DNA from: Duncaniella freteri
GTDB taxonomy: Bacteria; Bacteroidota; Bacteroidia; Bacteroidales; Muribaculaceae
Direction: 5' to 3'
DNA length: 64,000 nt
NCBI RefSeq assembly: GCF_004766125.1
Contig: NZ_SJSA01000001.1
Coordinates: forward strand, 1,798,001 to 1,862,000
A model generated the notes under the pieces. It was not told where the DNA came from and ran no database searches. It worked only from the letters and a program-made list of their open reading frames with translations. Positions 1 through 64,000 of the stretch are shown here, one piece after another. A program made the position numbers and the translations under genes. Every line of letters starts with the position of its first letter. Within the stretch, counting starts at the first letter, position 1.

Positions 1-12
1 TTTCTTTAAATA

Positions 13-43
13 TTGTGTGGGACGTGGATTTACACTATCTTTG
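13..43 (+). promoter_or_regulatory. Bacteroidetes-type promoter of the frd operon
   Basis: TTG at 13-15 and TATCTTTG at 36-43 are separated by 20 bases, matching the TTG / TAnnTTTG promoter of Bacteroidetes. Transcription would start near position 50, giving a leader of about 80 bases before frdC. Confidence 0.7.
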
Positions 44-128
44 TGGTGAAAATCCCCTGAGGTAAAGAGAACACACTCGGCAAATTATTAACTAATCAAT
101 AAATATTTAATTTTTACTCAACACTACT

Positions 129-809
129 ATGTGGTTAACATGTTCATCTATAGGGCGCAAGCTTGTGATGGCAGTCACCGGAGCTTGCCTTGTCCTATTT
201 GTCACGTTTCACTGCCTGATGAATGGTGTCGCGCTGTTCTGGCCTATGGGCTATAATGCTGTGTGCGAATTTCTCGGAGCCAACTGGTACGCTCTTGTAG
301 CATCCATGGGGCTTGCAGCTCTCTTTGTCATTCACATCCTCTACGCTCTTTGGCTCACGCTTCAGAACCGTCGTGCACGTGGTAATGACCAGTATGCCAT
401 TGCCGGTGCTGCTCCCGGAGTGGAATGGTCGTCCAAGAATATGCTTGTGCTCGGCATTGTTGTGGTCGCATTCCTTGTGGTTCACCTCATCCAGTTCTGG
501 GCAAAGATGCAGCTTGCTGAGATTCTTGAGGAGGAATACATGTATAATGGTGTATATGTGCATCCTGCCGATGGTATAGCATTCATCAACATCGCGTTCT
601 CACAGGTATGGACCCCCATTGTCTACATCATAGGCTTTGTGGCACTGTGGTTCCATATGAATCACGGTTTCTGGTCCATGTTCCAGACCGCAGGCTGGGA
701 CAATGACACCTGGCTCCCCCGCCTCAAGAGCATCAGCTTCTGGTGGACATCCATCGTCGTAGGTCTCTTCATCATTCAGGCCGTAGTGTTCACTGTGCGT
801 GCCATGTAA
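129..809 (+). CDS. frdC: Fumarate reductase/succinate dehydrogenase cytochrome b subunit
   Basis: This is the membrane anchor of quinol:fumarate reductase, passing electrons from menaquinol through haem b to the catalytic subunits on the cytoplasmic face. The 226-residue protein has about five hydrophobic segments. Histidines at 28, 69, 119, 176 and 179 lie in or beside them, as expected for a dihaem single-subunit anchor of the Wolinella/Bacteroides type. It is the first gene of a frdC-frdA-frdB operon, 57 bases before frdA, which fixes its identity. In anaerobic Bacteroidales this enzyme works mainly as fumarate reductase making succinate. Direction cannot be read from sequence, so sdhC would be an equally valid name. 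Confidence 0.93.
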   Translation: MWLTCSSIGRKLVMAVTGACLVLFVTFHCLMNGVALFWPMGYNAVCEFLGANWYALVASMGLAALFVIHILYALWLTLQNRRARGNDQYAIAGAAPGVEWSSKNMLVLGIVVVAFLVVHLIQFWAKMQLAEILEEEYMYNGVYVHPADGIAFINIAFSQVWTPIVYIIGFVALWFHMNHGFWSMFQTAGWDNDTWLPRLKSISFWWTSIVVGLFIIQAVVFTVRAM

Positions 810-866
810 TGTGAGTTACAGCGAGAACTAATATTTTCCCGAATTAAAAAAATAACATTACCAGAT

Positions 867-2894
867 ATGGCAGATATAAAGAACCTTGAGGGGATGATTG
901 ATTCTACCCCCATCATGAATGATTATGCCGACATCGAGTCCTCAAAGCTCCCTGAATATCAGATAGATTCCAAGATCCCCGAAGGACCTCTCGCCCAGAA
1001 GTGGACCAACTATAAGGCTCATCAGAAACTTGTCAATCCCGCAAATAAGCGCAACCTTGACATCATCGTTGTAGGTACAGGCCTTGCAGGTGCATCCGCA
1101 GCATCGACCCTTGGCGAACTTGGCTTCAATGTGCTGAACTTCTGCATTCAGGATTCACCTCGCCGTGCTCACTCCATCGCAGCTCAGGGTGGTATCAATG
1201 CCGCTAAGGATTATCAGAACGACGGCGACTCAGTGTACCGTCTCTTCTACGATACCATTAAGGGTGGTGACTTCCGTTCACGCGAGGCAAATGTATACCG
1301 TCTTGCCGAAGTCTCCAACAATATTATAGACCAGTGCGTTGCTCAGGGTGTTCCTTTTGCACGTGAGTACGGCGGTCTCCTTGCCAACCGTTCTTTCGGT
1401 GGCGCACAGGTGTCACGTACATTCTATGCCAAGGGTCAGACCGGTCAGCAGCTTCTGCTCGGAGCTTATGCTTCACTCAACCGCCAGATCAAGAAAGGCA
1501 CAGTGAAGTCATTCAACCGTCGCGAGATGCTTGATCTCGTAATCATCGACGGCCGTGCCCGCGGTATCATCGTGCGCAACCTCATCACAGGCGAGCTGGA
1601 GCGTTACGCCGCTCATGCCGTAGTGCTCGCTACCGGCGGATACGGACGTGCTTTCTTCCTTTCCACAAATGCTATGGGCTGCAACGGTTCTGCCGCAGTT
1701 CAGGCATTTAAGAAGGGTGCCTACCTTGCCAACCTTGCATTCACTCAGATCCACCCCACATGTATCCCTGTGCATGGTGAGGACCAGTCCAAGCTTACAC
1801 TTATGAGCGAGTCGCTCCGTAACGACGGCCGTATCTGGGTGCCCAAAAAGAAAGAGGATGCCGAGGCTATCCGTGCAGGCAAGAAGAAGCCTACCGATAT
1901 ACCCGATGAGGACCGCGACTTCTATCTGGAGCGTCGCTATCCTGCGTTCGGCAACCTCTGTCCTCGTGACATCGCCAGCCGTGCAGCCAAGGAGCGTTGC
2001 GACGCTGGCTACGGTGTAGGTTCCGGAAATGCTGTTTACCTTGACTTCAAGTATGCTATCGAGCGTCTTGGCGAGGATGTGGTACGTGACCGTTACGGCA
2101 ACCTTTTCGATATGTACCAGATGATTTCTGATGACGATCCCTACCACACCCCGATGATGATCTTCCCTGCAAGCCACTATACAATGGGTGGTATCTGGGT
2201 TGACTACGAGCTCCAGACATCAGTGAAGGGTCTTTTCGCTATCGGCGAATGTAACTTCTCTGACCATGGTGCCAACCGTCTTGGTGCATCGGCTCTCATG
2301 CAGGGTCTTGCCGACGGTTACTTCGTGATACCTTACACCATGCAGAATTATCTCAGCGATCAGATCAAGGTGCCTCACTTCACTACCGACACCAAGGAGT
2401 TTGACGAAGCTGAGAAGGCTGTGCGCGAGCGCATACAGAAGCTTATGAACATCAAGGGCACCAAGTCCCCTGACCAGATCCACAAGCGTCTCGGACATGT
2501 GATGTGGGATCTCGTAGGTATGGGACGTACACTCAAGAGTCTCGTAAAGGCTCTTGAAGAGGTAGAAGAAGTGCGTAAGGAATTCTATACCGATCTGCGC
2601 ATCGTAGGCAATGCCGACGATCTCAATCAGGAACTTGAGAAGGCATTGCGTCTTGAGGACTTCCTCGTGATAGCCAAAATGATGGCGATCGACGCTCTCA
2701 ACCGTAACGAATCGTGCGGAGCACATTTCCGTGAGGAGTATCAGCTCGCTGACGGTGAGGCTGCACGTAACGACAAGGACTATATGTACGTGTCCTGCTG
2801 GAAGTACACCGGCGAAAATGAGAAGCCTGTCCTCCTCAAAGAGCCCCTCAACTACACCGAAATCAAGGTTCAGACCCGTAACTACAAGTCATAA
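867..2894 (+). CDS. frdA: Fumarate reductase/succinate dehydrogenase flavoprotein subunit
   Basis: Catalytic flavoprotein that interconverts fumarate and succinate. A Rossmann motif [13 protein letters not shown] lies at about residues 68-80. The segment [15 protein letters not shown] follows, in which His102 is the expected covalent FAD attachment site. Active-site segments [17 protein letters not shown] and [13 protein letters not shown] are all present, as is the C-terminal helical domain. Total length is 675 residues. The first 30 residues or so precede the usual start of Bacteroides FrdA (around IDSKIPEG) and look like a mild N-terminal extension. The gene sits between the anchor and iron-sulfur subunits and is clearly intact. 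Confidence 0.96.
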
Positions 2895-2924
2895 TCAATC
2901 CCCCGATTTTTTATCTGAAGCAAA

Positions 2925-3680
2925 ATGGAACATAATATAAATGTAAACCTCAAGATTTGGCGCCAGCGTAGCCCGAAAGAACCGGGGGCGTTCAAGAACT
3001 ACCGTGTGGAGAACGTCTCCACCGGAAGCAGCTTCCTCGAAATGCTCGATATGCTCAACCAGCAGCTCGTAGAGAAGGGTGAGGAGCCTGTGGTATTTGA
3101 CAGCGATTGCCGCGAGGGTATCTGCGGTATGTGCTCTCTTTATATCAACGGACATCCCCATGGTCCGGTACAGGGCATAACCACCTGTCAGCTCCACATG
3201 CGTAAGTTCAACAACGAGGACACCATCACCATCGAACCGTGGCGTTCTGCCGCATTCCCTGTGATACGCGACCTTATGGTCAACCGTAATGCCTTTGACC
3301 AGATACAGCAGGCAGGAGGTTACGTGTCGTTCAATTGTGGCGGAGCTCCCGATGCCAACAATCTCCCCATATCCAAGGAGGTTGCCGATATAGCAATGGA
3401 CTCTGCTACATGTATCGGTTGCGGTGCATGTGTTGCAGCTTGCAAGAATGGTTCTGCAATGCTCTTCGTCAGTGCCAAGGTAAGCCAGTTTGCCCTTCTT
3501 CCCCAAGGTCAGGTTGAGCGTGCCCGCCGTGCCCGCGCCATGGTCAGCAAGATGGACGAGCTTGGCTTCGGCAACTGTACCAACACCGGAGCTTGTGCGG
3601 CTGAGTGTCCCAAGAACATCTCGCTCAGCAACATCGCCCGCCTCAACCGCGAGTTCATCAAGGCAAAGTGTGCCGATTGA
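2925..3680 (+). CDS. frdB: Fumarate reductase/succinate dehydrogenase iron-sulfur subunit
   Basis: Electron-transfer subunit linking the haem anchor to the flavoprotein. It carries the three standard clusters. The plant-type [2Fe-2S] motif [10 protein letters not shown] provides C62, C67 and C70, with a further Cys at 88. The [4Fe-4S] motif [11 protein letters not shown] lies at 163-173. The remaining cysteines, C218, C224 and C228 (ACAAECP), serve the [3Fe-4S] centre and the last [4Fe-4S] ligand. The gene is 251 residues long, lies 30 bases after frdA, and is followed by a strong terminator, so it closes the operon. Confidence 0.96.
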
Positions 3681-3754
3681 TCTGACTATAGAGAGTTGAT
3701 AGCGGTATAGTGGCGGAGACATCCGTCCGGCAACAGCTCTCAGTCATTATTTAT

Positions 3755-3799
3755 AAAAGGAACAGCAGAATATATATTCGTTCTGCTGTTCCTTTTTCG
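3755..3799 (+). terminator. Intrinsic terminator after frdB
   Basis: A perfect 16-base inverted repeat (3755-3770 and 3781-3796, core GGAACAGCAGAA/TTCTGCTGTTCC) with a 10-base loop ends in a T run. The A run on the left means it could also work on the other strand, but no gene there requires it. Confidence 0.9.
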
Positions 3800-4151
3800 T
3801 GTTATGCACATTAAGTGGGATTTAAGTACTGAGAAACTATTGCTTCCCTATTAAATTTGCATTATAGAGCATGTTTTATAAGAATCTGTAATATTTGTTC
3901 GTAATTATTTGGTTTAATGATTCATAACACGTATATTTGCGAAAGACGTCATTATCACATTTTCATTCATATTCATTAATGTAATCCAAACCTGTTTATT
4001 CCTCTGATAAATGTACTGCCATGAAAAGATGTAATTTAATAGCCAATATATGCTGCATTGTTTATGGCAGGTGTTGTCGGGTGGTGTATGCATGTCCGAT
4101 TTGCAAATTGGAATATCCCGATGCGGTTGATTATAACAAAGCGGAGATAAG
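3797..4151 (+). promoter_or_regulatory. Leader region and promoter of the lipoprotein gene
   Basis: This stretch has no long gene. TTTG at 3908-3911 and TATATTTG at 3932-3939, 20 bases apart, form a good Bacteroidetes promoter for the 4152 gene, leaving an unusually long leader of about 205 bases. Within the leader, a 45-codon ATG frame (4021-4158) with seven Cys codons runs into the lipoprotein start in another frame. It may be a translated upstream ORF or chance. The part before 3908 is AT-rich and I see nothing else in it. Confidence 0.6.
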
Positions 4152-5174
4152 ATGGTAGTAAGATTTCTGTTAAGTCTTGTATGCCTGCTCTTTGTAGCCT
4201 GTGCGGGGAGGAATGGCAGTGGTGGTGAGATGTCTGATTCCGGATTGCATTTTCCTGACTCTATGGATGTCAAGTGGACTTATGTGACCGGTGACGATAT
4301 GATGCCTAATCCAAGATGTTTTGCCGTGGATGACTCCTGTGTCTATGTGCTTGGTGATGCAGGGGGACGTAGCCTGTTTGTGTATAACATAACCACAGGA
4401 GAAGAGATGGGCAGCTACATTGACCGTCGGTCGCATATAGGAGAGCTGACGAATCCATACGGATTGAGCATTGACAGAAGTACTGGTGATTTCGGTGTGT
4501 TCAATTTAGGTATGACTGACAGGTTTCTTGTGAGATATTCACCTGAATATGAACCTAAAGTACTATATAGAGTGGATTCTGTTTTCCCGATTAATGATAT
4601 CGTGCTTGCTCCTGACGATCGTGTCATAGCAGTGTCATTGGTATATGAGAACGGGGAGCCAACAGGACGTCAGGCTGTGAGCCTGCTTGATGTAGCGGAC
4701 GGTGTTACTCTGATAGGTTCGTGTGATGAATTATTACCGGTAATACCAAAAGGATTGGGTAGGGAGATCAGTGTGTCGGGTTCCGGAAAAAGAGTGGCAT
4801 CAATAATTCGGAATTCGGGATTTTTGGAGACGTATGAGATAACAGGCGATAGCATATTGCGTACATCTCACAACAACTATTTTCCCATAGAGGTGTCTGA
4901 CGACGGTATCGCTCATGTGAATCATAATATACAATATGGTTTCAGATGTGTTGCCGTCTCGGATGATTATGTATATGCTGTATATAGCGAATCTAAGGCT
5001 GAGGGTGATCCGGTCACTACTGTAGGAGTGTGGGACTGGAATGGTAATCCGGTCAAGAAGATCAAGACCGATAAGAATGTTTCTGATATATGTGTGTCAC
5101 CCGACGGTTCACGGCTTTATTGCACGTCAAAATTCAGGAGTTCGATATGCACTATTAATTACATAGATTTATAA
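4152..5174 (+). CDS. BF3164-like lipoprotein, predicted six-bladed beta-propeller
   Basis: The 340-residue product starts with a lipoprotein signal peptide. The hydrophobic stretch LLSLVCLLFVAC ends at Cys17, followed by a Gly/Ser-rich linker. The rest resembles the BF3164/TolB-like propeller lipoproteins common in Bacteroidales: repeated blade-like strands such as YGLSIDRSTGDFGVFN, INDIVLAPDDRVIAVS and VSDICVSPDGSRLYCTS. No catalytic motif is visible, and the family has no well-defined function. It probably sits on the outer or inner membrane facing the periplasm. The gene is 53 bases upstream of two large barrel proteins, separated from them by a 12-bp stem hairpin, which suggests one regulated unit. 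Assignment to the family is from fold-like pattern, not alignment. Confidence 0.65.
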   Translation: MVVRFLLSLVCLLFVACAGRNGSGGEMSDSGLHFPDSMDVKWTYVTGDDMMPNPRCFAVDDSCVYVLGDAGGRSLFVYNITTGEEMGSYIDRRSHIGELTNPYGLSIDRSTGDFGVFNLGMTDRFLVRYSPEYEPKVLYRVDSVFPINDIVLAPDDRVIAVSLVYENGEPTGRQAVSLLDVADGVTLIGSCDELLPVIPKGLGREISVSGSGKRVASIIRNSGFLETYEITGDSILRTSHNNYFPIEVSDDGIAHVNHNIQYGFRCVAVSDDYVYAVYSESKAEGDPVTTVGVWDWNGNPVKKIKTDKNVSDICVSPDGSRLYCTSKFRSSICTINYIDL

Positions 5175-5178
5175 TAAT

Positions 5179-5212
5179 TGCCATAGGTGAGAAATGAGTA
5201 TCACCTATGGCA
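5179..5212 (+). repeat. Intercistronic hairpin, perfect 12-bp stem
   Basis: TGCCATAGGTGA (5179-5190) and TCACCTATGGCA (5201-5212) form a perfect inverted repeat around a 10-base loop in the 53-base gap between the lipoprotein and barrel genes. No T run follows, so it is more likely an mRNA-processing or stability hairpin than a terminator. Confidence 0.65.
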
Positions 5213-5227
5213 TAAAAATATAATGTC

Positions 5228-8137
5228 ATGAAAACATATCCCCTACATACTGCGAGACTGTTCATATTACTCATCGTATCGTTAGTGGCTGTCATGGCTT
5301 TCGCCGAAGAGAAGCCTTTGACTCTGTATGGCAGAATTAAGGAATCGGTGTTCAAGAACGACTTGCCTGAAGCATGGGTATACACAATTGATGAGAACGG
5401 TAACCGCAAGGATTCTCTGACGGTATGGAACAAGAGCAATTCGATGTTCAGTGACGGTGTTATAAATGATTTTGCCCGTATTTCATTCCTCGTGGAAAGG
5501 AAGGATTCGGTGTATGTTTTTGAGGTGGGATGTGAAGGATATACACCCCGGACTGTTGTATATAAGGTGGAGAATGTAGGCGATCGTGAGGATACGAGAA
5601 ATATTCCTGACATATATCTCGACCGTGCTCCCCACAAGCTGCGTGAGGTCGAGGTCACAGCCTCAAAGATCAAATTCTATCACCGTGGCGACACCATAGT
5701 GTACAATGCCGATGCATTTCAGCTCGCCGATGGATCGATGCTTGATGCTCTCATATCGCAACTGCCTGGTGTGGAGCTCAGTGATAACGGACGGATCACT
5801 GTCAACGGTGAGTTTGTGGAGTCATTATTGCTCAATGGCAAACATTTCTTTGACGGCAACAATAATATAATGCTTCAGAATATAGGAGCTTATACGGTTA
5901 AGAATGTTGAGGTGTATCGCGGGCATTCGTTGATGGAGAAGTTTCACGATAATCTTAATGCTCCCAAGCGTCTCACAATGGATGTGAAGCTCAAAAAGGA
6001 GTATTCGATTGGGTGGATAGCGAATGCACAGGCTGGTTATGGCACAGAGTCACGTTTCATGGGCAGACTGTTTTCCGCATGGTTCACATCGTCAACCGAG
6101 GTAGTGTTTCTTGGTAACATCAATAATCTGAATGACAACCGTGAGCCGGGTAAGAATAGCTCATGGACCCCTGAGCAGATGCCTTCCGGCACGCGCAGGT
6201 ATCAGCTTGCCGGGCTCAATTATCAGCATAGGGTACCGTCGGGTAACAGATTTGCCAGAGGTAACATTACATATGAGGGAAATAGACTCAACAGCAGTAC
6301 TGTGACCGACAGAACAAATTTCTTCTCTACAGGTAATACCTACGACTATAGTAGTGCCGGTGACAGATATAAGGATTTCAAGGTCCGTACCAACCATTCA
6401 TTCGGACGTAAATTTAATGGAGTAAGCATCTCGGCAGATGTCGCCGGAAGCTATTCTCGTACAGACAATACGTCATCGAGCCTGTCGGCCACATTTGACA
6501 GTGAGCAGTCTGGAATGTCGTTGCAGGCACTTGAAGCTGTATATGCCACCGGATTGTCTGAACAGCTGTCCTCCATTATCAATCGTTCCAGGCAACTCAA
6601 TAACGGACTGAACAAGGCAGGCAGCGTCAACGGAGGCGCAATGCTTTCGTATAAAATACCTCAAAGTCCTGACCGGATATATGCCCAGATGGCGGTAAGC
6701 TACAGTTCCCGCAAATCGGAGGCATGGCATGATATAAACGTAAATTATAGTGATAATTCCATAGCGGGTATCAGACAGAGAAATTACACTTACGGATCGC
6801 CTGACAGTGACTTTACACTGCGTGCCGGCACAGGTTACAATTGGAGAAAAGGTATGCTGTCAGGTGCGGTGAAGTACGATTATAATTTCCATAACCGTGA
6901 CAGAGACTCTTACATGTATGCCCTGGAGCGTCTTGGTGATGATATGGGCGTGTATGGGGAACTTCCGGCGGGTTATCAGTCATGTCTTGATGCAGGCAAC
7001 AGCTATACTTCGCGGCTTTGTGAGAACAAGCATACATTGTCGCTTGAATTAATGTATCTCGGCAAATTGTCCAATGGCAATTCCTTGCAGATCAGATTTG
7101 AGCCTAATGTCGGTGTGCTCCATAGCAATCTGCATTATTTCAGTGACAATAAGGCATATCCGGTGAGCCGTACATCTGCGCTGTTCTCTATAGCTGATCT
7201 TGGCGGATCGATAAGATACCAATGGGGCGGTCCTGCCAAAAAATCGGCAATGCAGATTCTGACACTGAAATATGGTCTTGACACAGGCACACCTGATCTG
7301 CTGCATTTGGTGGATGTGACCAACACTTCCGATCCTCTCAACATATCAGTCGGCAATCCTGACCTTAAAAACTCTCATACGTATAAAATGGGGCTGTTCT
7401 ATATGATATCGCCTAAAAACTATATGAGCAATACTGTGACAGTGGACTTTTCTGTCACTGACAATGCTCTGGTGAGGGGATATTACTATGACAAGACTAC
7501 AGGTGTACGTTACAACAAGACCTATAATGTGAGCGGGAACAATTCCTTAAAAGCCGAGAATGTGTTTAATCTTCAGTTTGGCAGAAGAAAGCAATTTACG
7601 TTGTCATCGGCTACTGTGGCTGGCAATATACATAGTGTGGATATGGTGGGTACTGACGGAATGGAGCCGGCTCCGTCAAAGGTGGATACACGTACTCTAA
7701 GCGAGAATATAAGGGTGTCGTGGCAGATAGGCAAGCACTCGTTATCGTTGAACGGAGTGGTGTCGGACCGCCGCACCACATCATCGCGTGATGGGTTCAA
7801 TGATATCAATGCCACGCATTACAATTATGGTGTCACAGGCTCATTTGCTCTCCCGGCAGGATTCGGTATAAGCACCGATTTCAGATTATACACACGCCGT
7901 GGCTACGGTATGCGTCAGCTTGACACGACTGATGCCGTGTGGAATGCGCGCGCCACCTACACTCCGCGTGGAGGACGATGGGTATTCACTCTTGACGGCT
8001 TTGATCTTCTCAGGCGTCTTAATAACATTCACTATGCAGTCACAGCCACAGGACGTACAGTAACATATACCAACACATTGCCGCGCTACATCTTATTTTC
8101 GGTGCAGTATCGTCTCAACATACAGCCTAAGAAGTGA
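5228..8137 (+). CDS. Outer-membrane beta-barrel protein with plug-like domain (TonB-receptor-like)
   Basis: This 969-residue protein has a signal peptide (about residues 1-26, cleavage after MAFA) and an N-terminal carboxypeptidase-regulatory-like beta domain (about 30-135). A plug-like segment covers about 138-231 and includes GDTIVYNADAFQLADGSMLD and LPGVELSDNGRITVNG. The remainder is a long barrel of alternating strands ending in an aromatic terminal strand (ILFSVQYRLN). This arrangement is typical of the outer membrane beta-barrel family related to TonB-dependent receptors. No clear TonB box is visible, so energy coupling is uncertain. There is no SusD partner, which argues against a SusC role. 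A close paralogue follows at 8292. The ligand is unknown. Confidence 0.75.
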   Translation: MKTYPLHTARLFILLIVSLVAVMAFAEEKPLTLYGRIKESVFKNDLPEAWVYTIDENGNRKDSLTVWNKSNSMFSDGVINDFARISFLVERKDSVYVFEVGCEGYTPRTVVYKVENVGDREDTRNIPDIYLDRAPHKLREVEVTASKIKFYHRGDTIVYNADAFQLADGSMLDALISQLPGVELSDNGRITVNGEFVESLLLNGKHFFDGNNNIMLQNIGAYTVKNVEVYRGHSLMEKFHDNLNAPKRLTMDVKLKKEYSIGWIANAQAGYGTESRFMGRLFSAWFTSSTEVVFLGNINNLNDNREPGKNSSWTPEQMPSGTRRYQLAGLNYQHRVPSGNRFARGNITYEGNRLNSSTVTDRTNFFSTGNTYDYSSAGDRYKDFKVRTNHSFGRKFNGVSISADVAGSYSRTDNTSSSLSATFDSEQSGMSLQALEAVYATGLSEQLSSIINRSRQLNNGLNKAGSVNGGAMLSYKIPQSPDRIYAQMAVSYSSRKSEAWHDINVNYSDNSIAGIRQRNYTYGSPDSDFTLRAGTGYNWRKGMLSGAVKYDYNFHNRDRDSYMYALERLGDDMGVYGELPAGYQSCLDAGNSYTSRLCENKHTLSLELMYLGKLSNGNSLQIRFEPNVGVLHSNLHYFSDNKAYPVSRTSALFSIADLGGSIRYQWGGPAKKSAMQILTLKYGLDTGTPDLLHLVDVTNTSDPLNISVGNPDLKNSHTYKMGLFYMISPKNYMSNTVTVDFSVTDNALVRGYYYDKTTGVRYNKTYNVSGNNSLKAENVFNLQFGRRKQFTLSSATVAGNIHSVDMVGTDGMEPAPSKVDTRTLSENIRVSWQIGKHSLSLNGVVSDRRTTSSRDGFNDINATHYNYGVTGSFALPAGFGISTDFRLYTRRGYGMRQLDTTDAVWNARATYTPRGGRWVFTLDGFDLLRRLNNIHYAVTATGRTVTYTNTLPRYILFSVQYRLNIQPKK

Positions 8138-8234
8138 TGGCTGGGTTCTGTTTATAGGTGGTGAGTTGGACCGATTATTGTAATCCTTTATTATGCTTTA
8201 TGGGGGTACAATATGTAGTTTTATCAATGATTTC

Positions 8235-8265
8235 TTGTTGGTTTCGAATTCATTGCTTAGATTTG
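8235..8265 (+). promoter_or_regulatory. Promoter of the second barrel gene
   Basis: TTG at 8235-8237 and TAGATTTG at 8258-8265 with a 20-base spacer match the Bacteroidetes promoter pattern. The start codon at 8292 lies about 20 bases beyond the predicted transcript start. The second barrel gene can therefore be expressed separately from the first. Confidence 0.6.
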
Positions 8266-8291
8266 TATCTAAATAAATAATTATACAGATA

Positions 8292-11279
8292 ATGAGTGAC
8301 TTAATGCGAATTTTTGTTTCGCTTGCTCTGGTGGCAGTCAGTACGTATGCATCGATGGCGCAACATATGGTCATGTCCGGTATTTCACGCCAGGGCGGTT
8401 ACTCATATGTGGATGGCAGCCGTGTTCATCCCGACAGTCTGCTTATAGAGGGGCGTATTGTGGAGTCGTTGGTCAAACGTGACCTGATCGATGCTTTCAT
8501 GATACCGATAGATGACGACGGCAATCCCGGTGATACCATAAAGGCGAGAGCCAGATATGCCTTTACCCATTCAGATCATGTCCGGAACATGTCGTATATC
8601 GAATTCATGACTGAACACAAGGATTCGACCTATGTGTTTGAGATAGGGTGTCCGGGATACACATCTCAGACAATAGTGTATAAGGTCGAACGCCTGGGCA
8701 AGCGCGAACTGAAGCGCGAGATGCCATTGACCGAGCTCGTGCGTGAGCCTCATAAACTCGGAGAGGTGGAGGTGGTGGTCTCGAAAGTGAAATTCTTTCA
8801 TAAAGGCGATACGCTGGTCTACAATGCCGATGCATTTCAGCTTGCCGAAGGATCGATGCTTGATGCCCTGATAGCCCAGCTTCCCGGAGTGGAGCTTAAC
8901 AGCAATGGGGAGATCAAGGTGAACGGTGAGAAAGTGGAGTCGCTGCTTCTGAACGGTAAGGAATTCTTCGACAAGGACCGCAATATCATGCTTGAGAATC
9001 TCGGTGCCTATACGGTAAACAATGTCGAGGTGTACCGTGGTCAGACAAAACGTGAAAAGTGGATTGATGATCCTAACGCACAGAAACATCTCACGATGGA
9101 TGTAAAACTCAAGAAGGAATATTCCATGGGATGGCTGCTCAACTCTGAGGCGGGGTATGGAACAGAGGATCTCTACACAGCGAGGCTCTTTGCTTCATGG
9201 TTCAGCAACACTTCGCGATTTACGCTTTTAGGCAACATGAACAATGTGGGCAATAATTTTAACCTGAGCAGTCCGGAGCACAATGTGGTGAGCATGGGGG
9301 GAGGAAGATCGTTTACTCCATCGGGCCGTAGCCGTTATAAGAATATCGGGCTTGACTATTCGTTTGATACCAATAATGAGGCAAACAACTTTCATGGGTC
9401 ATTTGTGTACACCGGTGACAATGATGCGCGAACAACAACAGCCAACAAAATCAATTTTTTCAATACAGGCGATACATATGAGTATTCATATTCCGGAAAC
9501 CGAAGCCGGAATATGAGGCTTGGCACATCTCATGCCATGATGTTTGATCTCGGACGGTTGAATATCACAGGGAGCATGAGCGGAAGTTATAGTTCCAACG
9601 ATAATTCTTCAAAATCGCTCTCCGCAAGCTTCAATGAGGAGATGGAGGATGCGACAGTCGAATTCATCGAGAACCTATACAGTTCAGCCACTCCCGAAGA
9701 GCTTGCCGCCATCATAAATAGAAATGTCAGCAAAAGTGATAGCGAAGGGAAGAGCGGAAACGCATCGTTCAGTTCAGAAGCTATTTATAAGGTGCCGGGA
9801 ACATCTGATAAACTCTTATTCTCGCTATCGTCAGGATTTTCTGTAAACAAGGCGCACAGCTGGCAAGACTACTTGATAAATTTTGGTGCAGACCATGTTC
9901 CCTCCGAACATCGCCGACAGTACACCGACCAATCTCCCAACAGAGATTTCAATATCTCAGGTTCGCTTGGCTATACGGCGAGAATCCGTAATGTGAGTCT
10001 TGATCTGGTGTATGAGGCATCTTACTCGGAAGGCAAGAACGGTTCTTATATGTATGCACTTCACAAGCTTGACGACATGGGGGTATACGGTGGTGTTCTG
10101 CCCCCGGGTTATGAATCGACTTTTGACCCTTCCAACAGTAATTCTTCAAGCAACAGTCAGAGGAATCACTCTTTACAGTCTAATTTTAGGTATGTTACAC
10201 AATTTGATAGCGGATATGAGCTTAATATATTTGTAATGCCTACGATAAGGCTTGTTAACCGACATCTTGATTATTGGCGAGACAGTAAAAATTATAATAT
10301 AAGAAAAAACAATTTTCAGTTTTCCAGTGCAGTTGTCAACATAAGGTTCGGTAAAAGAAGTTTCATGACGGAGTCTCTGTCGCATGCATTGTCGTATCAG
10401 TATGCCTTGTCGACCAGTCTTCCTGGGCTTCTCAGCCTGGTGGATGTGGTGGATGATTCCAATCCTCTTTATATATCGGAGGGTAATCCTGACCTGAAAT
10501 CGTCAACGGTGCACCATCATTCAGTTAGCTGGAATATTTCTGGCAAAGGTATGGTATCAAACAGTTTGAGCCTTAGTTATAGTCATACCAATAATTCGAT
10601 TGTCAATGGTAATTCATATGACACATCCACAGGCGTGAGCCGTACACGTATGTATAATGTCAACGGTGACAACGATGTGTCGCTGTCGGACTTTGTTCAC
10701 TTCGGATTCGGAAAGGACAGATGCTTCACTCTGTCATCATCCTCGACATTGAGCCGCAGGCATGATGTGGATATGATCGGCACCAACGGCGCGGCCCCGT
10801 CCAGGACCTATGCCGATACATGGGCCATAAGTGAGAATGTCAATCTGGGATGGCGTAGCCCGAATTTTAAACATAATGTATCGATAGTCGGAAATATATC
10901 CAACAACCGCACACGTTCGGCACGAGAAGGTGCCAATAATGTGAATTCGGTCCATGTCAGCTATGGGCTGACAGGTATGTGCACTCTTCCCGGCGGCTTC
11001 CGGATCAACACCGATCTTAATTTCTATACCCGGCGTGGCTATGGTTCAAGGGAGCTTGACACCACCGATGCCATGTGGAATCTCAGTGCTTCCTACACTC
11101 CGAAGGGGAACAAGTGGGTATTCACTGTCAAGGGATTCGACATTCTCCAGAGTCTTTCAAACGTTTATTATTCAGTGACAGCCTCAGGACGTTCTGTATC
11201 CTATTCCAACACTCTTCCGCGCTATGTGCTTTTCACGGCGCAGTATCGTCTGAACCTTCAGCCGAAAAAGCGCATGTGA
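8292..11279 (+). CDS. Outer-membrane beta-barrel protein, tandem paralogue
   Basis: At 995 residues this is a paralogue of the preceding gene with the same order: signal peptide (ends near SMAQ, residue 24), regulatory-like beta domain, plug-like segment and barrel. The plug is almost unchanged (GDTLVYNADAFQLAEGSMLD and LPGVELNSNGEIKVNGE), and the end is nearly the same (LPRYVLFTAQYRLNLQPKK). The barrel loops differ much more. That is the usual pattern after duplication when the two copies adapt to different ligands or phages. It has its own promoter. A start four codons later (Met5) is possible and would suit the signal peptide equally well. The ligand is unknown. Confidence 0.75.
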   Translation: MSDLMRIFVSLALVAVSTYASMAQHMVMSGISRQGGYSYVDGSRVHPDSLLIEGRIVESLVKRDLIDAFMIPIDDDGNPGDTIKARARYAFTHSDHVRNMSYIEFMTEHKDSTYVFEIGCPGYTSQTIVYKVERLGKRELKREMPLTELVREPHKLGEVEVVVSKVKFFHKGDTLVYNADAFQLAEGSMLDALIAQLPGVELNSNGEIKVNGEKVESLLLNGKEFFDKDRNIMLENLGAYTVNNVEVYRGQTKREKWIDDPNAQKHLTMDVKLKKEYSMGWLLNSEAGYGTEDLYTARLFASWFSNTSRFTLLGNMNNVGNNFNLSSPEHNVVSMGGGRSFTPSGRSRYKNIGLDYSFDTNNEANNFHGSFVYTGDNDARTTTANKINFFNTGDTYEYSYSGNRSRNMRLGTSHAMMFDLGRLNITGSMSGSYSSNDNSSKSLSASFNEEMEDATVEFIENLYSSATPEELAAIINRNVSKSDSEGKSGNASFSSEAIYKVPGTSDKLLFSLSSGFSVNKAHSWQDYLINFGADHVPSEHRRQYTDQSPNRDFNISGSLGYTARIRNVSLDLVYEASYSEGKNGSYMYALHKLDDMGVYGGVLPPGYESTFDPSNSNSSSNSQRNHSLQSNFRYVTQFDSGYELNIFVMPTIRLVNRHLDYWRDSKNYNIRKNNFQFSSAVVNIRFGKRSFMTESLSHALSYQYALSTSLPGLLSLVDVVDDSNPLYISEGNPDLKSSTVHHHSVSWNISGKGMVSNSLSLSYSHTNNSIVNGNSYDTSTGVSRTRMYNVNGDNDVSLSDFVHFGFGKDRCFTLSSSSTLSRRHDVDMIGTNGAAPSRTYADTWAISENVNLGWRSPNFKHNVSIVGNISNNRTRSAREGANNVNSVHVSYGLTGMCTLPGGFRINTDLNFYTRRGYGSRELDTTDAMWNLSASYTPKGNKWVFTVKGFDILQSLSNVYYSVTASGRSVSYSNTLPRYVLFTAQYRLNLQPKKRM

Positions 11280-11316
11280 AAGTTCTTTAGTTTATAATAT
11301 GATAAAAATATGATTT

Positions 11317-11907
11317 ATGGATAGTCTTGAATTAATGGCGTCAGGGGCATGGCACAATGGGTTTGCCACAGAGATAGGAAATGCTCTCGGAAGGGCATCC
11401 CGACTTTGCTTCAGCCTGAATAGTATATCTCCTGAAAATAAGTCTGAGCGGGAATCCATAATCAGAGATCTGTTCGGAGAGATAGGTGACAGGTTCATCA
11501 TCAATAGTCCGTTCCGGTGTGACATAGGATATAATATCCATGTGGGTGACAATCTTATATGCAACTTCAATGTGGCTATTCTTGATGAGGCGGAGGTGTG
11601 GATCGGTGACAATGTGTTTATCGGTCCCAACACATCAATCTGCACCATAACCCATGCACTTGACTTTCGCCAAAGGAACGAAGGCATAATGCGTTCGGCT
11701 CCGGTGACAATCGGGTCGAATGTGTGGATAGGAGCCGGAGTCACCGTATTGCCGGGTGTCACAATAGGCGATGGCTCTGTGATAGGAGCCGGAAGTCTTG
11801 TCACTAAGGACATACCCTCGGGGGTACTTGCTTTAGGCTCCCCATGCAGGGTGGTAAGGGAGATTACGGAGGCTGACGTTGTGGTCGATATCCGTTGTCC
11901 GGATTAA
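11317..11907 (+). CDS. Hexapeptide-repeat O-acetyltransferase, maltose/galactoside acetyltransferase type
   Basis: A 196-residue cytoplasmic enzyme of the LacA/Maa group, which moves acetyl from acetyl-CoA to a sugar hydroxyl. It has the N-terminal maltose-acetyltransferase helix region (about 1-55) and a left-handed beta-helix of hexapeptide repeats such as IGDNVFIGPN and IGSNVWIGAGVTVLPG. The catalytic histidine is His113 in the segment ITHALD, matching His115 of E. coli LacA. It starts 37 bases after the barrel gene with no clear promoter of its own. Its stop codon overlaps that of the MATE gene on the other strand by three bases. The exact sugar substrate cannot be told. Confidence 0.85.
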   Translation: MDSLELMASGAWHNGFATEIGNALGRASRLCFSLNSISPENKSERESIIRDLFGEIGDRFIINSPFRCDIGYNIHVGDNLICNFNVAILDEAEVWIGDNVFIGPNTSICTITHALDFRQRNEGIMRSAPVTIGSNVWIGAGVTVLPGVTIGDGSVIGAGSLVTKDIPSGVLALGSPCRVVREITEADVVVDIRCPD

Positions 11908-13289
11908 GCACGGATTGCGTGACGTTTATGCGAAATCCTGAGTCTTATATAGTTAATGCCGATTATCATGCTTGTGAGCAGCTCAGCCATCGGAATGGAT
12001 AGCCACAGCCCCGCAACCCCGATGATTCGGGGAAGGATTATAAAGCACGGCACGAGGAGGATCACACCGCGTAGCAGGGTGTAGAATGTCGAAGCCACGA
12101 CCCGTTCGATGCTCTGATAGTAACCGATGAATGCTATGTTGATTGCGAAGAACACGGCACATGTCGAGAATAGCGGCAGTCCGTTTATTGCCAACGGATA
12201 GGCGGCTTCGTCAGGTCTTAGGAACATGGATACTATTATGTGGTCGGCTGTCCATAATCCGGAAGCCACTATGGTGCCGCATATCATGGCGGTGTAGAGC
12301 GACACGCGCAGGGCGCGGCTTACTCTCCAGGCATTGTGTGCACCGTAATTATAGCTGATGATGGGTTGTGCTGACTGTGCTACTGCATTGCTTATGGAGA
12401 ATACCAGAGGGAACAGGTAGCAGGCTATGGCATAGGCTGCCACACCCTCCTCATTAAGCATTGACATGAACATATAGTTGCCTGTGAGCATCATCACGCT
12501 CATGGCAAGTTCGGTGATGAATGTGGCAGAGCCGATCTTCATCATATAGCGTGCGTTACGAACAGTCAGAAGCAGTGAGGTCACCGACATTTTCAGCCTG
12601 TAGAACCTTAGGCGGTCGTGGAACCATATGAAATATGACAACACAAGCAATCCTCCTATAGTGCATGCTATTGATGTGGCGAGAGCGGCACCCATCACGC
12701 CCCAGCCGAGGGGGAATATCATATACCAGTCGAGTACGATATTGATGACCGCTGCTATTATCTGTACCCACATGGCATATTTCGGAGATCCGTCAAGACG
12801 GATCAGCATCATCCCTACGCATTGTATGAAGAGAAAGAACAGTCCCGGCTGTAGCCACAGCAGGTAGTCCGTGGCATAGGGGAGCAGACGGTCACTGCAT
12901 CCGAGCAGCTGAAGCACATTTTCTGAAAAGCAGGTGCATCCTATGATTATGAGGCTTATGATGAGCAGCCCTACAATGAATGCCTGTGTCAGTATTATGC
13001 GTGCGGCTTTGACATTATCCTCTGACAGGCGTATGCTTGCTATGACCGATGAGCCGATGCCGAACATCAGTCCTATCCCGGTAGCGACCATGAACAATGG
13101 TGCTACAATGTTGACAGATGCAATGCCGTCGGCATTGACGCCTTGCCCTACGAAAACGCCGTCGATTATTGTGAGTGCCGAATTGAATATCATTCCCACA
13201 AGAGTAGGAAAGAATAAGGCAAGGAAAACTTTGCTGATTTTCCCATTGCCGAAATCAATCTTGTCACGTCCGAGATCCCCGTCCTTCAT
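11904..13289 (-). CDS. MATE-family multidrug/cation efflux transporter
   Basis: This inner-membrane antiporter of the MATE family has twelve predicted membrane segments in two similar halves. The N-terminal segment FLALFFPTLVGMIFNSALT and the repeated half near MLTGNYMFMSMLNEEGVAAY are typical. MATE proteins expel drugs or metabolites using sodium or proton gradients; the substrate here is unknown. The frame is open further upstream to a TTG at 13340, but that TTG is itself the -33 element of a promoter whose -7 element lies at 13310-13317. Translation must therefore begin downstream, at the ATG at 13289, giving 461 residues starting MKDGDLG. It is tail-to-tail with the acetyltransferase gene, overlapping by three bases. 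Confidence 0.88.
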   Translation of the reverse strand: MKDGDLGRDKIDFGNGKISKVFLALFFPTLVGMIFNSALTIIDGVFVGQGVNADGIASVNIVAPLFMVATGIGLMFGIGSSVIASIRLSEDNVKAARIILTQAFIVGLLIISLIIIGCTCFSENVLQLLGCSDRLLPYATDYLLWLQPGLFFLFIQCVGMMLIRLDGSPKYAMWVQIIAAVINIVLDWYMIFPLGWGVMGAALATSIACTIGGLLVLSYFIWFHDRLRFYRLKMSVTSLLLTVRNARYMMKIGSATFITELAMSVMMLTGNYMFMSMLNEEGVAAYAIACYLFPLVFSISNAVAQSAQPIISYNYGAHNAWRVSRALRVSLYTAMICGTIVASGLWTADHIIVSMFLRPDEAAYPLAINGLPLFSTCAVFFAINIAFIGYYQSIERVVASTFYTLLRGVILLVPCFIILPRIIGVAGLWLSIPMAELLTSMIIGINYIRLRISHKRHAIRA

Positions 13290-13309
13290 ACCGTTGTTTT
13301 TTAGGGGTA

Positions 13310-13340
13310 CAAAGGTACGGATTATTGGCATAACCGGCAA
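13310..13340 (-). promoter_or_regulatory. Promoter of the MATE gene; decides its start
   Basis: On the minus strand, TTG (13340-13338), 20 bases and TACCTTTG (13317-13310) give a perfect-spacing Bacteroidetes promoter. The predicted transcript starts near 13303, just upstream of the ATG at 13289, ruling out the longer frame that starts at 13340. Confidence 0.75.
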
Positions 13341-13393
13341 CCGATACCGAAATGTTTATTCGGTGAAAAGGGTTTTGGTATAAGGCATGATTG

Positions 13394-14488
13394 TTATACG
13401 TGCGTCAGATTATGTATGTGATCGGTCATTTCGTCGATTTTCGACTCTATGGATCTTAGCAGTGCAAACTGGGCTTTCGCTCTTATAAGGTTATGCTCCG
13501 GATATTCTGTCTTATAATAAGTGTCGCCATTGAGATAATCGGTGAGAAATCTTATAGCCTGCATATAGGCGAATCGTTCGGCGGCATAGGGGAGGAGCTT
13601 TATCTCAAGCGGGGTGAGGAAACATCCTGCGCTTTCAAGGTATCCTTTGGCGAACTGCCGGAACACATCCATATTGAACTCCACATTGGCAGTGTCAGGA
13701 TCATCTTCCTTGCCGGTGTTTGCGGCTGTGCGCAGGAAGTCTCCGAAGTCCGAGAATACGAACGACGGCATCACTGTATCAAGATCGATCACGCATACCA
13801 CATTGCCTTCCTGATCGAATAATATATTGTCGACCTTGGTGTCGCAGTGGCATATGCGTTTGGGTAGTTTGCCTTCACGATGCAGCCTCTCGGCAAGACA
13901 GGCATGTTCGGATCTGTGTTCAAGTTCTCCGATGATGTCACTGACCCCGGATGCTCTTCCGGCAATGTCACTATTGACAGCATCCCTGAACTGCGTGAGC
14001 CTGAACTCCATATTGTGGAAATCAGGGATAGATTCATCAAGCACCTCGGTTATGTCCGACAGCATATACTGAAACTCACCGAAGGCGGTCCCTGTCCGGT
14101 AAGCGTTATCAGGAGTCACTGCCTTGCGTGTGAAAGTGTTGTCGATAAACACCATCATACGCCAGTAGTCCTCTCCATCGAAGTGGTAGGTCTTACCTGT
14201 GTCTTGAGTGTGAAGAAATCTGAGGCTTCTGCGGTCGGGATCTTTCACCCCTTGGGCTTCAAGGCGGCATCGGATATGACGAGTGACAATTTCAATGTTT
14301 CTTTGCAGCTTGTCAACATCTTTGAATATGTGATGGTTGATGCGCTGTAGCACGTAGACGGAATTGTCACCTGCCTGTACGGAGGTTACCTTGTAGGTGT
14401 CGTTGATAAGACCGTCGCCTAAGTGGCGGATGTCGTTATCATTGGCATTTATGCCGAAGTGCGACACTATTTCGTTCAATGGCTTCAT
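13394..14488 (-). CDS. NahK-like N-acetylhexosamine kinase (aminoglycoside phosphotransferase fold)
   Basis: A 364-residue cytoplasmic kinase of the APH/choline-kinase fold. The catalytic loop HCDTKVDN (His214, Asp216, Lys218, Asn221) and the metal-binding IDLDT (Asp235, Asp237) followed by DFGD (247-250) are complete. The sequence around them, including CVIDLDTVMP and the separate DFGD, is closer to bifidobacterial N-acetylhexosamine 1-kinase (NahK) than to antibiotic-modifying kinases. It lies 20 bases downstream of a GH109-like gene on the same strand. GH109 enzymes release GalNAc, so a kinase making GalNAc-1-phosphate is a sensible partner. That role is inference; a different sugar or amino alcohol is possible. 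Confidence 0.7.
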   Translation of the reverse strand: MKPLNEIVSHFGINANDNDIRHLGDGLINDTYKVTSVQAGDNSVYVLQRINHHIFKDVDKLQRNIEIVTRHIRCRLEAQGVKDPDRRSLRFLHTQDTGKTYHFDGEDYWRMMVFIDNTFTRKAVTPDNAYRTGTAFGEFQYMLSDITEVLDESIPDFHNMEFRLTQFRDAVNSDIAGRASGVSDIIGELEHRSEHACLAERLHREGKLPKRICHCDTKVDNILFDQEGNVVCVIDLDTVMPSFVFSDFGDFLRTAANTGKEDDPDTANVEFNMDVFRQFAKGYLESAGCFLTPLEIKLLPYAAERFAYMQAIRFLTDYLNGDTYYKTEYPEHNLIRAKAQFALLRSIESKIDEMTDHIHNLTHV

Positions 14489-14508
14489 ATTACAGTATCC
14501 ACATGGGT

Positions 14509-16074
14509 CTATTTCTTTGATTTGGATTTTTTGCCTTTGTTTTTCAATGCTTTTGCCTTAAGGCTTTCAGTAAATGCGATAGCTTTCTTCATTGAAGCCT
14601 CCTCCTGTTCGGGTGATGCGAAAGCATGGCTGTAGCCTTTGGTCTTGTTCCAGTCGCCTCGTGTGAAATCGGGAATTGCGACAGGAGCACTGTTGTGGTC
14701 CATGGAGAGTGAACCGAGTTCGGCAAGGCAGCACCATTCTGCCAGGTCATACACATCCATGTCGAGAGGGAGTCCGTTCTGTAGGCAGTATATCATGCGT
14801 GCGTCCATTATGAAGTCCATCCCTCCGTGTCCGCCTACCTCTTTTGCCATTTCTCCGTATTTTATGAGGATCGGGTGGCGGTATTTCTCTATAAGAGCTT
14901 CTTTTTCCTTTCCGCTGAGGAACGAGTGGGCAGAGAGGTCCTCGATATCGACTTTCACCCCTGCGTCAGCGAGCTGCTGTTTGCCCAGAGCATATCCTTC
15001 CATGGGATACTTGTTGGCAAAACCCTTTGTGCCTGTAAGCTGATAGAGACGGTTGTAGGGCTGAGGAGTCATCACATTGTGCTGTATCTCTATCACTTTA
15101 CCGTTCTCTGTGCGTATAAGGGTCGTAGTGTGGTCGCCGTTGCGGAAGTTGCTGCACACCGAATCGGTCAGCTCAGTTACGAGTGCCGCACCGTTGACCG
15201 ACTTTGTGTCCATGGCTACAAGGGTTTTCATGCGGTCGCCGCGATGGATGTTCAGAGCCTGTGCAACAGGTCCGAGTCCATGGGTGGGATATACGTCGCC
15301 ACGATGGCGCATATTGTAGTCCAGACGCCATCCGAGTTTGTCGTTCTCTCCGTTTTTCCAATAATGTTTCCAGAATGGACTTAGATCGTGTATATATGCT
15401 CCCTGGGCACGGATCACTTCTCCGAACACTCCTTGCTGTGCCATGTTGAGTGTGTTCATCTCAAACCAGTCATAGCAGCAGTTTTCAAGTATCATGCAAT
15501 GTTTCTGATGCTTCTCGCTTAGGTCGATCAGTTCCCAGCAATCATTCAGAGTCATAGCCGACGGCACTTCGATGGCTACGTTCTTGCCGTTGCGTAAGGC
15601 GCATTTGGCTATTGGGGCATGATGCAGCCAGTCCGGGGCTATGTATACAAGGTCTATGTCGGGACGCTTGCATAATTCCTCATATCCGTTTTCTCCGTAA
15701 TAGATGTCAGCTTTGGGCAGAGACGCTTTTTCGAGATACTTCTGGCAGTCCTCCGCTCTTGTCTGTTCATAATCACACAGAGCCTTGATTTCGACTCCGG
15801 GAATGTGGGTGAAACGTTCCACGGCACCCGGGCCTCGCATTCCGAGACCTACGAAGCCAACTCTTACTGACTCCATAGCCGGAAGTGCGAGTCCCAGGAC
15901 ACTTTTCTGTCCGGGGGCACGTTGGGGCGATTCCACTTCGATGGTGCCCTCGTTCCATTGCCACTCGGTGCCGTACTCGTTTATATTTTTATCAGCAGTC
16001 TGTCCGGATGCAGATATGACTATAGGATTTACAGCCATGCAGGCTGATAGGATAATTGATTTGATAGTGTTCAT
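14509..16074 (-). CDS. Gfo/Idh/MocA-family protein, GH109-like (alpha-N-acetylgalactosaminidase candidate)
   Basis: Counted from the ATG at 16074, this protein has 521 residues. It has a signal-peptide-like N-terminus (MNTIKSIILSACMAVN...) and a linker, followed by a Rossmann motif VGFVGLGMRG (about 72-81) that should bind NAD. The typical GH109 pattern follows: CDYEQTRAEDCQKYL, EVPSAMTLNDCWEL and the YPTHGLGPVAQ segment carrying the active-site His. GH109 enzymes cleave alpha-GalNAc by an NAD-dependent oxidation-elimination route. A frame extending to a TTG at 16149 is rejected because a promoter -7 element lies between. The downstream kinase supports amino-sugar use. A plain exported oxidoreductase of the same superfamily is the alternative. 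Confidence 0.75.
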   Translation of the reverse strand: MNTIKSIILSACMAVNPIVISASGQTADKNINEYGTEWQWNEGTIEVESPQRAPGQKSVLGLALPAMESVRVGFVGLGMRGPGAVERFTHIPGVEIKALCDYEQTRAEDCQKYLEKASLPKADIYYGENGYEELCKRPDIDLVYIAPDWLHHAPIAKCALRNGKNVAIEVPSAMTLNDCWELIDLSEKHQKHCMILENCCYDWFEMNTLNMAQQGVFGEVIRAQGAYIHDLSPFWKHYWKNGENDKLGWRLDYNMRHRGDVYPTHGLGPVAQALNIHRGDRMKTLVAMDTKSVNGAALVTELTDSVCSNFRNGDHTTTLIRTENGKVIEIQHNVMTPQPYNRLYQLTGTKGFANKYPMEGYALGKQQLADAGVKVDIEDLSAHSFLSGKEKEALIEKYRHPILIKYGEMAKEVGGHGGMDFIMDARMIYCLQNGLPLDMDVYDLAEWCCLAELGSLSMDHNSAPVAIPDFTRGDWNKTKGYSHAFASPEQEEASMKKAIAFTESLKAKALKNKGKKSKSKK

Positions 16075-16106
16075 CGGTATTATATAGCGGTCATTGTGTA
16101 ATATTG

Positions 16107-16114
16107 CAAAAGTA
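16107..16114 (-). promoter_or_regulatory. Promoter -7 element for the GH109-like/kinase pair
   Basis: TACTTTTG on the minus strand fits TAnnTTTG and lies about 33 bases before the ATG at 16074. No convincing TTG sits at the usual distance upstream, so the promoter may be weak or activator-dependent. Confidence 0.45.
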
Positions 16115-16158
16115 CCGAAAAAACACGATAGTTTAACACTCCGGAGCAAAAATAATGA

Positions 16159-16569
16159 TTATAATAGATTTTGGCGTTCGGTGATGTCGGCATCGGTCAT
16201 GGTGTGGTCCCCGAGTGAACCTTCCGCAGCCTGGATACATATATAGATCATCGGTTCCGATGATGTGCATTTGAGGTTGCGGTCGCAGTCGGTTGATACT
16301 CTTACCACCGAACCTTCGGAGATATCGAACACATCGTCATTAACCTGAAATCGTCCTGATCCGCTGAGTATTATATAGTTCTCTTCGTTTTTGCGATGGC
16401 TGTGGAAGAATGGCACTTCTGCTGCGTGGGGAAGGGTGCCGAATGAGATCTCACATGACGTGGCTCCGGTGCAATCCTTGAAAAAAGATTTTCCATCGAA
16501 AGCACTAATGTTTCCTGCCGAGGCATGTGTGTAGTTTTTTCCCTGGTTGATAATTTGTACTTTGTTCAT
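16159..16569 (-). CDS. Small cupin-domain protein
   Basis: A 136-residue single-domain cupin. The first cupin motif is clear: FFHSHRKNEENYIILSG, with two His and a Glu that usually bind a metal. A second, weaker strand block follows (GSVVRVSTDCDRNLKCTSS). Such proteins can be dioxygenases, isomerases or sensors, and the sequence alone does not choose among them. It is divergent from an HxlR-family regulator across 164 bases filled with promoter and operator-like sequences. The regulator therefore very likely controls it, perhaps in answer to a redox or electrophile signal. Confidence 0.8.
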   Translation of the reverse strand: MNKVQIINQGKNYTHASAGNISAFDGKSFFKDCTGATSCEISFGTLPHAAEVPFFHSHRKNEENYIILSGSGRFQVNDDVFDISEGSVVRVSTDCDRNLKCTSSEPMIYICIQAAEGSLGDHTMTDADITERQNLL

Positions 16570-16582
16570 AGTTCTATGTTTA

Positions 16583-16614
16583 TTTGGATTTTAAGTGAAT
16601 GGATAGTAACTTTG
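16583..16614 (+). promoter_or_regulatory. Promoter of the HxlR-family gene
   Basis: TTTG (16583-16586), 20 bases and TAACTTTG (16607-16614) on the plus strand. Transcription would start near 16621 and run rightward through the cupin promoter, so the two promoters face each other. Confidence 0.65.
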
Positions 16615-16703
16615 TTATCAGAAATTACTTTCTGAATGATAGTGCAAAGTTAATCTATATTTATTTGTAATGCAATATGTTACCGGTTTGAAAGTCACTA
16701 TCC
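16601..16703. repeat. Operator-like inverted repeats between cupin and HxlR genes
   Basis: GGATAGTAACTTT (16601-16613) recurs inverted as AAAGTCACTATCC (16691-16703), 12 of 13 bases matching. Between them TCAGAAA-TTAC-TTTCTGA (16618-16635) is a perfect 7-base palindrome midway between the two -7 elements. The left copy overlaps the HxlR promoter -7 box. These are good candidates for HxlR binding sites. Confidence 0.55.
16645..16675 (-). promoter_or_regulatory. Promoter of the cupin gene
   Basis: TTG (16675-16673), 20 bases and TAACTTTG (16652-16645) on the minus strand. Transcription would start near 16638 and run leftward through the HxlR promoter. Confidence 0.7.
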
Positions 16704-16733
16704 TTCAGGTAAGATTTTTTGAGAATCAATTAT

Positions 16734-17111
16734 ATGGAAGTTAAAGAAAAATTAAAAAAATATTCCGATGCGGAGCATTGCCCTGTACGGAATGTGATAT
16801 CTCATTTCTCATCAAAATGGTCGATACTTCTGTTGCATATTCTAGCGGAGGAGTCGCCGATGAGATTTGGTGAGATAAGTCGTGTGCTTGAGGACATATC
16901 TCCTAAGGTGCTGACATCCACGCTTAAGAATCTTGAATCAGTCGGGCTTGTATGTCGCAAGGTATATGCTGAGGTCCCTCCGAGAGTGGAATATTCCCTG
17001 ACACCTTCAGGGCGTACCCTCATTCCTGCTTTGGCTCCGCTCGTACAGTGGTCGATAGATAATTTTGCATCTATTGTGGGTAATCGCGGGCAGTCAGGTA
17101 AGCGGAGTTGA
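16734..17111 (+). CDS. HxlR-family winged-helix transcriptional regulator
   Basis: Counted from the ATG at 16734 this is a 125-residue DNA-binding protein. A frame start at a TTG 15 bases earlier is less likely. The HxlR domain is complete: CPVRNVISHFSSKWSILLLH, the recognition helix region ISPKVLTSTLKNLESVGLV and the wing VPPRVEYSLTPSGRTL. HxlR proteins bind as dimers. Several sense electrophiles or oxidants through an N-terminal Cys, and here Cys15 (EHCPVRN) is in that position. It is divergent from the cupin gene and probably represses itself and the cupin. Confidence 0.85.
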   Translation: MEVKEKLKKYSDAEHCPVRNVISHFSSKWSILLLHILAEESPMRFGEISRVLEDISPKVLTSTLKNLESVGLVCRKVYAEVPPRVEYSLTPSGRTLIPALAPLVQWSIDNFASIVGNRGQSGKRS

Positions 17112-17122
17112 GAAATTTTTTG

Positions 17123-17130
17123 TACCTTTG
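17123..17130 (+). promoter_or_regulatory. Promoter -7 element for fabI
   Basis: TACCTTTG matches the -7 consensus. No good TTG is found 19-21 bases upstream. The ATG of fabI is about 135 bases downstream, a long leader in which I see no clear hairpin. Confidence 0.45.
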
Positions 17131-17273
17131 CACCGAAAAATAAGTCAAAAATTCATATTGCAAGCGGTAATACCGTGAAAATAAAGTCGATAAATCCCTG
17201 TGCTTTAGTGACTTGTTTTCTAAACAACTGTTTCAACAAAAAAGAGAGCTTGCATACATTAAATTTAGAAGAT

Positions 17274-18131
17274 ATGAGTTATAATCTTTTGAAAGGTAAG
17301 CGTGGTGTGATATTCGGCGCGCTTAACGACAAGAGTATCGCCTGGAAAGTGGCTGAGAAGGCCGTTGAGGAGGGTGCGATCATTACTCTTAGCAACACAC
17401 CTGTTGCTGTGCGTATGGGTGAGGTATCCCAGCTTGGCGAGAAGCTTAATGCAGAGGTGATCCCTGCCGATGCTACCAATATCGAAGATCTTGAGATGGT
17501 GTTCCAGCGTTCTATGGAAGTGCTTGGAGGCAAGATCGATTTCGTTCTCCACTCTATAGGCATGTCACCCAATGTGAGAAAGAAGCGTCTGTATGACGAC
17601 ATCGATTATGATCTGCTTGGCAAGACACTCGACATCTCAGCCATCTCTTTCCATAAGATGATTCAGGCTGCAAAGAAGCTTGATGCTATTGCAGAGTACG
17701 GAAGCATTCTGGCTCTCAGCTACATCGCTGCTCAGCGTACAATGTTCGGATACAACGATATGGCTGATGCCAAGGCTCTTCTTGAGTCTATAGCACGCAG
17801 TTTCGGATATATCTATGGCCGTGAGAAGCATGTGCGAATCAACACCATTTCACAGTCACCCACAGCCACCACAGCCGGAAGTGGCGTGAAAGGCATGGAC
17901 TCGCTTATGGACTTCGCCAACCGTATGTCCCCCTTAGGCAACGCTACAGCTGAAGAATGTGCCGACTACTGCATCATGATGTTCTCCGACCTCAGCCGTA
18001 AGGTGACAATGCAGAATCTCTTCCACGATGGAGGCTTCTCAAGCATGGGTATGAGCCTTCGTGCGATGGACCAGTACGAAAAGAGTTTCGATCTCTACCG
18101 CAATGCTGACGGAACCATACAGTATGGTTAA
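17274..18131 (+). CDS. fabI: Enoyl-[acyl-carrier-protein] reductase (NADH)
   Basis: FabI reduces the double bond of enoyl-ACP in the last step of each fatty-acid elongation cycle. The product is 285 residues from the ATG at 17274 (MSYNLLKGKRG), the usual start in Bacteroidales. An in-frame GTG 99 bases earlier would add an unusual Cys-rich extension and is not preferred. Family marks are the nucleotide-binding start GVIFGALNDKSIAW, the segment LHSIGMSP, and the catalytic pair Tyr150/Tyr160 with Lys167, ten and seven residues apart as in E. coli FabI. The gene converges on trpB, and a shared bidirectional terminator separates them. Confidence 0.95.
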   Translation: MSYNLLKGKRGVIFGALNDKSIAWKVAEKAVEEGAIITLSNTPVAVRMGEVSQLGEKLNAEVIPADATNIEDLEMVFQRSMEVLGGKIDFVLHSIGMSPNVRKKRLYDDIDYDLLGKTLDISAISFHKMIQAAKKLDAIAEYGSILALSYIAAQRTMFGYNDMADAKALLESIARSFGYIYGREKHVRINTISQSPTATTAGSGVKGMDSLMDFANRMSPLGNATAEECADYCIMMFSDLSRKVTMQNLFHDGGFSSMGMSLRAMDQYEKSFDLYRNADGTIQYG

Positions 18132-18168
18132 TGCCTGATATGTTGTATTAACTTTGAGTAAAAAATTT

Positions 18169-18212
18169 AAGAGCGGAGACAGCAAGTCCTTACTGTTGTC
18201 TCCGCTCTTTTA
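18169..18212. terminator. Bidirectional intrinsic terminator between fabI and trpB
   Basis: AAGAGCGGAGACA (18169-18181) pairs perfectly with TGTCTCCGCTCTT (18197-18209). There is a T run on the right and an A run on the left, so it can stop transcripts from both converging genes. Confidence 0.88.
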
Positions 18213-18217
18213 TATTT

Positions 18218-19408
18218 CTAACATTCATCTTGCATGTATGTGAGCATATCCTTGTCTCCACGGCCGGAGACATTGATCACAACAGTGTCGGTGGGCTTGA
18301 ATCTCTTTACATCAAGGACCCCGAGAGCGTGAGCCGATTCAAGAGCCGGGATTATACCTTCGATTCGTGAGAGACGGAAAGCGGCATCGAGAGCCTGGCG
18401 GTCAGTGATGGCGAGCACTTGGCTGCGTCCGGATGTTGCAAGATAGGAGTGAAGGGGACCTACGCCGGGATAATCCAGCCCTGCGGAAATTGAATAAGGC
18501 TCGATCACATTGCCGTCTTCGGATTGCATGACCAATGTTCTTGACCCATGCAGGATGCCTTCCGTGCCTAACGTCATGGTGGCGGCGGTGTGTCCGGAAT
18601 CCACTCCGAGTCCGGCTGCTTCGGCTGCAATCAGTCGTACCGATGGCTCGTTTATGAAATGATAGAACGCTCCGGCAGCATTGCTGCCTCCTCCTATGCA
18701 TGCTATCACATAGTCAGGTAGTTCCGATCCGGTCTGCGAAAGGAGCTGACTGCGTATCTCACTTGATATCACCGACTGGAAATGTGCCACCATCTCGGGG
18801 TATGGATGAGGTCCTACGGTCGAGCCTATCACGTAGAAGGTGTCGGGATTGGAGCACCAGTAGTTTATAGCCTCGTTAGTGGCGTCCTTGAGGGTGCTGC
18901 TGCCGCTTTTGACGGATTCGACTTTAGCCCCGAGCATAAGCATGCGGTCAACGTTAGGTTTCTGTCGTGCCACATCGGTTGCGCCCATGAACACGGTGCA
19001 TTCCATTCCCATAAGCGCACATGCTGTTGCCGTGGCGACACCATGCTGTCCGGCCCCGGTTTCAGCTATTATGCGGTGCTTGCCCATGCGCTTGGCGAGA
19101 AGCACAGAGCCGAGAGCATTGTTGATTTTGTGGGCACCTGTGTGATTGAGATCCTCTCGTTTGAGATAGATATTGGTGTTGTAACGTTCGCTCAGCCTGT
19201 TTGCCCGGTAGAGTGGGGTGGGGCGGCCTACATAGTCGCGTAGCAGGGTGTCAAGCTCTTGATTGAATTCCTTGTCGGCTGCATATCTGTAGAATGCTTC
19301 GCGGAGGAGCCGGATGTTCTGTTGGAGAATTTCCGGGATGTATGCGCCTCCGAAATGTCCGTAATAGCCTTCCTCATCTACAGGAAGGAGTGAATGAAAT
19401 TGTGTCAT
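18218..19408 (-). CDS. trpB: Tryptophan synthase beta chain
   Basis: TrpB joins indole and serine to make tryptophan, using PLP. The 396-residue protein is full length. The PLP lysine is Lys94 in HTGAHKINNALG, the catalytic Glu is Glu116 (AETGAGQHG), and the phosphate-binding loop GGGSNAAG lies at 239-246. It is of the common TrpB1 type. Unusually for Bacteroidales, no other trp gene lies beside it, so it stands alone here and needs TrpA from elsewhere. It is preceded by a leader peptide with Trp codons and a terminator, pointing to control by charged tRNA-Trp. Confidence 0.95.
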   Translation of the reverse strand: MTQFHSLLPVDEEGYYGHFGGAYIPEILQQNIRLLREAFYRYAADKEFNQELDTLLRDYVGRPTPLYRANRLSERYNTNIYLKREDLNHTGAHKINNALGSVLLAKRMGKHRIIAETGAGQHGVATATACALMGMECTVFMGATDVARQKPNVDRMLMLGAKVESVKSGSSTLKDATNEAINYWCSNPDTFYVIGSTVGPHPYPEMVAHFQSVISSEIRSQLLSQTGSELPDYVIACIGGGSNAAGAFYHFINEPSVRLIAAEAAGLGVDSGHTAATMTLGTEGILHGSRTLVMQSEDGNVIEPYSISAGLDYPGVGPLHSYLATSGRSQVLAITDRQALDAAFRLSRIEGIIPALESAHALGVLDVKRFKPTDTVVINVSGRGDKDMLTYMQDEC

Positions 19409-19460
19409 AGTCTCATGTATCCGCCATACCGGCGAGTCTTGAAGGGTTAAAAATTTTTAT

Positions 19461-19501
19461 AAAAAAGAGGAGCCGCCGATGTATCATCGATGGCTCCTCT
19501 T
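19461..19501 (-). terminator. Attenuator terminator ahead of trpB
   Basis: On the minus strand AAGAGGAGCC (19501-19492) pairs with GGCTCCTCTT (19474-19465), with an inner 5-bp stem (CGATG/CATCG), and is followed by a T run. It ends about 55 bases before the trpB start codon and faces the same way as trpB, as an attenuator should. It could also end read-through from the gene upstream. Confidence 0.85.
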
Positions 19502-19582
19502 GGATATCTTTTCAGGAAAATGCTTTTGTGATCGCTAACTATATATGTGTGCGATAATGCCATCGATAATCTTTACCGATGC
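19486..19582 (-). promoter_or_regulatory. Alternative pairing elements of the trp attenuator
   Basis: Region 1 (minus strand 19582-19577, GCATCG), just after the tandem Trp codons, can pair with region 2 (19567-19559, ATCGATGGC) with one bulge. Region 2 is perfectly complementary over 9 bases, and 12 with one G-U pair, to region 3 (19494-19486, GCCATCGAT), which is part of the 5' arm of the terminator. The 1:2, 2:3 and 3:4 pairings are thus mutually exclusive, as in the classic trp leader. Confidence 0.7.
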
Positions 19583-19619
19583 GCCACCAATAGTTCTGAT
19601 TGTTGAGCATATTTCTCAT
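19539..19619 (-). CDS. Trp-rich leader peptide of trpB (attenuator ORF)
   Basis: This is a 26-codon ORF with an ATG about 13 bases after a predicted transcript start and a TAG stop about 38 bases before the terminator hairpin. It has TGG at codons 11, 12 and 20: two adjacent Trp and a third within 26 residues, where chance would give less than one. The sequence around the pair is QNYWWRIG, and the third is in YRWHY. It is too short to be an enzyme and lies exactly where a trp leader peptide should. When tryptophan is short, a ribosome held at codons 11-12 would cover pairing region 1 and free region 2 to break the terminator. Translation itself is not proven by sequence. Confidence 0.75.
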   Translation of the reverse strand: MRNMLNNQNYWWRIGKDYRWHYRTHI

Positions 19620-19638
19620 TTTGTCGTATTTCTGTCGG

Positions 19639-19669
19639 CAAAATTATATCTAATAATTCAAACTGCCAA
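19639..19669 (-). promoter_or_regulatory. Promoter of the trp leader and trpB
   Basis: TTG (19669-19667), 20 bases and TAATTTTG (19646-19639) on the minus strand. The predicted start near 19632 gives a leader transcript of roughly 170 bases up to the terminator. Confidence 0.7.
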
Positions 19670-19685
19670 GAATTTTACTGAAATT

Positions 19686-20183
19686 TTATAGGTTGATTAT
19701 TTTTTTTATAGTCTGTATCGACGGGTTGACTGCTATGATTTTGCCCGCAGGGTTGATGAGATAGGAGGAGTATCCACCTTCGGGATGGTATCCGGGTGAT
19801 ATGCCGTGCGCCTTGACGTTGCGTATATGGAACTGTGTGAGAGAGTCGAGACCGTCATTTCGCACTATCTCGTTGAACAGTTTGAGGTTATCGTCGGTAT
19901 TGACTGAGAGAAGCTGGATGTTCTTGTGCTTGTTGTCACGGAAGAAGCGGTCATACTCCCCTGCGGCGATCCTGGATACAGCATTGTGCGAGTCCCAGAA
20001 GTTCACCAGCACATATTTGCCTTTCAGATCGGACAGTGATATCTCACCGTGGTTTCCGTGCACTTCCGTTATGTGTGGTTGCTGTTTGAGTTCCGGAGTG
20101 CGCTGTACGACGCGTTCGGCAAACATCCACACTGCAAGTATGAATATCGCTACAAAGGTTGTGAATATCCAGAACGTTCTCAT
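19686..20183 (-). CDS. TlpA/thioredoxin-fold membrane-anchored protein lacking the CxxC cysteines
   Basis: This 165-residue protein has one N-terminal membrane segment (about 3-20) and a periplasmic thioredoxin-like domain. The strand and turn GKYVLVNFWDSHNAVSR match the TlpA active-site region, where the usual pattern is W-x-x-W-C-x-x-C-R. Both cysteines are replaced, by Asn67 and Ser70, and no other Cys is present. It therefore cannot do thiol-disulfide exchange; a binding or structural role is more likely. It is the last gene of the RND efflux operon, 35 bases after the outer-membrane factor. There is no evident terminator before the trpB leader promoter. Confidence 0.7.
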   Translation of the reverse strand: MRTFWIFTTFVAIFILAVWMFAERVVQRTPELKQQPHITEVHGNHGEISLSDLKGKYVLVNFWDSHNAVSRIAAGEYDRFFRDNKHKNIQLLSVNTDDNLKLFNEIVRNDGLDSLTQFHIRNVKAHGISPGYHPEGGYSSYLINPAGKIIAVNPSIQTIKKIINL

Positions 20184-20218
20184 AATTGTCCGAAAAAATT
20201 GCTTACATATATAATAAC

Positions 20219-21631
20219 TTATGATTCTTTGGTATTGTTCTTGTCATCCTGAAGCATGTCCCATCCACCTCCGAGAGCTTTGTACAGAGCCACTACAGCG
20301 AGGTATTCATCACGAAGTGCATTGCTGAGGCTTATCTGCGCATCAAAGTAGCGACGCTGCGCATCAAGCACGTCAATGTAATTGAGGGTGCCACCCTTAT
20401 ATTGCACATGAGCGAGCTGTACATATTTGCTTGCGGCGTCACGTAGCTCCGCTTTCAGGGCGGCAGCTTCATATACGCGCTTATAGGTCACTATGGCATT
20501 GTTTACATCGGTGAATGCCTGTAGCACTGACTGCTCATAGGTGTAGCGTGCCTGTTCGTAGGCAGCGATAGATGCCTGATATTTTTTCTTCTTTCGTCCG
20601 AAGTCGAGTATGGACCCGGTGATGGAGCCGATAGCGTAGGAGAAAGGGGACTTGAAGAATGATGATAATTCGTCATTCTCAAGGCCTCCTGAGAGGCTGA
20701 TGCGTAGATTGGGGAAGCGGTCGGCATACGAAAGGCCTACGCCTGAGAGAGCTGCGGCGAGTGACTGCTCGGCAGAACGTATGTCGGGTCTGCGCCTCAG
20801 AAGTGTGGACGGAATTCCGAGCGGAAGTTTTGCCGGGAGAGTCTCGTTGAGGTAAAGAGTGGAGCGTTCCAGTTCCTGCGCCGGATATTCGCCCATGAGC
20901 AGAGTGATGGCATTGCGGGCCACTGATATCTGTCGCTCAAGGTTGGGGACGAGTGACGCTGTAGAGGCGTATTCCACTTTTGCCTGCTGATACACTGTTT
21001 CGGAGGTAAGTCCGCCTTCGAATCGCAGGCGGGCCTGTTCCAGTGACTCTTTGCGTGTCACGAGGGTCTGCTTCACGATGTCAAGTTCATTGTCGAGGGC
21101 TATTAGCCGGAAATAAGCCTCTGCTACCTCTGCCACGAGTGTCATGCGCATGGCTCTCATGTCCTCTACCGAGGCGAGATATTTGGCTCCGCTCTGTTTG
21201 CGTGCCCAGGATAGTGCCCCCCATAGGTTCACTTCCCATCCTACTGATACTTTTAGGTCGTATTCAGGATCTTTTTTTGTACCGTTGCCTCCGTAATTGT
21301 TGGTCTCATGATCGGCACTCAGCAGACCTGTGACTTCAGGAGTGAGGTTGACTTTCTCAATTCCGTAAAGTTTCCTCATCTGTTCTACGCGGGCAGCCGC
21401 CTTGAGCAGGTCGCGGTTGTTTTCAAGTGTTTTGGTTATTATCTTACGCAGAGGTTCGTCGGCGTAGAATTCCCACCATGCCATATCGGCGATAGTCAGG
21501 GAGTCGTTAGGCGACTCGGGAGTGTATGTGGCAGGCATTGCCAGCTCCGGCTTTGAAAGATTCTTTACGCCGGAGCAGGAGCTGATGACCGTCAGCACTG
21601 ATGCCAGAAGTATGTATGATGCAGCTTTCAT
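20219..21631 (-). CDS. RND efflux outer-membrane factor lipoprotein (NodT/OprM type)
   Basis: This is the TolC-like exit duct of a tripartite efflux pump. The 470-residue protein has a lipoprotein signal ending LTVISSC with an acylated Cys near residue 19. Two outer-membrane-efflux repeats follow, with the usual long helices, the conserved segment LRRRPDIRSAEQSLAAA and the end motif GGTLNYIDVLDAQR. Its start codon overlaps the stop of the pump gene (ATGA), showing tight co-expression. Substrate range is unknown; bile salts and antimicrobials are common for such pumps in gut bacteria. Confidence 0.92.
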   Translation of the reverse strand: MKAASYILLASVLTVISSCSGVKNLSKPELAMPATYTPESPNDSLTIADMAWWEFYADEPLRKIITKTLENNRDLLKAAARVEQMRKLYGIEKVNLTPEVTGLLSADHETNNYGGNGTKKDPEYDLKVSVGWEVNLWGALSWARKQSGAKYLASVEDMRAMRMTLVAEVAEAYFRLIALDNELDIVKQTLVTRKESLEQARLRFEGGLTSETVYQQAKVEYASTASLVPNLERQISVARNAITLLMGEYPAQELERSTLYLNETLPAKLPLGIPSTLLRRRPDIRSAEQSLAAALSGVGLSYADRFPNLRISLSGGLENDELSSFFKSPFSYAIGSITGSILDFGRKKKKYQASIAAYEQARYTYEQSVLQAFTDVNNAIVTYKRVYEAAALKAELRDAASKYVQLAHVQYKGGTLNYIDVLDAQRRYFDAQISLSNALRDEYLAVVALYKALGGGWDMLQDDKNNTKES

Positions 21632-24600
21632 TTCTTTTTCAATAAACGTGTTGGGTTAGGAATACGGAAAGTGGAGCGGCGGCGGTTGAGCTTGTCGATG
21701 GCGACAAAGAAGAACGGCACGAACACTATGCCTACCGTGATGGCGACAAGCATTCCGAAGAATACACCTGTGCCTATGTCCCGCCTGGCGGCAGAACCCG
21801 GACCGGAGGCAAACAGAAGAGGAAGCAGTCCGAGCATGAAGGCGAGCGATGTCATCACTATTGGACGGAAGCGGAGCTTGGCGGCTGTAAGGGCGGCATG
21901 CACAGCATCGACACCTTTGTCAACCTCCTCTTTGGCGAACTCCACGATGAGGATGGCATTCTTCGCGACAAGACCGACGAGCATCACCAGACCTATCTGG
22001 AAATATATGTTGTTTTCAAGTCCGCACATCCATATTCCCAGGTATGCTCCTATCCCTGCTATCGGTAGGGACAGTATCACAGCCATGGGTACGCTCCAGC
22101 TTTCGTATTGGGCGGCAAGGAATAGGAACACAAACAGGAATGCGAGTCCGAGCACCAGTCCGGTGTTGCCGTTTTCATGTTTCTCCTGGTATGACAGTCC
22201 GCTCCATTCCACACCGATGTTCTCGGGAAGTTTGGTCCTGACTATCTCCTCAAGAGCTGACATAGCCTGCCCGGTGCTATAGCCGTGGGATGCTTCGCCG
22301 GAGATAGTCGCTGAATTGAACATGTTGAATCGCGACATTGTGCCGGGACCGGTAGTGAAGTGGGATGTGCCGAGCGAAGATATAGGCACCATGGCGTTGT
22401 CGGCTCCTCTTACGAAGAAGAGGTTAAGATTCTCCTTGTTGGACCTGTAGGGAGCTTCTGCCTGGATGTACACTCGGTATATGCGGTTGAACATATTGAA
22501 GTCGTTGACATATATCGATCCGGTGAAAGCTTTCATTGTGGAGAAGATGTCGCTTACCGGGATGCCCTGCATTTTGGCCTGGTCGCGGTCCACATCGAAG
22601 TATAGTTTAGGTATGTCGGCCTGCATCGATGTAGAGAGCCCCGATACCTCAGGACACATCGCCGCATAGTGCTTAAGGGTGTCGACTGCCTGTTGCAGAT
22701 CGCTGTAGGAGGCGTCTCCTCGTGCTTCGAGCACCATTTCAAAACCTCCTGACGAGCCTAATCCGGGGATGATGGCGGGAGAGAAGATGAATACTTCACT
22801 CTCGGGATAGGTCGACAGATGTGCACGCACCCTTTCGCGTATCTCGGAGATACTCTCGGTGGAGCGTTCGTCCCAGGGCTTGAGTATCACAGTGAGTTGA
22901 GTGTGGGCGGGATTGGTGCCTACTCGTGGTGATGAGCCTGTGACATTGAGCACGTATTCCACATCTGGATCATCGGTCAGGTATGCGATGGCCCGCTCGG
23001 TCACTTCGCGGCTACGCTCTATTGTTGCGCCCTCGGGGAGTTCGAGCTCCACGGTGAAGTATCCCTGGTCCTCCTGCGACATGAAGCTTCGCGGCATAAG
23101 TGTGTTCATGAGCCATATGAATATCAGTGCCATTCCGAATGCCACATACATGCGTTTGGGGTAAGAGAGCGCCTTGCGTATCATACGGCAGTAGAAGTTG
23201 TTGCCGCGTGCAAGCCACATGTTGATGAGTCGGAACACTCTGGCTTTCTTTTTGCTTGATGCCGGACGGAGCAGCTTGGCACACATCACCGGGGAGAGCG
23301 TGAGAGCCACTACTGTGGATATGATCACTGATACCGCTATTGTGATTGTGAACTGACGGTAGAGCTGACCTGTGATTCCGGGGAGGAAGCTCACAGGAAT
23401 GAATACGGCGCAGAGCACGAGCGACATGGCTATAAGCGCGCTGCTCAGATTGCTCATGGCTTTGGCTGTTGCCTCGTAAGGGGAGAGTTTTTCAGTGTTC
23501 ATTATGCGGTCCACATTCTCCACCACCACTATGGCGTCGTCCACCACTATGCCTATGGCGAGAATAAGTCCGAGCAGAGTGAGCATGTTGAGCGAGAATC
23601 CGAATATAAGCATCACGCCGAAAGTCCCGACAAGCGATATCGGCACAGCAATGATGGGGATGAGGGTTGAACGCCAGTTTTGCAACGACAGGAACACCAC
23701 AAGGATCACCAGCACCAGTGCCTCGAAGAATGTCCGGTACACATGATGGATCGACTCGGATATATAAGTGGTCATGTCGAAAGGTATCTCGTAGGTTATG
23801 CCTTCAGGGAAACCTTTGGCTATGATCTCCATCTCCTTTTTTACTGCATCGGCCACTTCCATGGCGTTGGAGCCGGGGAGCATGTTGATGTTGAGCACAG
23901 CGGCATTGCCTCCGTTGATTCCGCTCTCGGTGGAGTAGCTTGACGCTTCAAGCGACACTCGTGCCACATCCTTTAGCCTTATTATTGACCCATTGGCGTC
24001 GGCACGTATCACTATGTCCTCGAATTCCGCTACAGTCGAAAGCCTTCCGCGGGCAATGATAGGCATTGTGAGATCGATGTCAGTGGCAGGAGCCTGGCCG
24101 AGCACTCCGGCTGCCGATTCGCGGTTCTGGTCCTTGAGTGCCGACTGTATGTCCTTTACCGTGAGCCCCAGGTCGGCAAGCTTGTCGGGTGCCACCCATA
24201 TCTGCATGGCATAGTAGCGGCTTCCGACATTGCTCACACTTCCTACTCCTGGGATGCGGCGCAGGGGGTCGAGAACGTTGAGCGTGGTGTAGTTGCTGAG
24301 ATACACTTCGTCAAATTTCGGGTCGGACGAGAGTATCGTGATGGTCATAAGGCGGCTTGCAGTCTCCTTGGATACCGATATGCCGTTCTGTACCACTTCG
24401 GCAGGGAGTCGTGATTCTGCTTTTTTCACACGGTTCTGGATGTCTACGGCTGCGAGCTCGGGGTCCGTGTCTATATCAAAGGTCACGAGGGCAGAGAAGC
24501 CTCCGGAATTGGAGCTTGACGATGACATGTATATCATGCCCGGTGTGCCGTTGAGCTCCTGTTCTATGGGTGTGGCTACGGCCTGTGTCACTGTCTGGGC

Positions 24601-24762
24601 ATCCGCTCCGGGATAGGAGGCTGTTATCTTGACCACCGGGGGGACAATCTGAGGATACTGGTCCACAGGAAGCATTGCCAGCCCTATGCCTCCGATTATG
24701 AATATGACGATCGATATTACTATCGAGAATACAGGGTGCTCTAAAAAGAAATTGCGCTTCAT
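21628..24762 (-). CDS. RND efflux pump, HAE1 (AcrB-like) inner-membrane transporter
   Basis: This is the proton-driven pump subunit. The 1044-residue length and the twelve-segment layout with two large periplasmic loops match AcrB. The N-terminus (FFLEHPVFSIVISIVI, LPVDQYPQI) is typical. The proton-relay pair Asp408-Asp409 in GIVVDDAIVVVENV is present at the AcrB D407/D408 position. It lies between the adaptor gene, one base away, and the outer-membrane factor gene, which it overlaps by four bases. All three are transcribed leftward as one unit. Confidence 0.95.
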   Translation of the reverse strand: MKRNFFLEHPVFSIVISIVIFIIGGIGLAMLPVDQYPQIVPPVVKITASYPGADAQTVTQAVATPIEQELNGTPGMIYMSSSSSNSGGFSALVTFDIDTDPELAAVDIQNRVKKAESRLPAEVVQNGISVSKETASRLMTITILSSDPKFDEVYLSNYTTLNVLDPLRRIPGVGSVSNVGSRYYAMQIWVAPDKLADLGLTVKDIQSALKDQNRESAAGVLGQAPATDIDLTMPIIARGRLSTVAEFEDIVIRADANGSIIRLKDVARVSLEASSYSTESGINGGNAAVLNINMLPGSNAMEVADAVKKEMEIIAKGFPEGITYEIPFDMTTYISESIHHVYRTFFEALVLVILVVFLSLQNWRSTLIPIIAVPISLVGTFGVMLIFGFSLNMLTLLGLILAIGIVVDDAIVVVENVDRIMNTEKLSPYEATAKAMSNLSSALIAMSLVLCAVFIPVSFLPGITGQLYRQFTITIAVSVIISTVVALTLSPVMCAKLLRPASSKKKARVFRLINMWLARGNNFYCRMIRKALSYPKRMYVAFGMALIFIWLMNTLMPRSFMSQEDQGYFTVELELPEGATIERSREVTERAIAYLTDDPDVEYVLNVTGSSPRVGTNPAHTQLTVILKPWDERSTESISEIRERVRAHLSTYPESEVFIFSPAIIPGLGSSGGFEMVLEARGDASYSDLQQAVDTLKHYAAMCPEVSGLSTSMQADIPKLYFDVDRDQAKMQGIPVSDIFSTMKAFTGSIYVNDFNMFNRIYRVYIQAEAPYRSNKENLNLFFVRGADNAMVPISSLGTSHFTTGPGTMSRFNMFNSATISGEASHGYSTGQAMSALEEIVRTKLPENIGVEWSGLSYQEKHENGNTGLVLGLAFLFVFLFLAAQYESWSVPMAVILSLPIAGIGAYLGIWMCGLENNIYFQIGLVMLVGLVAKNAILIVEFAKEEVDKGVDAVHAALTAAKLRFRPIVMTSLAFMLGLLPLLFASGPGSAARRDIGTGVFFGMLVAITVGIVFVPFFFVAIDKLNRRRSTFRIPNPTRLLKKK

Positions 24763-24763
24763 G

Positions 24764-25987
24764 TCAGCCCTCCTTTCCTATGTCAGCATTGTCAGCTGAT
24801 GATGTTTCTGTCTCAGTCTCCCCCTCTTTGACAGGGGCTGCGACAGGGTTTACTTTCATTCCGTGGGAGAGTTTGTGATAACCTTCCACTACTATTTTTT
24901 CACCTTTGGCAAGACCGCGTTCTACTATAGTGCTGTTCCCTACCTGCGGTCCTATCTCAATGAAGCGTTTCTCTACAACGCTGTCGGGGCGTACCACATA
25001 GATATATGCACCGCCTTTCTCGATCACCATGGCTTTGTTAGGGATTTCCACGGCATGTTCCCTGACATCAAGAAGGACTTTCACTTTGGTGAATTCTCCC
25101 GGCAGGAGGCTGCGGTCGGGATTAGGCATCTCAGCACGGACGGAGAATGTCCCTGTCTTCGGATCGACCTGAGGATCAGCGAAATCCACAAGCCCTCGGT
25201 GGGGATATACGGAGCCGTCGGCAAGAGTGATGGTCACAAACGAGTTCCATTTCCGTGTGGAGTCCGCGCCTCCGAGATTGACATTCCTGTCCTTGCTGCG
25301 CAGATAGTCGAGAGCGGTCATTGAGAAGTCAACTCTTACAGTGTCGCTTTTCACCACGGTTGCGAGCAGTGATTTGCCACCGCCGGGACCGACGAGTGTG
25401 CCTATGTCGGCTACACGCTCGGATATGAAACCTGATATGGGTGATGTCACCTGAGTGTAGCCAAGGGTCATCTGAGCCTGTGTCAGATCTGCCTCACTTA
25501 CGGCGAGTTCGGCTTTGGATATCTCATAGGCTGCTGTAGCGTTGTCAAGATCGAGCTGGGATGCCGCGTTATGTGCATAGAGAGGCTTTATGCGGTTGAG
25601 GTCGCGCTCCGCTTTCTGCTTGTTGGCACGCGCCTTGTTGACATGGGCACGCGCTTTGTCGACATTAGCTTTATACAAGCGGGGGTCTATGACAAACAAT
25701 GTCTGTCCTTTCTTTATATAAGAGCCCTCCTTGAAGAGCATGTTCTCAAGGTAGCCTTCCACGCGGGCATGGATTTCGACAAACTGTTGGGCTCGGATTT
25801 TGCCTACATATTCGCCGTATATGTTTACATTGTCGGTGGTCACAGTCTCAACCTCCACAGTGGGAAGTATGTTTTCCACTTTCTTAGAGCGGAAAGTGAA
25901 GTATAGGGCAATCCCTGCTGCAATTACTATTATGGCAATGATCGACCAAAACTTTGCGCTCCGTAATGTCATGTATTTATTAGGCAT
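24764..25987 (-). CDS. RND efflux periplasmic adaptor (membrane fusion protein)
   Basis: This adaptor bridges the AcrB-like pump and the outer-membrane factor. It has an N-terminal membrane anchor (FWSIIAIIVIAAGIALYF) with no lipobox Cys, then a barrel-sandwich (lipoyl-like) half with ARVEGYLENMLFKEGSYIKK. A helical hairpin rich in Ala, Lys and Gln follows, then the second barrel-sandwich half with MTLGYTQVTSPISGFI, and a C-terminal beta-barrel. I chose the ATG at 25987. The frame is open to an ATG at 26080, but those extra 31 codons coincide with a 59-base hairpin and would give an odd charged and hydrophobic tail. The ATG at 25972 is also possible. Confidence 0.9.
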   Translation of the reverse strand: MPNKYMTLRSAKFWSIIAIIVIAAGIALYFTFRSKKVENILPTVEVETVTTDNVNIYGEYVGKIRAQQFVEIHARVEGYLENMLFKEGSYIKKGQTLFVIDPRLYKANVDKARAHVNKARANKQKAERDLNRIKPLYAHNAASQLDLDNATAAYEISKAELAVSEADLTQAQMTLGYTQVTSPISGFISERVADIGTLVGPGGGKSLLATVVKSDTVRVDFSMTALDYLRSKDRNVNLGGADSTRKWNSFVTITLADGSVYPHRGLVDFADPQVDPKTGTFSVRAEMPNPDRSLLPGEFTKVKVLLDVREHAVEIPNKAMVIEKGGAYIYVVRPDSVVEKRFIEIGPQVGNSTIVERGLAKGEKIVVEGYHKLSHGMKVNPVAAPVKEGETETETSSADNADIGKEG

Positions 25988-26021
25988 AATCAAAGAAAAA
26001 TTGGTGATAATAAATAATGGG

Positions 26022-26080
26022 ATGAACTTTTTAACAATCAGAATCTTAAATTTAACATTTAAGGATTCTAAAAAGTTCAT
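26022..26080 (-). repeat. Long hairpin in the leader of the RND operon
   Basis: An outer perfect 11-base stem (26022-26032 with 26070-26080) encloses a second stem of 12 pairs with one bulge (26040-26051 with 26057-26069), separated by a one-sided 7-base bulge and closed by a 5-base loop. It lies between the predicted transcript start and the first membrane-anchor codons of the adaptor. No T run follows in the direction of transcription, so it is not a simple terminator. Confidence 0.7.
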
Positions 26081-26130
26081 TCCCTCTGTATATTTTATTT
26101 ATGAGATAAAATTATGGGTTTTTACTTATG

Positions 26131-26159
26131 CAAAGGTAGTGAATCCTGTATTAACACAA
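26131..26159 (-). promoter_or_regulatory. Promoter of the RND efflux operon
   Basis: TACCTTTG (26138-26131) on the minus strand is a good -7 element. The nearest TTG (26159-26157) is 18 bases upstream, slightly short of the usual spacing. Confidence 0.5.
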
Positions 26160-26333
26160 GGTAAAATGTTAACAGAAACATCAAATGTGTAAACCAACGT
26201 CCAATAATAAATACAAATGGTTTGATCATTCGGAATATTTTCAGTGATTACTTGCCGGTGCGTTTCGGAATGGTTTATGATGCGCATCCATGCTGTTTGT
26301 ATTAGGGGTTCTTATTGAATTTATTGTAGCCTG

Positions 26334-26349
26334 ACTTATTGTAATAAGT
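26334..26349. repeat. 16-bp palindrome upstream of the carbohydrate operon
   Basis: ACTTATT-GT-AATAAGT is a perfect dyad located 20 bases upstream of the -33 element of the GH127 promoter. That is a suitable position for an activator or repressor site. The rest of the 354-base gap (26081-26434) is AT-rich and holds only the two divergent promoters. Confidence 0.45.
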
Positions 26350-26369
26350 AAAATATGTTGCTATTAAAG

Positions 26370-26400
26370 TTGCTGAAATAATTAATTTTAACTAACTTTG
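26370..26400 (+). promoter_or_regulatory. Promoter of the first carbohydrate operon
   Basis: TTG (26370-26372), 20 bases and TAACTTTG (26393-26400) match the consensus exactly in spacing. Transcription would start near 26407, about 28 bases before the GTG start of the GH127 gene. Confidence 0.75.
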
Positions 26401-26434
26401 CGGTAATAAAACTTAATTCTAATCCCATTCTGTT

Positions 26435-28522
26435 GTGTATCAAAAATTTACTGCCATATTGGCTGGCGCAGTCATTTCGCTTGGTTTATCAGCGCAATCT
26501 AACGGACTTACTGACACTTCCCGCAGTCGGCATGCTGTAATGAGCAATACCCCTCTCGGAGCTGTGAAATGGACCGGAGGATTTTGGGGAGAGCGTTTTA
26601 ATGTATATAGCGGTACTTCTCTTCAAAGCATGTGGGACACTTGGAACAATCCTGACGTTTCTCACGGTTTCCGCAACTTTGAGATTGCTGCCGGCACCTG
26701 TCCCGGAGAGCATTGGGGGCCACCTTTCCACGACGGCGATATGTACAAGTGGCTTGAGGCGGTGGCGGCTGTGTATGCTGTCAACAAAGACCCCGAACTT
26801 GATGCCCTGATGGATAAGTTTATCGGACAGGTGGTCAAGGCGCAGAGGGAGGATGGGTATATCCATACACCTGTGATCATTGACGAGCGCAACCGCGGGG
26901 TCGATACTCATGCTTTCCATAAGGATCAGACCGTGGTTGGCACCAAGGTGGGAGCCGAAGATGAGAAAGGCGCGTTTGCCAATCGTCTTAACTTCGAGAC
27001 CTACAATCTCGGACATCTCATGATGGCGGGTATTGTTCATAAGAGAGCCACCGGCAAGACAACGCTGTTTGATGCTGCGGTCAAGGCTACTGATTTTCTG
27101 TGCCATTTTTATGAGACAGCTTCCGCTGAGCTTGCCCGCAATGCCATATGTCCCTCGCATTATATGGGTGTGGTGGAGATGTATCGTGAGACACGCAATC
27201 CGCGTTACCTCGATTTTGCCAACAATCTTATCAACATACGCGGGCTGGTCGAGAACGGCACTGACGACAATCAGGACCGTATTCCGTTCCGCGACCAGTA
27301 CAATGCCATGGGTCACGCTGTCCGTGCAAATTATCTTTATGCGGGAGTGGCTGACCTGTATGCCGAGACCGGTGAGGAGCAGCTGATGAAGAACCTCACA
27401 AGTATATGGAACGACATTGTGACCCGTAAGATGTATATCACAGGAGCATGTGGTGCGCTCTATGACGGCACATCACCCGACGGTACATGCTATGAGCCTG
27501 ACAGCATACAGAAGGTGCACCAGAGTTATGGCCGTCCCTATCAGCTCCCTAACAGCACAGCCCACAACGAGACATGTGCCAATATCGGTAATATGCTGTT
27601 CAACTGGCGCATGCTTGAGTCGACCGGCGATGCCAGATATGCCGACATAGTGGAGACCGCTCTTTACAACAGTGTGCTCAGCGGTGTCAGTCTTGACGGC
27701 AAGCGGTATTTCTACACCAATCCGCTCCGTATGAGCGATAATCTTCCCTATACTCTCCGCTGGCCCAAGACCCGCGAGGAGTACATAAGCTGTTTCTGCT
27801 GTCCGCCCAATACGCTCCGTACAATCTGTGAAGCTCAGAACTACGCATATACGGTTAATGACAGCACCCTGTGGTGTAACCTTTATGGGGATAGCGAGCT
27901 GCGCACGTCTCTCGGCAAGAAGCGTCCTCTTGCTGTGACCCAGCACACAGGTTATCCTTATGACGGCAAAGTGGTGCTGAAATTTGTAGAGACACCTAAG
28001 AAAGAGGATATCACCCTGAATCTCCGTGTGCCTTCATGGTGCGATAAAGCCACGGTGAGTGTCAACGGTAAGCCTGAGGCTGTAAGTGTTACCCCTGACA
28101 GCTATATCTCCCTGCGCAGGGTGTGGAAGCCCGGCGATGAAGTAGTGTTCGATATGGATATGCGCACCCGGCTTCTTGAGTCGAATCCTCTTGTCGAGGA
28201 GACTCGCAATCATGTGGCTGTAAAGCGCGGTCCTATCGTCTACTGCCTTGAGAGCATTGATATAGAGGATGGCAAGTCAATCGATGATGTGCTCATTCCT
28301 GCTGATGCGGCGTTCACTGAAAAGGACATCACTATCGACGGAAGCCGTATGACAGCACTTGAGACCATGGCGCGCCTGGCTGACAACGGTGATTGGACCG
28401 GCAAGCTTTATCGCGAGGTAGGGAGTGCCGACAAGAGTGTCAGAGTGACCCTTATACCTTACTATGCCTGGGGAAACCGTGACAAGGCTGAAATGAGTGT
28501 ATGGTTGCCTTTGTCGAGGTGA
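26435..28522 (+). CDS. GH127-type beta-L-arabinofuranosidase (GH127/GH146 clan)
   Basis: This is an exported glycosidase predicted to release beta-linked L-arabinofuranose from plant polymers. The GTG at 26435 is the only suitable start, because TAA lies in frame 15 bases before, and it gives a normal signal peptide ending near Ala20. The 695 residues show the (alpha/alpha)6 barrel region and the metal/cysteine centre. Glu379 and Cys381 in HNETCANIGN and Cys455-Cys456 in CFCCPPN match Glu338, Cys340 and Cys417-Cys418 of HypBA1, in which Cys417 is the nucleophile. The stretch that carries the general acid in HypBA1 is longer here and its Glu is not obvious. First gene of a 12-gene operon. Confidence 0.85.
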   Translation: MYQKFTAILAGAVISLGLSAQSNGLTDTSRSRHAVMSNTPLGAVKWTGGFWGERFNVYSGTSLQSMWDTWNNPDVSHGFRNFEIAAGTCPGEHWGPPFHDGDMYKWLEAVAAVYAVNKDPELDALMDKFIGQVVKAQREDGYIHTPVIIDERNRGVDTHAFHKDQTVVGTKVGAEDEKGAFANRLNFETYNLGHLMMAGIVHKRATGKTTLFDAAVKATDFLCHFYETASAELARNAICPSHYMGVVEMYRETRNPRYLDFANNLINIRGLVENGTDDNQDRIPFRDQYNAMGHAVRANYLYAGVADLYAETGEEQLMKNLTSIWNDIVTRKMYITGACGALYDGTSPDGTCYEPDSIQKVHQSYGRPYQLPNSTAHNETCANIGNMLFNWRMLESTGDARYADIVETALYNSVLSGVSLDGKRYFYTNPLRMSDNLPYTLRWPKTREEYISCFCCPPNTLRTICEAQNYAYTVNDSTLWCNLYGDSELRTSLGKKRPLAVTQHTGYPYDGKVVLKFVETPKKEDITLNLRVPSWCDKATVSVNGKPEAVSVTPDSYISLRRVWKPGDEVVFDMDMRTRLLESNPLVEETRNHVAVKRGPIVYCLESIDIEDGKSIDDVLIPADAAFTEKDITIDGSRMTALETMARLADNGDWTGKLYREVGSADKSVRVTLIPYYAWGNRDKAEMSVWLPLSR

Positions 28523-28579
28523 TCGGCGTTCGGTGACATTTGTCCGGCGGGGATATTATAACAAACAAAAAATAACAGC

Positions 28580-30403
28580 ATGAAGAAATCTTTTACCACA
28601 GCAGGGCTTCTTTTCACGGCATTTACATTATATTCAGCCGACATTTATGTATCGCCTGCGGGTGATGACCGGAACTCCGGCGAACAGGGTGCGCCTAAAG
28701 CCACTCTTACTTCGGCTCTGCGTCAGGCGCGCGAGATGCGACGTCAGTCCCTTCCGGGAGTTGAGTCGGGAGTGACCATACATATGGCACCGGGGAATTA
28801 TTGTGTGTATGAGCCTGTGTTTGTGCGTCCTGAGGACAGTGGCACGCCCGAGGCTCCGACTGTCATAACATCCGACGGTGTTGCATGGCTCAATGGAGGA
28901 GTCAGGATTGACGGTTGGAAACGTCAGGGCAAGCTTCTTGTGGCAGATGTGCCTGCGTTCAATGGTCGTCCGCTCGATTTCCGTCAGTTATATGTCAATG
29001 GAAAGAAGGCGGTGCGGGCTCGTGACGTGCAGGATTTTGAGAAGATGCACCGTATCATGAGCAATGATCCTGTCAACGAAATTCTTTGGGTGCCTGCCGA
29101 GGCTGTCAAAGGGATATTGAAGTCACCCTATGCCGAGATGGTGCTGCATGAGATGTGGTGTGTGGCGAATCTGCGTATCAAGTCCATAGAGATACATGGT
29201 GACAGCGCAGCTGTAAGGTTCCATAATCCTGAGAGCCGCATACAGTTTGAGCATCCTTGGCCGCGTCCGATGGTTACTACCGACGGACATAATTCGGCAT
29301 TCTATCTCACCAATGCCAAAGAGCTTCTCGACACTCCGGGAGAATGGTATCACGACATCAGCACCCGAAAGTTGTATTACTATCCTTATCCCGGAGAGAC
29401 TGTCACAGACGCAGTGGTTCCTGCCGTTGAGACACTTCTCAATGTGGAGGGTACGCTCGACCGTCCTGTTGAGAATGTGAGATTTGAGAATATAGGGTTT
29501 GAGTACACAACCTGGATGCGTCCCTCTCTTATGGGGCACGTGCCTTTGCAGGCAGGAATGTATATGACCGACGGTTACAGGATCAGTCCGAAGATGGAAC
29601 GTTATCAGAACCATAAGCTCGACAATCAGGGCTGGCTCGGTCGTCCCGAGTCTGCGGTCACTGTGAGCGGGGCAAGGGATGTGTATTTCATCGGATGCCG
29701 GTTCGAGCATCTCGGTTCGTCGGGGCTCGATTACAAATGGGGCACACAAGGCGGACTTGTAAAGGGATGTCTGTTCCGTGACATAGCAGGAAACGGCATT
29801 GTGGCTGGAAGTTTCAGCCCTGGGTCGCATGAGACCCATCTGCCTTATGATCCTGCTGACGGCAGGGAATTATGTTCAGGCCTCATCATATCCAATAATC
29901 TCATCACAGATGTATCCAACGAGGACTGGGGCACGCTCGGCATTGCTGCCGGCTACGTCAAGGGTATCAATATAGAGCACAATGAGATCAGTGATGTGTC
30001 CTACAGTGGCATAAGTCTCGGGTGGGGATGGACTCGCACAGTCAACTGCATGCGCGACAACCGTGTGCATGCCAATCTGATACATCATTATGCCCGCCAT
30101 ATGTATGATGTGGCAGGCGTGTACACGCTTGGCTCTCAGCCTCACAGTTGGGTGACAGAGAACTGTGTGCGTGACATATATGTGCCGGGTTATGCTCATG
30201 ACCCCAAACATTGGTTCTATCTTTACACCGATGAGGGCTCTTCATTCATCACAGTGAAGGACAATTGGACCGAAAGTGAAAAATTTCTCCGGAATGCCAA
30301 CGGTCCTGGCAATGTGTGGGAGAACAATGGTCCGAACGTGGACTCCAAAATCAAGGAGAATGCCGGACTTACCAAAGATTATCAATACCTTAAAACCTTA
30401 TAA
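28580..30403 (+). CDS. Right-handed parallel beta-helix glycosidase, GH141-like candidate
   Basis: A 607-residue exported protein with a signal peptide ending near residue 20 (LYSA). The start IYVSPAGDDRNSGEQGAPKA is the usual opening of secreted beta-helix enzymes. Coils rich in Asn, Asp and Gly follow, for example ISNNLITDVSNEDWGTLGIA and IEHNEISDVSYSGISLG. A segment DYKWGTQGG lies near the middle. Length and layout fit GH141 (alpha-L-fucosidase in rhamnogalacturonan II breakdown, or xylanase). Other beta-helix families cannot be ruled out by eye. It is 57 bases after the GH127 gene and 6 bases before a GH78 gene. Confidence 0.65.
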   Translation: MKKSFTTAGLLFTAFTLYSADIYVSPAGDDRNSGEQGAPKATLTSALRQAREMRRQSLPGVESGVTIHMAPGNYCVYEPVFVRPEDSGTPEAPTVITSDGVAWLNGGVRIDGWKRQGKLLVADVPAFNGRPLDFRQLYVNGKKAVRARDVQDFEKMHRIMSNDPVNEILWVPAEAVKGILKSPYAEMVLHEMWCVANLRIKSIEIHGDSAAVRFHNPESRIQFEHPWPRPMVTTDGHNSAFYLTNAKELLDTPGEWYHDISTRKLYYYPYPGETVTDAVVPAVETLLNVEGTLDRPVENVRFENIGFEYTTWMRPSLMGHVPLQAGMYMTDGYRISPKMERYQNHKLDNQGWLGRPESAVTVSGARDVYFIGCRFEHLGSSGLDYKWGTQGGLVKGCLFRDIAGNGIVAGSFSPGSHETHLPYDPADGRELCSGLIISNNLITDVSNEDWGTLGIAAGYVKGINIEHNEISDVSYSGISLGWGWTRTVNCMRDNRVHANLIHHYARHMYDVAGVYTLGSQPHSWVTENCVRDIYVPGYAHDPKHWFYLYTDEGSSFITVKDNWTESEKFLRNANGPGNVWENNGPNVDSKIKENAGLTKDYQYLKTL

Positions 30404-30409
30404 TCAGCC

Positions 30410-32614
30410 ATGAGTAAAAGATGGATGACATTATTGGGCGTATTTGCCTTGGCTTCGGCAGCTTCAGCTCAGACCTGGATATGGTATCCGGGCGACTATG
30501 AGATATGGCTCGGCAACCGGATGAACAACAACCGTACCGAGCGGGGAGCATTCTTTCCCCCTTTCTGGAAAACCGACAGCCATTTTGTGACTGTGGAGTT
30601 CAGCAAGCAGCTCGACCTTGCCCAGCCTGAGGAGATCGAGATTGCGGCTGAGGGTAAATACAACGTGAAGTTTGACGGCAAGCTCCAGTTCGGAATGCCT
30701 GATAAGTTCACCTTGCCGGCAGGCAAGCATAGTCTTAACATAAAGGTGTGGAATCAGTCGACACCACCTTCTATATATGTGAAAGGACGTTCCGTCAACA
30801 GCGACGGAACATGGAAAGTGACCAACGAGGATAAAGAATGGATTGACGAAAGCGGAAAGGCGAGCGACACTTCCGCCACCGAGTATGCTCTTGCAGGATA
30901 CTGGGACTTTAATGACATTAACACACCTCCCTCCAAGGTGTCGCCGCTGAGATATGAGCCTATGTCATATGTCTCGGTTGAGGATAAGACAGCCGATGGC
31001 GGCAGGCTCTATGACTTCGGTAAAGAGACTTTCGGCCGCATTGTGCTCAAGGATATTGTAGGGCATGGGACTGTGAATATATATTATGGTGAAAGTCCGG
31101 AGGAGGCTCTTGACCTTGACCATTGCGAGACTCTCGACAAGATCAGATTCTCGGCAGATGATGTGCGTGACCTTGCCACCAATGTGTCGGTCCGCAATTC
31201 CGGTGACTACACTCTTGATAACACTAAAGCGTTCAGATACGTGTATGTGGCTCCCGAATCGGGAGTGAAAGTAGGGGATGTTGCAATGCTGTATGAGTAT
31301 GCTCCGGTGGAATATCGAGGCTCGTTCAGATGCAGCGACCCTGAACTTAACCGTATATGGGATGTCGGTGCCTACACCATGCATCTCACGACAAGAGAAT
31401 TTTTTATTGACGGTATAAAGCGTGACCGTTGGGTGTGGAGCGGAGATGCAGTACAGAGCTATCTGATGAACTACTATCTGTTCTTTGACAGTCCGACGGT
31501 CAAGCGCACAACGCGCCTCCTGCGTGGCAAGGACCCTGTCACAGCCCATATCAATACCATAATGGACTATACTCTGTACTGGTTCAATGGGATATATGAC
31601 TATTACCTGTACACCGGTGACAAGGATTTTGTGAAAGAACTCTATCCCAGGATGCAGTCTCTGATGGAGTATGTGCTCGGACGCACCAATAAGGATGGAA
31701 TGCTTGAGGGTATGACCGGCGATTGGGTGTTTGTCGATTGGGCTGATTTCCCTATGAGCAAGCAGGGCGCGCTGTCATTTGAACAGGTGCTTTTCTGCAA
31801 GAGCCTTGAGACAATGAAGCTTTGCGCTGATATTGTTGGCGATACCGCCGATGCCGGTCGTTACGGCAAACTTGCTTCGGAGCTTCGTGGAAAGCTTATT
31901 CCTACATTCTGGGATGAGTCGCGCCAGGCTCTCGTACATAATGTGGAGAACGGCAGGAAAAGTGATCAGGTCAACAAATTTGCCAATATGTTTGCCATCA
32001 ATTACGGTTTCTTTGACGCTCCTACCACAAAGTCAGTCATGGAGAATGTGATGCTCAATCCCTCTGTCCCTGCTATCACCACCCCCTATATGCGCTTCTA
32101 TGAGCTGGAGTCACTGTGCAGCCAGGGTATGCAGGAGCAGGTGCTCGGAGAGATGAAGGATTACTGGGGCGGAATGCTCCGTGAGGGCGCGACATCATTC
32201 TGGGAGAAATATGTCCCTACCGATTCAGGTTCCCAGCATCTTGCCATGTATGGTCGTCCCTACGGCAAGAGCCTGTGTCATGCATGGGGTGCAAGTCCTG
32301 TCTATCTGCTTGGGAAGTATTATCTTGGGGTTATTCCGGTAAAGCCGGGTTACGAGGAATTTTCGATCACTCCTGTTCTCGGAGGACTGAAATGGATGGA
32401 AGGTTCGGTCCCCACTCCTGATGGAGACATATCGGTATATATGAACGACAGAGAGATCCGCATAAAGGCGACTGAGGGCAAAGGGTATCTTAATGTCCGC
32501 TCCGGTAAGCTTCCAAAATCATCTTATGGAAAGTTTGAAAAGACCGGAGACAACAGTTATCGTCTTTTTATAGATACACATGATGAAATAACAGTCAAAT
32601 ACAAGCATATCTGA
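30410..32614 (+). CDS. GH78 alpha-L-rhamnosidase (variant active-site motif)
   Basis: A 734-residue exported enzyme with a signal peptide ending SAASA. An N-terminal beta-sandwich is followed by the (alpha/alpha)6 catalytic domain and a C-terminal beta-sandwich. The GH78 hallmark usually reads PQRDERxxWTGD; here it is DGIKRDRWVWSGD (334-346). The general-acid Glu position appears to be Asp339, with the rest of the motif kept. Glu599 in SFWEKY is a candidate general base. It should remove terminal alpha-L-rhamnose from pectic side chains. Its TGA stop overlaps the ATG of the next gene by one base (TGATG), implying translational coupling. Confidence 0.82.
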   Translation: MSKRWMTLLGVFALASAASAQTWIWYPGDYEIWLGNRMNNNRTERGAFFPPFWKTDSHFVTVEFSKQLDLAQPEEIEIAAEGKYNVKFDGKLQFGMPDKFTLPAGKHSLNIKVWNQSTPPSIYVKGRSVNSDGTWKVTNEDKEWIDESGKASDTSATEYALAGYWDFNDINTPPSKVSPLRYEPMSYVSVEDKTADGGRLYDFGKETFGRIVLKDIVGHGTVNIYYGESPEEALDLDHCETLDKIRFSADDVRDLATNVSVRNSGDYTLDNTKAFRYVYVAPESGVKVGDVAMLYEYAPVEYRGSFRCSDPELNRIWDVGAYTMHLTTREFFIDGIKRDRWVWSGDAVQSYLMNYYLFFDSPTVKRTTRLLRGKDPVTAHINTIMDYTLYWFNGIYDYYLYTGDKDFVKELYPRMQSLMEYVLGRTNKDGMLEGMTGDWVFVDWADFPMSKQGALSFEQVLFCKSLETMKLCADIVGDTADAGRYGKLASELRGKLIPTFWDESRQALVHNVENGRKSDQVNKFANMFAINYGFFDAPTTKSVMENVMLNPSVPAITTPYMRFYELESLCSQGMQEQVLGEMKDYWGGMLREGATSFWEKYVPTDSGSQHLAMYGRPYGKSLCHAWGASPVYLLGKYYLGVIPVKPGYEEFSITPVLGGLKWMEGSVPTPDGDISVYMNDREIRIKATEGKGYLNVRSGKLPKSSYGKFEKTGDNSYRLFIDTHDEITVKYKHI

Positions 32615-35313
32615 TGAGAATTGACATATTGAAATATTCAGCGGCTGTGTTCGCAGCGATGGCTTTGTGGGGGTGTTCAAGCCGGCAGTCGGTGGCTATC
32701 GAATATCCTGGAAACTCATCCAATAGAGTGGTGTTTGCAGCCGAGCATCTTGATTCCGTGCTCCAGACTATGGGCTATGATGTGTTGCCTGCTCTGGAGG
32801 GAGCACCTGAAGGCACCAAGGTCATACGTCTGTCTATGGTTTCCGACAGTGTTGGTCCGAAGGAGGGTTTCACGATAACCACTGTCAATGACACTATCAA
32901 CGTGATTGGAAATGACGGATCCGGTGTCATATACGGTTGCCGTGAGGTCATTGACCGTGTCGGGTTCGGAGGCAGCCTCGACAGTGTTCCGGCAGAATTC
33001 ACCGATGCTCCTGAAATGGTGCTTCGTGGAGCCTGTGTGGGTGTACAGAAACCCTATCTGCTACCGGGACGTGCCGTATATGAATATCCTTACACTCCTG
33101 ACAACTTCCCTTGGTTCTACGATAAGGAATTGTGGGTGAAGTACCTGGATATGCTTGTGTCCAATCGCATGAACTCCCTTTATCTGTGGAACGGCCATCC
33201 TTTTGCATCGCTTGTCAAGCTTGAGGACTATCCGTTTGCAATAGAAGTGGACGATGAGACTTTCAAGAAGAATGAGGAGATGTACTCGTTCATTACCAAT
33301 GAGGCTGACAAGCGTGGTATCTTTGTGATACAGATGTTCTATAACATTCTTCTTTCCAAGCCTTTTGCCGAGCATTACGGCCTAAAGACGCAGGACCGCA
33401 ACCGCCCCATAAGCCCTCTGTTGAGCGATTACACCCGCAAGAGTGTCGCCGCATTCATTGAGAAATATCCTAATGTAGGGCTGCTTGTGTGTCTTGGCGA
33501 GGCAATGGATACTTACGAGGATGATGTGGTGTGGTTCACCGAGACCATTATTCCTGGAGTGAAGGACGGACTGGCAAAGCTTGGCCGTACGGATGAGCCG
33601 CCGTTGCTTCTGCGTGCTCACGACACTGACTGCAAGATGGTGATGGATGCCGCTCTTCCTATATACAAGAATCTCTATACTATGCACAAATATAATGGCG
33701 AGTCGCTCACCACTTACGAGCCTCGCGGTCCCTGGACCGAGATACACCGCGGTCTCAGTTCGCTTGGGAGTGTGCATATAAGCAACGTGCATATTCTTGC
33801 CAATCTCGAACCGTGGCGTTGGAGCTCGCCCGATTTCACACAGAAGGCTGCTCAGGCAATGCATGATGTACATGGTGCGAATGCTCTGCACCTGTACCCT
33901 CAGGCCTCCTATTGGGACTGGCCCTATTCGGCTGACAGTATACCCGGCGGTCGTGAACTCCAGCTTGTGCGCGACAGCACCTGGTACGAGGGCTGGGGAA
34001 GGTATGCATGGAATTGCAGGCGTGACCGCAACGATGAGGTGAAGTACTGGAACCGTCGTTTCGCACGTACCTACGGTCTTTCCGATGATCAGGGAGCAGC
34101 AATACGTGAGGCGTTTGAGGAATCGGGAGAGATAGCTCCAAAGCTTCTGCGCCGTTTCGGCATCACAGAAGGCAACCGTCAGACACTTCTTCTCGGCATG
34201 TTCATGAGCCAGTTGGTGAATCCGTATAAATACACTATCTATCCCGGTTTCTATGAGAGCTGCGGCCCTGAGGGTGAAAAGCTTATCGAGTTTGCTGAAA
34301 AGGAGCACAAAGGGATCCCCCATGTCGGAGAGCTTCCGCTTGATATCACGTCTCAGTGTGTGGTCCATGGCGATAAGGCTGTAGAGGCTATTGAAAGACT
34401 TCAAGGAAATGTCAAGGCTAACAAGGATGAGTTTGACCGTCTGAGCAATGACATGCACTGCTATCGTCTGTTTGCTTATTTCTTTGACAATAAGGTCAAG
34501 GCTGCCCGTGAGGTCCTCAACTATCAGTGGACCAAAGATCTGAAATATCTTGATGCTGCTGTCCCGTATCTTGAGAAGAGTCTTGATTATTACCGTCAGC
34601 TCGTAGAACGCACCAAGGGCACATATCTGTATGCCAACAGTATGCAGACCAACATGCGTCGTATACCCATTGCCGGTGATGGCGGAAAGAACAAGACATG
34701 GGAGGAGCTTTATGTCCACTATCAGAAGGAGCTTGAGAACTTTAGAAACAACATTGCGATGCTCAAGGACAAGGCGGCAGGTAAGGATTCCGGAGCTGAT
34801 GAAGTCATCTCTCCTCTCTCTGAGGCGGATGTCACTGTGTCAGGACCATGGAAACGTGTGAAGCTTACCGAAGGAGCAGCAGTGCTTGCCAATATGCCTG
34901 ATGCCAGAGTGAGAGGACTTGCTCCAGAGCTTGACGGATTGACTGCATTCCAGGTGAATGGAGACGACCAGCGCAAGGATGGAACAAAGATCGATTTCAC
35001 CTGTCAGGCACCTGTCAGACTCCTTGTAGGTTATTTCAAGGATGATCAGAAAAAGTATGCCAAGGCTCCTAAACTTGAGACCGATGCTTCTGCCAACGAG
35101 TACGGTCAGGCTGAGCCTGTGCTGACCAATGCCATCCATCTTGATAAGATGCCTTTGGCGAATGTTCATGCTTACAGCTTCAATCCGGGAAGCCATTCTC
35201 TGTTGCTCCCCAAGGGTTACACTCTGGTACTCGGATTTACTTCTGACGAGATCAAACCTCGCAACGCCGCTCTTGCAGGCGCAGACGAGGCTATGGATTG
35301 GCTTTTCTATTAA
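32614..35313 (+). CDS. Lipoprotein with GH67/GH20-type N-terminal domain; putative glycoside hydrolase
   Basis: This 899-residue lipoprotein has a signal ending MALWGC (Cys21). Residues about 30-135 look like the small alpha/beta domain found before the barrel in GH67 and GH20 enzymes (EGFTITTVNDTINVIG, GSGVIYGCREVIDRV). A probable TIM barrel follows (about 150-480) with acidic and aromatic segments LLVCLGEAMDTYEDD, HKYNGESLTTYE, ANLEPWRW and YWDWPYSAD. A helical region and a C-terminal beta domain complete it. I cannot place it in a characterised family. The context suggests an acidic sugar such as glucuronic or galacturonic acid. It is coupled to the GH78 gene upstream. Confidence 0.6.
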   Translation: MRIDILKYSAAVFAAMALWGCSSRQSVAIEYPGNSSNRVVFAAEHLDSVLQTMGYDVLPALEGAPEGTKVIRLSMVSDSVGPKEGFTITTVNDTINVIGNDGSGVIYGCREVIDRVGFGGSLDSVPAEFTDAPEMVLRGACVGVQKPYLLPGRAVYEYPYTPDNFPWFYDKELWVKYLDMLVSNRMNSLYLWNGHPFASLVKLEDYPFAIEVDDETFKKNEEMYSFITNEADKRGIFVIQMFYNILLSKPFAEHYGLKTQDRNRPISPLLSDYTRKSVAAFIEKYPNVGLLVCLGEAMDTYEDDVVWFTETIIPGVKDGLAKLGRTDEPPLLLRAHDTDCKMVMDAALPIYKNLYTMHKYNGESLTTYEPRGPWTEIHRGLSSLGSVHISNVHILANLEPWRWSSPDFTQKAAQAMHDVHGANALHLYPQASYWDWPYSADSIPGGRELQLVRDSTWYEGWGRYAWNCRRDRNDEVKYWNRRFARTYGLSDDQGAAIREAFEESGEIAPKLLRRFGITEGNRQTLLLGMFMSQLVNPYKYTIYPGFYESCGPEGEKLIEFAEKEHKGIPHVGELPLDITSQCVVHGDKAVEAIERLQGNVKANKDEFDRLSNDMHCYRLFAYFFDNKVKAAREVLNYQWTKDLKYLDAAVPYLEKSLDYYRQLVERTKGTYLYANSMQTNMRRIPIAGDGGKNKTWEELYVHYQKELENFRNNIAMLKDKAAGKDSGADEVISPLSEADVTVSGPWKRVKLTEGAAVLANMPDARVRGLAPELDGLTAFQVNGDDQRKDGTKIDFTCQAPVRLLVGYFKDDQKKYAKAPKLETDASANEYGQAEPVLTNAIHLDKMPLANVHAYSFNPGSHSLLLPKGYTLVLGFTSDEIKPRNAALAGADEAMDWLFY

Positions 35314-35331
35314 CCAACGGACAATTTAATT

Positions 35332-38300
35332 ATGAAACGACTGTTTGTATCATCTTGTCTTTCCCTGATAATCGCCATTGGCGCGCTGGCTCAGCGTCAT
35401 GTGAGCCAGGAGCGCATGGCTGAGGTGTATCGTGAGTCACGGACACCCTATAAATACGGTCTTGTAGTGGCTCCTCAGGACAACAAGCATAAGATTGATT
35501 GTCCGACTGTGTTCCGTGAAGGTGACAAGTGGTATATGACTTATGTGGTCTATAACGGTCGTTCAGGAACTGACGGTCGAGGGTATGAGACATGGATTGC
35601 CGAGAGTGACAACCTCCTGGAGTGGAGGACTCTCGGTCGCATCCTGTCATATAAGGACAAAGGATGGGACCGCAATCAGCGCGGAGGTTTCCCTGGGCTG
35701 ATTGACTGGACCTGGGGTGGCGGTTATGCCATACAGAGTTTCAAAGGCAGATATTATATGACCTATATAGGAGGCGAGGGCACAGGATACGAGGCTGTCA
35801 ATGCACCGTTGTATGTGGGTCTTGCTTGGACCAAGGGTAATCCAGGCTCAGCTCACGAATGGGAGAGCCTTGACCGTCCCATCTTGTCGGTCAATGATAA
35901 GGATACCCAGTGGTGGGAGGGACTGACTCAATATAAAAGCACCGTATATAAGGATGAAGCAAAGACACTCGGCGCGCCGTTTGTGATGTACTATAATGCA
36001 GGAGGCATCAATCCGCAGACAGGTATCAAGGGTGAGCGCATAGGCATAGCTCTGTCCGACGACATGAAGAAATGGCGACGTTACAAGGGTAATCCTGTGT
36101 TCACACATGAGGCTCAGGGTACCATTACCGGTGATGCTCAGATACAGAAGATGGGTGACCTTTATGTGATGTTCTATTTCTCAGCGTTCAATCCTTCTCG
36201 CCCCTACAAGGCATTCAACACGTTTGCTTGCAGTTATGATATGGTGACGTGGGACGATTGGGAGGGTGACGACCTTATATTCCCCACCAAGCAGTATGAC
36301 GAACTTTTTGCTCACAAAAGCTATCTTGTCAAGCACGATGGTGTTGTATATCATTTCTATTGTGCTGTAAATAATGCGGACCAGCGTGGTATAGCTGTTG
36401 CCACAAGCAAGCCTATGGGACGCTCGGCAGTCCGTTTCCCGGAACGTCCGGCGGTGGGCAGACGCACTGTTGTCAATCTCAATCAGGATTGGACCACATG
36501 GCTTGGTGACGATAAGGGCTCTTCAATTCATGTGAATGTCCCTCACAACTGGGATGACTATTATGGCTATCGCCAGCTCACTCACGGAAATCTTCACGGC
36601 AATGCCACTTATGTACGTGATTTTGATGTCCCCGTCCGCGTTGATGGTAAACGATATTTCATAAATTTTGAAGGAGTAGGTTCATATGCCCATATAAAGT
36701 TGAATGGTCATGATCTCGGTCGACATCCATCGGGACGCACTTCCCTGACATTTGATGTGAGCGATTATCTGAATTATGGTGGCACCAACACTCTCGAAGT
36801 CCTTGCCGACCATCCCGAAATGATTTCCGATATGCCTTGGGTGTGTGGAGGATGTTCATCGGAGTGGGGATTCAGTGAAGGCTCACAGCCTTTAGGCATA
36901 TTCCGTCCGGTACAGCTTGAGATTACTGACGAGGTGAGAGTGGAGCCGTTTGGCGTGCACATATGGAACAATGCCAAGTGTGATTCGGTGTTTGTAGAGA
37001 CCGAAATAAAGAACTATTCTGACAAGCCTGCTACATTCGATTTTGTAAATAAGTTTGTAAATGCCGATGGCAGGCAAGTGTTCCGTCTCAGTGAGCAGCT
37101 GACTCTGAATCCAGGCGAGACACGCTTTGTCACCCAGTCCTCTCCGGTCGCTGACGCTCATCTTTGGGATACAGGTGACCCTTATCTTTATAAGCTTTCC
37201 ACAATGGTAAAGCGTAACGGCAAGACCACCGAAGAGGTGAGCACCCCTTATGGCATACGCTCTTTCAGCTGGCCTGTCAAGCGCAATGACGGTGACCGGC
37301 GGTTCATACTTAACGGCAAACCGGTGTTCATTAACGGTGTGTGTGAGTATGAACATCAGTTTGGTGCATCACATGCATTCAGCGATGAGCAGATCGAGGC
37401 GCGCGTCAAGCAGATAAAGAATGCCGGATTCAATTCGGTGCGTGATGCCCATCAGCCTCACAATCTGCGCTATCAGGAGCATTGGGACAAGGAGGGTATA
37501 CTCTTTTGGCCGCAGTTCTCGGCTCATATATGGTATGATACCCCTGAGTTCCGTGATAATTTCAAGAGACTTCTGCGTCAATGGGTCAAGGAGCGTCGAA
37601 ATTCTCCGTCGGTAGTTATGTGGGGATTGCAGAATGAGAGCACTCTTCCTCGTGATTTTGCTCGTGAGTGTGCCGATATTATCCGTGAGATGGACCCTAT
37701 GGCTCGTGATATGCGTGTTATAACCACCTGCAATGGAGGCGAAGGTACTGACTGGAATGTGATACAGAACTGGAGCGGCACCTATGGAGGTGATGTCAAT
37801 GCCTACGGCAAGGAGCTTTCCGGTCCTAATCAGCTGCTTAATGGTGAATACGGTGCCTGGCGCACACTCGATTTTCATACCGAGCCTGGCGAATTCGATC
37901 CGAAGGGCCCTTGGAGCGAGGAGCGCATGTGCCAGCTCATGGAGACCAAACTGCGTCTTGCCGAGGAGGCTAAGGATAGCGTGTGCGGTCATTACCAGTG
38001 GATCTACAGCAGTCATGATAATCCCGGTCGCCGTCAGCCCGACGAGGCTTACCGCCGTATCGACAAAGTAGGACCGTTCAACTACAAGGGGCTCGTCTCT
38101 CCTTGGGAGGAGCCTGCTGATGTCTATTATATGTACAAGTCCAATTATACGGATGCATCTTCCGATCCGTTTGTGTACATAGCGTCCCGCTCCTGGCGCG
38201 ATCGTTTCAGGTCGGCACGTAATGCTACTGTACAGGTCTACAGCAATTGTGATTCGGTCCGTCTGTTCAATGATGCCGTTGATGCCAACTGGCTCGGCAC

Positions 38301-39504
38301 AAGGGCAAGAGGAGGTATCGGCACACACATGGAATGGAAGGATGTGCCTGTCCGTTACAATGTGCTCCGTGCTGTGGGCTATCATCATGGAGAAAAAGTA
38401 GCTGAGGACTTGATAGTTCTTGACAATCTTGAGAAGGCTCCCGGCTATTCGGCTCTGCTTTCACCGGGCACTAAGGGGGTCAAAGGCGAGGACGGCTACA
38501 ATTATATCTATCGTATAAACTGTGGCGGAGATGCCTACACCGATGAGTTCGGTCAGAAATGGCTTGCTGACGATTCGATATATTCACGTTCGTGGGCTCA
38601 TGATTTCAAGGGTTTGTCACCCTATATTGCAAGTCAGCGTGTCACCGGTGATCCTATCTCCGGGACTAATGACTGGGAGTTGATGCAGAGGTTCCGGTTC
38701 GGGCGTCATAAACTTTCATATAATCTGCCTGTTCCTGATGGCAGATATCGTGTTGAACTTTATTTTATCGAACCTTGGCATGGCACAGGCGGTGGTGAAG
38801 GTACCGATTGTGAAGGATTGCGCATATTCGATGTGGCGGTCAATGGTGTCACCGTCATTGACGACCTTGACATTTGGGCCGAGGCAGGACATGACCGCAT
38901 GTTGAAAAAGGTTGTTGACTGTGATGTCAGAAATGGCATGCTGTCAGTAAGCTTCCCTGAGGTCAATGCAGGCCAGGCTGTTATTTCTGCGATAGCTGTG
39001 GCTACTCTCGACAATGGTGTAAAGCCGGCTGAGCCGAGGACTGCGGCATGGAGTTGGCGAGATGCCGATATGGATGTCATAGAGAAAATGCCGTCGGAAC
39101 TTTTGCCTAAGGATGAGAATGCTCGTGCGGCAGTGACCTATGAGGCCGAAAAGGCAAAATGCACAGGCAGGCATCAGATCAAGGAATTCAAGAAACAGAC
39201 AGGTGTGTTCTTCAACGGCAAGGGCTCCATTGAGTGGACGGTTTCTACCGGACTTGCCCAGGTGTATGCGCTCCGGTTCAAGTTCATGAATACCAATAAG
39301 CGTCCTGTGGCTGTCAATTTCAAACTCATTGCCCCTAATGGAGCAGTGCTGAAGGATGATACCATAAGTCTGCCCGACACTCCTGAGAAGTGGCGCATGC
39401 TCAGCACCACTACCGGATCGTATATTAATGCAGGTACTTATAAAGTGGTGATCTCGGCTCCCGATCTCAGTGGGGTGGCTTTTGATTCATTGGAAATTCA
39501 GTAA
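35332..39504 (+). CDS. Multidomain exported glycosidase: GH43-like propeller, GH2, malectin-like and CBM-like domains
   Basis: At 1390 residues this is the largest protein here. After a signal peptide (ends GALA) comes a five-bladed propeller of GH43/GH130 type (about 25-375; HKIDCPTVFREGDKWYMTY, GDAQIQKMGDLYVMFYF). GH2 sugar-binding and immunoglobulin-like domains follow (about 378-660), then the GH2 barrel with acid/base Glu769 in QNEST and nucleophile Glu839 in NGEYGAW. A malectin-like domain (about 1055-1220; YRINCGGDAYTDEFG) and a C-terminal carbohydrate-binding beta-sandwich (about 1265-1390) end the chain. Two catalytic modules in one chain suggest neighbouring bonds of one oligosaccharide. 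The linkages are unknown. Confidence 0.82.
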   Translation: MKRLFVSSCLSLIIAIGALAQRHVSQERMAEVYRESRTPYKYGLVVAPQDNKHKIDCPTVFREGDKWYMTYVVYNGRSGTDGRGYETWIAESDNLLEWRTLGRILSYKDKGWDRNQRGGFPGLIDWTWGGGYAIQSFKGRYYMTYIGGEGTGYEAVNAPLYVGLAWTKGNPGSAHEWESLDRPILSVNDKDTQWWEGLTQYKSTVYKDEAKTLGAPFVMYYNAGGINPQTGIKGERIGIALSDDMKKWRRYKGNPVFTHEAQGTITGDAQIQKMGDLYVMFYFSAFNPSRPYKAFNTFACSYDMVTWDDWEGDDLIFPTKQYDELFAHKSYLVKHDGVVYHFYCAVNNADQRGIAVATSKPMGRSAVRFPERPAVGRRTVVNLNQDWTTWLGDDKGSSIHVNVPHNWDDYYGYRQLTHGNLHGNATYVRDFDVPVRVDGKRYFINFEGVGSYAHIKLNGHDLGRHPSGRTSLTFDVSDYLNYGGTNTLEVLADHPEMISDMPWVCGGCSSEWGFSEGSQPLGIFRPVQLEITDEVRVEPFGVHIWNNAKCDSVFVETEIKNYSDKPATFDFVNKFVNADGRQVFRLSEQLTLNPGETRFVTQSSPVADAHLWDTGDPYLYKLSTMVKRNGKTTEEVSTPYGIRSFSWPVKRNDGDRRFILNGKPVFINGVCEYEHQFGASHAFSDEQIEARVKQIKNAGFNSVRDAHQPHNLRYQEHWDKEGILFWPQFSAHIWYDTPEFRDNFKRLLRQWVKERRNSPSVVMWGLQNESTLPRDFARECADIIREMDPMARDMRVITTCNGGEGTDWNVIQNWSGTYGGDVNAYGKELSGPNQLLNGEYGAWRTLDFHTEPGEFDPKGPWSEERMCQLMETKLRLAEEAKDSVCGHYQWIYSSHDNPGRRQPDEAYRRIDKVGPFNYKGLVSPWEEPADVYYMYKSNYTDASSDPFVYIASRSWRDRFRSARNATVQVYSNCDSVRLFNDAVDANWLGTRARGGIGTHMEWKDVPVRYNVLRAVGYHHGEKVAEDLIVLDNLEKAPGYSALLSPGTKGVKGEDGYNYIYRINCGGDAYTDEFGQKWLADDSIYSRSWAHDFKGLSPYIASQRVTGDPISGTNDWELMQRFRFGRHKLSYNLPVPDGRYRVELYFIEPWHGTGGGEGTDCEGLRIFDVAVNGVTVIDDLDIWAEAGHDRMLKKVVDCDVRNGMLSVSFPEVNAGQAVISAIAVATLDNGVKPAEPRTAAWSWRDADMDVIEKMPSELLPKDENARAAVTYEAEKAKCTGRHQIKEFKKQTGVFFNGKGSIEWTVSTGLAQVYALRFKFMNTNKRPVAVNFKLIAPNGAVLKDDTISLPDTPEKWRMLSTTTGSYINAGTYKVVISAPDLSGVAFDSLEIQ

Positions 39505-42753
<3,249 letters not shown>

Positions 42754-42798
42754 GGTGTGTATTTAAACCTTTTTATAGAAATTAAATCTAACCATATA

Positions 42799-45636
42799 AT
42801 GAAAAAATCTATAGTAACTATCTGCTCCATGTTTGCCGGCATGGCTATGATGGCACAGTCCGTGACTACTGAGCGTCTCTATCTGTCAGGTAAAGGATGC
42901 GATGATATGGTCGAATGGGATTTTATGTGTACTGACGGAAATAATTCCGGTGAATGGAAAAAGATCGGAGTGCCCTCATGCTGGGAGCTTCAGGGCTTCG
43001 GCACATATCAGTACGGCATGAAATTTTACGGTAAGGCTTTTCCTGAAGGAGCTGCCGATGAGGTAGGTAAATATAAGTATGAGTTTGAGCTTCCCGAGTC
43101 GTGGCGCGGCAAGCAGATTGAGCTTATATTTGAGGCTTCGATGACTGACACCGAAGTGCTTATCAATGGTCGCAAGGGCGGATCGAAGCATCACGGAGGT
43201 TTCTACCGCATCACTCATGATGTAAGCGACCGCGTGTTTTTCGGTCCTAAAAAGAAGAATCGTCTTGAGGTGACTGTTTCAAAGGAGAGCGAGAATGCAG
43301 GAGTCAATCTTGCCGAGCGTCGTGCCGACTATTGGAATTTCGGTGGCCTTTGGCGTCCTGTATTTATGATAGCCCGCCCTGCGCTCAATCTCAAGCATAT
43401 TGCTCTCGATGCTAAAGCGGATGGCACGTTTTATGCCGAATGCACTCTGAGTATGCCTGTCGAGAACGGAAAGATAACCACTGAGATTTTCGACAAAAAC
43501 GGTAAAAAGGTGGCGGAGAATGTGACTCCGTTACGTCCCGGTCAGGGTGATTCTAATGTGGAGTTTAAGGTGGACTCACCCGCCACATGGAGTGCCGAGA
43601 CCCCTAATATGTACAAGGCTGTGTTCACCCTTGCCGATGCTTCGGGCAAGGTGCTTCATAAGGAGACAGAGAAATTCGGTTTTCGCACTATAGAGGTGCG
43701 TGAGAGCGATGGTTTGTATATAAACGGCAGTAAGATAAATATCCGTGGCGTAAACCGCCATAGCTTCCGTCCGGAGAGTGGCCGTACGCTCAGCTGGCAG
43801 AAGAATCTTGAGGATGTTGAGCTTATCAAGTCAATGAATATGAATGCTGTGCGTCTGTCTCACTATCCTGCCGATCCTGAATTCTATGAGCTGTGCGATT
43901 CTCTCGGGCTTTATGTGATGAGTGAGTTGACAGGGTGGCATGGCAAGCATGAGACCATCAACGGTCAGAAGCTCGTTAAGGAGATGGTGATGCGCGATGT
44001 GAATCATCCGTCCATCATATGGTGGAGCAATGGTAACGAGAAAGGATGGAACGACGAGCTAAATGGCGAGTTCCATAAGTATGATCCGCAGAAGCGTCCG
44101 GTGCTGCATCCCCAGGGCAACTTCGGAGGGTTCGAGACAATGCACTATCGTTCGTATGGCGAGAGTCAGAATTATATGCGTCTGCCTGAGATATTTATGC
44201 CTACCGAGTTTCTACACGGTCTCTATGACGGCGGGCATGGTGCAGGTCTTTATGACTATTGGGAGATGATGCGCAAACACCCACGTTGTGCCGGTGGTTT
44301 CCTTTGGGTGCTTGCCGATGAAGGTGTGAAGCGTGTGGATATGGACGGATTCATAGACAACTGTGGAAACTACGGAGCCGACGGCATTGTGGGTCCCCAC
44401 CATGAGAAAGAGGGCAGCTACTGGACCATCAGGGAGGTGTGGGGCCCTATACAGATAATGAACTCATCGTTTGACAGTAATTTTGACGGTGTTCTTAATG
44501 TCGAGAACCGTTATGATTTCAACAGCCTCAAAGGTAGTGCGCTGAAATGGCGTCAGCTCGCTATGCCGTCACCCGGTTCAAAGTCCGAATCGGAAGTGGT
44601 GGCGCAGGGTACGGTCAATTTCCCAGATATTGCTGCACGCCAGTCAGGTACAGTCTCTATTCCTGTGTTCAAGCCTTCAGCCGATGTTATTGAACTGACA
44701 GTTATTGACAGGGATGGCAAGGAGCTATTCACTTGGTCTCACAGGATTCTCGGCAAAGAGCGGACTGTTGCTAAGGTTTCAGGTGCGGCACCGGTGTGGA
44801 AAGAGGACGGAGACATGATTCTTGTTACAGCCAATGGCAGGACCTACCGTTTCAGCAAGGCTGATGGTCAGCTCAAGGGGGTAGATGTCAATGGTCGTCA
44901 TATCGGGCTTACTGATGGTCCGCGTGTCATTGTAGCCAAGCGTTCCGACCGTTCGATGGATGGTTTCTACAATCATGATGACAAAGAGGCTGAAAAGAAG
45001 AAGACCCGGTACACGGAGTTCGATGATGCCGGAACACTTGTCGGTGTCAGAGCTGAGACAGTCGGCGAAAATGTTGTGGTGACTGCTGACTATAAGCTTG
45101 GAAACTTTGATAAGGCTGTCTGGACAATCGCCCCGGATGGATCGTCCGTTCTTGATTTCACATATAATTTCAATGGTGTTATCGACCTTATGGGAGTGAA
45201 GTTCGACTTCCCTGAGGACAAGGTGATCAGCAAGCGTTGGGTTGGTGACGGGCCATACCGTGTGTGGCAGAATCGTCTCCACGGACCTCAATATGGTGTA
45301 TGGGAGAATGACTACAATGATCCTATCCCTGCCGAGAGTTTCACTTATCCTGAGTTCAAGGGATATTTCGCGAACGTGGACTGGATGGATATCCGCACTA
45401 AGGATGGCAATATAGTGATCATCAATGAGACCCCCGACAGTTATGTGGGTGTGTATGAGCCTCGTGACGGTCGTGACCATATCCTCTACAATCTTCCGAA
45501 GACAGGAATAGCCGTTATGGAGGTAATCCCTCCGGTGAGAAATAAGGTGAATACCACCGATCTCATAGGTCCTTCGTCCCAGCCTAAATGGGTTGACGGA
45601 GAGTACAAGGGACGCATTGGTCTAAGATTTGAATGA
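42799..45636 (+). CDS. GH2-family exported glycosidase
   Basis: The start is the ATG at 42799 (MKKSIVTICSMFAGMAMMAQ, a normal signal peptide). An upstream in-frame GTG would put 14 odd residues before it. The 945 residues contain GH2 sugar-binding, immunoglobulin-like and barrel domains: IRGVNRHSFRPESG, acid/base Glu414 in SNGNEKGW, and probable nucleophile Glu470 in PTEFLHG. The latter is unusually close to Glu414, 56 residues away. A long C-terminal beta domain follows. It could be a beta-galactosidase, beta-glucuronidase or alpha-L-arabinopyranosidase; the sequence does not decide. Its stop overlaps the next start (ATGA). Confidence 0.82.
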   Translation: MKKSIVTICSMFAGMAMMAQSVTTERLYLSGKGCDDMVEWDFMCTDGNNSGEWKKIGVPSCWELQGFGTYQYGMKFYGKAFPEGAADEVGKYKYEFELPESWRGKQIELIFEASMTDTEVLINGRKGGSKHHGGFYRITHDVSDRVFFGPKKKNRLEVTVSKESENAGVNLAERRADYWNFGGLWRPVFMIARPALNLKHIALDAKADGTFYAECTLSMPVENGKITTEIFDKNGKKVAENVTPLRPGQGDSNVEFKVDSPATWSAETPNMYKAVFTLADASGKVLHKETEKFGFRTIEVRESDGLYINGSKINIRGVNRHSFRPESGRTLSWQKNLEDVELIKSMNMNAVRLSHYPADPEFYELCDSLGLYVMSELTGWHGKHETINGQKLVKEMVMRDVNHPSIIWWSNGNEKGWNDELNGEFHKYDPQKRPVLHPQGNFGGFETMHYRSYGESQNYMRLPEIFMPTEFLHGLYDGGHGAGLYDYWEMMRKHPRCAGGFLWVLADEGVKRVDMDGFIDNCGNYGADGIVGPHHEKEGSYWTIREVWGPIQIMNSSFDSNFDGVLNVENRYDFNSLKGSALKWRQLAMPSPGSKSESEVVAQGTVNFPDIAARQSGTVSIPVFKPSADVIELTVIDRDGKELFTWSHRILGKERTVAKVSGAAPVWKEDGDMILVTANGRTYRFSKADGQLKGVDVNGRHIGLTDGPRVIVAKRSDRSMDGFYNHDDKEAEKKKTRYTEFDDAGTLVGVRAETVGENVVVTADYKLGNFDKAVWTIAPDGSSVLDFTYNFNGVIDLMGVKFDFPEDKVISKRWVGDGPYRVWQNRLHGPQYGVWENDYNDPIPAESFTYPEFKGYFANVDWMDIRTKDGNIVIINETPDSYVGVYEPRDGRDHILYNLPKTGIAVMEVIPPVRNKVNTTDLIGPSSQPKWVDGEYKGRIGLRFE

Positions 45637-48600
45637 TAACAACGATGAGAATACGTAGCAAGATATTGATATTGGCGGCAGCATTATCCCTCAATGTGTC
45701 GGCATTGCCGACACTTGAGAGGGAGTTTGCCGATCCCTCATTATTTGATGCCAAACCCTGGTCGTTCTGGTACTGGATGTTCGGAGCTGCCAATGAAGAA
45801 GCCTTGAAGGCTGATCTTCAGGCAATGAAGGATGTAGGTCTCGGAGGCACCTATCTGATGCCGATAAAATCGGTCGAGATGGCACCTCAGTACGGAGGAA
45901 AGGCTGCACAGCTCTCTCCGGAGTGGTGGAGGCTCGTGGGTAGAAGCATGGAGATAGCCGACAGCCTCGGGCTTAAGCTCGGTATGCACATATGTGACGG
46001 ATTTGCTCTTGCCGGAGGTCCTTGGGTCACCCCTGAGGAGGCTATGCAGAAGGTGGTATTATCCGATACATGTATTTCGGGAGGTGAGGTCCGTAATCTG
46101 TTATTGCCTCAGCCTGAGACCAATGAGGGATTTTATAAGGATATCGCGGTATATGCTGTGCCTGTAAAGGGCAATGCCATAAAGGAAAGGCCTGTGGTGA
46201 CAGTCGGCAATATCGCGGAGTCTGTGCCTGAAGGCAAGGGTGTAAACATTGATGCCAAGGGCACTATACGGTCGCAGGTCCCCTGCTGGATTCAGTATGA
46301 ATATTCCGTACCTGTCACTGTCCGCAGTCTTGAGGTAGTACTGAAAGGCAATGGCTACCAGGCTAACCGCTTGAAAGTGATGGCGAGCAGCGACGGTAAG
46401 AATTTCCGAGAGGTCAAGCAGCTTGTGCCTCCGCGCCACGGATGGCAGAATACCGATGAGAACAATACCTATACCCTTCCTGAGACTGTGGCTCGGTATT
46501 TTCGGTTCTATTGGACCCCTGAGGGGAGCGAACCGGGCAGCGAGGACCTTGACAATGCCAAATGGAAACCTAATCTTAAGGTAAATGATATAGTTCTGAG
46601 CGGAGAACCTAAGATCAATCATTGGGAAGGCAAGTCGGGTCGTGTGTGGCGTGTGGCTTCTGCCACCTCCGCAAAAGAGGTGCCCGAATCGATGTGTGTC
46701 AAGCTTGGCGAAGTGATCGACCTGACCCCGTCTTTCGTCGGAGGCAGGCTTTCGGTGACACTTCCCAAAGGTGAATGGCGTGTGTTGCGCATAGGCCATA
46801 CCCCCAACGGTCATACCAATGCCACAGGCGGTGCCGGCAAGGGATTGGAATGTGACAAGTTCAGCAAGGATGCAGTCGCCAAGCAATTTGACAACTGGTT
46901 TGGAGCTGCGTTCAGAAACGTAGATCCCGCATTGGCTCGCCGTGTGTTAAAGTACATGCATATCGACAGCTGGGAATGCGGAAGCCAGAACTGGAGTGAC
47001 AATTTTGCTTCCGAATTCATGAAACGTCGCGGATATGATCTCATGCCGTATCTGCCGCTTTATGCAGGTGTGCCCATGGAGAGTGCCGAGATGTCCGAGA
47101 AAGTGCTTCGGGATATCCGCACCACTATGGCTGAGCTTGTAGTGGATGTGTTCTACACAGTGTTCGCCGACAAGGCTCGTGAATATGACTGCAAATTCTC
47201 TGCTGAATGTGTTTCGCCTACCATGGTGAGCGACGGTATGCTTCATTATGATAAGGTGGATTTTCCGATGGGGGAATTCTGGCTCAACAGCCCTACCCAC
47301 GACAAGCCGAATGATATGCTTGATGCGATACACGGTGCTCACATTTACGGCAAGAATATAGTTCAGGCCGAAGGGTTTACCGAGGTGCGTGGCACATGGG
47401 ACGAATCTCCTGCCACACTGAAAGCTCTTCTTGACCGCAATTACGCGCTCGGTATAAACAGGATGTTCTATCATGTGAACGCCCACAATCCGTTTATGGA
47501 TAAGAAACCGGGAATGACTCTCGATGGCATAGGTCTGTTCTTCCAGCGTGACAACACATGGTATCATGACGGAGGCAAGGCTCTTACCGATTATATGCGC
47601 CGTTGTCAGGCTCTGCTGCAATATGGTCATCCGGTGGTGGATATCGCAGTGTTCACCGGAGAGGAGATGCCGCGTCGCGCTGTGTTGCCTGACCGCATAG
47701 TGTCATCTCTCCCAGGTATATTCGGTGCCGAGAGGGTTGAGTCGGAGCGTCAGCGACTTGCCAATGTCGGACAGCCGTTGCGCACTGTGCCTGTGGGAGT
47801 TACTCATTCGGCGAATATGGCCGACCCTGAGAAATGGATTAATCCTCTGCGTGGCTACAGTTATGATTCCATGAATAAGGATGCTCTTCTGCGTCTTGCG
47901 CGGGTCGAGAATGGTCGTCTGGTGCTTCCGGGTGGGGCGTCTTATAAGGTGCTTGTCCTTCCGATGCCTGACAGATTGCTCACAGATACACCTCTTAGTG
48001 ATGAGGTGAAGAAGAAGGTGATTGACATGATATGTGACGGCGTTGTGGTGCCTGATGTGCCTTATATTAAGGACGATTTCTCTGAATACGGACTGTCTCG
48101 CGATATAGAGGTCCCGGAGAATATAGCATGGACCCATCGCCGTAACGATCAGGACAATGTTGACCTGTATTTTATTTCCAATCAGGAGTCTGTTTCTCGT
48201 GATTTCAAGGCATCTTTCCGTGTGGATGGTCGTATCCCCGAACTTTGGAATCCGATGACAGGAGCCATCGACAAGAATCTTAGCTGGAATTCTGCCGATG
48301 GGCGTACCATGGTCAATATCAGTCTTGCTCCTGCCGAGTCAGCGTTCATCGTGTTCCGCACACCAACAACCGAAACCTCCGGTGTGGCCCCTGTGTCGGT
48401 TGAATCGGTCTTTGATCTTAAGCCCGGCAAATGGCGTGTGAGATTCGACACCACAGGTAAGGAGATAAGGAGCAAGGAATTGTTTGACTGGACTTCATCC
48501 GATGACAATAGTGTGAGATATTATTCCGGTTCCGCTCAGTATACCACCACATTCAAGTCGCCCAGCTACAGCGATGGCAGCCGTGTATTGCTCAATCTGA

Positions 48601-48884
48601 ACGGATTGCATGATGTTGCCACGGTGTATGTCAACGGTAAGGACTGTGGCATTGTGTGGACCGATCCTTACAGGGTCGACATAACGGACGCTCTAAGAAA
48701 GGGTAAGAATGAGCTTGTCATAAAGGTGACCAACACTTGGGCTAACGCCATTCTTGGTGCCGATGAAGGTAAAGCTCCCTTTGAGGGCATATGGACCAAC
48801 GGTAAATACCGTAGAGCCGACAAGGAGCTTATTCCTGCCGGCCTGACAGGCCCTCTAACATTGACTATAAGAACAGTAAAATAA
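45633..48884 (+). CDS. GH106 alpha-L-rhamnosidase
   Basis: A 1083-residue exported enzyme predicted to cleave alpha-L-rhamnose from rhamnogalacturonans. Family marks are the N-terminal WSFWYWMFGAANEEALKADL, the barrel segment YMHIDSWECGSQNWSDNF, and the strand with CVSPTMVSDGMLHYDKVDFP followed by GEFW. The C-terminal GH2-like sugar-binding sandwich is LLNLNGLHDVATVYVNGKDC. The ATG at 45633 overlaps the preceding stop (ATGA). A second ATG four codons later begins a cleaner signal peptide (MRIRSKILILAAALSLNVSA). Paired with two GH78 genes, it indicates that several different rhamnose linkages are attacked. Confidence 0.87.
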   Translation: MITTMRIRSKILILAAALSLNVSALPTLEREFADPSLFDAKPWSFWYWMFGAANEEALKADLQAMKDVGLGGTYLMPIKSVEMAPQYGGKAAQLSPEWWRLVGRSMEIADSLGLKLGMHICDGFALAGGPWVTPEEAMQKVVLSDTCISGGEVRNLLLPQPETNEGFYKDIAVYAVPVKGNAIKERPVVTVGNIAESVPEGKGVNIDAKGTIRSQVPCWIQYEYSVPVTVRSLEVVLKGNGYQANRLKVMASSDGKNFREVKQLVPPRHGWQNTDENNTYTLPETVARYFRFYWTPEGSEPGSEDLDNAKWKPNLKVNDIVLSGEPKINHWEGKSGRVWRVASATSAKEVPESMCVKLGEVIDLTPSFVGGRLSVTLPKGEWRVLRIGHTPNGHTNATGGAGKGLECDKFSKDAVAKQFDNWFGAAFRNVDPALARRVLKYMHIDSWECGSQNWSDNFASEFMKRRGYDLMPYLPLYAGVPMESAEMSEKVLRDIRTTMAELVVDVFYTVFADKAREYDCKFSAECVSPTMVSDGMLHYDKVDFPMGEFWLNSPTHDKPNDMLDAIHGAHIYGKNIVQAEGFTEVRGTWDESPATLKALLDRNYALGINRMFYHVNAHNPFMDKKPGMTLDGIGLFFQRDNTWYHDGGKALTDYMRRCQALLQYGHPVVDIAVFTGEEMPRRAVLPDRIVSSLPGIFGAERVESERQRLANVGQPLRTVPVGVTHSANMADPEKWINPLRGYSYDSMNKDALLRLARVENGRLVLPGGASYKVLVLPMPDRLLTDTPLSDEVKKKVIDMICDGVVVPDVPYIKDDFSEYGLSRDIEVPENIAWTHRRNDQDNVDLYFISNQESVSRDFKASFRVDGRIPELWNPMTGAIDKNLSWNSADGRTMVNISLAPAESAFIVFRTPTTETSGVAPVSVESVFDLKPGKWRVRFDTTGKEIRSKELFDWTSSDDNSVRYYSGSAQYTTTFKSPSYSDGSRVLLNLNGLHDVATVYVNGKDCGIVWTDPYRVDITDALRKGKNELVIKVTNTWANAILGADEGKAPFEGIWTNGKYRRADKELIPAGLTGPLTLTIRTVK

Positions 48885-48899
48885 AAATAATCTGTCAAG

Positions 48900-50369
48900 A
48901 TGAATACCAATAGTAATTACATATTTCGTGGCTTCAGCCTTATAGCTATGGCGGTACTCGCTTTTGCTATGGATGCCGAGGTCAGGATGCCTGCTTTTTT
49001 CTCTGATAACATGGTGCTTCAGCGCGATACGGATGTACGTCTTTGGGGTGAGGCAAAGCCTAATACTACAGTCAGAATAACAGCCGGCTGGAATTTACAG
49101 GACTATAGGACCAATTCCGGCAAGGACGGCAAATGGAGCATTTCGATTCCCACCACACATGCTGGAGGACCTTACACTCTGACTGTCAGCGATGGCACTC
49201 CGCTTACATTCAACAATGTGATGCTCGGTGAGGTGTGGCTATGTTCCGGGCAGAGCAATATGGAGATGCCGATGAAGGGGTTCAAGAATCAGCCGGTCGA
49301 TGGTGCTAATATGGCAGTGCTTGGGAGCCGTAACCCTAACCTCAGGCTGTTCACAGTAAAGCGTAATTCATCGACGGCTCCTGTGGATGATGTCACCGGC
49401 AAGTGGTCGGAGGCTTCTCCTGCGGCAGTGCGCAATTTCAGTGCCACAGCCTACTTTTTCGGTCGTCTCATTCAGGACTATCTTGATGTTCCGGTAGGAC
49501 TTGTCGTAGCCGCATGGGGTGGATCTGCATGCGAGGCATGGATGAGCGATGATATGCTTAAGGCTTTCCCTGAGGCTTCAGCCAATATACCTCCTGTAGA
49601 TGGTGAGATCAAGTCCAAGAACCGCACTCCGAGTGTCCTTTTCAAAGGGATGCTCAACCCTCTCATCGGCATGTCTATGCGCGGTGTGATATGGTATCAG
49701 GGGGAGGACAACTGGAACCGTGCACATTCCTACACCGATATGTTCTCGACCATGATCAAAGGTTGGCGTGAACTGTGGGGGCAAGGTGAATTTCCGTTCT
49801 ATTATTGCCAGATCGCTCCATACGACTATTCTATAATCACAGAGCCTGGAAAGGAGATTATTAATTCCGCCTACTTGCGTGAGGCGCAGATGAATGCCGA
49901 GAAGATTGTGCCTAACACCGGAATGGCTGTCCTGATGGATGCCGGATGGGCAGAGGGTATACACCCTTCGGACAAACGCACGCCTGGAGAGCGTCTTGCC
50001 CTTCTTGCTCTCGGAAAGACCTATGGAGTGGAAGGTATCGGTTGTGAAAGCCCTGTGTATAAATCAATGGAGATAAAGGGCGACACCGTGATTGTGAGCT
50101 TCGACCGTGCCCCTGAATGGATTGCCGGAAAGCACAGCTTTGAGTCTACCCAGTTCAAACTTGCCGGCGAGGACCGTGTGTTCCATCCTGCAAAGGCTTG
50201 GATATCTCGTAGCAAGGTGATGGTCAGGAGTGAAAAGGTGCCTCATCCGGTGGCAGTGCGCTATGCGTTCGAGAATGCCTCAGAGGGTGACCTGTTCAGC
50301 ACCGACGGATTGCCTGTGTCATCATTCCGTTCCGATAACTGGCCCGACGATCGACCTGTCAAGAAATAA
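48900..50369 (+). CDS. Sialate O-acetylesterase family SGNH esterase
   Basis: A 489-residue exported esterase of the PF03629 (SASA) type. The signal peptide ends near AMDA. The nucleophile Ser119 lies in LCSGQSNMEMP, the block II Gly in AAWGGSACEAW, block III in IWYQGEDNW, and the final dyad in HPSDKRTPG (His355, Asp358). In a pectin locus the likely job is removing acetyl groups from rhamnogalacturonan or from sugars such as acetylated fucose, opening side chains to the neighbouring glycosidases. The family name reflects its first member; sialate need not be the substrate. Confidence 0.85.
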   Translation: MNTNSNYIFRGFSLIAMAVLAFAMDAEVRMPAFFSDNMVLQRDTDVRLWGEAKPNTTVRITAGWNLQDYRTNSGKDGKWSISIPTTHAGGPYTLTVSDGTPLTFNNVMLGEVWLCSGQSNMEMPMKGFKNQPVDGANMAVLGSRNPNLRLFTVKRNSSTAPVDDVTGKWSEASPAAVRNFSATAYFFGRLIQDYLDVPVGLVVAAWGGSACEAWMSDDMLKAFPEASANIPPVDGEIKSKNRTPSVLFKGMLNPLIGMSMRGVIWYQGEDNWNRAHSYTDMFSTMIKGWRELWGQGEFPFYYCQIAPYDYSIITEPGKEIINSAYLREAQMNAEKIVPNTGMAVLMDAGWAEGIHPSDKRTPGERLALLALGKTYGVEGIGCESPVYKSMEIKGDTVIVSFDRAPEWIAGKHSFESTQFKLAGEDRVFHPAKAWISRSKVMVRSEKVPHPVAVRYAFENASEGDLFSTDGLPVSSFRSDNWPDDRPVKK

Positions 50370-50375
50370 TTGAAA

Positions 50376-52661
50376 ATGAAGAATTTGTCACTGATAGCGT
50401 TTGCGCTATTATTTGCCGTATCTGCTGCTGCCGATATCCCTGCCGATTATGTGTGGGACAGCATGAGCCGTGATTCCTCACAGTCTATGCCTGTGGGTGG
50501 AGGCGACATCGGTCTTAATGTATGGGCTGAGGATGGTGACGTGCTTTTTTACATGTGCCGTAGCGGTGCTTACGATGAGAATGGTGCTCTCCTTAAGCAA
50601 GGGCGAGTGAGGATTCACATTCCGGGGAGCCATGTCAAGCCGTTTTCGCAGCGTCTCAGGCTTGTGGACGGATATTGCGAGCTGGCTCTCGGTGACAGCA
50701 AGGTGGTGATATGGGCCGATGTGTACCGTCCGGTAGTCCATGTCGAGATTGAAGGCCGAAAGGCTGTGAAGCCGCGTGTGAGTTACGAGAACTGGCGGTA
50801 TGCCGACCGTCCTTACCGTAAGGGGGAGGGGCAGCAGGGCTCTTGGAAATGGACCTCGCCTAAGAAAAATGTCAGGACCTCACGTGATTCGATATTTCCG
50901 GGTCAGTGTGATGTGACATTCTTCCATCATAACCCCGACTCTACTGTTTTTGATGTGACTGTGGCTCGTGAAGGGATGGATTCTGTGAAGCATAAGCTGT
51001 GGAATCCTCTGTCACGGCTTGCGTCCGGAGGAAGGCTCCGTGGTGACAATCTAAGGTATGTGGGGACCTCCGATGGTGTATATGACGGCACGGATTACCG
51101 TTCCTGGAACTTTGAGAGTGTACGTCCGTCTAAAAAGCATCATTTCTCTGTGGCTCTGCACATCTGTCGTGCCGATAAAATGGCTGAATGGAAAGCTGGT
51201 GTAGACAGTGTGGAGCGCACTGTGGATCTGAGGCACAACCGCGATGCTTCCCGCAAATGGTGGAATGGATATTGGGAGCGCAGCTACATTTCCGCACCGG
51301 TCTCAGCCGACACGGTTGTGGCTCGTATGGCTCGTAATTACACCCTTTTCCGCTATATGCTCGGGTGTAATGCCTTTGGCAAGGAGCCTACCAAGTTCAA
51401 TGGAGGTCTATTCACTTTTGATCCGTCATATGTCGATGGATCTCAGGCATTCACACCTGACTATCGCAAATGGTGCGGTACCACAATGACCGCCCAGAAT
51501 CAGCGTCTTGTATACTGGCATATGCTAAAGAGTGGGGATTTCGATATGATGAAGCCTCAGTTCGATTTCTACAAGCGTATGCTTGGCAATGCCGAGATGC
51601 GTTCGCAAGTCTATTGGAATCATCCCGGAGGATGCTTTACAGAGCAGATAGAGATATTCGGGCTGCCTAATATGATGGAGTATGGGACCAAACGTCCGTC
51701 ATGGTCCGATCCGGGTGTCGAATACAATGCCTGGCTGGAGTATGAATGGGATACCGTACTCGAATTCTGCGAGATGATGCTTGAGAGTGAGCGTTATGCC
51801 GGAACTGATATTTCGGAATACCGTCCGCTTATAGAGAGTTCTCTGACCTTCTTTGACGAGCATTACAGGTATCTTGCCTCGCGTCGTGGCAGCAAGGAGC
51901 TTGATGGAGACGGAAAATTGATTCTCTTTCCAGGTTCGGCATGTGAGACCTACAAGATGACTAACAACGCATCCTCCACTGTTGCTGCCTTACGGCGTGT
52001 GACAGGCGATTATATCAGGTACCTTGAGTCACAGGGCGACACCGCTGTGTCACGTTGGGAAACCATTCTTGGCAGGATTCCTGAGATACCTCACCGTATT
52101 GTGGAAGGGCGCGAGATGATAGCTCCCGCCAGAACATGGGAGCGCATCAACAATGTAGAGACTCCTCAGCTTTATCCGGTATGGCCATGGCGTTTCTATG
52201 GTGCTGTGATTAGTGACAGCACAGACCTTTCGATAGCCCGCAACACATATCTACATGATCCTGATGCTTTGGAATTCCGCTCCACTAAAGGATGGAAGCA
52301 GGACAATATATGGGCGGCGTGTCTCGGTCTGACTGACGAGGCATTCACCCTGAACTCCCGGAAGTGGGCTGACGGATCTCACCGTTTCCCGGCATTCTTC
52401 GGACCTGGTTACGACTGGACGCCCGACCATAACTGGGGAGGTAGCGGTATGATAGGTTTTCAGGAGATGCTTATTCAGACATCCGGCGACAGTATATACT
52501 TGTTTCCGGCATGGCCTCTCGACCGGGATATAAGTTTCCGCCTGCATGCTCCTGGCAGGACTGTGGTAGAGGCTGAGTTGCGTGGGGGCAAGGTTGTGGA
52601 TCTAAAGGTCACCCCCTCCTCGCGTCTTAAGGACATTGTGCTTCCCGCATCTCTGCGGTAA
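50376..52661 (+). CDS. DUF5703-type exported protein, putative (alpha/alpha)6 glycosidase
   Basis: The ATG at 50376 (MKNLSLIAFALLFAVSAAA) follows an in-frame TTG and gives a normal signal peptide and 761 residues. The N-terminal beta domain opens with DSMSRDSSQSMPVGGGDIGLN, the pattern of DUF5703 proteins and similar to the start of GH95-like enzymes. The middle is a helical barrel region with FTFDPSYVDG and an acid-rich stretch ECETYK-like near SACETYKMTNN. The end (GMIGFQEMLIQTSGDSIYLF) matches the final helix and sandwich seen in GH95. I know of no assigned activity. Its place between an acetylesterase and a GH2 gene suggests a pectin side-chain hydrolase. Confidence 0.65.
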   Translation: MKNLSLIAFALLFAVSAAADIPADYVWDSMSRDSSQSMPVGGGDIGLNVWAEDGDVLFYMCRSGAYDENGALLKQGRVRIHIPGSHVKPFSQRLRLVDGYCELALGDSKVVIWADVYRPVVHVEIEGRKAVKPRVSYENWRYADRPYRKGEGQQGSWKWTSPKKNVRTSRDSIFPGQCDVTFFHHNPDSTVFDVTVAREGMDSVKHKLWNPLSRLASGGRLRGDNLRYVGTSDGVYDGTDYRSWNFESVRPSKKHHFSVALHICRADKMAEWKAGVDSVERTVDLRHNRDASRKWWNGYWERSYISAPVSADTVVARMARNYTLFRYMLGCNAFGKEPTKFNGGLFTFDPSYVDGSQAFTPDYRKWCGTTMTAQNQRLVYWHMLKSGDFDMMKPQFDFYKRMLGNAEMRSQVYWNHPGGCFTEQIEIFGLPNMMEYGTKRPSWSDPGVEYNAWLEYEWDTVLEFCEMMLESERYAGTDISEYRPLIESSLTFFDEHYRYLASRRGSKELDGDGKLILFPGSACETYKMTNNASSTVAALRRVTGDYIRYLESQGDTAVSRWETILGRIPEIPHRIVEGREMIAPARTWERINNVETPQLYPVWPWRFYGAVISDSTDLSIARNTYLHDPDALEFRSTKGWKQDNIWAACLGLTDEAFTLNSRKWADGSHRFPAFFGPGYDWTPDHNWGGSGMIGFQEMLIQTSGDSIYLFPAWPLDRDISFRLHAPGRTVVEAELRGGKVVDLKVTPSSRLKDIVLPASLR

Positions 52662-52694
52662 TAGTAAACATACAGAAATCCCTCAATTAGTATT

Positions 52695-55322
52695 ATGAAT
52701 AAACTTGCTGTAATCCTTTCATTCCTGTTGGTGCCGGTTGCAGTCTCGGCTGCTAAGCCTGACGCTCCGGTGACTCCGCAGGAGATTTCGGTTGCCGGTT
52801 TCATGCCGCTTGGTGATTCCGGCCGTCAGATATATGATTTTAATTCAGGATGGCGTTTCCATCTCGGTGATGTGACCGATGGCGGGGCGGTAGCTTTGGA
52901 TGACTCCGCTTGGGAAGTGGTATCGACACCTCATTCCGTGCAGCTTATGCCCGCAGAGGCGAGCGGTTGCCGTAATTATCAGGGGGTGGCTTGGTATCGC
53001 AAGCACTTCATCGTGCCTGAGGAGACCGCCGGCAAGGATGTCGCTCTCCATTTTGAGGGGATTATGGGTAAGCAGAAGATATATGTCAACGGCAAGGAGG
53101 TCAAGGAGCATCTTGGCGGCTACCTGCCTGTTACGGTCTCTCTTACCGAATCCGGAGTGAAGCCTGGCGAGGAGTGTGTGGTGGCTGTCATGGCTGACAA
53201 TAGCGATGACAAAGACTTCCCTCCCGGCAAGAAGCAGCATTCACTCGATTTTGCCTATCATGGCGGCATATACCGTGATGTGTGGATGATAGCCAAGTCT
53301 CCTGTCTCGATTACTGATGCCATAGAGGCTGACAGGGTTGCAGGTGGTGGAGTGTTCGTGCATTTCGACAATGTTTCCGGCAAGGGTGCCGATGTCAATG
53401 TCAGCACCGATGTTGCCAATAATGGTACTGCCACACGCAAGGTCACAGTCGAGACCTCCCTTATAGACCCTAAGGGACGTTTGGTGCGCAAGGTGAGCAG
53501 TCCTGTATCTGTCAAGTCTGGGGAGACTCGTACGGTTGCCCAGAGCATACATGTGAAGAACCCCGAGCTTTGGTCGCCTGACTCCCCTTCATTGTATCGT
53601 GTGGAGTCGCGCATTAAGGATGGCAAGTCTTCCATAGATGGAGGCGTGACCCGCGTGGGAATACGTACATTTGAGTTTGACGGCGATAAAGGTTTTATAC
53701 TTAACGGCAAGCCTTTCGGTCAGCTTGTCGGTGCAAACCGTCATCAGGATTTCGCTTACGTTGGCAACGCTCTCCCTAATTCTCAGCAGTGGCGTGATGC
53801 CAAGCGTCTGCGTGATGCCGGATGCCGTATAATACGTGTTGCCCACTATCCGCAGGACCCGTCATTCATGGACGCTTGCGATGAGTTAGGTATGTTTGTG
53901 ATTGTTGCGACTCCCGGATGGCAGTATTGGAACAAGGACCCTAAGTTTGCCGAATACGTTCATCAGAATACGCGTGAGATAATCCGTCGTGATCGAAATC
54001 ATCCATGTGTCCTGATGTGGGAACCGATTCTCAACGAGACCCGCTATCCTGAAAACTTCTCGCTTGAGGCTCTTCAGATCACTAAGGATGAGTATCCTTA
54101 TCCCGGTCGGCCAATTGCTGCCGCAGATGTCCATTCGGCAGGAGTGAAGGAGAATTATGACCTTGTATACGGCTGGCCCGGCGATGATGAGAAAGCCGAT
54201 GCCCCGCGTCAGAATATTTTTACACGCGAATGGGGTGAGAATGTCGATGACTGGTACGCCCATAACAATGACAACCGTGCTTCGCGAAGTTGGGGTGAGC
54301 GTCCTATGAAGGTTCAGGCTCTCTCCCTTGCAAAGACCTATGACGGATTGTATCATACCACAGGAAAATTTATCGGCGGAGCCCAGTGGCATCCTTTTGA
54401 CCATCAGCGCGGCTATCATCCCGATCCGTATTGGGGCGGTATATACGATGCGTTCCGCCAGCCCAAGTATGCCTATCATATGTTCAGAAGCCAGACTGCC
54501 CACGATCTGGATCATCCTGTGGCTGAATCCGGACCTATGGTATACATAATGCATGAGATGTCACAGTTCTCGGATCCTGACGTGGTAGTGTTCAGCAATT
54601 GTGATTCGGTGCGTCTGTCAATTTATGACGGTGCTCGTTCGTGGACCCTTCCGGTCAGGCACGAGGCGGGACACATGCCGTCGGCTCCTGTGGTGTTCAA
54701 GAATGTGTGGGATTTTTGGGAGGCACGTGACTACAGCTATACAAATAAAAATTGGCAGGCTGTGAATATGGTAGCCGAAGGCATAGTTGACGGTAAGGTG
54801 GTGGCTACACAGCGCAAGATGCCTTCACGTCGTTCAACCAAGCTGCGTCTTTACACCGACTGGAATGGAAAGCCGCTTGTTGCTGACGGTTCCGATTTCA
54901 TAGTTGTGGTGGCTGAGGTCACTGACGACAACGGAAATGTGCGCCGTCTGGCAAAGGAGAACATCGTGTTCACCGTTGAGGGTGAAGGTGAGATCATAGG
55001 AGATGCATCGATCCATGCCAATCCTCGTCCTGTGGAGTGGGGTTCGGCTCCGGTGCTCATACGTTCGACCCGCACTCCCGGAAAGATAAGGATATCAGCT
55101 CGTGTCGAGTTCCCGGGCACACATGCCCCGACACCGGCTGAGATTGAGATCGAGAGTGTGCCTGCTCCTTTTAAGGCTGTCTATAGGGATGAAAAAAAGA
55201 TCGGTTCTGCATCAGGGGCTGGTAGGGTGAACACTGCCGGATCAAGTCTGTCGGAGGATGAGAAACGGCGCATTCTTGAAGAGGTCGATCTCCAGCAGCA
55301 GGAATTCGGAATACAGAAGTAA
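52695..55322 (+). CDS. GH2-family exported glycosidase (third GH2 of the operon)
   Basis: An 875-residue protein with a signal peptide (ends VSAA). The GH2 sugar-binding domain (GWRFHLGDV, HFEGIMGKQKIYVNGKEV) precedes an immunoglobulin-like domain and a barrel. Acid/base and nucleophile candidates are Glu448 in LNETRYP and the Glu of FTREWGENV. After the barrel come two beta domains (DGSDFIVVVAEVTDDNGNVR), the domain-4/5 layout of GH2 enzymes without a LacZ small-chain domain. That layout is common in beta-glucuronidases and in galactosidases of Bacteroidetes. It is the second-last gene of the operon. Confidence 0.83.
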   Translation: MNKLAVILSFLLVPVAVSAAKPDAPVTPQEISVAGFMPLGDSGRQIYDFNSGWRFHLGDVTDGGAVALDDSAWEVVSTPHSVQLMPAEASGCRNYQGVAWYRKHFIVPEETAGKDVALHFEGIMGKQKIYVNGKEVKEHLGGYLPVTVSLTESGVKPGEECVVAVMADNSDDKDFPPGKKQHSLDFAYHGGIYRDVWMIAKSPVSITDAIEADRVAGGGVFVHFDNVSGKGADVNVSTDVANNGTATRKVTVETSLIDPKGRLVRKVSSPVSVKSGETRTVAQSIHVKNPELWSPDSPSLYRVESRIKDGKSSIDGGVTRVGIRTFEFDGDKGFILNGKPFGQLVGANRHQDFAYVGNALPNSQQWRDAKRLRDAGCRIIRVAHYPQDPSFMDACDELGMFVIVATPGWQYWNKDPKFAEYVHQNTREIIRRDRNHPCVLMWEPILNETRYPENFSLEALQITKDEYPYPGRPIAAADVHSAGVKENYDLVYGWPGDDEKADAPRQNIFTREWGENVDDWYAHNNDNRASRSWGERPMKVQALSLAKTYDGLYHTTGKFIGGAQWHPFDHQRGYHPDPYWGGIYDAFRQPKYAYHMFRSQTAHDLDHPVAESGPMVYIMHEMSQFSDPDVVVFSNCDSVRLSIYDGARSWTLPVRHEAGHMPSAPVVFKNVWDFWEARDYSYTNKNWQAVNMVAEGIVDGKVVATQRKMPSRRSTKLRLYTDWNGKPLVADGSDFIVVVAEVTDDNGNVRRLAKENIVFTVEGEGEIIGDASIHANPRPVEWGSAPVLIRSTRTPGKIRISARVEFPGTHAPTPAEIEIESVPAPFKAVYRDEKKIGSASGAGRVNTAGSSLSEDEKRRILEEVDLQQQEFGIQK

Positions 55323-55400
55323 TACACCAACTTATGTCATCGGGCAAGAGGAGTGTGACACCCCTGCCGTTGATGGTCAAATTATAAGAAACCAATCGAT

Positions 55401-57017
55401 ATGAAGAAAACATTATTAGCTATTGCCGCCATGGCATCTGTCTCGGCTTCGGCGCAGTATCCGGTAATCCCTGACTCTGTGAAAGTACGTGCAGAGCGTG
55501 AGACAGCCGAATGGGACAGACTCTCTGACGAAGCCTGGGAAAAGGCATACCCTATAGTGATGAAGGAGGCGGCTGAGAAGGGTCGTGTATATCGTCCGTG
55601 GGCACAGTATCCAGGCGATCTTCTTAAAAGCGATATCAAGGCTTTTCCGGGAGCGGAAGGCGGAGGTGCTTACACTTCAGGAGGCCGTGACGGCAAGGTG
55701 TTTGTCGTGACATCTCTTGCCGACAGTGGTCCCGGCACTTTGCGTGAGGCTTGTGAGGCAGGCGGAGCACGTATAATCGTGTTCAATGTCGCAGGTGTCA
55801 TCAAGCTCGACAAGCCTATCAGCGTTCGTGCGCCATATATCACTATCCTCGGTCAGACTGCTCCGGGCGATGGAGTGTGCGTCACCGGAGCCTCGTTCCT
55901 TATAGATACCCATGATGTGGTAATCCGTCACATGCGTTTCCGTCGCGGAGCCCAGGATGTGGCTTATCGTGATGATGCTCTCGGTGGAAATGCCGTGGGC
56001 AACATCATTATTGACCATGTGTCGGCTTGCTGGGGACTTGACGAGAACATGTCGATCTACCGTCATGTCTACAACCGTGATGAGAACGGTCGTGGCGAGA
56101 AGCTCCCTACAGTCAATATCACTATCCAGAACAGTATCTTCTCCGAGGGGCTTGACCTCTACAACCATGCTTTCGGTGCGACAATAGGAGGACATAACAG
56201 CACGTTTGCACGCAATCTGTTCGCTTCCAACATTTCACGCAACTGCTCGATCGGTATGGATGAGGACTTTAATTTCATCAATAATGTGACCTACAATTGG
56301 TGGAACCGTTCGATCGACGGAGGTGACAACACAAGCCGCCTCAATATTATCAACAACAATTTCAAGCCGGGTCCTATTACTGACACCAACGCTCCTGGCG
56401 CGGAGATACGTCACCGTATCGTAAAGATGGAGGCTGGCCGTGACAAGGCCCATAAGGGTCATTTCGGACGTGCATATGTCAATGGTAACAAGATGTGGGG
56501 CAATGACAGGGTCACTGCCGACAATTGGGACGGAGGTGTTCAGCTTCCCGATGGGCTAAAGGTCGCTGACCGCATCAACGATCTGAAGGTCGATATTCCT
56601 TTCCCTATGGCTGAGGTCACAATTATGGATACTGACAAGGCTTACGACTATGTCATCAACAATGCCGGAGCCACCAGGCCGCGCCGTGACGCTGTGGATA
56701 CACGAGTGATGAAAAGCGTTGTGACAGGAAAGGCTATCTATGCCAAGGATGCCGACAAATATTTGGCTGTAAGTCCCTATGTGAAGCGTCGTCTGCCTGT
56801 CGATTCCTACAAGTACGGAATCATCACTGATCCTATGCAGGTAGGCGGACTTCCCGAATACAAGGGTAAGCCTCGCAAAGATTCTGATAATGACGGTATT
56901 CCCGATGATTGGGAGAAGAAGCATGGACTTAATCCTAATGATCCGTCCGATTCAGCAAAAATTTCTGATAGCGGCTATGCCTGGATAGAAGTTTATGCCA
57001 ATGAACTTGCCGAATAA
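55401..57017 (+). CDS. PL1-type pectate lyase
   Basis: A 538-residue exported lyase that should cut homogalacturonan by beta-elimination. The signal peptide ends SASA. The domain opens with the strongly conserved KAFPGAEGGGAYTSGGR and VTSLADSGPGTLREA. The parallel beta-helix carries VIRHMRFRRGAQ and IIDHVSACWGLDENM, the latter holding probable calcium-binding acids. The tail has a thrombospondin-3/dockerin-like calcium motif, DSDNDGIPDDWEKKHGLNP, common in secreted Bacteroidales polysaccharide lyases. It is the last gene before a terminator and gives the clearest sign that the substrate is pectin. Confidence 0.88.
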   Translation: MKKTLLAIAAMASVSASAQYPVIPDSVKVRAERETAEWDRLSDEAWEKAYPIVMKEAAEKGRVYRPWAQYPGDLLKSDIKAFPGAEGGGAYTSGGRDGKVFVVTSLADSGPGTLREACEAGGARIIVFNVAGVIKLDKPISVRAPYITILGQTAPGDGVCVTGASFLIDTHDVVIRHMRFRRGAQDVAYRDDALGGNAVGNIIIDHVSACWGLDENMSIYRHVYNRDENGRGEKLPTVNITIQNSIFSEGLDLYNHAFGATIGGHNSTFARNLFASNISRNCSIGMDEDFNFINNVTYNWWNRSIDGGDNTSRLNIINNNFKPGPITDTNAPGAEIRHRIVKMEAGRDKAHKGHFGRAYVNGNKMWGNDRVTADNWDGGVQLPDGLKVADRINDLKVDIPFPMAEVTIMDTDKAYDYVINNAGATRPRRDAVDTRVMKSVVTGKAIYAKDADKYLAVSPYVKRRLPVDSYKYGIITDPMQVGGLPEYKGKPRKDSDNDGIPDDWEKKHGLNPNDPSDSAKISDSGYAWIEVYANELAE

Positions 57018-57023
57018 TTGAAT

Positions 57024-57042
57024 AAGTGTAAGATTTACACTT
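57024..57042. repeat. Small palindrome after the PL1 gene
   Basis: AAGTGTAA-GAT-TTACACTT is an 8-base perfect dyad seven bases after the PL1 stop codon. It may stabilise the 3' end of the transcript or be an unrelated protein site. Confidence 0.4.
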
Positions 57043-57052
57043 AATTAGGCCT

Positions 57053-57088
57053 TCCGCCCCTGATTTTTCATGGGGCGGATGCTTTTTT
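57053..57088 (+). terminator. Intrinsic terminator of the first carbohydrate operon
   Basis: TCCGCCCC (57053-57060) pairs with GGGGCGGA (57072-57079) around an 11-base loop, followed by TGCTTTTTT. It ends the 12-gene unit that began at 26435. Confidence 0.85.
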
Positions 57089-57158
57089 ATGTACAGTAAA
57101 CACTATGTAAATTTTGCAGGAACTGAGAGATTTACAAGTAGATAGAATTACAATATGA

Positions 57159-57190
57159 TTTGTAGATATGGGATAAATTTTATAATTTTG
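57159..57190 (+). promoter_or_regulatory. Promoter of the second carbohydrate unit
   Basis: TTTG (57159-57162), 20 bases and TAATTTTG (57183-57190). The predicted transcript start near 57197 is only about 14 bases before the GH95 start codon. Confidence 0.72.
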
Positions 57191-57210
57191 TGATACCAAT
57201 ATAATCTTCC

Positions 57211-59655
57211 ATGAAACTATTTGCCAAATCCCTAATTTTTGCTGGTGTCTTTGTGTTGTCGTTAAATGTGTCAGCCGGACAAGTGCACAAACTATGGTAT
57301 GACACCCCCGCCCAGGTATGGACAGAGGCTCTTCCTCTTGGTAATGGACGTCTCGGTGCCATGGTGTACGGAAATCCTGCCAACGAACAGATTCAACTCA
57401 ATGAAGAGACCATTTGGGCGGGACGCCCTAACAATAATGCCAATCCTGAAGCCCGGGAATGGATTCCTAAGATTCGGAAGCTTGTTTTTGAGGGTAGATA
57501 CCGTGAGGCGCAGGACATGTGCACTGCCCATGTGAAATCGGCTACCAACCAGGGCATGCCTTATCAGCCTTTTGGAGACCTGCGTATTTCATTCCCGGGG
57601 CATGGCAGATATGATAATTATTACCGTGAACTCAGCCTCGATTCCGCCCGCACGGTAGTGAGGTACAGTGTTGACGGTGTGAACTACACCCGCGAGACGT
57701 TCGCTTCTTTCCCTGATCAGGTGGTAATAACACGCATCACCTCCGACCGTCCGGGGAGTGTCACTTTCAATGCCTCGCTCACTACTCCTCATCCCGATGT
57801 GATGATAGCATCTGAGGGTGACGAGATCACCCTCAGTGGTATCAGCTCCAATCATGAAGGGCTAAAGGGCAAGGTGGAATTTCAGGGGCGTGTCACCGCG
57901 GTTCCCAAAGGCGGACGCATGACATCACGCGATGGGGTGATAACTGTGGAGAATGCCGACGAGGCGGTCATATACACCTCGATAGCTACTAATTTCAACA
58001 ATTATAAGGACATCACCGCCGATGAGGAGGCGCGAGCCAAGGAATATCTGCATAAGGCCGTAGCCAAGCCGTATGCACAGGCTAAAAAGGAGCATGTGGA
58101 TTTCTATCAGAAGGAGATCGGCTCGTCGTCGCTCGACCTTGGCCCCGACATGTATGCCGATGTACCCACCGATAAACGCATAGAACGTTTTGCCGAGACC
58201 AATGACAATCATCTCGTTGCCAATTACTACAAGTTTGGACGCTATCTGCTTGTCAGCAGCTCGCAGCCGGGTTGTCAGCCAGCCAATCTACAGGGCATAT
58301 GGAATGACAAGATGTTCCCGTCATGGGACAGCAAGTACACCTGCAATATCAATCTTGAGATGAACTATTGGCCTTCCGAGGTCACAGGTCTGACACATCT
58401 TAACGAACCGTTGTTCCGTCTTATCAGGGAGGTAAGCGAGACCGGAGCCGAGACTGCCAGGATCATGTACGATGCTCCCGGATGGGTGCTTCATCACAAT
58501 ACTGACATATGGCGGGTCACAGGTGCCATTGACAATGCTCCTTCAGGGATGTGGATGAGCGGTGGAGCATGGCTGTGCCGTCATCTGTGGGAGCATTATC
58601 TGCACACAGGTGATATGGAATTTCTTAGTGAGGCTTATCCCATCATGAAAGGTGCAGGTGAATTCTTTGATGCCACCATGGTGTATGAGCCTAAGAGCGG
58701 GAAGCTTGTGGTATGTCCGAGCAACTCCCCGGAAAATGCGCCAAAGGGGCACAATGCCACTACTGTGGCTGGTGCCACCATGGATAATCAGCTTGTCACA
58801 GAGCTGTGGAACAATATCATCACAGCTGCAACGATACTCGATACCGATAAGGAGTTTGCCGACCGTCTCAAATCCCGCGTAAAAGAGATCTCGCCTATGC
58901 GTATAGGGCATTGGGGGCAGCTTCAGGAATGGATGGGTGATTGGGACGACCCGAAGGATGTGCACCGTCACGTGTCTCATCTCTACGGCATGTATCCGTC
59001 CAATCAGATATCCCCTTATCGCACACCTGAGCTTTTCGATGCCGCCCGCACATCTCTGATACATCGCGGAGATCCGTCGACAGGATGGAGCATGGGATGG
59101 AAAGTGTGTCTGTGGGCTCGTTTCCTTGACGGAGACCATGCTTACAAGCTCATAACCGATCAGCTCACACTTGTGCGCAACGAAAAGAAGAAAGGTGGTA
59201 CATATCCTAATTTCTTTGACGCGCATCCGCCGTTCCAGATCGACGGTAACTTCGGTTGTGTGGCTGGTATAGCCGAGATGCTTATGCAGAGCCACGACGG
59301 ATTCATATATCTTCTGCCGGCACTTCCGTCGGTGTGGCGTGACGGTGAGATCAAAGGTCTGCGTGCACGAGGCGGTTTTGAGATTGACATGAAATGGTCA
59401 GGAGGCAGGATTGAGACAGTGAAGATCACCTCGACTATCGGCGGTAACTGCCGTCTGCGCACACTCACTCCGCTTAAGGGGAAAGGGTTGAAGTCAGCCA
59501 AGGGTGATAACCCTAATCATCTGTTCGATGTCAACGAGACTGCCGCCCCGATCATCAGTCAGGAGGCAAAGCTTTCGCCGCTGAATCTTAAGGATACTTA
59601 CCTTTACGATCTCCCTACCAAGGCAGGTCAGACCTACACTCTTATAGGAAAATAA
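57211..59655 (+). CDS. GH95 alpha-L-fucosidase / alpha-L-galactosidase
   Basis: An 814-residue exported enzyme with a signal peptide ending NVSA. The N-terminal sandwich has the GH95 signature [16 protein letters not shown] and [12 protein letters not shown]. The (alpha/alpha)6 domain has [26 protein letters not shown] with the probable general-acid Glu, and [16 protein letters not shown]. The Asp segment [17 protein letters not shown] is followed by a C-terminal sandwich. GH95 members act on alpha-1,2-fucose or on L-galactose. With GH140 next door, L-galactose of rhamnogalacturonan II is a plausible target. It starts a separate transcription unit. Confidence 0.9.
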
Positions 59656-59663
59656 ACAAATAA

Positions 59664-61121
59664 ATGATACCGAAAATGAAAAAACTTACATTGCTGCTTT
59701 CTCTCCTCCTCGCCACGGTGGTGTCTGTCTATGCACAGGACCCGGTAAAGACATTCAATAAGCCATGGAACAATGGCAAGCTCCGTGTGTCCGACAACGG
59801 CACTTACCTACAGCACGAAAACGGTAAGCCATTCTTCTGGATGGGTGAGACCGGCTGGCTTCTTCCCGAGCGTCTTGACCGTGCCGAGGCGTCATATTAC
59901 CTCAACGGTTGCCGTGAGGCTGGTTTTAACGTGGTGCAGGTTCAGACTATCAACGGAGTCCCTGCCATAAATTTCTACGGACAGCTGTCCAATCCCGACG
60001 GCTGGGATTTTTCGGAAATCAACAAGAAAGGTGTGTACGGCTACTGGGACCACATGGACTACATAATCAGCCAGGCTGAGAAGAATGGCATATATATCGC
60101 CATGGTGCCTATATGGGGCGGATTGGTGAAAGCCGGACTGATGAGCGTTGACGATGCTGCGTCATATGGCAGGTTCCTTGCAGAGCGTTATAAGGATTCT
60201 CCCAACATCATATGGGTGATGGGCGGAGATGTCAAAGGTGACATCAACCCGGACCAGTGGAACACCATGGCACGTACCATCAAATCGATCGACAAGAATC
60301 ACCTCATGAGCTATCATCCTTTCGGCAGAACCTCATCCATCAACTGGTTCCATAATGCCGAATGGCTTGATTTCAATATGTTCCAGAGTGGTCATCGCCG
60401 CTATGACCAGGTGCGCGGTGACGGTGACGACCGTGCCGAGGCTTCCAAAGCCGAGGACAACTGGCGTTATGTCGAAGCAGGACTTGCCATGAAGCCGCGC
60501 AAACCTATCTTTGATGCAGAGCCGAGCTACGAGGAGATACCCCAAGGGCTTCATGATCCTTCCCAGCCTTGGTGGAAGGCTCCCGATGTGCGCCGTTACG
60601 CCTATTGGGCAGTTTTCGCAGGGGCTTTCGGACACACTTACGGACATAATTCCATAATGCAGATGCTCAAGACTGCCAATGTAGGCGGTTACGGAGCCAC
60701 CAAGACATGGTACGAAGGCATGAAGGACCCCGGTTTCAATCAGATGCAGTATCTCAAAAATCTTATGCTGACATTCCCGTTCTTTGAGCGTGTTCCTGAC
60801 CAGAGCATAATAGCAGGGGAGAACGGTACACGTTATGACCGCCTCATTGCCACACGTGGCAACGACTATCTCCTTGTCTACAATTACACCAATCGACCTA
60901 TGGAGATTGATCTCACAAAAATATCAGGCAAAAAGAAGAATGCATGGTGGTACGATGTGACTGACGGAACTCTTGAATACATCGGTGAATTTGACAGCAA
61001 GGTGACTCCGTTCAAGTATGACGGCGGCCACGGCGCGGGCAACGACCGTGTGCTCATAGCCGTTGACTCATCCAAGGACTATGTGGGCAAGGACTGGAAA
61101 TCCATCCCTGTCAAGTACTAA
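59664..61121 (+). CDS. GH140-type apiosidase (DUF4038 barrel)
   Basis: This 485-residue exported enzyme is predicted to release the backbone-linked apiose chains of rhamnogalacturonan II. The signal peptide is MKKLTLLLSLLLATVVSVYA from Met5; the ATG at 59664 adds four residues. The barrel opens with KPFFWMGETGWLL and continues with IWVMGGDVKGD and PIFDAEPSYEEIP. Asp189 and Glu286 are 97 residues apart, the same spacing as the catalytic Asp187/Glu284 that I recall for the characterised B. thetaiotaomicron apiosidase. The C-terminal part (RLIATRGNDYLLVYNYTNRP) is the usual small sandwich. Apiose is rare, so this gene is the best pointer to the polymer. Confidence 0.86.
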   Translation: MIPKMKKLTLLLSLLLATVVSVYAQDPVKTFNKPWNNGKLRVSDNGTYLQHENGKPFFWMGETGWLLPERLDRAEASYYLNGCREAGFNVVQVQTINGVPAINFYGQLSNPDGWDFSEINKKGVYGYWDHMDYIISQAEKNGIYIAMVPIWGGLVKAGLMSVDDAASYGRFLAERYKDSPNIIWVMGGDVKGDINPDQWNTMARTIKSIDKNHLMSYHPFGRTSSINWFHNAEWLDFNMFQSGHRRYDQVRGDGDDRAEASKAEDNWRYVEAGLAMKPRKPIFDAEPSYEEIPQGLHDPSQPWWKAPDVRRYAYWAVFAGAFGHTYGHNSIMQMLKTANVGGYGATKTWYEGMKDPGFNQMQYLKNLMLTFPFFERVPDQSIIAGENGTRYDRLIATRGNDYLLVYNYTNRPMEIDLTKISGKKKNAWWYDVTDGTLEYIGEFDSKVTPFKYDGGHGAGNDRVLIAVDSSKDYVGKDWKSIPVKY

Positions 61122-61153
61122 TTATTCTCCCCCCCTCGCACTTTTTTATATCT

Positions 61154-64000
61154 ATGTTACGTAAATCATTTCTGCTTCTGTCATTCCTGGTGGCATGGTC
61201 TGTTCAGGCCGGTGTGAATGTGGGGTCGCTCACTGTCGAGGGACTTCCCAGTCCATTGAATGTCGAAAGCTCTTCCCCGCGCCTTGGATGGATCATCACA
61301 TCTTCTGACAGGGATGTGATGCAGACCTCCTATCATATACTTGTTGCATCGTCGCCGGAACTTCTTGACTCAGGAAAAGGTGACATATGGGACTCCGGGA
61401 TTGTCCGCTCCGACCAGTCGGTATGGGTGCCTTATGCCGGACGGAAACTTGCCGACAACACACGTTGTTACTGGAAAGTAAAGGTCGCCACTACTCGTGG
61501 CGACTCGCCATGGAGCGAGCCTGCCGAATGGGGCATGGGCATCGTCGGTGAAGGACACTGGGGTGGCAGATGGATAGGATGGGAGGCCCCGTTCGAATGG
61601 GATATAGAGGACTCACATTCGCGCATGAGCTCACGTTATCTGCGCAAAGAGTTCGACACTGCAAATAAAGACATCAGGCGTGCTACAGTCCACATCTCCG
61701 GCCTCGGTATGTACGAACTGTATATCAACGGAAAGAAAGTTAGCGATGATGTGCTTGCTCCCGCTCCCACTGACTACCGTCGCACCACTCTGTATAATTC
61801 TTATGATGTCACCGGGCTTCTTAAAGGCAACGGCGAGGCTAATGCCGTGGGGGTGACCCTCGGCAACGGACGTTTCTACACCATGCGTCAGAATTATAAG
61901 CCCTATAAGATACCTACATTCGGTTATCCCAAAATGCGTATGAACCTCATTATCGAATACACTGACGGCACCAAGCAGCGTGTCAACAGTGATGAGAAAT
62001 GGGCTCTCACAGCTCAGGGACCTATCCGCAGCAATAACGAGTATGACGGAGAGATCTATGACGCACGTCTTGAGCTTGGCGACTGGACCCTCCCGGGCTA
62101 CGATGATTCCGGATGGCTTAAGGCTCAGCGTGCCGAGCTTCCATATGGCACACTGCGTGGCAACACATCCCCCAATATGAAAGTCATGCGCACTCTTAAG
62201 CCGAAGAGGGTCCGTAGGCTTGGCGACCGTTATATGGTTGATTTCGGGCAGAATATGGCAGGGTGGATCAAAATTGCCGTATCGGATGTCACCAAGGGTG
62301 ACACGGTGACCATACGTTATTCCGAACTTGTCACTCCTGACAGCACCCGGCTTGATGTGGAGAATCTGCGTCACGCACAGAGCACCGACCGTTACATTGC
62401 CAACGGTACTGAGAATGGCAGACAGTGGAGCCCGAAGTTCTCCTACCACGGTTTCCGTTTCGTTGAGATCTCGGGTATGAATAATCTCAGTAGCGATGAT
62501 ATCGTTGCAGAAGTAGTGTTTGACAATCTTCCTGACAACGGTTCGTTCACATCCTCCAACCCGGTGATGAATGCCATACACCGTAATGCATGGTGGGGAA
62601 TATCAAGCAACTACAAGGGTGTGCCTGTCGATTGCCCTCAGCGTGACGAGCGTCAGCCGTGGACGGGAGATCATTGTATGGGCACATGGGGCGAGAACTT
62701 CCTTTTCGATAACGCCATGTTCTATGCAAAGTGGATGGACGACATACGCGAATCACAGCGCGAGGATGGCTGTATCCCCGACATAGCCCCCGCTTATTAT
62801 AATTACTATACATCCGATATGACCTGGTCATCATCTCTTCCTGTGGTATGCGACATGCTTTATGAGCAGACAGGCAACTCTATGCCTGTAATCCGCAACT
62901 ACGGCGCCATGAAGAAATGGATGAACCATATCCGTGCTGATTTCACAAGCAAGGAAGGGCTTATCACAGCCGACAAGTACGGCGACTGGTGTGTACCTCC
63001 TGAGAAGCCCGATCTTATTCACAGCCAGGACCCTGCCCGCAAGACTGATGGCACTCTCATAGCCTCGGCGTATTATTATAAGGTGTGTCAGCTCATGGCT
63101 AAGTTTGCACGTATGCAGGGTCTGGACTCCGAAGCTCAGGAATGGCTCAGTGACGGAGAGAAAGTAAAGAATGCCTTCAACCGTAAGTTCCTTACCGTCA
63201 ATAAAGGTACATCTCCTGTCAAGACCCCTCACATTCTGTATCCCGACAGCATATTCTACGGCAACAATACAGCCACAGCCAACATCCTCCCGCTCGCATT
63301 CGATATGGTGCCTGAGGAATACCGTCAGGCTGTTGCCGACAATCTGATAAAGACCATAATCCTCACTAACAATGGGGCTATCAGCACAGGTGTGATAGGT
63401 GTTAACTGGCTCATGCGCGAGCTTTCACGTATAGGTCGTGGCGATGTGGCTGCCATGCTTGCATCCAACACCAAATATCCGAGCTACGGCTACGAGATAA
63501 GCAAGGGTGCCACCACCATATGGGAGCTTTGGAACGGAGATACAGCTAACAGGAGGATGAACAGTGCTAATCATGTGATGATGCTCGGTGACCATCTCAA
63601 CTGGTATTATCAGGATCTCGCCGGTTTCAATCCTGCCGTTCCCGGTTACAAGAAAATTCTGTTAAAACCCGACTTTTCCATTCAGCAGATGGATAGTGTG
63701 AGTGCTACTTACCGTACCCCTTACGGTCTGCTCGGAAGCAGTTGGGTCAAGACCCCCATGCATATCGACTGGAAGATCCAGATCCCTTGCAACACCACAG
63801 CCGAGGTATGTGTCCCCACTCCTTACAGGAAGTCGGTCAAGGTCAAGGGTGCCAGGTATGTTCGTACAGAAGGCAATAATTCCTATTGGGAAGTGGGCTC
63901 GGGCAACTATACGTTCAGTGTTGATGTCGATCCGTCGCTTGGCGAGAACCGCAAGGGGATTCTGGTCGATGAATTCCTTTATGAGTCGACATCTTTCCCG
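61154..64000 (+). CDS. GH78 alpha-L-rhamnosidase, truncated by the window edge; possible C-terminal extra domain
   Basis: The ATG at 61154 opens a frame of 949 codons that is still open at position 64000. The signal peptide is LRKSFLLLSFLVAWSVQA. A fibronectin-like domain (about 20-130) and the rhamnosidase sandwiches (HISGLGMYELYINGKKVSDD, YMVDFGQNMAGWI) follow. The (alpha/alpha)6 domain has the canonical GH78 motif VDCPQRDERQPWTGD and ATTIWELWNGDT with the probable base. The C-terminal sandwich ends near residue 925 (SGNYTFSVDV). The final visible residues, VDEFLYESTSFP, are not needed by GH78. They resemble the opening of sialidase-superfamily domains, so this may be a fusion. Confidence 0.88.
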   Translation, partial: MLRKSFLLLSFLVAWSVQAGVNVGSLTVEGLPSPLNVESSSPRLGWIITSSDRDVMQTSYHILVASSPELLDSGKGDIWDSGIVRSDQSVWVPYAGRKLADNTRCYWKVKVATTRGDSPWSEPAEWGMGIVGEGHWGGRWIGWEAPFEWDIEDSHSRMSSRYLRKEFDTANKDIRRATVHISGLGMYELYINGKKVSDDVLAPAPTDYRRTTLYNSYDVTGLLKGNGEANAVGVTLGNGRFYTMRQNYKPYKIPTFGYPKMRMNLIIEYTDGTKQRVNSDEKWALTAQGPIRSNNEYDGEIYDARLELGDWTLPGYDDSGWLKAQRAELPYGTLRGNTSPNMKVMRTLKPKRVRRLGDRYMVDFGQNMAGWIKIAVSDVTKGDTVTIRYSELVTPDSTRLDVENLRHAQSTDRYIANGTENGRQWSPKFSYHGFRFVEISGMNNLSSDDIVAEVVFDNLPDNGSFTSSNPVMNAIHRNAWWGISSNYKGVPVDCPQRDERQPWTGDHCMGTWGENFLFDNAMFYAKWMDDIRESQREDGCIPDIAPAYYNYYTSDMTWSSSLPVVCDMLYEQTGNSMPVIRNYGAMKKWMNHIRADFTSKEGLITADKYGDWCVPPEKPDLIHSQDPARKTDGTLIASAYYYKVCQLMAKFARMQGLDSEAQEWLSDGEKVKNAFNRKFLTVNKGTSPVKTPHILYPDSIFYGNNTATANILPLAFDMVPEEYRQAVADNLIKTIILTNNGAISTGVIGVNWLMRELSRIGRGDVAAMLASNTKYPSYGYEISKGATTIWELWNGDTANRRMNSANHVMMLGDHLNWYYQDLAGFNPAVPGYKKILLKPDFSIQQMDSVSATYRTPYGLLGSSWVKTPMHIDWKIQIPCNTTAEVCVPTPYRKSVKVKGARYVRTEGNNSYWEVGSGNYTFSVDVDPSLGENRKGILVDEFLYESTSFP

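Follow-up and report, generated by a model that had tools for sequence, protein, structure and literature searches.

On the minus strand of the 64,000-nucleotide stretch of Duncaniella freteri DNA analyzed here (the window), from 19669 to 18218, trpB is preceded by a promoter-like site, a leader ORF of 26 codons, and a hairpin terminator, in this order. This arrangement is very likely an attenuator-controlled, stand-alone tryptophan synthase beta subunit (TrpB) that would serve in indole salvage. That a gut bacterium with a reduced tryptophan pathway keeps trpB under what appears to be a Trp-shortage switch suggests that it salvages the indole of its neighbors. The locus had been described in an earlier note as a complete trp attenuator in front of an orphan trpB; the feature is confirmed as real, and the attenuation interpretation is supported and largely right. 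The parts of the locus, with the evidence for each, are as follows:

19639..19669, minus strand: Bacteroidota-type promoter-like site, TTG-N20-TAATTTTG (sequence reading; similar motif in homologous leaders)
19539..19619, minus strand: leader peptide ORF, 26 codons plus TAG (WW leader ORF in 68/79 family trpB loci)
19584..19589, minus strand: tandem Trp codons 11 and 12, putative control codons (simulated antiterminator peak with the A site here)
19573..19581, minus strand: region 1, predicted to pair over 9 bp with region 2 (19569-19561) (fold; co-variation)
19559..19570, minus strand: region 2, holding Trp codon 20 (19562-19560), predicted partner of region 1 or 3 (co-variation)
19483..19494, minus strand: region 3, 5' arm of the terminator and predicted antiterminator partner, 12 bp (co-variation)
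19461..19501, minus strand: predicted intrinsic terminator, 3:4 stem 19501-19465 plus U tract (fold; covariance model R1 placement)
18218..19408, minus strand: orphan trpB, encoding a tryptophan synthase beta subunit of 396 aa (TIGR00263, 572 bits)

The earlier note had proposed a TTG-N20-TAATTTTG promoter, a 26-codon ORF with Trp at positions 11, 12, and 20, and a terminator 55 bases before trpB. These elements are all present: the TTG at 19669-19667, the N20 spacer, and TAATTTTG at 19646-19639 on the minus strand; the ORF at 19619-19539, whose product is MRNMLNNQNYWWRIGKDYRWHYRTHI followed by the stop, with Trp residues 11, 12, and 20; and a stem at 19501-19465 (-25.2 kcal/mol by RNAfold) that lies 56 nt ahead of the trpB start at 19408. 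The fold of the leader region beats its shuffles (z of -3.0), with an equally good fold in 3/200. A simple terminator scan returned zero hits at the window hairpin, presumably due to one A.C mismatch inside the stem, and a sigma-70 promoter scan found no match on the leader strand at either the window leader or the Parasutterella leader described below. The trpB product passes TIGR00263 (572 bits versus a curated cutoff of 392). The gene is isolated and has no downstream partner, since the fabI-like ORF 3' of it (17265-18131) is convergent from the opposite strand, pointing toward trpB. The ORF 5' of the leader (19686-20183, minus strand) is ResA/TlpA-like by a weak NCBIfam match (30.7 bits); its translation contains zero cysteines, so the usual thiol-disulfide oxidoreductase role is unlikely.

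Absence of trpA and the TrpA interface

The window genome (G000, 99.93% complete) gave no match to trpA, trpD (PF00591), trpC (PF00218), or tnaA (TIGR02617), and in such a cell TrpB is most likely used for indole salvage. The label "orphan" given earlier to this trpB is valid as far as the genome was searched for trpA, trpC, and trpD. Among 247 Muribaculaceae genomes, drawn evenly from a larger group and searched with the window TrpB, a TrpB match (E up to 1e-60) was found in 79 and trpA (E up to 1e-20) in 64. A total of 18 of the 79 have trpB without trpA (G000, G004, G008, G033, G071, G078, G082, G133, G158, G176, G178, G214, G236, G240, G242, G251, G254, and G263), including four genomes with completeness below 90% (G214, G236, G251, and G263). 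trpC was absent in all four trpA-less genomes searched for it (G000, G004, G008, and G033), and tnaA-like genes, below the family cutoff, occur in 4/18 (G176, G178, G214, and G242). The five nearest relatives of the window TrpB (84 to 85% identity; G009, G014, G275, G007, and G012) keep trpB together with a same-strand trpA ∼4.5 kb downstream.

The TrpB tree comprised 91 rows, namely, 78 of the 79 family sequences (the partial G199 was excluded) and 13 others. One clade (100/100) unites 15 of the 18 trpA-less TrpBs with the Parasutterella TrpB. The window TrpB sits in a clade with five trpA-bearing genomes (100/100), that of G008 in a clade of three rows, the other two being from trpA-bearing genomes (96/92), and that of G071 outside the orphan clade at a weakly placed position. 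If Parasutterella is treated as an orphan, four changes are required on the best tree (four in the bootstrap range), and the starred branches force three. Lone trpB would have arisen four times on the best tree, three of them forced, and we infer the direction to be from operon to lone trpB. The tip branch of the window TrpB measures 0.21, versus 0.048 to 0.097 in its five sisters.

Positions that contact TrpA were taken from PMC8187860, the available excerpts of which report simulations of tryptophan synthase that include the A198W variant. Arg175 (Salmonella numbering) is conserved in 60/60 TrpB rows from trpA-bearing genomes and in 0/16 members of the clade, and the same column holds N in G000 (Asn182) and G071 and R in G008. 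Among the 210 columns conserved in the 60 rows, half or more of the clade members show a change at 6/9 contact columns, versus 16/201 of the other columns (Fisher p of 4.6e-5, with clade members that are not independent). The number of contact changes is 0 in 53 and 1 in 7 of the 60 rows, 2 in G000, 3 in G071, and 0 in G008, which lacks trpA, retains all 9 scored contacts, and is a counter-case. The clade, G000, and G071 were counted as separate events of interface loss. As for membership in an alpha-beta complex, for which both a genomic trpA and intact contact residues would be expected, no trpA was found in the window genome and the window TrpB lacks the full set of contacts.

The attenuator may work as proposed and the lone TrpB may nevertheless carry out another reaction, such as serine deamination or the use of other indoles, with Trp control being incidental. 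The much-altered TrpA face of the trpA-less clade would suit such a change of function. However, HTGAHKIN, which we take to hold the PLP lysine, and AETGAGQHG are identical in 16/16 clade members, SGRGDKD is found in 15/16 (the other one being gapped), and control through Trp codons fits Trp as the product, which makes this explanation unlikely. GGGSNAAG is exact in 8/16, with variants of its last part in the others listed. The clade, and separately the window TrpB, has shed the predicted TrpA-contact Arg while the catalytic motifs stay, and synthesis of Trp from indole is the reading retained here.

Leader conservation and RNA pairing

Leaders were scored in up to 300 nt upstream of trpB as ATG ORFs of 8 to 45 codons with adjacent Trp codons (WW), together with a strict hairpin-plus-T-run terminator. 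A WW leader ORF is found at 68/79 family trpB loci and is joined by the strict terminator at 64/79; the leader is present and the strict terminator missing in G032, G036, G142, and G242. Mononucleotide shuffles gave WW alone in 1/395 and WW plus terminator in 0/395. As a second background, 418 ORFs of at least 150 aa in the window and 30 loci yielded 38 WW leaders, 31 of which belong to trpB; the other ORFs, at most 387, gave 7 WW leaders, 2 with a terminator. A TA-N2/3-TTTG motif occurs upstream in 61/68 leaders, at a median of 58 nt ahead of the Trp codons (shuffles, 174/1360).

Eleven family loci have no scored leader. Three of these (G155, G265, and G277) have the Trp codons with an ORF start beyond 300 nt, G089 has visible Trp codons in a sequence containing Ns, and G147 is at a contig edge; no leader was found upstream of trpB in G070, G084, G112, G166, and G223. 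By eye, G013 (L015), which has trpA in its genome, shows a single-Trp leader (MKQNASYYLRWRRFGLLIRPK...) and a hairpin before trpB, apparently a degenerate or different attenuator. In other sampled Bacteroidales families, a WW or WWW leader precedes trpB in L019, L021, L022, L023, and L024. No leader is visible before trpB in L026, L028, and G051, nor in L025, L029, L030, G050, and G060, where a same-strand trpC lies ∼0.7 kb upstream, so that trpB is internal to an operon.

WWW is present in 5/68 family leaders, those of the trpA-less clade loci G078, G133, G178, and G254 and of the trpA-bearing G142 (WWW loci listed: L114, L116, L119, L125, and L159, plus L052 of Parasutterella), and a third Trp lies within 12 codons in 37/68. 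In G014, G008, and G002 (L003, L008, and L012), the frame is shifted and region 2 is kept with its Trp out of frame, which suggests that Trp11 and Trp12 are the control pair and that Trp20 reflects RNA pairing.

Pairing was compared between each leader's own regions and swapped ones, using 5,000 permutations, in three sets: 33 TGGTGG-selected leaders, 64 family leaders, and 17 trpA-less leaders. In the 33 leaders, the 2:3 value was -14.9 for own and -12.5 for swapped regions (0/5000), 1:2 and 3:4 were likewise own-specific (0/5000 each), and the 2:4 control was null (2285/5000). The 64 family leaders gave a 2:3 value of -15.5 versus -12.2 (standard deviation, 0.3; 0/5000) and 0/5000 for each of 1:2 and 3:4; the 2:4 control was weakly nonnull in this set (254/5000) and null in four overlapping sets. 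In the 17 trpA-less leaders, 2:3 (-16.5 versus -12.6; standard deviation, 0.7) and 3:4 were both specific at 0/5000, 1:2 was weakly specific (202/5000), and 2:4 was null (1198/5000).

An alignment of 25 of the 33 leaders (L014, L016, L019, L021 to L024, and L055 were left out) is paired at 97.0% for 2:3, with 4/8 pairs doubly changed (0/500 shuffles), and at 89.0% for 1:2 with 3:4 (0/500), with 9/19 pairs changed on both sides (4/500); such shuffles leave relatedness in, and the 2:4 control partly removes it. Further pair types of 1:2 with 3:4 were not above the shuffles (136/500). The mutually exclusive 1:2, 2:3, and 3:4 pairings thus appear to be maintained by co-variation. All three pairings claimed earlier are there and co-vary; the antiterminator, given as 9 bases, instead spans 12 bp (19570-19559 with 19494-19483) with one G-U. 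The earlier note had also named its own refutation test, a lack of conservation in relatives; when this check was run, the Trp codons and the complementarity of regions 2 and 3 were found to be kept.

The leader could also be a relic of a lost trp operon that is now decaying. Its origin in an operon is very probable, given the trpA ∼4.5 kb downstream in the five nearest TrpB relatives, but all 18 trpA-less loci retain the WW leader (17/18 with the strict terminator, the hairpin of G242 being bulged), and the own-specific 2:3 pairing of the 17 trpA-less leaders (0/5000) includes the long-branched clade, so that decay is improbable. That the hairpin merely terminates the upstream same-strand gene (20183-19686), which ends ∼185 nt before it, and that the WW ORF arose by chance is scarcely credible, considering the promoter-like site between that gene and the hairpin, the joint occurrence of leader and hairpin in 64/79 trpB loci versus 2 of the other ORFs (387 at most), and the varying ORF layout around trpB between loci.

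Simulated stalling and the proposed switch

Each nascent leader was folded as far as the terminator loop under a ribosome mask covering the 15 nt that precede and the 13 nt that follow the start of the A-site codon. The mean expected number of 2:3 pairs across the 64 leaders is 3.4 in the free RNA, 10.0 with the ribosome at the first Trp, 9.6 at the last Trp, and 1.9 at the stop; the window leader gives 3.8, 11.9, 11.9, and 2.5, respectively. Stalling yields 3 or more pairs beyond the free state in 46/64 leaders and beyond the stop state in 54/64. Not all leaders show a clear switch: in 18/64, the gain over the free state is below 3 pairs, and one of these loses at least 3. When the mask is slid along the RNA, 2:3 pairing peaks at the tandem Trp codons (mean of 9.5 pairs at -3 nt and 8.7 at +3), with 0.8 pairs at +15 and 5.2 at -15. 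In these simulations, a stall on the Trp codons would free region 2. A role of Trp20 as a third control codon was considered and rejected: this codon lies inside region 2 (CGATGG), +24 from Trp12, and a ribosome there would block 2:3 (0.3 to 0.5 pairs).

We propose the following mechanism. Transcription would start at ∼19632, and a ribosome would then begin the leader ORF. With uncharged tRNA-Trp, the ribosome would stall at codons 11 and 12 and cover region 1, upon which regions 2 and 3 would pair (12 bp), exclude the terminator, and allow trpB to be transcribed. With plentiful Trp, the ribosome would proceed and cover region 2, or depart and let 1:2 form, and the 3:4 stem would stop transcription at ∼170 nt. 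TrpB would act without TrpA, most likely condensing external indole and serine to Trp, and indole salvage would be turned on upon Trp shortage.

The combined evidence supports the leader as a putative ribosome-mediated trp attenuator of the trpL type. In Escherichia coli trpL, tandem Trp codons precede regions that pair in 1:2, 2:3, and 3:4 order, and region 1 is beneath the stalled ribosome. The window leader resembles trpL (Rfam RF00513) in all three respects and differs in that it precedes a lone trpB instead of an operon, has a Bacteroidota-type promoter-like site, and holds region 2 within the ORF. The earlier assignment to a proteobacterial type of architecture is borne out by this order of pairing; the mechanism, however, is not exclusive to proteobacteria, as Rfam RF01692 is a Bacteroidetes trp leader.

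The Parasutterella locus and related systems

Parasutterella excrementihominis YIT 11859, a betaproteobacterium, encodes a TrpB 68% identical to that of the window (L052), with the leader MYFNVASHSWWWPIDFTRWCWSNA and a terminator upstream of trpB. No TAnnTTTG was found within 120 nt before the leader ATG, and neither trpA nor tnaA was matched in the genome. Neighboring genes include a DASS symporter, a PpiD-like peptidylprolyl isomerase, proA, and holA. The segment at 6697-10377, with the attenuator, trpB, and the DASS symporter, is flanked by two tRNA-Asp genes (104-nt repeat, 88% identity), an arrangement resembling an island or a tRNA duplication. The protein cluster with 97% identity to the Parasutterella TrpB has 854 member sequences, so this type of protein is common; its attribution to Parasutterella depends on one contig. 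The best reading is a transfer of leader and trpB from Bacteroidales to Parasutterella, and the WWW in the Parasutterella leader, as in the clade loci, hints that the two moved together.

With moderate confidence, we regard the attenuator and stand-alone TrpB as a recurrent, self-contained indole salvage module that originated three or four times in the Muribaculaceae by operon reduction, gave rise to a specialized clade without the TrpA interface, and crossed phyla together with its leader to enter Parasutterella. Gut indole is usually regarded as a final product and a signal. A Trp-sensing switch kept through repeated reductions on the enzyme that converts indole to Trp points to selected indole cross-feeding, which is testable. 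The analysis also marks a natural clade of stand-alone TrpBs that is useful for studying how TrpB works in the absence of TrpA.

Indole salvage in Chlamydia trachomatis likewise uses outside indole, the presumed substrate here, with a reduced set of trp genes. The trpRBA system of that species (PMC7755916) differs in having TrpR, YtgR, and TrpA; in our case there is a leader peptide, and TrpA was not found. Excerpts of PMC11917138 describe plTrpB of Pelodictyon luteolum as a standalone TrpB1 that is highly active without TrpA and has a TrpA partner; for the window TrpB, no trpA was found and contact residues are lost.

The Rfam scan of the window returned no family at gathering score. RF00513 (Trp_leader) reaches 21.6 bits (E of 0.046) in the window, under its cutoff of 41, and RF01692 (Bacteroid-trp; cutoff of 49 bits) is unlisted for the window region up to an E of 5. 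RF01692 exceeds its cutoff in 0/247 family genomes, with three scoring beneath it, and passes in L021 and L022 among 20 loci scanned and, as a control, in the Bacteroides ihuae genome; the leaders of one Bacteroidales family thus score below the Rfam cutoff for trp leader RNA. Excerpts of Weinberg et al. 2010 (PMC2864571) list Bacteroid-trp, from Bacteroidetes, as an RNA with a likely cis-regulatory role, and those of PMC6414381 place it upstream of the Flavobacterium psychrophilum trp operon. RF01692 is, like the window element, a Bacteroidetes trp gene leader RNA, with repeated UGG codons in its alignment, and it is unlike the window-type leaders in the sequences of the stems, the family lying below the model cutoff. 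The window element is probably homologous to RF01692 and of the same kind, as both occupy the same place before the same gene, and it appears to fall outside the RF01692 model. The matches listed from the open-license PMC literature showed no earlier description of a lone trpB under attenuation in Muribaculaceae or Parasutterella, and the excerpts of PMC4833913, PMC2965389, and PMC7366714 name no trp leader in Bacteroidota. Among the matches listed, and as far as they cover the literature, a leader on trpB without trpA, its repeated reduction, and a trpA-less clade appear to be new.

A covariance model built from 25 leaders, the window sequence included (R1), places the window element at 19592-19462 with 90.5 bits, a score that includes its own sequence in the model. 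Across the order, R1 matched 24/393 genomes at E up to 0.001: three family genomes are strong (at least 86.7 bits), and the other 21 have matches of 27 to 35 bits. Other targets of the leader were sought among 20 family R1 matches away from a found trpB and rejected, most looking like plain terminators; L131 has a WW ORF of doubtful meaning, and G171 has a clear WW leader and hairpin at a contig end (L150, G171:C10:3348-3499). In the latter genome, trpA was found and trpB was not, the trpB having probably been lost to assembly. Near the G014 trpB locus, L003 carries a Cobalamin riboswitch at 3641-3834 (117.9 bits).
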